Source of the DNA: an uncultured bacterium
Lineage (GTDB): Bacteria; Margulisbacteria; WOR-1; XYC2-FULL-46-14; WPAF01
NCBI GenBank assembly: GCA_903930225.1
Contig: CAIYXV010000056.1
Span: forward strand, 1 to 32,367
Direction of reading: 5' to 3'
DNA: 32,367 nt
The first letter of the stretch is position 1; every line of letters begins with the position of its first letter. Below are positions 1 through 32,367 of this stretch, in pieces. Under the pieces are notes generated by a model. That model was not told where the DNA came from and searched no databases. It saw only the letters and a list, made by a program, of their open reading frames with translations. The translations under genes and the position numbers were made by a program.

Positions 1-2124
1 GTCACGGGCCAGATCGGACAGTTTGTTACGGTCGCCAATTATATTGGCGTCCTGCAGGGCCGACGATATGCCGACGATCGAAGTAACCGGCGTTTTGATC
101 TCATGAGATACGCTGTCAAGTATAGTTCGATAAAGCCCCTCCGATTTTTTCAGCTCGTCCGCTTCCAGCGCGCGCTCCTTCAGTATCTCCCGCTCCAGAT
201 AAATCGCCAGCTGATTGGCCGTTGCCGCCAAAAAATTCTTTTCATCCAGTGACAAGGTCCGATAATGCTCCGGCCGGTACAGCAAGACCCCGATATTTTC
301 GGATGGCCCCTTTAAAGGCAGATACATGGCCCCGGCAAAAGTAAGCGTGTCGGTTGACCAGCCTGCCGTTTCCCCTTTTTCGAATGCCCACATAGCAACC
401 GATAATTCCTTTTCGTCGCCGGTTATGGTCTGGCGCAGGACTTCATCAAACCTGGTTTTGTCGCTCTTAACGATAACTTTGCATTTCCCGGGCAGGATCA
501 CACTAATCTCCCGCTCTATATCTTCGATGCAATCAAGCCTGTCTCTGGCTACAGCGATAATGCTCGTGATCCTGTGCATCGTATCAGTCCTGGCTTCCCT
601 TAAAGCCAGTAGTCTCTCGTCTCTTCTTATTTTACTGGTAAGATAACCGGTGACGATCGCGGTAATGATATAGACCCCGCACATAATCAGATCGGTAGGA
701 TTGGCGATCACAAACGTCCCGGTCTGCGGGATAAAGAAGAAATTCCAAGTCAAAGCGCTGATCACCGCGAACAAGACAATATAAATAAAGGGAACAAACA
801 TGCTAAGCACCAGGACGGCAAAGAGAAAGATAAAGCCCACCGCCTCATAGCCGATGTACGGCATCAGCAGATAATTGATGATCGAAACGATCAGGACCAT
901 GATCGCGGTCTTCCAAAAGTCGCTGATCGGCATCTCCGAGCCGAAGATCGATTTAAACCAGTTTTCCCCGGTGGAGATCTCGCCGCCGGTCGGAATGACA
1001 TGGATCGCGATATTTTTTGTTTCACTGAGCAGTTTGCTGGCGGTTGAACCTGTAAAGAGCGCCTGGAAAGGGCTCTTTTCGGAATGGCCGATCACGATCT
1101 GGGTAATGTTTTTTTCTTTGGCGAATTTTGCCAGCTCGTCCGAAATGCTCCGGCCGGACAGGATCGTCGTGGACGCTCCCAATTGCTTGGCCAGGGAAAA
1201 ATTATTCTCCAGGTCTTCTTTATCTTTCTGGCTCCATTTTTGAGAAATAACTCCAGTGCTTTCTACGGCGACAACGTACCATTCACAGCGGTAACGCCTG
1301 GCGATAAGCGCCCCCCGGCGTATCAACTTTTTGGCGTTTTGGCTGGGGCTTATGCAAACCAGGATCCGTTCCGTTGTCTGCCAGCTTTCCCTGATGCCGT
1401 GCGCCTTCATGTACAGTTCCAGTTCTTCGTCGACTTCCTGGGCGGTCTGCCTTAAAGATATCTCCCGAAGCGCGTTAAGGTTGCCTTCGCGGAAAAAGTT
1501 GCTCAAGGCGTCCGAGATCTTGTCTTTTTTATAGATATCTCCGCGTTTTAACCGATTTAGTAAAGCTTCCACGGTAATATCGACGGCAACTATTTCGTCG
1601 GCATTTTCTACTATGCCGTCGGGAATGGTTTCCCTGACCGTAACGCCGGTGATCTGTTTGATAACATCGTTAAGGCTTTCTAAATGTTGGACATTAAGCG
1701 TGGTAATGACATTAATGCCGGCCCGGAGTATTTCATCGACGTCTTCATAGCGTTTGATGTATTTTGAGCCGGGGACATTGGTGTGAGCCAGTTCGTCTAT
1801 CAATACGGTGGTGGGGTGCCTTTTGATGATGGCGTCGGTATCCATCTCTGCCATGGTCTTGCTGCCATACTCAATCTTTTTGTGGGGGATCACCTCAAGA
1901 TTACCGATCTGTTTCTCGGTTTCCTGGCGGCCATGCAGCTCCACATAGCCAAGGACGAGGTCTTCTCCCCGCTGGTGGCGGCGATTGCCCTCGTTGAGCA
2001 TGGTGAAAGACTTGCCGACACCGGGGGCGTAACCGATAAAGATCTTCAGTTTGCCCTTTTGCGGATGTTCCGTGGCTATTTTTAAGGCTTCTTCAGGCGT
2101 CAGTCTTCGTGAAAAGTCTTCCAA
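1..2124 (-). CDS. kdpD: KdpD osmosensitive K+ channel sensor histidine kinase (3' end missing)
   Basis: Membrane sensor kinase that controls kdp transcription with the response regulator KdpE, which would lie beyond the left edge. I translated 708 codons and the frame is still open at base 1. In order: the N-terminal KdpD domain with Walker A GYAPGVGKS (residues 31-39) and a Walker B-like VLIDELAHTN; a universal-stress-like domain (ERILVCISPS, QIVIGHSEKS); a DUF4118-type block of about four membrane helices; a GAF-like stretch; and the phosphoacceptor box SVSHEIKTPV with His674. The ATPase domain is cut off. The start must be TTG at 2124, because the in-frame codon just before it is TAA and a GAGG Shine-Dalgarno sits 6 nt upstream. 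It follows kdpC by 12 nt. Family assignment is very secure. Confidence 0.95.
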   Translation of the reverse strand, partial: MEDFSRRLTPEEALKIATEHPQKGKLKIFIGYAPGVGKSFTMLNEGNRRHQRGEDLVLGYVELHGRQETEKQIGNLEVIPHKKIEYGSKTMAEMDTDAIIKRHPTTVLIDELAHTNVPGSKYIKRYEDVDEILRAGINVITTLNVQHLESLNDVIKQITGVTVRETIPDGIVENADEIVAVDITVEALLNRLKRGDIYKKDKISDALSNFFREGNLNALREISLRQTAQEVDEELELYMKAHGIRESWQTTERILVCISPSQNAKKLIRRGALIARRYRCEWYVVAVESTGVISQKWSQKDKEDLENNFSLAKQLGASTTILSGRSISDELAKFAKEKNITQIVIGHSEKSPFQALFTGSTASKLLSETKNIAIHVIPTGGEISTGENWFKSIFGSEMPISDFWKTAIMVLIVSIINYLLMPYIGYEAVGFIFLFAVLVLSMFVPFIYIVLFAVISALTWNFFFIPQTGTFVIANPTDLIMCGVYIITAIVTGYLTSKIRRDERLLALREARTDTMHRITSIIAVARDRLDCIEDIEREISVILPGKCKVIVKSDKTRFDEVLRQTITGDEKELSVAMWAFEKGETAGWSTDTLTFAGAMYLPLKGPSENIGVLLYRPEHYRTLSLDEKNFLAATANQLAIYLEREILKERALEADELKKSEGLYRTILDSVSHEIKTPVTSIVGISSALQDANIIGDRNKLSDLARD

Positions 2125-2136
2125 TTAAATCCTCAT

Positions 2137-2790
2137 TTAACGGAGGTTATCCAGTTCGTCGTTCAATTTTAAGACATTGACCCTTGGTTCGCCAAAAACG
2201 CCAAGATCTCGACCTTCCGTTAATCTGCCGATCAATTTAATTATCTCATCTTTTTTGCCCGAATCAAGTCCGCGGGCTTTAAGCACCCGGTCAATCTGGA
2301 AGATGGCGGCGGCCGGACTGATGTGAGGATCAAGGCCGGAACCGGAAGCGTATAACAGATCCGATGGGATTTCATTGTCCTTTTTGGTTGGATCAGCTGC
2401 CAGCAGTTTTTGTTTTCTTTCTTCAACTAAAGCTTTCAACTGCTGGCTGGTCGGCGACAAATTGCTGCCTCCGGACGGCAACGGATTGTAATCCTGGGAT
2501 GATGGCCGAGGCCAGAAATATTTATCCTGATCGAATTTTTGGCCGATCAGAGCGGAACCGACCACGCGGCCGTTATAAGTAAGAATGCTGCCGTTCGAGC
2601 TATTATTAAAGACCGACTGGCCGATCAAGGTTATAAACAGCGGATAGATCAAGCCGGTCAAGATCGTGGTAACAATAAATAATTTGACGCAAATGACAAA
2701 TGGAAACCTGCGACTAAACGTCGCGGTTTCCATTGCCGGCGAGGAACCGCGAAGTTCATTCGCTGGTTCCTCGCTAAAGTTATCTTTCAT
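2137..2790 (-). CDS. kdpC: Potassium-transporting ATPase KdpC subunit
   Basis: Small single-span subunit of the KdpFABC potassium pump that stabilises the KdpA-KdpB complex. The 217 residues carry the family blocks LTGLIYPLFITLIGQ (membrane helix), GSALIGQKF, YFWPRPSSQDYN, SGGSNLSP and ASGSGLDPHISPAAA. KdpC proteins are usually about 190 residues. The extra length is an N-terminal extension of about 25 residues before the membrane helix, and its DNA (2701-2774) consists of two REP-like hairpins. The ATG at 2790 has a GGAGG Shine-Dalgarno 8 nt upstream, so the extension is probably translated. It lies 12 nt after kdpB and 12 nt before kdpD. Confidence 0.95.
   Translation of the reverse strand: MKDNFSEEPANELRGSSPAMETATFSRRFPFVICVKLFIVTTILTGLIYPLFITLIGQSVFNNSSNGSILTYNGRVVGSALIGQKFDQDKYFWPRPSSQDYNPLPSGGSNLSPTSQQLKALVEERKQKLLAADPTKKDNEIPSDLLYASGSGLDPHISPAAAIFQIDRVLKARGLDSGKKDEIIKLIGRLTEGRDLGVFGEPRVNVLKLNDELDNLR
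2701..2774. repeat. Pair of REP-like bulged hairpins inside the kdpC start
   Basis: Hairpin 1 (2701-2732): outer arms TGGAAACC and GGTTTCCA, inner arms GCGAC and GTCGC, 5-nt loop, one unpaired T at 2709. Hairpin 2 (2739-2774): outer arms GCGAGGAACC and GGTTCCTCGC, inner arms GCGAA and TTCGC, 5-nt loop, one unpaired T at 2764. Both have the same architecture (long stem, single-T bulge, 5-bp stem, 5-nt loop), with the bulge on opposite sides, as in paired bacterial REP/BIME units. They encode most of the extra N-terminus of KdpC. Confidence 0.7.
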
Positions 2791-2802
2791 GGTTCATCCC
2801 TC

Positions 2803-4896
2803 CTATTGAACAACCTTGAGCCATACGATCAATATATCAATCAGTTTTATGCCGATAAATGGCGCGACCAAACCGCCCAACCCGTAGATCTGCAAATTAC
2901 GCCTTAAGAGCGTGCGGGCGCTTTCGCTGTGATAAGCCACTCCTCTTAAGGCCAGCGGTATCAGGATCACAATTATGATCGCGTTGAATATTACCGCGCT
3001 TAAGATGGCGCTAAGCGGCGAATGCAGCTGCATAATATTTAAGATAGCCAGCGGGCCCCGGACCTCATTCTGTCCGGCATAAAGCATCCCGAACATGGCC
3101 GGAATAATGGCAAAATATTTAGCGACGTCGTTGGCGATACTGAAAGTGGTCAGCGCCCCCCTGGTCATCAACAACTGTTTGCCGATCTCGACAATCTCAA
3201 TTAATTTGGTTGGATTGCTTTCCAGATCCACCATGTTGCCCGCTTCGCGCGCCGCCTGCGTCCCCGTATTCATGGTCACGCCGACATCCGCCTGCGCGAG
3301 CGCCGGAGCATCGTTGGTGCCGTCGCCCGTCATGGCAACTAAATGGCCGCCGGCCTGTTCTCTGCTGATACGATCCATCTTGGATTCCGGCGTAGCCTGG
3401 GCGATAAAGTCATCGACGCCGGCTTCCGCGGCGATTGCCGCCGCGGTGATCGGGTTATCACCGGTTATCATTACCGTTCTTATCCCCATTTTACGCAATT
3501 CCCTGAACCGCTCTTTGATCCCGCCTTTTACAATATCTTTTAGATGGATGATGCCAAGCACTTTGTTATCGTCAGAAACAGCCAGCGGGGTCCCGCCGCT
3601 GCTGCTGACCTTTCTCGCCTCCGCTTCAAGATTGGAGGGGAAACTGCCGCCCCGCGCCTCAACATCCTTTTTGATCGCTTCGACCGCGCCCTTGCGGATC
3701 GAGCGGTAAACCTTTTTATCTTTTTCATGGAAATCAACGCCGCTCATCTGCGTGCTGGCGGAAAAAGGGATAAAAGTCGCTTCGTTAGAGTGCAAACTTT
3801 GCGCTCTCAATTCGAATTTTTCTTTGGCCAAAACAACGATGGAGCGGCCTTCCGGGGTCTCATCAGAGAGTGAAGACAGCTGTGCGACTTCCGCCAGTTT
3901 TTTTTGCTCAACGCCGGCTGCAGGGATAAAATCTGATGCCATGCGGTTGCCCAGAGTGATCGTTCCCGTTTTATCCAGCAGCAGCACATCGATATCTCCT
4001 GCCGCCTCAACGGCCCGGCCGCTCTTGGCAATAACGTGCCGTCTGATCAGCCGGTCCATCCCGGCAATGCCGATGGCGCTCAACAAACCGCCGATCGTCG
4101 TTGGGATCAGGCACACCAACAAAGAAACCAGGACCGGCACCGTTACAATCGATGAGAGGTCCTGTCCGGCCGCCGCGCCGCTGTAATCGGCAAACAACTT
4201 CAGGGTAGCAACGGCCAGCAGAAAGATAATGGTCAGACCGGAAAGGACAATGCTCAAAGCGATCTCATTGGGCGTCCTTTGCCGTTTGGCCCCTTCGATC
4301 AGCGCGATCATCCGGTCGATGAAATTGCCGCCCGGATCGGCAGTAATTCTGATAACTACCCGGTCGCTGATGACTTTGGTCCCGCCGGTCACGGCGCTAC
4401 GGTCGCCTCCACTCTCCCTGATGACCGGAGCGGACTCTCCAGTGATGGCCGATTCATCGACGCTGGCAATGCCTTCGATCACCTCGCCGTCGGCAGGGAT
4501 GATATCGTTAGCTTCACACACGACGACGTCATTCTTCTTCAATTTTCCCGCGGGAATGACCGTTTCCTTATCATTGACTAGCAGTCTGGCCATAACTTCT
4601 TTTCTTGACTTTTTCAAGCTCTCCGCCTGGGCCTTGCCTCTCCCCTCCGCCAGCGCCTCGGCAAAGTTGGCGAACAAGACGGTGAACCAGAGCCATATAC
4701 TGATCAGCAGTTCGAACAGGGAAAAGACGCCGCCATATAGATGGCGAAAGAAGAAAACTGTCGTGATAGCGGAGCAGATAAAAGTCACGAACATGACCGG
4801 ATTACGCATCTCTTCTTTCGGGTTCAGTTTCAGGAATGAATCCTTAACCGCTGTTAATATGATCATATTATTGTTCGTTTCAATTGTTTTTGTCAT
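2803..4896 (-). CDS. kdpB: Potassium-transporting P-type ATPase KdpB subunit
   Basis: Catalytic ATP-hydrolysing subunit of the Kdp pump. The 697 residues match the family's usual size of about 680. Visible motifs are the actuator loop ITGESAPV, the phosphorylation site [10 protein letters not shown] with Asp308, the nucleotide-domain motif [17 protein letters not shown] and the hinge [18 protein letters not shown]. Membrane helices lie at both ends, and the ion-site helix region reads [10 protein letters not shown]. It starts 1 nt after the kdpA stop codon, so translation is probably coupled. All key residues are present. Confidence 0.97.
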
Positions 4897-4897
4897 T

Positions 4898-6577
4898 TTA
4901 GAACCCCCTTCCTTTAAGCATTAGTAAATGCTCAACGAGGGGCCCGAGCGAAAGGGCCGGAAAGAACGTTAGGACCCCTACTATAATAAGTACGCCGACC
5001 AGCAGCGCGGCAAACAAGAAATTATCAGTTGCAAATGTTCCGCTCCCGACCGGCGTTATTCTTTTGACCGCCAGACTGCCGGCGATCACCATGGCGGGAA
5101 TAATTACGCCGAACCGGCCGATGATCATGCAAAGGCCGAGCACTACATTATAAAATACGGTATTGGCGTTCAGGCCGGCAAAGGCACTGCCGTTGTTTTG
5201 CGAAGCCGAAGTAAAGGCGTAGAGGATCTCACTTAATCCGTGCGGCCCCTTACTGGACAAGCTCGAAAGAGCAACCGGCAAAACGCAGGCAATCCCCGCG
5301 CCGATCAGGATCGCCGCCGAAGGCAGCAGGATGGACAGAATGACCATCTGCACTTCTTTTCGCTCGATCTTTTTGCCGAGATATTCCGGTGTGCGGCCGA
5401 CCATCAAGCCGGCCAGAAATACCGTTAACAAGACGATGTGCAGCATGCCGTAAAGCCCCGAACCCACCCCGCCAAAGACCACTTCGCCTAACATTATATT
5501 AAACATTGCGACCCCTCCGGCCAGCGGCGTCAGTGACGAATACATGGCATTGACTGAACCGTTGGAGGCACAGGTGGTGGCCGTCATCCAGAGCACGCTG
5601 TTAGTTATACCCAATCGGACTTCTTGCCCTTCATGGATCGTGGCCGAGGAGATCGAATATTCCGACCAGAGCGCCAGGCCAAGCCCAAGCGCAAAGATCG
5701 CGAACATCACGAAGAATAGTAACCAGCCGTGCTTCCGGTTGCCGATCATCACCCCATACGAATATACCAGTGCCGCCGGGATCAGCAGAATGGCCAGCAC
5801 CTCCAGAAAATTGGCCAACGGCGTCGGGTTCTCAAACGGATGAGCGCTGTTAGCGTTAAAGAAGCCTCCCCCATTGGTCCCCAGTTGCTTGATCGCGATC
5901 TGTGAGGCCGCTGGGCCTAATGGGATCGTTTGATTGGCGCCCTGCAGAGTAGTTGCATCTTTATAAGAAGAAAGCGTCTGTACTACTCCCTGGGAGTTTA
6001 AGATCACTGCCAGTAAGATTGACAGAGGCAAAAGCACATAAATCAGTGAGCGGACCATATCAACCCAGAAATTACCCAGCGAACTTTTTGACTTTGAGAT
6101 CAGGCCGCGGGTCAGGGCGAGAAATACGGTGATGCCGGTCGCCGCACTAAGGAAATTCTGTACGGTCAAGCCAATCATCTGGGTCAGATAGCTCATGGTC
6201 GTTTCCCCGGCATATGACTGCCAGTTAGTGTTAGTCATAAAGCTCGCAGCCGTGTTGAAGGCGCTGTCCCAGGCGACATTGGGCAGGTTGGCCGGGTTGA
6301 GCGGGAGAATTTTCTGGGCCAGCTGCAGCACAAAAAGGAAGAGAAAACCGAGCAGATTAAAATAGAGCAAGGCTTTGGTATATATTTTCCAATCCATCTC
6401 TTCATTTTGGTTGATGCCGCACAACCGGTAGAGCAGGTTTTCCAGCCAACCCATCACCGGCGACATGACTGTCTTCTTGCCTTCAAATACCCTAGCCATG
6501 TAAAGTCCCAGAGGCGGGGTCAAGCCGATCAGTACTAAACAAAAAATGATTACCTGTAAATAATCGTTCACTCTCAT
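4898..6577 (-). CDS. kdpA: Potassium-transporting ATPase KdpA subunit
   Basis: Potassium-selective membrane subunit of KdpFABC, related to the KtrB/TrkH channel-like superfamily. 559 residues, against 557 in E. coli. There are about ten hydrophobic segments, and the selectivity-filter-type loops are recognisable: [41 protein letters not shown] and [10 protein letters not shown]. The start at 6577 has a GGGGAGGG Shine-Dalgarno in the 13-nt gap after kdpF. Confidence 0.97.
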
Positions 6578-6590
6578 AAATTACCCTCCC

Positions 6591-6674
6591 CTAAAACTTT
6601 TCGGGATTGAACATCGCGTAAGTTAAATAAATCAACAACAAGGCCGCAATTATTCCAGAAATAATAAATCCCAT
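6591..6674 (-). CDS. kdpF: KdpF small membrane subunit
   Basis: A 27-residue single-helix peptide, beginning MGFIISGIIAALLLIYLTYA and ending NPEKF, which is the characteristic KdpF C-terminus. It stabilises the KdpABC complex in the membrane. It has a strong GGAGGT Shine-Dalgarno at the right distance and lies directly upstream of kdpA, as in other kdpFABC operons. Confidence 0.9.
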   Translation of the reverse strand: MGFIISGIIAALLLIYLTYAMFNPEKF

Positions 6675-6737
6675 AAAATACCTCCGCTTAAATCAATGAT
6701 CATACCCCGGCCGGACTGGGTCCTTTGCCTTTCACTA

Positions 6738-6768
6738 AATATAACACAATACTTTTGCCGAAAAACAA
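6738..6768 (-). promoter_or_regulatory. Candidate kdp operon promoter
   Basis: An extended -10 (TG-T-TATATT, hexamer 6738-6743) lies about 65 nt upstream of kdpF, with a weak TTGTTT at 6763-6768 at a long 19-nt spacing. A KdpE-responsive promoter would be expected to need activator help. No KdpE operator could be identified by eye. Confidence 0.35.
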
Positions 6769-6769
6769 T

Positions 6770-6904
6770 TCATTTCATAAAACCAGATCTCAATAATATA
6801 ATCTGGATCACCGCATAAACATGCAACACAACAATGTACGATAAGCCCAAAAGCATGCCTGCGATCGAAACACCATAGATCACCCATAAAATACGCTCAA
6901 TCAT
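6770..6904 (-). CDS. Possible 44-residue membrane peptide upstream of kdpF
   Basis: An uninterrupted ATG ORF whose product starts MIERILWVIYGVSIAGMLLG and is hydrophobic over most of its length, with one or two membrane spans and a basic tail. It ends about 95 nt before kdpF on the same strand, so it could be an extra small Kdp-associated membrane protein. Against it: no Shine-Dalgarno, no upstream alternative start (a TAA is in frame), and the nearby TTGACA is not at a useful distance from a good -10. I do not recognise a family. Confidence 0.35.
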   Translation of the reverse strand: MIERILWVIYGVSIAGMLLGLSYIVVLHVYAVIQIILLRSGFMK

Positions 6905-7004
6905 AAGGCAATAAAATAATACTATATTGTCAAGTTAAAGTGGGGTAAAGATATCGGCCCATTACATAAAAATAGCGTAAGTAAAGATAGTTTATTGAGG
7001 CAAT

Positions 7005-7167
7005 GCCCTCACCCTTCTCTTCTCAAGTAAGAAGGCTTAATGCTTTCCCCCCTCTCCCAAAGGGCGAGGGAGTGGTTGATTTGCTAATGGTTATCGACCA
7101 GTCCCTCTCCCCTTGGGAGAGGGGGAATAACATTATACGTAATTGTTATGTAAACATGGGTGAGGGC
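7005..7167. mobile_element. MITE-like palindromic element, 163 bp
   Basis: Bounded by a perfect 10-bp terminal inverted repeat, GCCCTCACCC (7005-7014) and GGGTGAGGGC (7158-7167). Inside are two G/C-rich palindromes, 7050-7071 (CCCTCTCCC / GGGCGAGGG) and 7103-7125 (CCCTCTCCCC / GGGAGAGGG), which can also pair with each other, so nearly the whole element could fold into one nested hairpin. It encodes nothing convincing. It ends 11 bp short of the stop codon of the deacetylase gene. Confidence 0.7.
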
Positions 7168-7178
7168 TTCGAAAGCGT

Positions 7179-8036
7179 CTATTTTCGATTAAAATATTTC
7201 GTCCACTCGGATCCTATCGTCTGGATCCGGTGAATATGATGAGGATTAAACCCGCTGGTCCCGGGCACGGGCTGAAGCCCGCCCGCGACCTCGCAGGCGA
7301 GCCTGAAGTCATACTTTATCTTCTGATATCCGCCCGAAAACACCGATTCATCTGTAGGATATAACCCCATCGGCAGGGCCAGGCTGACCACCTCCTGATC
7401 GCTCAATTCCTTAAGTTTCTTATAGGAACGGGCCAGCGAGTAGCATGCCGCCTTGGGGCTTATCCCGTCCAGCCGATCATGGCAATAGGTATGCGACGCG
7501 ACTTCCATTCCCCACGCCACCAACTGGCGAAGCTTCCGCGCCTTATAGTTTGGTTCTTCCGGCTGGCCAAAGATGTTACGGTCGGGATTGTTGGTCTCGA
7601 TCAGAATAAAAAAGGTCGCCCTCATCGGCCAGTCGGGATGCTTATCATGAAAATCCTTGATGATCCCGACCGCGCATTCGGGATCGAGCTTTTGCCCCGG
7701 CAAATACCGGAACTGGCTGGAAGACGAATCGTCAAAGGTGATAACGACCGGGGTCTTGCCCGTCGGAAGGCCTTTAAAGGAGGTCAGGATATCTTTTAGG
7801 TCGAAAGGATAATAGTCATGGGAATAAAGCCATTCAAGATCAGAACGGAAGTTCTCGGGTGTTCTCGACCATCTGGCTTCGGGCCTTTTTATCAAATGGT
7901 ATTCGAGCACCGGGAATTTCTTTAAATTTAACTTATTGGTAATTATGCTTTCTTTCGGTTTTTCTTTTTGCGGAGCGCAGGCAGAAATCGATAAGGATAT
8001 AAAGAGCACCAGAAGCAGAGCCAAACGCTTTTTCAT
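7179..8036 (-). CDS. NodB-type polysaccharide deacetylase family lipoprotein
   Basis: Predicted envelope-anchored carbohydrate deacetylase, substrate unknown. Numbered from the upstream of two adjacent Met codons (8039): signal peptide with lipobox SISAC (Cys21); NodB motif 1 TFDD (101-104), whose second Asp is the usual catalytic/metal residue; motif 2 HTYCH (183-187), the metal-binding His pair. The later LALPMGLYP resembles the third motif. About 285 residues, a complete single-domain enzyme. I prefer the second ATG (8036), because a TATAAT with extended TG lies exactly 6 nt upstream and there is no Shine-Dalgarno, which suggests a leaderless message. The upstream gene ends 20 nt away. Confidence 0.85.
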   Translation of the reverse strand: MKKRLALLLVLFISLSISACAPQKEKPKESIITNKLNLKKFPVLEYHLIKRPEARWSRTPENFRSDLEWLYSHDYYPFDLKDILTSFKGLPTGKTPVVITFDDSSSSQFRYLPGQKLDPECAVGIIKDFHDKHPDWPMRATFFILIETNNPDRNIFGQPEEPNYKARKLRQLVAWGMEVASHTYCHDRLDGISPKAACYSLARSYKKLKELSDQEVVSLALPMGLYPTDESVFSGGYQKIKYDFRLACEVAGGLQPVPGTSGFNPHHIHRIQTIGSEWTKYFNRK

Positions 8037-8042
8037 CATTAT

Positions 8043-8051
8043 ATTATATCA
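8043..8051 (-). promoter_or_regulatory. Extended -10 promoter of the deacetylase gene
   Basis: TG-A-TATAAT with the hexamer at 8043-8048, followed by 6 nt and the ATG at 8036, so the predicted transcript starts on the A of that ATG. No good -35 is seen, as is common with extended -10 promoters. Confidence 0.5.
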
Positions 8052-8059
8052 AATCGGAG

Positions 8060-8545
8060 TTATTTTATCGTTTTAAGGATATCGTTCACATTCTTCCTGA
8101 CCGCCGCGTTCTTAACCGGACCTTTAAAATTGATCTTAACAATCACCAGATCGACCGGGCCGTCGACGCTCGCGTATTTTTCGCCCTGGTTCCGGAGAAC
8201 GTCCACTTTCCAGTATTTCCGGCCGTGAAAATACCGGTATCCGGTCCCGCCGAAAGTATCAGCCACTTCGAATTTTGTGGTGCGGAACATGTAAGGGAGC
8301 ATGACCACGCTCCCTCCCGGAAGAAAATTCAATGCCACAAAATTGCCTAATCGTTTTCCGTGTTTGGAGACCATGCGGTAACGGCCTTGATCGCTCCAGC
8401 GGTTCGCGTAGTAGGTGCTGACTATTACCTTGATCTTGCGGTAATCATATTGCCGGACATCCGCTTTCAAGTTAATTGAAAGGAAAGCCCAGATCAAAAC
8501 AATCAGGGCAAGGGTCCTGATCTTTATCTTGCTTCTTTGGGCCAT
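8060..8545 (-). CDS. Secreted protein with 3D/double-psi-barrel-like domain
   Basis: 161 residues with a Sec-type N-terminal hydrophobic segment (about residues 10-28). The mature part contains VIVSTYYANRW, FLPGGSVVMLP and then FEVADTFGGTGYRY followed by WKVDVL. This order resembles the 3D domain (Asp-Asp-Asp barrel of lytic transglycosylases and Rpf-like cell-wall enzymes), where a DxGG and a later D are conserved. The match is by eye and weak. The start lies inside the preceding small gene (22-nt overlap) with no Shine-Dalgarno of its own, so translational coupling is likely. A cell-wall role would fit the neighbouring deacetylase. Confidence 0.6.
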   Translation of the reverse strand: MAQRSKIKIRTLALIVLIWAFLSINLKADVRQYDYRKIKVIVSTYYANRWSDQGRYRMVSKHGKRLGNFVALNFLPGGSVVMLPYMFRTTKFEVADTFGGTGYRYFHGRKYWKVDVLRNQGEKYASVDGPVDLVIVKINFKGPVKNAAVRKNVNDILKTIK

Positions 8546-8694
8546 GCCGCGACATCGGGGCCGTATTTTGTTTTGTTGTCCAGCAGTTTTTGCTTCAAGC
8601 GCTGCACGTTACCCATCAACTCGCTGATGGTCTTCTCGAATTCCTCTATCTGTTTCATCAGATCGTCAAAGTTCTGGGTCTTTCCTTCTGCCAT
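8524..8694 (-). CDS. Small coiled-coil protein, 56 residues
   Basis: Starts MAEGKTQNFDDLMKQIEEFE and continues with heptad-like leucines and charged residues to about residue 43, so it is probably one long helix or coiled coil. I chose the ATG at 8694 over an in-frame start further upstream (8796) because GGAGG lies exactly 6 nt before it and the upstream codons give no sensible protein. Its 3' end overlaps the secreted-protein gene by 22 nt. No family is recognised. Confidence 0.7.
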   Translation of the reverse strand: MAEGKTQNFDDLMKQIEEFEKTISELMGNVQRLKQKLLDNKTKYGPDVAAWPKEAR

Positions 8695-8779
8695 ATTAAT
8701 CCTCCGTAATTTAACTGCCGGCAGGGGCGTCTGCCCGATCAGTTCGGCTGAGTTCGCTTTGCCTGAATCTTCCGCCCCA

Positions 8780-8808
8780 ATTATACCCAACCCCACCCAT
8801 CAGCGCAA
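8780..8808 (-). promoter_or_regulatory. Promoter of the 8694 small gene
   Basis: TATAAT (8780-8785) and a weak -35 TTGCGC (8803-8808) with a 17-nt spacer. The transcript would have a leader of about 80 nt, ending in the GGAGG of the small coiled-coil gene. Confidence 0.45.
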
Positions 8809-8841
8809 CCCGGCGGCCTCCCGACACAGATTGCTTTTAAA

Positions 8842-8913
8842 TGGGCGCTAGAGGTGTCGAACCTCTGACCTCCTCGGTGTAAGCGAGGCATTCTACCGCT
8901 GAACTAAGCGCCC
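8842..8913 (-). tRNA. tRNA-Val (TAC)
   Basis: 72-nt cloverleaf: acceptor GGGCGCT pairs with AGCGCCC, anticodon stem CCTCG/CGAGG with loop CTTACAC (anticodon TAC, valine), T arm AGAGG-TTCGACA-CCTCT, discriminator A. The 3' CCA is not encoded. Second in a tandem valine pair. Confidence 0.95.
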
Positions 8914-8936
8914 ATTGAAAGGGGATACGGGATAAA

Positions 8937-9008
8937 TGGGCGCGAGAGGTATCGAACCTCTGACCTCTTCCGTGTGAAGGAAGCATTCTACCACTGAACT
9001 ACGCGCCC
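8937..9008 (-). tRNA. tRNA-Val (CAC)
   Basis: 72-nt cloverleaf: acceptor GGGCGCG/CGCGCCC, anticodon stem CTTCC/GGAAG with loop TTCACAC (anticodon CAC, valine), T arm with TTCGATA, discriminator A and no encoded CCA. It lies 23 nt upstream of tRNA-Val(TAC) on the same strand, and the two are clearly paralogous, so they probably share one transcript. Confidence 0.95.
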
Positions 9009-9018
9009 TGGAACATAA

Positions 9019-9047
9019 ATTATACCTTATCCTAAAAACCCTTACAA
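9019..9047 (-). promoter_or_regulatory. Promoter of the tRNA-Val pair
   Basis: TATAAT (9019-9024) and TTGTAA (9042-9047) with an exact 17-nt spacer, 10 nt before the 5' end of tRNA-Val(CAC). Confidence 0.7.
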
Positions 9048-9082
9048 TATAAGCCCCGGCGCGCGTGTTTATATAGTTAAAA

Positions 9083-9091
9083 TGGTATAAT
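9083..9091 (+). promoter_or_regulatory. Extended -10 promoter of the CAT-anticodon tRNA
   Basis: TG-G-TATAAT, hexamer 9086-9091, 22 nt before the mature 5' end of the plus-strand tRNA. No convincing -35. It is divergent from the tRNA-Val promoter. Confidence 0.5.
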
Positions 9092-9113
9092 ATTATCAGT
9101 CAGGATAAATAGC

Positions 9114-9185
9114 GGGCCCATAGCTCAATGGCGGAGCAATCGACTCATAATCGACAGGTTGTAGGTTCGAGCCCTACTGGGCCCA
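9114..9185 (+). tRNA. tRNA with CAT anticodon (Met elongator or Ile2)
   Basis: 72-nt cloverleaf: acceptor GGGCCCA/TGGGCCC, anticodon stem ATCGA paired to TCGA(C) with loop CTCATAA, T arm GTAGG-TTCGAGC-CCTAC, discriminator A, CCA not encoded. The T arm and the GACTCATAATC context resemble bacterial tRNA-Ile2, which reads AUA after lysidine modification, but elongator tRNA-Met shares the loop. It lacks initiator features (no C1:A72 mismatch). Its last 12 nt overlap the 3' end of the dedA-family gene on the opposite strand. Confidence 0.9.
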
Positions 9186-9806
9186 TTTTTCACCGTTCTT
9201 ATCCTGAAAGTAGTCCCATATCACTTTGCCGATAAAGATCACGATCCCTATGCCGACGATGATATCCAGAATATCCCCGTATCTTCTGATCACCATCCAG
9301 TTCGCTCCGAGCAGGTATCCAATATACGCCAGCGCGAAGCACCAGGGAAGCGAACCGACAAATGAGTAGATCGCGAATTTGATAAAATTCATCTCCGCCA
9401 CTCCCGCCGGCAGCGAAATAAAGGTCCTGACGATCGGAAGGTTCCGCGCGATCAGGACCGCGAACTCCCCCCACCGCTCAAAGAACTTTTCCGCGTGATG
9501 GACTTCCTTTTCCTTTACAAAAAAATACCGGCCGTACTTGATCACGAACGGACGACCGCCGTAATATCCTATTAAATAAGTGATGACCGCGCCGGTCAGG
9601 TTGCCGAACGCGGCGGCCAGAGTCACCAAAATAAGATTAAATTTTCCGGCTGATACCAGAAAGCCGGAGAACGGCATGATGATCTCGGAGGGGATCGGGA
9701 TACACGCGGATTCCAGTACCATAAGGGAAAATACACCAAAGTACCCGACCGCGGAGATCGTCCCAGTGACAAAATGGACCAGGATCCCGATCAAATGCGC
9801 GATCAA
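9174..9806 (-). CDS. DedA-family membrane protein (VTT/SNARE-associated domain)
   Basis: 210-residue inner-membrane protein, likely a lipid scramblase/flippase-type DedA member. Visible family marks: MVLESACIPIPSEIIMPFSGFL near residues 29-50, the central hydrophilic block FFERWGEFAVLIARNLPIVRTFISLPAG with the conserved Arg and Pro residues, and four to five hydrophobic segments. It overlaps the upstream cyclophilin gene by 4 nt (ATGA). Its last codons (Trp-Ala-Gln-stop) lie within the acceptor and T arm of the oppositely oriented tRNA. Confidence 0.92.
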   Translation of the reverse strand: MIAHLIGILVHFVTGTISAVGYFGVFSLMVLESACIPIPSEIIMPFSGFLVSAGKFNLILVTLAAAFGNLTGAVITYLIGYYGGRPFVIKYGRYFFVKEKEVHHAEKFFERWGEFAVLIARNLPIVRTFISLPAGVAEMNFIKFAIYSFVGSLPWCFALAYIGYLLGANWMVIRRYGDILDIIVGIGIVIFIGKVIWDYFQDKNGEKWAQ

Positions 9807-10402
9807 GGTTTTTTGCTGGAAATAGTGATCGAATTCAATATCACCGGCGTTACCGGCCGGTCATTCTGGTCTTTTTCGACATTGCTGATCTTATCGGCCA
9901 CATCCTGGCCCTTGATCACCTGGCCAAAGATAGTGTGATGGCCGTCCAGCCAGGGAGTCTCGGCAACCGTAATAAAGAACTGGCTGCCGTTGGTGTTGGG
10001 CCCGGAATTTGCCATCGCCAGCCTTCCGACCTTATCGAACTTCAAGTTCGGCGAGATCTCGTCCTGGAACTGGTATCCCGGTCCGCCAATTCCCAATCCA
10101 AGCGGATCCCCGCCCTGGATCATGAATTTGGGGATCACACGATGGAAGACCGTACCGTTATAAAGCGGCTTCTGGACGATCTCCTTGGTCTTAGGATCGG
10201 TCCATTTGATCTCACCTTTAGTCAGGCCGGTAAAATTCGCTACCGTTTGCGGAGTTTCTTTTGGGAACAGCTCGCAAACGATCTTTCCCATCGAGGTGTC
10301 AAACGTAGCGTAGAGTTTATTATCCATTTTCTTCTTCCCTTCCGCCGAGACCGCGGCTAAAACCAGTACGATCAACAGCGCCGCCAGCCAATTTCTTCTC
10401 AT
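9803..10402 (-). CDS. Secreted cyclophilin-type peptidyl-prolyl cis-trans isomerase
   Basis: 199 residues. N-terminal signal peptide (LAALLIVLVLAAVSA) followed by one cyclophilin domain: GKIVCELFPKETPQTVANF, FHRVIPKFMIQGGDP (catalytic Arg in the FHR motif), LAMANSGPNTNGSQFFIT and WLDGHHTIFGQV. It probably acts on folding of exported proteins. It lies 10 nt after ilvC and overlaps the dedA-family gene by 4 nt, so it probably rides on the ilv transcript. Confidence 0.95.
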   Translation of the reverse strand: MRRNWLAALLIVLVLAAVSAEGKKKMDNKLYATFDTSMGKIVCELFPKETPQTVANFTGLTKGEIKWTDPKTKEIVQKPLYNGTVFHRVIPKFMIQGGDPLGLGIGGPGYQFQDEISPNLKFDKVGRLAMANSGPNTNGSQFFITVAETPWLDGHHTIFGQVIKGQDVADKISNVEKDQNDRPVTPVILNSITISSKKP

Positions 10403-10412
10403 CCCTTTTACC

Positions 10413-11408
10413 CTATCTATTTCCGAGCCAGGGCATCATCGAGCGCAGCTTTTCGCCAACGATCTCGATCATATGCTGGCTGTCTTTTTTCAGCAGGGCT
10501 AAAAATACCGGCCGTCCCGCCTGGTTCTCGGTAATCCATTCCTTAGCGAACATGCCGTTCTGGATGCGGTCGAGGACGTATTTCATCTTCTGCTTAACCG
10601 AACCGTCAATAAGGTACGGGCCGACCGTGATGTCGCCGTACTTGGCGGTGTTGCTGATCGCCGCGCGCATACCAGCGATACCGTTTTCATACATTAGATC
10701 GACGATCAGCTTTAACTCGTGCATGCATTCAAAGTAGGCCATTTCCGGTTGGTAACCCGCTTCGACCAGGGTTTCGAACCCGGCCTTTACCAGCGCCGTG
10801 CACCCGCCGCAGAGCACTGCCTGCTCGCCGAAGAGATCGGTCTCGGTTTCTTCACGGAAAGAAGTTTCAAAAACTCCGGCCTTGGTCGCGCCGATGCCTT
10901 TGGCGTAAGCAAGCGCCGTCTTTTTTGCTTTCTTGGAAGGATCCTGGTAGATGGCGATCAGGGCCGGCACACCGGCGCCTTTTTCATACATTTGCCTTAC
11001 CATCGGGCCCGGTCCCTTCGGCGCGACCATGATCACGTCAACATCATGCGGTGGCAGGATCTGGTGAAAATGGATATTAAAGCCGTGGGAAAACATAAGG
11101 GTTTTCCCTTTTTTCATGTGCTTCGCCACTATTTCCCGATAAACCCTGGCCTGCAGTTCATCCGGGACCAGCATTTGGATGATGTCCCCTTCTTTTGCCG
11201 CTTCATCCGCCGATACCGGTTTGAAACCCGCCTTCTTCGCCCTTTCCCAGTTAGGCGATTCCTCAACCTCCGCCACGATCACATTAAGCCCGCTATCCTT
11301 CAAGCACTGGCTTTGGGCCCCTCCCTGGCTGCCGAATCCGATGATCGCTATTGTTTTCCCCTTCAAATCCTTCAGGTCCGCGTCCTTTTCGTAGTACACT
11401 TTTGCCAT
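10413..11408 (-). CDS. ilvC: Ketol-acid reductoisomerase, class I
   Basis: Second step of valine/isoleucine synthesis: isomerises and reduces acetolactate, Mg2+-dependent. 331 residues, typical for class I. Rossmann motif [10 protein letters not shown] near residue 25, core [22 protein letters not shown], metal/substrate residues in [12 protein letters not shown] and the C-terminal knotted domain with [20 protein letters not shown]. The cofactor loop reads [13 protein letters not shown], without the usual Arg/Lys/Ser phosphate-binding set (see findings). GGAG Shine-Dalgarno inside the end of ilvN; 1-nt gap. Confidence 0.97.
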
Positions 11409-11409
11409 T

Positions 11410-11892
11410 TTACTCAGCTCCTCCTCTTTGCAGGGCGATCTTGCCCCCTCTTACCATTTCCTTTATCCCGAACCGGCGCAGAAGCTTTATTATACCCTCA
11501 ACCTTGCTCTCTTCGCCGGTAATCTCAACCGTCATGCTGTCCTCCGCTACGTCAATGATGCGCGCGCGAAAGATCTCCACGATCTGGGTTATCTCCCCGC
11601 GGTTCTTCTCGTTCACTGCCACCTTGATCAGCGCCAGCTCGCGCTCCGCCGACAGCTCCCTGGGAATATCGAACACTTTCAGCGTGTCTATTAGCTTGTG
11701 CAGCTGCTTGGTGATCTGCTCCAGGTCGCGCTCATCGCCTTCGGCGACGATCGTCATCCGGGAAACGGAGGGGTCGTCCGTGACTCCGACCGCCAGCGAT
11801 TCGATATTGAATCCCCGGCGCGCGAACAGCCCCGCCACCCTTGACAGGACACCCGGCTTATTCTCTACTATTACGGATATCGTATGTTTCAT
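11410..11892 (-). CDS. ilvN: Acetolactate synthase small (regulatory) subunit
   Basis: 160-residue regulatory partner of IlvB that binds valine for feedback control. The N-terminal ACT domain reads [20 protein letters not shown] then [12 protein letters not shown]; a second, C-terminal ACT-like domain follows. The start at 11892 has only a weak purine-rich site (AAAGAAG). The 88-nt gap from ilvB carries a hairpin and a perfect 26-bp palindrome, so expression may differ from ilvB. The same family is also called ilvH. Confidence 0.95.
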
Positions 11893-11906
11893 ATTTTCTT
11901 CTTTAT

Positions 11907-11932
11907 ATACCCACCATTTAAATGGTGGGTAT
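11907..11932. repeat. 26-bp perfect palindrome between ilvB and ilvN
   Basis: Each half is ATACCCACCATTT and its complement, with no central spacer, 14 nt upstream of ilvN. There is no T-tract, so it is unlikely to be a simple intrinsic terminator. It could be an operator for a dimeric repressor, an RNA stability hairpin or a repeat remnant. Confidence 0.7.
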
Positions 11933-11939
11933 CCCTTTT

Positions 11940-11980
11940 CCCTTTCTGTACTCCCCTATCAAGGGTAGAAACAGAAGGGA
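11940..11980 (-). promoter_or_regulatory. Hairpin directly after the ilvB stop codon
   Basis: Arms CCCTTTCTGT (11940-11949) and ACAGAAGGG (11971-11979), with a second inner pairing CCCT/AGGG. It begins immediately after the ilvB TAA. With no U-run it looks more like an mRNA-end or processing hairpin than a terminator. Confidence 0.45.
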
Positions 11981-13654
11981 TTAATCCAAAATCATCTCGT
12001 TGATCGCTTGCCCTGGAGGAACGAACGGGAACACGTTCTCCTCGCGCGCGATGACAAAATCGATCAGGCAGGGCCGGTCTTTGATCGTTAAGGACCATTC
12101 CAGCGCCGCTCTGACCTCTTCCGGCTTCTCAACACGCTTTGCCGCGCAGCCGTATGCTTCCGCGATCTTGACCAGGTCAGGATTATTGGCAAGATCGGTA
12201 TGGGAGTAGTGGTGCTGGTAGATCAGCTCCTGCCACTGCCTCACCATTCCCAAATAGCTGTTATCAAGGACGAATATCTTTATCGGCAGGCGGTTGTTCA
12301 CCGCGGTCGTCAGTTCCTGAATATTCATTTGGATGGAACCGTCCCCGGCAAAATCAGCCACGATCGCATCCGGGCGCCCGAACTGCGCGCCATTAGCGGC
12401 GGGAAGGCCAAATCCCATGGTTCCCAGCCCGCCTGACGAGATCCAGGTGCGCGGTTTTTCGAATTTATAAAACTGCGCGGTCCACATCTGGTTCTGTCCC
12501 ACCTCGGTCACTATGATCGTTTCCCGGTCGCGGGTCAGCGCGCAGAATTCCTCGATCACGAACTGCGGCTTGAGCCCGTCCTTTTTGTACGACAGCGGAT
12601 ATTTGCGCTTCCATTCCTCGATCTGCTCGATCCAATCCTTATGATTTTCTTTTGGCCCCAACTTTTCCAGCAATTCCTTAAGCACGCTCCGGACATTGCC
12701 CACGATGGGGATGTCCACCCTTACGTTCTTGCCGATCTCGGCGGGATCGATATCGATATGAATGATCTGCGCGTGAGGCGCGAACCTGGGAATATGCCCG
12801 GTCACGCGGTCGTCGAACCTCGCGCCCACCGCGATCAAAAGATCGCAGTCGGTCACCGCATAGTTGGCCGACGCTGTTCCGTGCATACCGAGCATGCCGA
12901 GCGCAAGCTTATTCGAATCGGGGAACGCACCCAGCCCCATCATGGTCACCGTCACCGGAATGCCGCATTTTTCGGCCAGTTGTTTGAGTTCCGCCGAAGC
13001 TTCCGCCGAAATCACCCCTCCTCCCACATAAAGCACGGGCTTTTTGGACTGGGCGATCGCCTTTGCCGCCAGCGAAATTTGCTTAGGATGACCCTTTAGG
13101 TTCGGCTTGTAGCTAGGTATCTCCACTTTTTCCGGATAAGAAAACTTCAATTTGCCGGTAAAGATATCTTTGGGAATATCGATCGAGACCGGCCCGGGGC
13201 GCCCGGACTTCGCGATATAGAACGCTTCCTTTACAATGCGCGGAAGGTCCTCAATCTTCTTGATCAGGAAATTATGCTTGGTTATGGGCATGGTGATGCC
13301 GACCACATCGGCCTCCTGAAAAGAATCCCTTCCCAGAAGCATGGTGGGCACCTGGCCGGTGATCGCTACCATCGGGATCGAATCCATATAGGCATTGGCG
13401 ATCCCGGTGACAAGATTCGTGGCGCCCGGACCGGAAGTGGCCAAACAAACCCCCACTTTGCCGGTAGCGCGCGCGTAGCCGTCGGCGGCATGGGCCGCGC
13501 CCTGCTCGTGCCTTACCAGTATGTGCTTGATGTCTTTTTCACTGTAAAGCGCGTCGTACAAAGGCAATACCTGTCCGCCGGGATAGCCGAATATTATTTC
13601 GACCCCCTCTTTCTTCAATGATTCAAGTAAAGCTTCCGCGCCGGTGATTTCCAT
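11981..13654 (-). CDS. ilvB: Acetolactate synthase large (catalytic) subunit
   Basis: ThDP-dependent enzyme that condenses two pyruvates (or pyruvate and 2-oxobutyrate), first step of branched-chain synthesis. 557 residues. Catalytic Glu region RHEQGAAHAADGYARATG; FAD/central domain with GARFDDRVTG; ThDP motif GDGSIQMNIQELTTAVNNRLP followed by VLDNSYLGMVRQWQ. It has no Shine-Dalgarno, and -10-like sequences lie only 9-14 nt upstream, so the leader is about 8 nt. That leaves no room for leader-peptide attenuation or a T-box. First gene of the ilvB-N-C run. Confidence 0.97.
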   Translation of the reverse strand: MEITGAEALLESLKKEGVEIIFGYPGGQVLPLYDALYSEKDIKHILVRHEQGAAHAADGYARATGKVGVCLATSGPGATNLVTGIANAYMDSIPMVAITGQVPTMLLGRDSFQEADVVGITMPITKHNFLIKKIEDLPRIVKEAFYIAKSGRPGPVSIDIPKDIFTGKLKFSYPEKVEIPSYKPNLKGHPKQISLAAKAIAQSKKPVLYVGGGVISAEASAELKQLAEKCGIPVTVTMMGLGAFPDSNKLALGMLGMHGTASANYAVTDCDLLIAVGARFDDRVTGHIPRFAPHAQIIHIDIDPAEIGKNVRVDIPIVGNVRSVLKELLEKLGPKENHKDWIEQIEEWKRKYPLSYKKDGLKPQFVIEEFCALTRDRETIIVTEVGQNQMWTAQFYKFEKPRTWISSGGLGTMGFGLPAANGAQFGRPDAIVADFAGDGSIQMNIQELTTAVNNRLPIKIFVLDNSYLGMVRQWQELIYQHHYSHTDLANNPDLVKIAEAYGCAAKRVEKPEEVRAALEWSLTIKDRPCLIDFVIAREENVFPFVPPGQAINEMILD

Positions 13655-13663
13655 GTTTAATGA

Positions 13664-13697
13664 ATTTTATCATATTTGACAGGGGAAATGAAGTGAA
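13664..13697 (-). promoter_or_regulatory. Candidate ilvB promoter
   Basis: TATGAT (13669-13674) with TTCACT (13692-13697) at 17 nt; an overlapping TAAAAT lies at 13664-13669. The -35 overlaps the GTG start codon of the divergent reading frame at 13693. Confidence 0.4.
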
Positions 13698-13815
13698 AGA
13701 AGTGAAATTAGATCCGATTTATTATGATAAATCACTGTATGACATCCCTCCCGATTTCAATGATGTTCAAAAATACGACCAGCAAATACGGGCATGCGGA
13801 AGTCCAGATGGTTAA
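13693..13815 (+). other. Out-of-frame 5' part of the next gene (probable frameshift)
   Basis: A GTG at 13693 with an AGGGGA Shine-Dalgarno 6 nt upstream opens a 40-codon frame ending in TAA. It encodes VKEVKLDPIYYDKSLYDIPP then DFNDVQK, which looks like real protein. The following 329-codon frame begins at 13724 without a Shine-Dalgarno and with a less protein-like start. Skipping one A in the five-A run at 13769-13773 joins the two smoothly (DVQ then NTTSKYGHAEVQMV). This is either an assembly indel, a mutation or a recoding site. Confidence 0.55.
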
Positions 13816-14713
13816 GGCTTGTACTGCCCAGCAGCTCCACGCTTTTTCGCTTTGGCCCGAGGGGTCAAAGCTTATGGGCCGCGTCCCCAACCGCAGGCAA
13901 TTACAGATCAGGATGGATGAAATGACGGTCTATACGGCCGAAAAACAAAAAAGCTCGGAAGTTTATCTATTTAACGGCATGGTCAGCTGGAAGGGCCACC
14001 CAAACATTGAACAGTTAATGCTTAAGGAAAAACGCCGAACGGAGATCCGGCTGCTCTGGGAATACGTCATGCTTTCAACCTGGCAAAAACTGCTTGCCGC
14101 GTATTCTGAAAGCGAAGACGCAACGATCGGGGCTCCACACCCGTTCAAAGTTGAAGGAAATAGAAGGACGGGGGAATATCATACTTTGGTCATGACCTTC
14201 TGTCCGGGCCTTATCCTTGGCAAATTAAGCGTTCAACCGTATGACCTTAATGCCGCACACCCCGGAGGGAAAAGGGTCTCCATGTATTTATCGATCGCTT
14301 ACTATCTGGGCCGGCTCGCCCGTATCAAAGAGGCCGAAGAGCTGCTGCACGATGACTATGCCTTAAGACATTTGATCTATCATCCTACGCCACAGGTAGT
14401 GAACACCGTAACTCTGCAAAAAAGCGGCAGATTCATTGACTGGATTCCCACTCGCACCACCGAATTCCCCTATCCCAAGCTTTGGGTGATCGATGTTGAG
14501 AACAGCCATCAAGAGCCAAAACAAATTGTGCAGGAGGAAAACGAGAGATTATTTTTTAATTACCGGAATGTCGTCAGGGGGAGATCGAATATAAGGGAAC
14601 TGGACGGTTATTATCGCGATGGATATAACAGCGTTGACCGAGAGCCCTGCCTGGAGGAAATAAAAAAGAAACAGCTTGAGGAAATGAGCGTTAACATGGA
14701 TTTTTTATTCTAA
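13724..14713 (+). CDS. Uncharacterised protein, possible kinase-like fold, apparent 5' frameshift
   Basis: 329 residues from the first ATG in this frame; the true N-terminus probably comes from the overlapping frame beginning at 13693. I recognise no named family. The order of motifs recalls the protein-kinase/aminoglycoside-kinase fold: a hinge-like YHTLVMTFCPG, a catalytic-loop-like LLHDDYALRHLIY (His209, Asp211; the usual Asn is His) and a DFG-like KLWVIDVENS (Asp257). An N-lobe Lys cannot be assigned. If real, it is a divergent small-molecule or protein kinase or a pseudokinase. It is coupled to the methyltransferase by a TAATG overlap and divergent from ilvB. Confidence 0.65.
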   Translation: MINHCMTSLPISMMFKNTTSKYGHAEVQMVKACTAQQLHAFSLWPEGSKLMGRVPNRRQLQIRMDEMTVYTAEKQKSSEVYLFNGMVSWKGHPNIEQLMLKEKRRTEIRLLWEYVMLSTWQKLLAAYSESEDATIGAPHPFKVEGNRRTGEYHTLVMTFCPGLILGKLSVQPYDLNAAHPGGKRVSMYLSIAYYLGRLARIKEAEELLHDDYALRHLIYHPTPQVVNTVTLQKSGRFIDWIPTRTTEFPYPKLWVIDVENSHQEPKQIVQEENERLFFNYRNVVRGRSNIRELDGYYRDGYNSVDREPCLEEIKKKQLEEMSVNMDFLF

Positions 14714-15321
14714 TGAGAATAACCTTTCACTCACCGAACCTAAGGCATTGGGAAGCTCAAGCCACCTATAAAAATCAGGTTCTGAACGGCAATGTCGGCG
14801 CGAGATCTTTCTATGATGATTGCTACGGCAGCTATGCGCGGCAGATGGATCATGCGGCAACTGCTGTGCATAATGCCGGCGTAACGGTCGGGGACGCTTT
14901 GATCTGCGGCGTCGGCGCAAGCTACGAAGAAGTATTGCTGGTTCAGGGTTCTTTCCCGGATGTTAAAAGGATACAATTGGTCGACTGGCATCTTCCCAAT
15001 CTGATAGGGGCAAAGAAATTATTGAAAATAAACCAAACCCTGTTCAAGGACCTGGAGTTCGATCTGCGTCATGACGACCTGCGTATGCTTGACGCGCGAA
15101 CAATCCCGCCGCTTGATTTCGCTTTCACAAACAAGGTGCTTGATCTGTTTGACGAACTGAACCAATGGCATATATTGAAGAGCCTAAACGGCGCGTTGAA
15201 ACCCGGGGGAATATTATTTTCCTTTGATTATCCCTTTGGCGCCCATGAGCCCGGATTCAATGAACTTGCTTTTTCCGTCGGATTCGACAATATCTCGCCC
15301 AGGTTGTATCGGAAAATTTAA
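14713..15321 (+). CDS. Class I SAM-dependent methyltransferase-like protein
   Basis: 202 residues with a Rossmann-type SAM fold: motif I ALICGVGASYEEVLLV (62-77), acidic end of beta-2 IQLVDWH (Asp91), a PLDFAFTNKVLDLFDE stretch at beta-4 and LKPGGILFSFD (162-172) at beta-5. The substrate is unknown. Its ATG shares a base with the stop of the preceding gene (TAATG), so the two are translationally coupled and probably act together. The stop overlaps that of the convergent gene. Confidence 0.75.
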   Translation: MRITFHSPNLRHWEAQATYKNQVLNGNVGARSFYDDCYGSYARQMDHAATAVHNAGVTVGDALICGVGASYEEVLLVQGSFPDVKRIQLVDWHLPNLIGAKKLLKINQTLFKDLEFDLRHDDLRMLDARTIPPLDFAFTNKVLDLFDELNQWHILKSLNGALKPGGILFSFDYPFGAHEPGFNELAFSVGFDNISPRLYRKI

Positions 15322-15734
15322 TAGAGCTTGTATCCCAGCTGTGCCTGTATCCGGGCGGTCCTCGCAACGTCAAATCCAACCTCAAAGAATAACGGGGTTA
15401 TTCCTAACGCGCGATTGAAAATAAGGGAGAAAGCCCCTCCCACATCAGTGTCATTATTGCCGGTATAGGCTACCATGCCTAGGCCAAGAGACATCAGTGA
15501 ACGGCCGACCGAGGTCAAGTAGAATTTGCCCCCCAAAAATAAAATGAGCGGCTGTCTCCCGGAATTGGCCTCCAACCCCACCCGCAACCCCACATTTTTC
15601 GCCAACGGGCCGTCGGCCATAAAACCGATCGCCAATCCGTCCCGGATCCCGCCGATGATCGACGGCTGGAACGCATTTGAAACATTTGCAAATAAAATAA
15701 CCACAAGAGTGGCGCCAACAATTATTTTTTTCAT
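15318..15734 (-). CDS. Small secreted protein, probable outer-membrane beta-barrel
   Basis: 138 residues. Clear Sec signal peptide (MKKIIVGATLVVILFANVSNA), then alternating polar/hydrophobic segments rich in Gly and aromatic residues (GLRVGLEANSG, LILFLGGKFYL, GLGMVAYTG, LFFEVGFDVA) and a C-terminal strand LGYKLY ending in an aromatic residue, typical of small barrels. GGGAG Shine-Dalgarno. No specific family. Its stop codon overlaps the methyltransferase stop (15318-15321). Confidence 0.65.
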   Translation of the reverse strand: MKKIIVGATLVVILFANVSNAFQPSIIGGIRDGLAIGFMADGPLAKNVGLRVGLEANSGRQPLILFLGGKFYLTSVGRSLMSLGLGMVAYTGNNDTDVGGAFSLIFNRALGITPLFFEVGFDVARTARIQAQLGYKLY

Positions 15735-15804
15735 TTTTGTCTCCCTTTAATGATTTCTTCCATTCTATCCCGGCTTTGCGAACCTTTCAAGAGAATTATA
15801 CGGC

Positions 15805-17448
15805 CTACTTCAGTACCGCGCCCATGCTAGCAGAAGTTACCATTCTCTGGTAGCGCCTAAGCCAGCTGGAATCAACCTCTTTGTGAAAGGGTTTCAGCGC
15901 GCGCATTCTTTGCTTCAGTTCGGCATCCGAAAGTTTTACGTTTATCTTCCGGGCCGGGATATCGATTTCTATAATATCCCCGTCTTTTAGCGCCGCGATC
16001 GGTCCGCCCAAAGCTGCTTCCGGAGCGACATGCCCGATGCACGGGCCCCTGGTCCCGCCGGAAAACCTTCCGTCGGTTATAAGAGCCACCGAATCGGCAA
16101 GCCCCATTCCTTCGATCGCCGAGGTCGGATAAAGCATTTCCCTCATCCCTGGCCCGCCTTTGGGTCCTTCATAGCGGATCACGACCACGTCCCCCGCCTT
16201 GATCTTTTTTCCATAGATCGCCTTTGCCGCTTCGTCCTCCGAATTGAACACTTTCGCCTTACCGGTAAACTTGAGCATTTTTTGGGAGACCGCGGTCTGC
16301 TTCACGACGGAGCCTTCCGGCGCGATGTTCCCCTTGAGCACAGCCAGGCTTCCCTCCTTGTGATAGGGATTACTTAACGGCCGGATGACATTTTTATCGT
16401 AAACTACTCCCGCCCGGGCGATCTGCTTTATTGTCATACCGGAAACGGTCGGATTATCGAGGAGCATTTTATTAAGGACAGAAAGCACTGCCGGTATACC
16501 GCCCGCATATTCGAGGTCTTCCATGAAGTGATTCCCGCTGGGACGGATGCTGCTGATGTGAGGCGTTTCCCTGCCGATCTTATTGAACAGATCGATCGGG
16601 AGTTCGATCCCCGCTTCGTGCGCGATCGCGATAAGGTGCAGGACTGCGTTGGTCGATCCGCCCAGCGCCATGTCCACCCGGATCGCGTTCAGGAACGCTT
16701 TTTTGTTCATTATTTTCCGCGGAGTAATGTTCTTTTTTACCAGCTCCACCACTTTTTGGCCGCTTTCATAAGCGATCATCTTTTTCTTGGATGAGACCGC
16801 GAGAGATGTCCCGCAGAAAGGAAGGGACATTCCCATCGCCTCGGTCGCGCAGGCCATGGTATTGGCGGTAAAAAGGCCGGCACACGCGCCGGCGCCGGGA
16901 CAGGCATTCAAGATCAGCCCGTCCAGGTCTCTCTTTGATATTTTCCCCTGCTTGTAGGCCGCTTCGGCCTCAAAAGTATCATGCACCAGGTCCAGCCGCG
17001 TCATCTTGTAACAACCAGCTAGCATCGGGCCGGCGGTCACCATAATGGTCGGGACATTAACCCGCGCCGCGGCCATCAGCATACCGGGAGTGATCTTATC
17101 GCAGGCGGTCAACAGAATCAGACCATCAAGCTGGTGAGCTTCAGTCATGGTCTCAACCGAGTCAGCGATCAGTTCGCGGGAAGGAAGCGAATAGTGCATA
17201 CCCTTATGCCCCATCGCGATTCCGTCGCAAATGGCAGGAAGGCCGAAGGTGAAAGACACCCCGCCGCCGGCGTGGATCCCTTTCTCGATCGCTCTTTCCA
17301 GGTCCCTCATATTCACATGGCCGGGAACGATATCGGTAAAGCTCGAAGCCAGACCGATGAAAGGTTTTTTCATCTCGGATGGCGAAACTCCGGTCGCATG
17401 TAAAAGCGCCCTGATCGGCGCCCGTTTCTTAAGATTATCGCTTCTCAT
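15805..17448 (-). CDS. ilvD: Dihydroxy-acid dehydratase
   Basis: Fe-S enzyme that dehydrates dihydroxy acids to 2-keto acids, third step of valine/isoleucine synthesis. Cluster-region cysteines are visible in [15 protein letters not shown] and [18 protein letters not shown]; the C-terminal [15 protein letters not shown] and [20 protein letters not shown] are family hallmarks. I take ATG 17448 ([11 protein letters not shown], 547 residues) rather than GTG 17457, because AGGAG is 10 nt from the ATG but only 1 nt from the GTG. It is separated from ilvBNC by about 2 kb and has its own promoter. Confidence 0.96.
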
Positions 17449-17471
17449 AAAAAGCACGCTCCTTTAATATA

Positions 17472-17518
17472 ATTATAGCACTATTCAAAGTTGCCTTCTA
17501 ATATATAGAAGCTATAAT
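17472..17518. promoter_or_regulatory. Overlapping divergent promoters, ilvD and small membrane gene
   Basis: Minus strand: extended -10 TG-C-TATAAT (hexamer 17472-17477) for ilvD. Plus strand: TATAAT (17513-17518) with TTGCCT (17491-17496) at 16 nt for the 17536 gene. Between the two -10 boxes lies an inverted repeat CTTCTA-atata-TAGAAG (17495-17511), placed where a dimeric regulator could affect both. Confidence 0.55.
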
Positions 17519-17535
17519 AAGCCCGGAGGTAAAAC

Positions 17536-17781
17536 ATGAACATAGTACAAATGGTTTCCGTTATTCTTGAATTGATCGTCGCGATCGTCGGGGTGATGCT
17601 GGCCGCGGGGAAAAAGAAGATATATGGCTGGTGCTTCGCGCTCACTTTTATTATCTACGTGGTCTATGATCTTTCTAAATTCATGGCGCTAAATATCAAC
17701 GGCGATATCCTGAATATTCTCTTTTTTGTCGCTTCGTTCTCCGCGCTGTGGGGGATCTGGAGCATTTACAAAGAGGCCTGA
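17536..17781 (+). CDS. Small integral membrane protein, 81 residues
   Basis: Three hydrophobic segments (about residues 5-24, 30-44 and 57-77) with a short basic loop AAGKKKIYGW. It has a CCGGAGG Shine-Dalgarno and a good -10, so it is expressed on its own. It is divergent from ilvD and ends 2 nt from a convergent gene. No family recognised. Confidence 0.75.
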   Translation: MNIVQMVSVILELIVAIVGVMLAAGKKKIYGWCFALTFIIYVVYDLSKFMALNINGDILNILFFVASFSALWGIWSIYKEA

Positions 17782-17783
17782 TA

Positions 17784-18134
17784 CTACTTAACGTTTATGG
17801 TAAAAGCTTTTATCCTTGCGGGCGGCTGGTTTTTCTCCCACGGGCGGACGTAATTAAAGACCAGGTCTTTGCGGCCTTTTTTAAGCGCCTTGAATTTCCA
17901 GACCTCTATACCGCCTGACCCAATTTTGCCCGGCTTTGAGGCGACATATTTTACGTCAGCGACCTTGGCCTCGGGGGACGGGTCCGAAACAAGCTTCCAC
18001 ATATAGCCCGTGGTCGCGTTCGAGGTTATGGTTATCTCAAATATCTTCCCAACATTGGCATTGATAATCTCGTTCGCTCCGAAGGCGGGGGAAATAAGGA
18101 ACAGGGCCAGCAGCAGCAGGAACGCTTTATTCAT
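17784..18134 (-). CDS. Chagasin-family (I42) peptidase inhibitor, secreted
   Basis: 116 residues with signal peptide (FLLLLALFLISPAFGA) and the inhibitor I42 loops: NATTGYMW (39-46, family NPTTGYxW), GSGGIEVWKF (72-81) and YVRPWE (95-100). Such proteins inhibit papain-like cysteine proteases; in this position it would act in the periplasm. It overlaps the end of pyrB by 8 nt, so translation is coupled to a gene with no obvious functional link. Confidence 0.88.
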   Translation of the reverse strand: MNKAFLLLLALFLISPAFGANEIINANVGKIFEITITSNATTGYMWKLVSDPSPEAKVADVKYVASKPGKIGSGGIEVWKFKALKKGRKDLVFNYVRPWEKNQPPARIKAFTINVK

Positions 18135-19080
18135 TTTCTCTGGCGGAGGATTTTCCGCTTAAAAGCAGGAATAGGATCGCCATCCTAATCGCGACGCCGT
18201 TCTGCACCTGATCCAGAATAACATTATACGGCCCGTCCGCCACATCGGAGGAAATCTCGACCCCGCGGTTCATCGGACCGGGATGCATCACCACCACGTC
18301 CTTTTTGCATTTTGTAAGCCGCCGGGAATTAAGTCCAAAAAGCAGATGGTATTCCTCGAGCGAAGGGATCAGCCCCTTCCCCATTCTTTCTTTCTGGATG
18401 CGGAGGACATTTATAAAATCAGCGTCTTTGATCTCTTCTTCAATATCATAGGCGACCTTGACGCCCATTTTTTCGATCTCTTTCGGGATCAGCGTCGCCG
18501 GTCCGACCACCGATATCCGGGCGCCGAGCTTGGTAAGGCCCCAGATATTGCTCCGGGCGACCCGCGAATGAGCGATATCGCCGACGATCACGATCTTCCG
18601 GCCTTTCAGGTTCCCCTTCTTTTCCTTCATGGTAAAAATATCGAGCAGGCCCTGCGACGGGTGCTCGTCAAATCCATCCCCCGCGTTGACCACCGAAGCG
18701 GCTAGATTCTTTGCCGCCAGGTGGGGAGCGCCCGACATGTTATGTCTTATCACAAAAGCCTGATGGCCCATTATTTCCAGATTTTTTACCGTATCGATCA
18801 GGGTCTCGCCCTTTTGCGCGGAGCTGGCCGCCACCGTGATATTGGTGGTATTGGCGGAGAGCATCTTGGCCGCGGTCTCGAACGAGGTCCGGGTGCGGGT
18901 AGAGTTTTCATAAAAGAGCAGGCAGATAGATTTGCCCAGCAGGGCGGGGACCTTGGGGATGGGGCGGGAAATTATCTCTTTCATGCCGGCGGCGGTATCG
19001 AGGATCAAATTCAAGTCCTCCACCGGCATTTCGCGCAGTCCTAGAAGATCTTTGCTCGACAGCCCCTTGACCTTGTTCAT
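18127..19080 (-). CDS. pyrB: Aspartate carbamoyltransferase, catalytic subunit
   Basis: Joins carbamoyl phosphate and aspartate in pyrimidine synthesis. 317 residues. Carbamoyl-phosphate site STRTRTSFE, then FVIRHNMSGAPH, HPSQGLLDIFTM, and the C-terminal HPGPMNRGVEI. No pyrI follows. No Shine-Dalgarno: TAAAAT lies exactly 6 nt before the ATG, so the message is probably leaderless and could not carry a PyrR or UTP-sensing leader. Confidence 0.97.
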   Translation of the reverse strand: MNKVKGLSSKDLLGLREMPVEDLNLILDTAAGMKEIISRPIPKVPALLGKSICLLFYENSTRTRTSFETAAKMLSANTTNITVAASSAQKGETLIDTVKNLEIMGHQAFVIRHNMSGAPHLAAKNLAASVVNAGDGFDEHPSQGLLDIFTMKEKKGNLKGRKIVIVGDIAHSRVARSNIWGLTKLGARISVVGPATLIPKEIEKMGVKVAYDIEEEIKDADFINVLRIQKERMGKGLIPSLEEYHLLFGLNSRRLTKCKKDVVVMHPGPMNRGVEISSDVADGPYNVILDQVQNGVAIRMAILFLLLSGKSSARENE

Positions 19081-19086
19081 GGAGTG

Positions 19087-19115
19087 ATTTTATTGTATCA
19101 TATTTCAAGGCACTT
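19087..19115. promoter_or_regulatory. Divergent promoter region, pyrB and ackA
   Basis: Minus strand: TAAAAT (19087-19092) 6 nt before pyrB. Plus strand: TATCAT (19096-19101), with a weak TTGTTC -35 inside the pyrB start, and an AAGG Shine-Dalgarno ahead of the ackA ATG at 19116. The two starts are only 35 nt apart. Confidence 0.5.
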
Positions 19116-20387
19116 ATGAACATACTAGCTCTCAACTGCGGCAGCTCATCGATCAAATACAAGGTCTTCAACTGGGAAAGGAAGGAATCGCTCGGTTTCG
19201 GATCGGTCGAGCGGATCGGCATAATGGGCTCATTTATCCGGCATGAGCGGCCCGGCCGGGAGCCCCACATCGTCAACCACGATTGCCCCAATCACGAAAC
19301 CGCCATTAAGATCTTAACCAATACCCTGCTCGACCCCAATGTCGGCATCATAAAGGATATTTCAGAGATAAACGCGGTCGGACACCGGGTGGTGCACGGG
19401 GGGGAAAAGTTTAAAAGCTCGGTTAAGATCGACGCGGAAGTGCTGGATGCGATAAAAGCGGTGCAGGACTTAGCGCCGCTCCACAACCCCCCCAACATCG
19501 CCGGGATCGAGGCCGCGCAACACCTGTTGCCCAATGTCCCCCAGATCGCGGTCTTTGACACTGCTTTTCACCAGACCATGCCCGAGCACGCGTATCTTTA
19601 CGCCGTGCCCTATGAGTGGTACGGGATGTATGGGGTCAGGAGATACGGCTTTCACGGCACCTCGCATCTTTATGTTTCCCGCCGCGCGGCAGTCCTGCTG
19701 GGCAAAAATCCGATAGATACAAATCTTATCACCATGCACATCGGCAACGGCGCGTCGGTCTGCGCGGTCAAGCACGGACAGTCGGTCGATACCAGCATGG
19801 GGTTGACCCCGCTTGAGGGTGCGGTAATGGGCACCCGTTCCGGAGACCTTGATCCGGCTATCATCTTGTTTATGATCGAGAAGGAAGGATTTTACGCCGA
19901 GCAGATCGATACCATCCTCAATAAAAAGAGCGGACTTCTGGGCATCACCGGCAAGTACATGGACCGCCGGGATATCGATAAAGCCGCGCAGGAAGGCGAT
20001 CAGCGCTGTAAGCTGGCCGTGGAAATAGAGGCTTACCGGCTCAAAAAATATATTGGATCTTATTACGCCGCCCTGGGGAAGGTCGACGCGCTGGTTTTTA
20101 CCGCCGGAGCGGGAGAACTTAACTGGCAGTTGAGAGAAAACGTGCTTACCGGACTCGAAGACCTCGGCATCAAATTCGATAAGATCAAGAACCAGATGGC
20201 GATCTCGCGCGATAAAGAAACGGACATTTCAGCCGGTGATTCCCGGATCAAGATCTTCGTTATCCCGACCGATGAAGAACGGGTATTTATCGAAGATGTG
20301 GTCGCCATTCTAGAAGGAAAATATGAGACCCATACCCGTTTCACCTATTCTTTTGAGGATCCAGGATATAAAAGGAAGCTCGCTTGA
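19116..20387 (+). CDS. ackA: Acetate kinase
   Basis: Interconverts acetyl phosphate plus ADP with acetate plus ATP, giving substrate-level ATP. 423 residues, slightly longer than the usual 400. Family motifs: LNCGSSSIKYK, VGHRVVHGGE, FDTAFHQTMP (catalytic Asp), MHIGNGAS, DTSMGLTPLEGAVMGTRSGD and VFTAGAGE. A pta gene is not in the window. Its TGA overlaps the TTG start of the next gene. Confidence 0.97.
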   Translation: MNILALNCGSSSIKYKVFNWERKESLGFGSVERIGIMGSFIRHERPGREPHIVNHDCPNHETAIKILTNTLLDPNVGIIKDISEINAVGHRVVHGGEKFKSSVKIDAEVLDAIKAVQDLAPLHNPPNIAGIEAAQHLLPNVPQIAVFDTAFHQTMPEHAYLYAVPYEWYGMYGVRRYGFHGTSHLYVSRRAAVLLGKNPIDTNLITMHIGNGASVCAVKHGQSVDTSMGLTPLEGAVMGTRSGDLDPAIILFMIEKEGFYAEQIDTILNKKSGLLGITGKYMDRRDIDKAAQEGDQRCKLAVEIEAYRLKKYIGSYYAALGKVDALVFTAGAGELNWQLRENVLTGLEDLGIKFDKIKNQMAISRDKETDISAGDSRIKIFVIPTDEERVFIEDVVAILEGKYETHTRFTYSFEDPGYKRKLA

Positions 20388-21349
20388 ATATAACTGTCTT
20401 TGAGGACGAGGGATACCGGAAACTGCTTCCGCTGGTCTGGACGCGCCCGGTCTGGGACCTGGTCTGCGGCGCCACCACCATCCTTGAAAAAATAAAAAGA
20501 GAATACCCTAAGGCCGAAATAATTTACGAATGCCGAGACTATCTTAATTATGAAAAACGGGTTAACGGGCGAACCGGCAAACGGGTTAACGGTCGGGCGA
20601 TCCCATCGACCTTGCGCGAGATCATCTATCCCTGGGACCTGATCAAGAACCTTAAACATGATCTGGAAGAAGACTTAAAGTATCTGGGGACCGGGATAAA
20701 AGGGAAAGCACACTCCACAACCGTGTTTTACAATAAAAAAAACATCCTGGTGGAAAAAGGCACGACAATCGACGCGCACTGCGTGCTCGACGCGCGGCAG
20801 GGGCCGATCTATATCGGAGAAGGAACGATCATCCATCCCGGGACCTTGCTTCGCGGACCGCTTTCGATCGGGAAGCATTGCCGGATCGCGGGCGAGCTGA
20901 CCTCGAGCGTGATCATGAGCTACACCAACAAGGCGCATTATGGATTTATCGGACACTCTTACATCTGCTCCTGGGTCAACCTTGGCGCGGGGACAACCAA
21001 CTCGAATCTTAAAAATAATTATGGCCCGGTCAGTGTGATGGTCGAGGGGAAAAGGATCAATACCGAAGAAATTTTCATTGGCTGTTTTATCGGCGACCAC
21101 GCCAAGGTCGCGATCGGATCGATGATCTATACCGGTTGTGTGATCGGGGTGGGAGCAAATCTTTTCGGCCAGCCGTTCTACAATAAATTTGTTCCCTCAT
21201 TTTCCTGGGGCGGAAACGTTGAGGCCCGTCTGGAAGACGTGATCGCGATCGCCCGCGCCCAGATGAAGCGCCGGGACCTCGAACTTTCCCGATCCGACAT
21301 CGCCCTTTTCAAGAAAGTCTTTGAACTCACTAAACCAGAGAGAAACTGA
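20384..21349 (+). CDS. GlmU-like sugar nucleotidyltransferase/left-handed beta-helix protein, shortened
   Basis: 321 residues. The N-terminus MNITVFEDEGYRKLLPLVWTRPVWDL is the alternative bacterial GlmU type (UDP-GlcNAc pyrophosphorylase-like), usually about 400 residues. Here the nucleotidyltransferase part seems to lack about 60-80 residues and contains a duplicated KRVNGR motif. From about residue 115 come hexapeptide repeats (IYIGEGTIIHPGTLLRGPLSIGKH and following) of a left-handed beta-helix acyltransferase, with HYGFIGHSYI and NLGAGTTNSNLK as in GlmU. Start is TTG with AGGA 7 nt upstream, overlapping the ackA stop by 4 nt. A role in envelope precursor synthesis is likely; exact activity is uncertain. 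Confidence 0.85.
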   Translation: MNITVFEDEGYRKLLPLVWTRPVWDLVCGATTILEKIKREYPKAEIIYECRDYLNYEKRVNGRTGKRVNGRAIPSTLREIIYPWDLIKNLKHDLEEDLKYLGTGIKGKAHSTTVFYNKKNILVEKGTTIDAHCVLDARQGPIYIGEGTIIHPGTLLRGPLSIGKHCRIAGELTSSVIMSYTNKAHYGFIGHSYICSWVNLGAGTTNSNLKNNYGPVSVMVEGKRINTEEIFIGCFIGDHAKVAIGSMIYTGCVIGVGANLFGQPFYNKFVPSFSWGGNVEARLEDVIAIARAQMKRRDLELSRSDIALFKKVFELTKPERN

Positions 21350-21354
21350 TATAA

Positions 21355-21487
21355 TAAATCCGAATTTCCGAAATCCTAAATCCGAACATAGAACCGCCTT
21401 ACTTCGCTCGGCGGATCATATAATCAATTGCATTTTTCGGATTTCGGACATTCGCCTGCCTGCCGGCAGGCAGGGATTTCGGATTTA
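21355..21487. repeat. Palindrome-rich intergenic repeat with terminal inverted repeats
   Basis: 133 bp bounded by perfect 10-bp inverted repeats TAAATCCGAA (21355-21364) and TTCGGATTTA (21478-21487). More copies of the AATCCGAA/TTCGGATT word occur inside, along with a perfect 20-bp palindrome CCTGCCTGCCGGCAGGCAGG (21455-21474). It is non-coding and sits between the GlmU-like gene and tRNA-Gln. A TGATATAAT (21347-21355) at its left end could be a promoter reading through it into the tRNA. Confidence 0.65.
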
Positions 21488-21497
21488 CGCGAAGCGT

Positions 21498-21568
21498 TGG
21501 GGGATCGTCTAATGGTAGGACACCGCCCTTTGAAGGCGAGAATCGGGGTTCGAGTCCCTGTCCCCCAG
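21498..21568 (+). tRNA. tRNA-Gln (TTG)
   Basis: 71-nt cloverleaf: acceptor TGGGGGA/TCCCCCA with U1:A72 as in glutamine tRNAs, D arm with GGTAGGAC, anticodon loop CTTTGAA (anticodon TTG), T arm CGGGG-TTCGAGT-CCCTG, discriminator G, no encoded CCA. There is one C:A mismatch at the top of the anticodon stem. Its last 18 nt are repeated exactly 316 bp downstream. Confidence 0.95.
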
Positions 21569-21884
21569 AACTTTTCAGACTGGTAAACTTAAGTCGTTTT
21601 GAGAACCAAGGTTCTCAACGCTCGCTTTGCTCGCTGCTCTCCTTTCCTTTTTCTTTTTGACGAAACCTATCAGAGGTAATGTTCTTCTATGGGTGGGTGC
21701 CATCAGAGTTTTTTATTTTCAGGTCTAGGAGAACAGGGACGAGAAAGGCATTTTTCGCCGAGCGGAGCGAGGAAAAGCGAGCGACACCCTCGCCCAAGCG
21801 AGGTGAGCGAGCAGAAGAAAAATGCCATGTCCCGAAGCCGCCACCCTCCACCAGAGGCGCGGAGGACGAGTCCCTGTCCCCCAG
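21551..21884 (+). repeat. att-like 18-bp direct repeat of the tRNA-Gln 3' end
   Basis: cgagtccctgtcccccag occurs at 21551-21568 (3' end of tRNA-Gln) and again, identical, at 21867-21884. The second copy is not part of a tRNA. Duplication of a tRNA 3' end is the usual mark left by tyrosine-recombinase integration. No integrase lies between or beside the copies, so this looks like a remnant or a very small non-autonomous insertion. Confidence 0.65.
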
Positions 21885-22114
21885 CCACCCTGAACGAATA
21901 GTCTCAAGCAGATGGCCGGAATGCTTCGGATTTTACAGATAATAAAAACCTCGTCCTTGTTATAAAACATCGAGTGCTTTTTCTTTAATCTCGCGCTCCT
22001 CGACAGCTCGGGACAGGCAAAAAGATGTTTGCCCCGATTCCTACATAGGGACTACGGTAATAACATAAATGTTGCGAGGTCAAAAACATAAAAATTCCCG
22101 AGAGGCAATAATTA
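21569..22114. other. Gene-free accessory stretch after tRNA-Gln
   Basis: About 545 bp with no credible coding frame. It holds a short hairpin GAGAACC-AA-GGTTCTC near 21600, repeated GCGAGC/GCTCGC words, the large inverted repeat 21736-21833 and the second att-like copy at 21867-21884. Beyond 21885 I see only AT-rich spacer up to the antiporter stop codon. Confidence 0.6.
21736..21833. repeat. Nested inverted repeat inside the att-flanked segment
   Basis: Outer arms GGGAC (21736-21740) and GTCCC (21829-21833); main arms GGCATTTTTC (21747-21756) and GAAAAATGCC (21817-21826); central hairpin CCTCGC-CCAA-GCGAGG (21788-21803). The 98-bp unit could fold into one long branched hairpin and may be the core of a small repeat element. 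Confidence 0.6.
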
Positions 22115-23134
22115 TTACTTCACCAGAATATTATCCAATCGGTAAAGGAAATAAACGCCCGAAAAATAGGCCAGAATAATAGCTATTGAATCCCAGGAGA
22201 TCCTCCAAAAGAATTTTTTCTCAGAGCGGAAGATTAGTCCAACCACGGCAATACTGGTCAGGACCATTGCAAATAAAGCAGTAAAAAGGTGATTCTGCGA
22301 AACGTTGGCTAAGATTGGCCCCGATCTGTAAAAGATATCATCTATAAATATTATAAATATGTTAAAAAGATTGCTGCCAAAAAGGTTCCCTACTGCCATA
22401 TCTATAGCGCCAAGCCGAAGGGCAAAAGCCGAAATCACTATTTCCGGCAAGGACGTTGCCGCCGCCAGGAAAATGCTCCCGACAAAAGTGTTGCTCAGGG
22501 CCGTTGCTTCGGATATCTGCTGGCCAATTTTCGGCAGCCAGCTACCAGCCGTAATCACAATCAAAGAAAAAAATACAAATCTAATAAGAGTGCCTTTAAA
22601 CGAGACCTTTTCATATTGAAGTGTTCTTGATTTTAGGTTTTTCGCTTGATTTTTCTTTTCGAACTGGAAGATCATCCGCTGGCTGATCAAATAAATAAAA
22701 GCAATCAAGCATGAATATATCCCGACATTAAATATTGAAATACTGCCCAGCCTGGAAGTAATGGTTATCCCGATCGCCCCAACTCCGATAATAACCATTC
22801 CCAAACCGGCGGAAAGGACATGTCCTAGATCAGCTTTTCGTAAAATAGGCCCGGGCCCATAAAGCAGGTCGAGAAAAGCAAGGATCAAAATGTTAAAAAG
22901 ACATGATCCGAATAGGTCTCCCAGCGCCAGATCGGGAGCCTTTAGATAAACTACAGAGCTCAAATTGTTGGCCAGCTCAGGTAGTGAAGTGATCGCAGCC
23001 AGCAGAACCACGCCGATCCAGGCCCGACCCAGGCCGGTTTTTTCGGCAATGATATCGCCGTAGCGGGAGAGTTTTGCCCCGGCATAGAGAATCGCCAGCG
23101 CGCAGATTATAAATTCAGTCCAAATAATTAACAT
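22115..23134 (-). CDS. Sodium/calcium exchanger-family (CaCA) membrane antiporter
   Basis: About 339-residue inner-membrane cation antiporter with the two inverted alpha-repeats of the family: AAITSLPELANNLSSV then DLALGDLFGSCLFNI, and AAATSLPEIVISAFAL then DMAVGNLFGSNLFNI. Around ten hydrophobic segments flank a charged central loop. The longest frame opens at TTG 23149, but a perfect TATAAT abuts that codon, so the transcript should begin after it; I prefer ATG 23134 with a leader of about 9 nt. The gene is more AT-rich than its neighbours and lies beside the att-like region, so transfer is possible. Confidence 0.92.
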   Translation of the reverse strand: MLIIWTEFIICALAILYAGAKLSRYGDIIAEKTGLGRAWIGVVLLAAITSLPELANNLSSVVYLKAPDLALGDLFGSCLFNILILAFLDLLYGPGPILRKADLGHVLSAGLGMVIIGVGAIGITITSRLGSISIFNVGIYSCLIAFIYLISQRMIFQFEKKNQAKNLKSRTLQYEKVSFKGTLIRFVFFSLIVITAGSWLPKIGQQISEATALSNTFVGSIFLAAATSLPEIVISAFALRLGAIDMAVGNLFGSNLFNIFIIFIDDIFYRSGPILANVSQNHLFTALFAMVLTSIAVVGLIFRSEKKFFWRISWDSIAIILAYFSGVYFLYRLDNILVK

Positions 23135-23149
23135 TGATTTATCAATCAA

Positions 23150-23178
23150 ATTATAATGCTTATTTTAAGATGTAACAA
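23150..23178 (-). promoter_or_regulatory. Promoter of the CaCA antiporter gene
   Basis: TATAAT (23150-23155) and TTGTTA (23173-23178) with an exact 17-nt spacer. The -10 ends at the TTG of the longest frame, which argues for ATG 23134 as the start. Confidence 0.65.
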
Positions 23179-23319
23179 GCGGCTTGGTCGGGTAGAATCA
23201 GGCAGCGGATGACTTGGGCACAGATTTGGGACATATAGTCGATTGACCATTGAATAGCGGCCCTAACATCATCCACGAGAGTCAATACCATTTCTAACTA
23301 ATCCAATTATTCTCTCCCC

Positions 23320-23339
23320 TATAATGGTAAAATATCCCC
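23320..23339 (+). promoter_or_regulatory. Promoter abutting the ZIP transporter start
   Basis: TATAAT (23320-23325) and TAAAAT (23328-23333); the latter is exactly 6 nt before the ATG at 23340. No Shine-Dalgarno and no clear -35. Leaderless or near-leaderless initiation is predicted. The rest of the 23179-23319 spacer shows nothing. Confidence 0.45.
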
Positions 23340-24086
23340 ATGGTCTGGCTTTACACAATGATAGCCGTCTTTATCGTCAGCTTGATCGGCTTTGCCGGCG
23401 CCTTGACCCTGCCGTTCAATGACGCGACATTAAGAAAGATCGTATTCTTCCTGGTTTCATTTTCGACCGGCGCTCTCTTTGGCGACGCGTTTATCCATCT
23501 TTTGCCCGAAGCGGTGGAAAAGTCGGGATTCACCCTCGAAGTTTCCCTAAGCCTGCTGGCCGGCATCATCGTTTTCTTTGTTCTGGAAAAATTGATCTTT
23601 TGGCGGCACTGCCATGTTGAGATATCTCCCGATCACCCCCACCCCTTCGCCTGGATGAACCTGATCGGCGACTGTCTGCATAATTCGATCGATGGAATGG
23701 TCATTGCCGGAAGTTTTCTCGCCAGCCCCGCCCTCGGCCTGGCCACCACCCTGGCCGTAGTATTCCACGAGATCCCCCAGGAGATCGGCAACTACGCGGT
23801 TTGCGTTCACGGCGGGTTTGATCGGGTTCGGGCGCTCCTCCTCAATTTTGGAGCGCAACTGACCGCTTTTATCGGCGCGCTGATCATTCTGCTTTTAAAT
23901 TTCAAGGGGGCCAATGTCACAACCTATCTGCTCCCATTCACGGCCGGGGGCTTTATTTATATCGCCGGTACGGACCTGATGCCCGAGCTTAAAAAAGAGA
24001 CCGAATTAATGCACACCCTCGTCCAATTCATCTCGATCCTGACCGGCATCGCGCTAATGCTTTTACTGCTTTATTTTGAACATTGA
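23340..24086 (+). CDS. ZIP-family divalent metal transporter
   Basis: 248 residues, about eight membrane helices. Metal-pathway motifs HNSIDG (114-119) and HEIPQEIG (143-150) are those of ZIP zinc/iron permeases. The variable loop between helices 3 and 4 has a His-rich cluster (HCHVEISPDHPHP, 90-102), often used for metal capture. Substrate is probably Zn2+, Fe2+ or Mn2+. Confidence 0.93.
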   Translation: MVWLYTMIAVFIVSLIGFAGALTLPFNDATLRKIVFFLVSFSTGALFGDAFIHLLPEAVEKSGFTLEVSLSLLAGIIVFFVLEKLIFWRHCHVEISPDHPHPFAWMNLIGDCLHNSIDGMVIAGSFLASPALGLATTLAVVFHEIPQEIGNYAVCVHGGFDRVRALLLNFGAQLTAFIGALIILLLNFKGANVTTYLLPFTAGGFIYIAGTDLMPELKKETELMHTLVQFISILTGIALMLLLLYFEH

Positions 24087-24102
24087 TTATTTAAATTCCT
24101 AA

Positions 24103-24131
24103 TTGACTATGATATTCCATCAAAGTATAAT
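24103..24131 (+). promoter_or_regulatory. Strong promoter of the 24155 gene
   Basis: TTGACT (24103-24108) and TATAAT (24126-24131) with an exact 17-nt spacer, followed by AAGGAG ahead of the ATG at 24155. It is the closest match to a consensus promoter in the window. Confidence 0.8.
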
Positions 24132-24154
24132 CGACTCATAAGGAGCGTGTATAA

Positions 24155-24982
24155 ATGCCAAAGAGGATTTTAGCTCTGTTTTTTGTTTGCCTGCTTCTGG
24201 CCCCATCATTTGCCGCATTAAAAGTATTGGAAAACCCACAGGGTGACGGCATCGTCAAGATCGGCGAAGATATTTCCGTCCCATTAGGCACCGACGTAAA
24301 GACCGTGGTCGCTATTCACGGTAACGTTAATGTCGCCGGAACGGTAAAAGAGGATGTTGTCGCGGTCGGGGGAAAAGTAACGCTTGAAAAAACCGCCAAT
24401 GTCATCGGCAACGTGGTTTCGATCGGCGGCAGCGTAGAAAAAGCGGTTGGAGCCAGCGTCAAAGGCGATATTACCGAAGTTCAATTGCCGGTTTCGGTCA
24501 TTACGAAGGGATTTGGCTGGGGGATCGCACTCTTCAGCGTTATGTCCTTTATCGCTTTTCTGGTCCTCGCCGCGGTTCTGGTCGCGATCTTCGGTAAATA
24601 TCTGGGTATCTCTTCGTACTATGTTGAAAGACAGCCCGGCCACGCCCTGCTTTGGGGTCTTTTATGGTGCGTGCTCATCATTCCGATCATCGTACTAATG
24701 GTTATAAGCATTATCGGAATACCTTTTATTCCATTGTTCTTATTAATACTGGCGTCAGCTTGCGTGTTCGGTTATATCGCCGCGGCGCAGCTGATCGGCA
24801 AGATCTTCCTGCGGTATATCAGACAGTATAATAGACCTATGATGGCCGAGGTCTTGACCGGCCTGGTCCTGCTCTTTATTATAAGCCTCCTGCCGGTCTT
24901 CGGCTGGATAGTAAAAGCGCTGTTTGGTATTATGGGATTGGGCGCGACCGTAATGACGAGGTTTGGGACCGAGAACGGTTAA
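24155..24982 (+). CDS. Secreted bactofilin-like beta-repeat plus membrane domain protein
   Basis: 275 residues. Signal peptide (ILALFFVCLLLAPSFAA); then about 80 residues of regular short repeats (VAIHGNVNVAGTVKEDVVAV, GGKVTLEKTANVIGNVVSIGG, SVEKAVGASVKGDITEV) like the right-handed beta-helix of polymer-forming/bactofilin-type proteins; then four hydrophobic helices with a GIPFIPLFL turn. This layout is seen in uncharacterised bacterial envelope proteins; the function is unknown. It has its own strong promoter. Its stop codon directly abuts the dxr stop. Confidence 0.7.
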   Translation: MPKRILALFFVCLLLAPSFAALKVLENPQGDGIVKIGEDISVPLGTDVKTVVAIHGNVNVAGTVKEDVVAVGGKVTLEKTANVIGNVVSIGGSVEKAVGASVKGDITEVQLPVSVITKGFGWGIALFSVMSFIAFLVLAAVLVAIFGKYLGISSYYVERQPGHALLWGLLWCVLIIPIIVLMVISIIGIPFIPLFLLILASACVFGYIAAAQLIGKIFLRYIRQYNRPMMAEVLTGLVLLFIISLLPVFGWIVKALFGIMGLGATVMTRFGTENG

Positions 24983-26119
24983 TTAAACCGCTTCTCTTGC
25001 CCAGCGGTCCGCTTCGAGGATATTCTCGAGCGTCGGGTCGGCTACGATCTGGTGTTTATCCATCTTTTCGCGGATCTTGACCGCGATATCTAGATAACCT
25101 ATTTTGCCCTTCAGGAAAAGCTTTACCGCTTCCTCGTTGGCGGCGTTCAATACCGCGGGCATAGTGCCTCCCCTTCTTCCGGCCGCGTAAGCGAATTCCA
25201 GGCAGGGGAATTTTTCCTTGTCCGGTTTCAGGAAGTTCATGGTCCCGACCTTAACCAGATCAAGCCGCTCCCACAGATTGGGGCTTCTCTCCATCCCGAA
25301 AAGGGCGTACTGGATCGGGACGCGCATGTCGGGAGCGCCCAGCTGCGCCTTGACCGACCCGTCAACGAACTCGACTAAGGAATGGATCACGCTCTGCGGA
25401 TGGACGACCACTTCGATCTTCGAAAAATCCAGTCCGAACAGGTGGTGCGCCTCGATCACTTCGAACCCTTTGTTCATTAAAGTTGCGGAATCGATCGTGA
25501 TCTTCGGCCCCATCTTCCAGGTCGGATGGGCCAGCGCTTCTTTCGCGGTCATCTTCGAAAGTTTTTCCAGCGGCGTTTTCAGAAAAGGGCCGCCGGACGC
25601 GGTCAATATTATCTTTTTTACCTTTTCCGGTTTCTCGCCGACCAGGCACTGCGCGATGGCTGAATGCTCGGAATCGATCGGAAAGACCTTTATTTTCGCG
25701 GCCTTCACTTCTTCCATGAATATTTTTCCGGCGGTGACCAACACTTCCTTGGTGGCCAGCGCGATGCTTTTGCCCGCCCTGATCGCTTCCAGCACCGGAA
25801 CAAGCGTGAGCGCGCCGGGGACCGCCACCACCAGCAGTTCCACTTCTTTCGCGACCGCGACCGCCCGCAGGCCTTCCTCGCCAATTAGAATGCTAATTTT
25901 TACCGCGCCCAGCTTTTCTTCCACTTTTGCCTTTACCGCATCCGTCGCGACCGAAACCAGCGCCGGATTGTATTTTTTTATCTGCTCAACGATCAGGTCG
26001 ACTTCATCCTTTGCCGCTATCCCCACGACCCTAAACGAGCTGGGAAAAGCGGAAACGATCTCCAGCGTCTGCCGTCCGATCGATCCGGTCGAGCCCAAAA
26101 TGGATATGTTTTTTTTCAT
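24983..26119 (-). CDS. dxr: 1-deoxy-D-xylulose 5-phosphate reductoisomerase
   Basis: NADPH-dependent second step of the MEP isoprenoid pathway. 378 residues: nucleotide-binding GSTGSIGRQTLEI at the N-terminus, catalytic/metal region FPIDSEHSAIAQCL, ILTASGGPF, TIDSATLMNKGFEVIEAHHLF and VVHPQSVIHSLVEF. Its ATG overlaps the stop of the ABC ATPase gene by 4 nt. In many bacteria dxr sits with cdsA or rseP; here it ends the ABC importer run instead. Confidence 0.97.
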   Translation of the reverse strand: MKKNISILGSTGSIGRQTLEIVSAFPSSFRVVGIAAKDEVDLIVEQIKKYNPALVSVATDAVKAKVEEKLGAVKISILIGEEGLRAVAVAKEVELLVVAVPGALTLVPVLEAIRAGKSIALATKEVLVTAGKIFMEEVKAAKIKVFPIDSEHSAIAQCLVGEKPEKVKKIILTASGGPFLKTPLEKLSKMTAKEALAHPTWKMGPKITIDSATLMNKGFEVIEAHHLFGLDFSKIEVVVHPQSVIHSLVEFVDGSVKAQLGAPDMRVPIQYALFGMERSPNLWERLDLVKVGTMNFLKPDKEKFPCLEFAYAAGRRGGTMPAVLNAANEEAVKLFLKGKIGYLDIAVKIREKMDKHQIVADPTLENILEADRWAREAV

Positions 26120-26886
26120 GGGAGCAGCACCATCCTCGCGTGTTTTGTTTTCGGGTTTTTCCTTACCTCTGCTTTAACCCGGTAAGCTTTCCAAATGTTT
26201 TCCTTTGTCAGCACCTCGTCCGGCCGGCCAAAGGCAACGATCTCTCCCTTTTTCATCAAGATCAGCCGCTGGCAGAAGCGCGACGCCATGTTGAGGTCGT
26301 GGAAGGTCGAAACGATCGTGCGCTGGTAGCGCAGTTTGCGCAGTATCTTTAATATCTTCATCTGGTACCGAATGTCCAGATGCGAGATCGGCTCGTCGAG
26401 CAGCATCAGGTGCGGCTCCTGCGCCAGGGCGCGCGCGATCACCGCCCGCTGGAATTCGCCGCCCGAAAGTTCTGAAAGCTTTTTGTCCGCGATTTCCTCT
26501 ATGCCAACCTCGCCGATCGCCCATTTCGCGATATCGACATCGTCCTGATTAACAAAATCGAACCTTTCAAGATAAGGGGTCCGGCCCAAAAGCACCAGGT
26601 CAAGCACCGTGATCCCTTCCACCGGTTCCATCAACTGCGGCACCAGCGCGACCTCCCGGGCAATATCGCGGCGGGAGAGTTCTTTAAGGTTCTTCCCATA
26701 GACCGAGATCTCTCCGCTCTTTATCTTAATAATCCCCGACAGCGCGCGCAGTAGAGTGGTCTTGCCGCATCCGTTGGCGCCTACAATACCGACGAATTCG
26801 CCGAGCTTAATCTCGAATGATATCCCCTGCAGAATGGTCTTTTCCCCGTAGCCGCAGACCAGGCCCGAAACGCCCAGCGCCGTCAT
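26116..26886 (-). CDS. ABC transporter ATPase, iron-chelate/B12 type
   Basis: 256-residue ATP-binding subunit of a type II importer. Walker A GANGCGKT (36-43), Q-loop VALVPQ, signature LSGGEFQRAVIARALAQEPHLM, Walker B LLLDEP with following D-loop and the switch His in STFHDLNMA. Closest to the BtuD/FecE/HmuV group. 4-nt overlaps on both sides, with the permease gene before it and dxr after it. Confidence 0.93.
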   Translation of the reverse strand: MTALGVSGLVCGYGEKTILQGISFEIKLGEFVGIVGANGCGKTTLLRALSGIIKIKSGEISVYGKNLKELSRRDIAREVALVPQLMEPVEGITVLDLVLLGRTPYLERFDFVNQDDVDIAKWAIGEVGIEEIADKKLSELSGGEFQRAVIARALAQEPHLMLLDEPISHLDIRYQMKILKILRKLRYQRTIVSTFHDLNMASRFCQRLILMKKGEIVAFGRPDEVLTKENIWKAYRVKAEVRKNPKTKHARMVLLP

Positions 26887-27833
26887 CCGCCCCTCCTTGT
26901 CCGCAGTACCCAGATAAAGAACGGAGCTCCGATCAAAGACATTACGATCCCGACCGGGAGCTCGACCGGGGAAAGCGCGGTGCGCGCGACCGCGTCCGCT
27001 ATCATCATCAGCAGCGCGCCGCTTAAAGCGGAGAATACTACCAGGGAGCGGTAATTGGGGCCGATGATCATCCTCACAAAATGCGGCACGATCAGGCCAA
27101 CAAAGCCGATTAGTCCGGAGACCGATACCGCCGCCGCCGTCATAAGCGTTGCCGCCACGATCATTATCACCCTGATCCTTTCAACCTCCACTCCCAGGGT
27201 GTAGGCTATCTCCTCCCCCAGCAGCAGCGCGTTCAATTCCTTGGAATAAAAATAAGCGATCAAAAGTCCTACGACCGCGTACGGCAGGACCGTAAAGACA
27301 TCCCGGTAGCCGGCGGCGGAAAATGAGCCGAGCAGCCAGAAGTAGATCGATTGCAACTGTCCGGACATTATAATGATCAGCGCCAGCACCGCGGAAGCAA
27401 AAGCGGAAACGGCCACTCCCGCCAGGATCAGCGTTTCCGGGGTCGTCCGGTCCGCCGCTTTTGATAGGTTATAGACCGTAAGCACCATGATCAGGGCAAA
27501 GACGAAAGCGAAAAGCGGGACCGAGCTCATTCCCAGAAAAACGAACGAATAATTAGCGGCGATCGCGATCGCCGCGCCTACCCCTGCCCCCGACGAAACG
27601 CCAAGGATGTATGGATCGGCCAACGGGTTCTTCAATATTCCCTGGAGCATGACGCCCGATGTAGCAAGCATGACGCCGACCAGGGCGGAAAGCAAGACGC
27701 GAGGCAGGCGGATCTGCCAGAGGATCGGGCTTTTTACCGTTTCGCCGGGCGAAAGCCAGACCGAACCGACAAAAAGCAGTGCGATCGAGACCACGATCAG
27801 CGACAGGATCAGATAATAAGCTTTTCTTTTCAT
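26883..27833 (-). CDS. FecCD/BtuC-family ABC permease
   Basis: 316-residue membrane subunit with about nine to ten helices. Family motifs: RLPRVLLSALVGVMLATSGVMLQGILKNPLADPYILGVSSGAG near the N-terminus, LLGEEIAYTLGV (coupling region), GLIGFVGLIVPHFVRMI and the C-terminal ELPVGIVMSLIGAPFFIWVL. It would import cobalamin, haem or a ferric siderophore. 4-nt overlaps with both neighbours. Confidence 0.93.
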   Translation of the reverse strand: MKRKAYYLILSLIVVSIALLFVGSVWLSPGETVKSPILWQIRLPRVLLSALVGVMLATSGVMLQGILKNPLADPYILGVSSGAGVGAAIAIAANYSFVFLGMSSVPLFAFVFALIMVLTVYNLSKAADRTTPETLILAGVAVSAFASAVLALIIIMSGQLQSIYFWLLGSFSAAGYRDVFTVLPYAVVGLLIAYFYSKELNALLLGEEIAYTLGVEVERIRVIMIVAATLMTAAAVSVSGLIGFVGLIVPHFVRMIIGPNYRSLVVFSALSGALLMMIADAVARTALSPVELPVGIVMSLIGAPFFIWVLRTRRGG

Positions 27834-28636
27834 CTGTTAATGAACCCGTGTATTTTTTCGATCGCGTCAACGATCCTCGGGCCCGGGCGGGAAATAATAT
27901 CGGGATCGATGAACAGTATTCTATCATTTTTGACCGCGGTTAGCTTCTGCCAAACCGGATCATTAAATAGTGCTTCTCTCGGGACCAGACCATCCGGAAT
28001 TATTATAAATTGCGGGTCGATCCGATAGAGCACTTCCAGATTGATCTCCGGATAAGGCGCCCGGGCGAAGCCTACGGCATTATATCCACCCGCGATATTT
28101 ATCATGTCATTGATGAAGCTGTTGTTCCCCGCCGCCATCAGCGGCTTATAGCCGACCACCACCAGCACCGATTGTTTATTCTTGAAAAAGATATCGGCTT
28201 CCATCGTCGACATTCTTTTTTCCATGTCCCCGGTCAATTTTGTCGCTTCCGCGGTCGCGCCGCAGACCCGGCCAATCTCCATTATCGAATCCAGGGTCTC
28301 CTTTATGTTATGCGGATTAATGGTTATGACCGGCAGGTTGTGCTTTTTTAAGTTTTCAACGTCTCTCCGCTGCGCGTCTTCCAGCATGATGACCAGGTCC
28401 GGCATCAGGTAGATCACCTTTTCCAGATTTACCGTTTCCCTCCCGATCTTCTCGATCTTTTTTGCCTCGGGAGGATAATCGTCGTTCTGCGTCACTCCCA
28501 CCACGGATCCGCCAAGCCCCAGAGCAAAAAGCGTTTCGGTAATGCTGGGCATGGTCGAGATGATCCTTTTAGGAAAAGCGGAAGCTGAAACGGCAAGCAA
28601 TAAAAGCAGGAGAATTGCCGCCGAGGACTTCCTCAT
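27830..28636 (-). CDS. Periplasmic substrate-binding protein, BtuF/TroA-like
   Basis: 268 residues. Signal peptide ending around SASA, then two-lobe class III binding-protein features: RIISTMPSITETLFALGLGG then VVGVTQNDDYPPEAK, the DLVIM of the first lobe, a connecting helix, FINDMINIAGGYNAVG and PRIVDAIEKIHGF at the end. RIISTMPSITE and the DDYPPEA loop are most like BtuF (vitamin B12), but haem or iron-chelate binding cannot be excluded. No lipobox, so it should be soluble in the periplasm. It overlaps ftsK and the permease gene by 4 nt each. Confidence 0.88.
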   Translation of the reverse strand: MRKSSAAILLLLLLAVSASAFPKRIISTMPSITETLFALGLGGSVVGVTQNDDYPPEAKKIEKIGRETVNLEKVIYLMPDLVIMLEDAQRRDVENLKKHNLPVITINPHNIKETLDSIMEIGRVCGATAEATKLTGDMEKRMSTMEADIFFKNKQSVLVVVGYKPLMAAGNNSFINDMINIAGGYNAVGFARAPYPEINLEVLYRIDPQFIIIPDGLVPREALFNDPVWQKLTAVKNDRILFIDPDIISRPGPRIVDAIEKIHGFINR

Positions 28637-30855
28637 TCAATCCCGAACGATGACTTGAGGGTTTCCCGGCTGGCGAGGATGCGGCGGGGCTTGTTATCCC
28701 CTTCGGGTTTGGTAACGATGCCCGCGCCTTCGATCTCGTCCATTAACCGGGCAGCGCGGTTGTAGCCGATCCTCATTTTGCGCTGAAGGTAAGAGGTCGA
28801 AGCCACTCCCGATTCGACCACCAGCTTGGCCGCCTCGGTAAAAAGGTTATCGCGCCCGGCGGCATCGGTTTCGTCCAAGCTATGGGTCTCTCCGTCCGGC
28901 AGTTTGAGCGCCGCGATCTCTTCCAGATATTCCGGTTCGGCCTGGTCCTTGATGAACTTTAAAATGCGTTCCTGTTCGGCATCGGTCACGAACGAGCCCT
29001 GAAGCCTCACCGGTTTCATCGCTCCGATGGGATTGTAAAGCATGTCGCCGCGACCGAGCAGTTTTTCCGCGCCAGACATATCGAGGATCACGCGCGAATC
29101 GATCTGTGTGGCCACCGCAAACGCGATGCGGGAAGGGATGTTTGCCTTGATCAGACCGGTAATGACGTCGACCGACGGGCGCTGGGTGGCAATGACAAGG
29201 TGGATCCCGGTGGCGCGCGCCATTTGCGCCAGCCGGCAGATGGTGGTCTCCACATCGGCCGCCGCCGCCATCATTAGATCGGCCAGCTCGTCGACGATCA
29301 CTACGATCATCGGAAGCCGGTCTTCCTTGGGCACGCGCGAGTTGAAATGCTCGAGGTTCTTTGCGCCTGTGTCGTGGAAGGTCTTGTACCTTCTTTCCAT
29401 TTCTTTCACTACCCAGTATTTAAGCGTCATCGCCGCGCGGCGCGCCTCGGTCACGACCGGGGCCAGAAGATGGGGGATGTCATTATAGCTGCTGAGCTCC
29501 ACCATCTTCGGATCGATCATGATGAACTTCACTTCGTCCGGCTTGGCGCGCATGAGAATGGAGATGATCAGGGAATTCACGCAAACCGATTTGCCGGACC
29601 CGGTCGTTCCCGCGATCAGAAGATGCGGCATTTTTCCCAGGTCGCCGTAGATCGGCGAACCGGCCAGGTCCTTCCCCAGCCCCACAAAAAGTTTTGACGG
29701 GTTTTTCTGGAATTCGTTCGTCTTGAGGATCTCCTTGAGCCTTACCGGCGTCACATAGGTATTGGGAACTTCGATCCCGACCACTGATTTTCCCGGCACC
29801 GGGGCCTCGATCCTTACCCCCTGCGCGGCGAGATTTAAAGCAATATCGTCGGCCAGGTTGGCGATGCGCGAAACCTTCACCCCGGGGCCGGGCTGAAGCT
29901 CGTACCGGGTGACCGCGGGACCCTGATAGATCGAGACCACTCTGGCTTCCACCCCGAAAGATCCCAGCGTCTCCTCAAGCAGGCGCTGGCGCATCTCGGT
30001 CACTTCCCGCAGCTTGCCCTGCCGCTCGCGGTCCTTCTCGGTCGGATCATCAAGCAGATCGACCGGCGGCAGTTTGTACTTGGCGTAGTTCTTTCTCTGT
30101 CTTGCTTCCTGGCTGTCGGTATCGACCACCACCACTTCTTCCATTACATCCGATCTTTTCGCGGTCTGTGTTTGTGACTCAACTTCCATGTGAATGGGCG
30201 CCGGGAATTCCACCACCTCTTTGGGCATTTCTTTGATCAGCGTCATCTGGGCGGCGATCGACTTGGTGTCTTCGGGAATGATCAGTCTTTCTTTTTTATC
30301 CCTGACCGGCTTTTTCCTCTCCGGCAACCGGGGAAGCGTGAGCACGGTCGAAAGGTAAGCGAGCAGCCCCATCACGGTGACGTTCAATACCAAAAGAACA
30401 GAGATAAAAGCCAGCGCGATTAGTAGAATGTAGGCGCCAATGTTGCCGATCGTGCGCTCAAGCGCATATTTAATACAGAACCCGATGAACCCGCCCGCTC
30501 CCTGGATGACCGTATACTTGGCCTCGGCTTTAAAATAAAGCGGCGAATAAAACTGCGCGGAAGTGATGAACGTGATGAACAGGATGGAAAGACCGGTCAG
30601 ACGGATCCTTAATTCTTTGATCTCCCGGCGAAAGAGCATGATCGCGCCGTACAATCCGATGAAAAAAGGAAGGATATAGATCCCCATCCCCAGGATCGAA
30701 CGGAAAGCCAGTTTGACAATGTAAAGCCCGACCAATCCGGTCGATGAGGAAAAGTTTGACACTAAAATGAAGATCGAGAACGCGATCAATAATATCCCGG
30801 CCAGATCCTGCTGGAAAGGGGAAGGCTCGAATTTTTCATTCTTCTTTTTGGCCAC
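28633..30855 (-). CDS. ftsK: FtsK/SpoIIIE-family DNA translocase
   Basis: 740-residue septal DNA pump that clears and aligns chromosome ends at division. Four to five N-terminal membrane helices (residues 1-180), a short linker, the alpha/beta motor with Walker A GTTGSGKS (Lys422), Walker B IVVIVDELADLMM, RPSVDVITGLIKANIPSRIAF, and a C-terminal gamma winged helix (STSYLQRKMRIGYNRAARLMDEIE) that reads KOPS-like sequences. The linker is short compared with E. coli FtsK. Start is GTG with TATAAT 6 nt upstream and no Shine-Dalgarno, predicting a leaderless message. Its stop overlaps the start of the binding-protein gene. Confidence 0.96.
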   Translation of the reverse strand: MAKKKNEKFEPSPFQQDLAGILLIAFSIFILVSNFSSSTGLVGLYIVKLAFRSILGMGIYILPFFIGLYGAIMLFRREIKELRIRLTGLSILFITFITSAQFYSPLYFKAEAKYTVIQGAGGFIGFCIKYALERTIGNIGAYILLIALAFISVLLVLNVTVMGLLAYLSTVLTLPRLPERKKPVRDKKERLIIPEDTKSIAAQMTLIKEMPKEVVEFPAPIHMEVESQTQTAKRSDVMEEVVVVDTDSQEARQRKNYAKYKLPPVDLLDDPTEKDRERQGKLREVTEMRQRLLEETLGSFGVEARVVSIYQGPAVTRYELQPGPGVKVSRIANLADDIALNLAAQGVRIEAPVPGKSVVGIEVPNTYVTPVRLKEILKTNEFQKNPSKLFVGLGKDLAGSPIYGDLGKMPHLLIAGTTGSGKSVCVNSLIISILMRAKPDEVKFIMIDPKMVELSSYNDIPHLLAPVVTEARRAAMTLKYWVVKEMERRYKTFHDTGAKNLEHFNSRVPKEDRLPMIVVIVDELADLMMAAAADVETTICRLAQMARATGIHLVIATQRPSVDVITGLIKANIPSRIAFAVATQIDSRVILDMSGAEKLLGRGDMLYNPIGAMKPVRLQGSFVTDAEQERILKFIKDQAEPEYLEEIAALKLPDGETHSLDETDAAGRDNLFTEAAKLVVESGVASTSYLQRKMRIGYNRAARLMDEIEGAGIVTKPEGDNKPRRILASRETLKSSFGIE

Positions 30856-30861
30856 GGAGTT

Positions 30862-30890
30862 ATTATATCAAAAATCCGAACGGTTTCCAA
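30862..30890 (-). promoter_or_regulatory. Promoter of the ftsK-ABC-dxr operon
   Basis: Extended -10 TG-A-TATAAT (hexamer 30862-30867), -35 TTGGAA (30885-30890), spacer exactly 17 nt. The predicted start site coincides with the G of the ftsK GTG. It separates ftsK from secF by 80 nt. Confidence 0.65.
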
Positions 30891-30935
30891 CCATTGTGGG
30901 GTAACAGGTAAGCCTTAAATAACGGGAGTTTCCGG

Positions 30936-31802
30936 CTACTTCCTTCCGCCGAACAGCACTACGATGGGAGAAGCGATGAAGATCGAAGAGTAACAGCCGA
31001 AGCTGAACCCGATCAGGAGCAGGATGCACAGGTCGCGCGTATTTTCCCCTCCGAAGATCAGGAGCGAGAGCACCATCACGATGACGGTCAGGACGGTATT
31101 GATGCTTCGCGCCAGGGTCGACATGATCGACTGGTTGACCAGATCGGCGAACGGTTTTTTAAGCGCGCCCGGTTTTCTCAAGTCTTCCCGGATGCGGTCA
31201 AAGATCACCACGGTATCGGTAATGGAATAACCGAGGATCGTGAGTATGCCCGCTACGAAAGTCACATCAATATTGCGGTAAAGGAACGCCATGAATCCGG
31301 TGGTGATGATGGCGTCATGAAGCAGGGCCAGCACGCCGGCCAGCGCGTAGATGAATTCGAAACGGAAAGAAAGATAGAGCAATATCAGGCCGTCGGCCAG
31401 AAGGATCGCCCAGAGCGCCTGGGTCCGCAATTCCGCGCCGATCACCGGACCGATGGTGTCTGCTTCGAGGAGCTCTACTCCGCCCAGTTTTTGTCCCGCT
31501 TCGTCGACGATCTTCTGGCGGAGTTCCGGATCGATCGGTTCCAGCCGTATCAAAAAGTCATTGTCGCCGGATTTCTGGATGCCGGCATCGCCCATTTTGT
31601 ATTCATCCAGGATCCCGCGCACCTGTCCGACATTGACCGGCTGGGTGAAACGTAGATTAAGAATTGTGCCGCCGGTAAAATCGATCCCGAAGTTCATGAC
31701 TTTGCCGCGCACCATGCCGTTAAAGGCTAGCGTCAGCACGCTCAGAACGATCAGCGCTCCCGAAAACATAAACCACAGCCGATATTTTTTTATTATGTTC
31801 AT
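30936..31802 (-). CDS. secF: Protein translocase subunit SecF
   Basis: 288-residue RND-type membrane protein that, with SecD, uses the proton or sodium gradient to help Sec export. N-terminal helix, then NFGIDFTGGTILNLRF (the FTGG motif), periplasmic P1 region, and the C-terminal five-helix block with GYSITDTVVIFDRIREDLRK and STLARSINTVLTV. Its start overlaps the secD stop by 4 nt. Confidence 0.96.
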   Translation of the reverse strand: MNIIKKYRLWFMFSGALIVLSVLTLAFNGMVRGKVMNFGIDFTGGTILNLRFTQPVNVGQVRGILDEYKMGDAGIQKSGDNDFLIRLEPIDPELRQKIVDEAGQKLGGVELLEADTIGPVIGAELRTQALWAILLADGLILLYLSFRFEFIYALAGVLALLHDAIITTGFMAFLYRNIDVTFVAGILTILGYSITDTVVIFDRIREDLRKPGALKKPFADLVNQSIMSTLARSINTVLTVIVMVLSLLIFGGENTRDLCILLLIGFSFGCYSSIFIASPIVVLFGGRK

Positions 31803-32367
31803 TTGTATAAAAGCTTCGAGTCAGGAGTCGTCAGGATCTTGCCGTCGACCAGCATGTCCAGCATCATCCTCGTGATCAGTATCGCCGTGAGCAGGGAAAC
31901 CACGATACCTACCGTCAGCGTGACCGCGAATCCCTTGATTGTCCCGGTCCCGACCAAAAACAGGGTGACCGCCGCGATCACGGTCGTGACATTGGAGTCA
32001 AGGATCGCCGAGAACGCCCGGTCGAACGCCGCCTCAATGGCCGACTTGACCGTCTTTCCCAGCCGCAATTCTTCCTTCAACCTTTCAAATATGATGACAT
32101 TGGCATCGACCGCGATCCCGATCGAAAGCAGGAATCCGGCGATGCCGGGCAGGGTCAGCGTGGCATGGATCAGGCAGAGAATGGCGATGGTCATGACCGA
32201 GTAGATCAGGAGCGCCACGTCAGCTATAAATCCGGGCAGGCGGTAATAAACCACCATGAACGTTATGATGATGATAAATCCGATAATACCCGCTAAAAAA
32301 CTGCGGTGGATCGAATCCTGGCCCAGGGTCGGTCCGACGATCCGGGTCTCAACGATCTTGATCGGCA
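31799..32367 (-). CDS. secD: Protein translocase subunit SecD (5' part missing)
   Basis: C-terminal 189 codons, open to the window edge; the frame runs upstream past the first internal Met into IKIVETRIVGPTLGQDSIHR, which is SecD-specific. Membrane block with TLPGIAGFLLSIGIAVDANVIIFERLKEEL and a following DSNVTTVIAAVTLF and GTGTIKGFAVTLTVGI. The D in AVDANVIIFER is the conserved ion-coupling Asp. Confidence 0.96.
   Translation of the reverse strand, partial: PIKIVETRIVGPTLGQDSIHRSFLAGIIGFIIIITFMVVYYRLPGFIADVALLIYSVMTIAILCLIHATLTLPGIAGFLLSIGIAVDANVIIFERLKEELRLGKTVKSAIEAAFDRAFSAILDSNVTTVIAAVTLFLVGTGTIKGFAVTLTVGIVVSLLTAILITRMMLDMLVDGKILTTPDSKLLYK

Follow-up and report, generated by a model that had tools for sequence, protein, structure and literature searches.

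The working tRNA-Gln gene of an uncultured WOR-1 bacterium (Margulisbacteria) is followed by the remains of a second tRNA-Gln, and it is well supported that the 18-bp duplication found there is what survives of the 3′ portion of this older gene, its T-arm and acceptor 3′ strand. The DNA analyzed, hereafter the window, is a stretch of 32,367 nucleotides that forms contig 56 of a 137-contig genome (G000). An earlier note had interpreted the duplication as an att-like pair left by integration; very probably, that reading should give way to one in which a wrecked tRNA gene carries an insert in its T-loop. The explanation that we favor, with somewhat better than even confidence, is that the wreck, N, is an older tRNA-Gln lying behind the working gene, R, and a relic of an insertion that brought in a GIY-YIG endonuclease gene together with a replacement tRNA.

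The 18-bp repeat and the disrupted tRNA-Gln copy

The last 18 nt of tRNA-Gln(UUG), CGAGTCCCTGTCCCCCAG, recur exactly 316 bp downstream at 21867–21884, as the earlier note had reported. This 18-mer is found at only these two sites in the 1.69-Mb genome, even when up to two mismatches are allowed, and the longest match in shuffled versions of the 400 bp downstream was 13 nt (3000 trials). The 298 bp between the copies had been described as gene-free and indeed contain no convincing ORF and no GIY-YIG fragment; the spacer at 21570–21733 likewise retains no trace of a 5′ tRNA half or of a GIY-YIG gene. The features of the locus, as we read them, are as follows.

21497–21569, + strand: intact tRNA-Gln(UUG), the working gene R (ARAGORN; Rfam RF00005, 59.3 bits)
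21551–21568, + strand: 18-bp repeat, copy 1, from the T-loop to the discriminator base
21570–21733, + strand: spacer from the intact tRNA to the wreck, with a hairpin repeat at 21598–21646
21734–21740, + strand: T-stem 5′ strand of the disrupted tRNA copy, CAGGGAC, stem P1, pairing with 21870–21876
21741–21866, + strand: two hairpins inserted into the disrupted copy at its T-loop (type B family; covariance model R1)
21747–21826, + strand: first hairpin, P2, with inner stems (21747–21756 pairs with 21817–21826)
21829–21867, + strand: second hairpin, P3, with an inner stem (21829–21832 pairs with 21864–21867)
21867–21884, + strand: 18-bp repeat, copy 2, the 3′ end of the disrupted tRNA-Gln copy N
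21885–21887, + strand: encoded CCA immediately 3′ of the displaced tRNA end (from the sequence)

The CCA that follows the second repeat copy is likewise found in the tRNA-Gln genes of relatives (L003, L006 and L007), and the hairpin repeat in the spacer also occurs elsewhere in the genome (blastn: G000:C74 and C102). On the other side of the tRNA, 21350–21490 harbors an inverted repeat, TAAATCCGAATTTCC ... GGATTTCGGATTTA, which has about ten related copies in the genome, one of them directly upstream of a broken tRNA-Tyr copy (L080).

The strong nested inverted repeat noticed earlier between the two copies is present (21747–21756 with 21817–21826), and the earlier reading missed that 21734–21740 provides a matching T-stem 5′ strand for the second copy. 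The structured core of 21734–21884 consists of two adjacent hairpins, P2 and P3, enclosed by stem P1, and in our reading P1 corresponds to the T-stem of another tRNA-Gln copy, the T-loop of which would be filled by P2 and P3 (~125 nt). In the window P1 is CAGGG/CCCTG, while the T-stem of the intact tRNA-Gln is CGGGG/CCCTG; P1 is the better Watson-Crick stem of the two. The window insert scores 138 bits against covariance model R1, which was built from nine sequences that include the window, with a structure derived from the same nine. In P2 and P3, 97.9% of the pair cells are paired and 17 pairs show compensatory change, a level of covariation reached in none of 500 shuffles. Sliding the structure reduced pairing to 33–50%.

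Insert families in disrupted tRNA genes

The region 21734–21884 shares 75–85% identity with stretches in other genomes of the class, and searches with the covariance model located the insert core (21742–21870) in 10 of the 31 class genomes, at one or two copies each, with no match in the family and order mates of the window, its nearest relatives. Thus, the comparison with relatives that the earlier note had proposed reveals variable presence. Its concern that the second copy might belong to a dispersed repeat family holds for the insert within that copy and not for the 18-mer itself. For ten of the 12 strong copies, the feature immediately upstream is a matching tRNA (Gln-UUG, Gln-CUG, Asn, Tyr or Ala). 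Most copies end in the 3′ end of their adjacent tRNA, which is sometimes decayed; decayed or interrupted tails were seen at G011 Asn, G013 Asn, G021 Asn, G014 Tyr and G011 Tyr. At Gln, Asn, Tyr and Asp loci the P1 5′ strand varies with the type of the neighboring tRNA, and in 11 of 12 copies its own tRNA type is the best or equal best match, the exception being G014 Gln, where the strand AGGGAAGG shares 8 nt with tRNA-Tyr versus 7 with tRNA-Gln. Orphan copies with no adjoining matching tRNA are present in G022, where an intact tRNA-Asn is located on a different contig, and in G025, and truncated copies are present in G013, G021 and G012.

The insert family is specific to WOR-1; outside the class the covariance model gave just two weak matches. 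One of these, a weak relative at L086 in a genome from another class of the phylum (G068), lies behind tRNA-Asp and has a P1 strand, GAACGGGC, that is complementary to tRNA-Asp. A tree of the insert cores was poorly resolved, with labels weakly clustered by tRNA type, and no larger element with common protein neighbors was seen around the type B copies. A recombination element carried by viruses was rejected, as no viral contig holds a real copy, and pattern matches in Cohnella, Clostridia and viruses were attributed to chance (~10 bits, or a mismatch to the model).

A second class of insert occupies the same place in other wrecks. Type A double hairpins (TCCCGA..TCGGGA, twice) fill the T-loop at TTC^GA in displaced Ile, Arg, Val and Ala copies and split the tRNA into pieces at consecutive positions (for example, 1–42/43–59). 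The tRNA-Val locus of G020 (L181, G020:C63, oriented positions about 1245–1570) is, as we read its sequence, the clearest intermediate. Here the native tRNA-Val is split in the anticodon arm and in the T-loop by two double hairpins, and its rejoined pieces are identical at 77 of 77 positions to the unbroken orthologues in G011 and G014, which belong to other families. The first insert encloses, within its hairpin loop, a complete replacement tRNA-Val, whose acceptor and T-stem pairs differ from the native ones.

Other wrecks take further forms. At L019 (G011 tRNA-Tyr), two are stacked behind one tRNA, a mini-insert ending in CTTCCCTCTCCA and an older type B insert, an arrangement that suggests repeated rounds at the same gene. 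The wrecks at L112, L115 and L101 have the anticodon arm swapped for a palindrome of the same 17-nt length, such as TCCCGATCGGATCGGGA or TCCCGGTCGGACCGGGA. Those at L083 (G000 tRNA-Glu-UUC) and L127 (G014 tRNA-Glu-CUC) have in common a third type of structured insert, which contains a T-arm-like antisense segment close to its start.

The strong covariation of P2 and P3 and the conserved unpaired bases of the insert would also be expected of a functional folded RNA acting downstream of tRNAs, for example in the control of tRNA maturation, with a P1 strand able to pair either to the tRNA or to the downstream tRNA copy; the tracking of tRNA type by P1, and its greater strength than the tRNA's own T-stem, point in the same direction. 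This explanation is nevertheless unlikely given the patchy presence of the insert at one or two copies per genome, the orphan and truncated copies, and the unrelated double hairpins found at this T-loop site in other wrecks. The insert also matched no covariance model in Rfam 15, and a known structured RNA was accordingly ruled out as its identity. The idea that P1 is a guide RNA directed against the tRNA, considered at first because P1 tracks tRNA type, was dropped, as type A wrecks keep plain T-stems with hairpins in their T-loops.

Split tRNA copies and GIY-YIG genes

Copies of tRNA 3′ ends of at least 12 nt within 400 bp of the 148 tRNA genes of four WOR-1 genomes were found 16 times downstream and never upstream (Fisher p = 2e-5). 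Across 182 tRNA loci, copies of 3′ halves numbered 18 downstream versus 0 upstream (p = 5e-6) and copies of 5′ halves 12 upstream versus 3 downstream; because some loci of this set were picked for carrying the element, the survey of four genomes provides the cleaner test. With 3′ halves downstream and 5′ halves upstream, intact tRNAs are nested in split copies of themselves.

At many of these split-tRNA loci, a small ORF for a GIY-YIG endonuclease (about 85 residues) is situated between the old 5′ half (N5′) and the intact tRNA. The copy in G015, which is the closest relative of the window element (about 85% identical, same isoacceptor), lies in such a locus (L026, tRNA-Gln). Here N5′, with its break in the anticodon loop, is followed by the GIY-YIG gene, R, a type B insert in the T-loop and the old 3′ half (N3′) with an 18-nt tail. 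The genome of the window itself has a comparable arrangement at tRNA-Tyr (L080 and L206), with N5′, a GIY-YIG gene, an intact tRNA-Tyr, a truncated relative of the insert and a tail. The endonuclease domain (Pfam PF01541) was recognized above cut-off at L026 (60.8 bits) and L080 (56.3 bits). An endonuclease ORF together with a replacement tRNA part is found at G015 Gln, G000 Tyr, G014 Asp, G016 Tyr and G016 Pro and is absent in the window. Neither a GIY-YIG trace nor a 5′ half is left in the window, so it is through the G015 and Tyr loci that the window is connected to the cassette. The genomes are mostly metagenome assemblies, but the GIY-YIG/tRNA arrangement is also present, at Tyr and at Pro, in G011, a curated genome consisting of a single contig, in which misassembly is unlikely.

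Five genomes together contain 16 small GIY-YIG genes. Of these, 12 have an adjoining tRNA in the same orientation, and pieces of the adjoining tRNA are located near nine of the 12. We estimate the chance expectation for such adjacency at about 1% (~45 tRNAs in 1.6 Mb). The sister genomes G011 and G014 provide matched sites with and without a wreck or cassette, including Val and Arg sites at which no wreck was seen. At Pro-cgg, G014 has the order [tRNA][wreck] versus G011, which has an endonuclease gene, a difference that reflects either loss in G014 or gain in G011.

A second subgroup of GIY-YIG genes is located just downstream of the tRNA, at L170, L171 and L172 (tRNA-Asn) and at L005, L014 and L192 (tRNA-Gln); no pieces of an old tRNA were detected at the loci of this subgroup that were checked. 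At L193 (G000:C93:261-479), a GIY-YIG gene with an in-frame stop lies upstream of a tRNA-Cys that is followed by a 22-nt copy of its own 3′ end, probably representing a decaying cassette.

Could the wrecks instead have arisen, with no endonuclease involved, by simple tandem duplication of a tRNA whose redundant copy later decayed and received hairpins? At the G014 Asp locus, the promoter-proximal flank is common to N and R. About 19 bp upstream of the tRNA are duplicated there, and the tRNA at that locus could therefore have been duplicated locally instead of being imported from a foreign source. Several wrecks, moreover, lie away from any GIY-YIG gene (G020 Val, G016 Arg and Ala, and G014 Val, Ala and Arg). 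Against this, the small GIY-YIG genes that adjoin tRNAs commonly lie exactly between N5′ and R, and in G020 R is nested in the split N rather than simply in tandem with it. On balance, we consider this explanation improbable.

The earlier proposal of a tyrosine-recombinase att scar, whereby an element entered at the tRNA 3′ end, lost its interior and left attL and attR, is the least probable and now seems very doubtful. The stretch of a tRNA from the T-loop to the 3′ end is the classic attachment core; the repeat spans just this stretch, a direct repeat of the tRNA 3′ end flanks the segment and presence varies among relatives. However, an att pair would have an uninterrupted core at both ends. 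The second copy instead retains a T-stem 5′ strand of its own and holds ~125 nt of inserted DNA in its T-arm loop, unlike a clean attL/attR pair. The search for an integrase that the earlier note had called for yielded a single gene with a Phage_integrase domain (PF00589) in the genome, unlinked and on another contig. Comparable loci carry 5′ tRNA halves upstream and a GIY-YIG gene instead of an integrase, and no integrase-bearing version was found among the ORFs at the examined loci, which were read by eye rather than by profile search. What stands of the earlier proposal is that the locus looks like the scar of an insertion into a tRNA gene.

Proposed origin and comparison with known systems

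The wreck in the window was thus probably left by an endonuclease-plus-tRNA insertion, and we infer that it originated by homing. In the mechanism we propose, the endonuclease would cut tRNA genes and drive the insertion. A putative GIY-YIG endonuclease would break a tRNA gene, and repair would leave the endonuclease gene and a full tRNA copy in or beside the broken gene, giving the order N5′-GIY-YIG-R-N3′. Copy R would keep the cell alive, while the broken N, relieved of selection, may gather hairpin inserts in its loops. Because N5′ and R form direct repeats, the endonuclease gene could subsequently be lost, which would yield the [tRNA][wreck] order seen at G014 Pro-cgg. The window locus may formerly have held an endonuclease gene that was lost together with N5′; decay could explain the loss, as could recombination of N5′ with R, whose 5′ half is identical to it. 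Of the elements of this scheme, the repeat, the T-stem, the insert family, the nested loci and the GIY-YIG genes beside tRNAs are read directly from the DNA.

More broadly, WOR-1 may harbor self-spreading elements composed of a small GIY-YIG homing endonuclease and a replacement tRNA, which would break tRNAs of many specificities in repeated rounds, with loop hairpins marking the dead genes, a generalization for and against which we see about equal odds. If it is correct, essential single-copy tRNA genes are repeatedly invaded and replaced by a selfish endonuclease element that brings a spare tRNA, which would account for tRNA gene turnover and for att-like repeats behind tRNAs in the phylum. 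It would also caution that a duplicated tRNA end is not always the attachment site of a phage or an integrative and conjugative element (ICE). In the literature, covered largely without subscription papers, we found no account of the WOR-1 case or of this combination in bacterial tRNA genes.

Several known systems show partial likeness. Integrative elements that target tRNAs (phages, ICEs and tyrosine recombinases) similarly duplicate the tRNA 3′ end and keep the tRNA functional; unlike them, the window has no integrase or linked recombinase, its displaced copy is interrupted in the T-loop, and related loci carry 5′ halves upstream. The repetitive or double hairpin elements of mitochondria consist of adjacent hairpin pairs that are dispersed and apparently mobile, with no flanking duplication (PMC2800124). 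The WOR-1 inserts resemble these in their adjacent hairpins, their dispersal (type B in 12 places) and the lack of flanking duplication (type A), but they are bacterial and are found repeatedly in the loops of disrupted tRNAs, and the likeness is one of form. SegB of phage T4 is a free-standing GIY-YIG homing endonuclease, the gene for which lies between tRNA genes and which targets the tRNA region (PMC2988022). As at the WOR-1 loci, a GIY-YIG gene is thus located at tRNA genes; SegB differs in belonging to a phage, in lying between different tRNAs and in not being described as splitting one tRNA and supplying its replacement.

A further parallel in arrangement comes from mobile endonuclease ORFs of fungal mitochondria, which supply a new 3′ part to the gene into which they insert, as in Allomyces atp6, Rhizopus atp9 and Glomus atp6, atp9, cox2 and nad3 (PMC3630166). 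In these elements, an endonuclease ORF (GIY-YIG in Glomus atp9) within an essential gene carries a replacement for the displaced part, and the native 3′ part persists as a downstream relic that is closer to relatives than the replacement is (PMC3630166). Similarly, related WOR-1 loci combine an endonuclease ORF with a replacement, and a relic lies beside the working copy (21734–21884 in the window; G020 Val). The fungal elements occupy mitochondrial protein genes, whereas the WOR-1 cases, known here from sequence, concern bacterial tRNA genes in which a whole tRNA is supplied and the relic bears hairpin inserts. If our proposal holds, a strategy of fungal mitochondrial protein genes would extend to the tRNA genes of bacteria.
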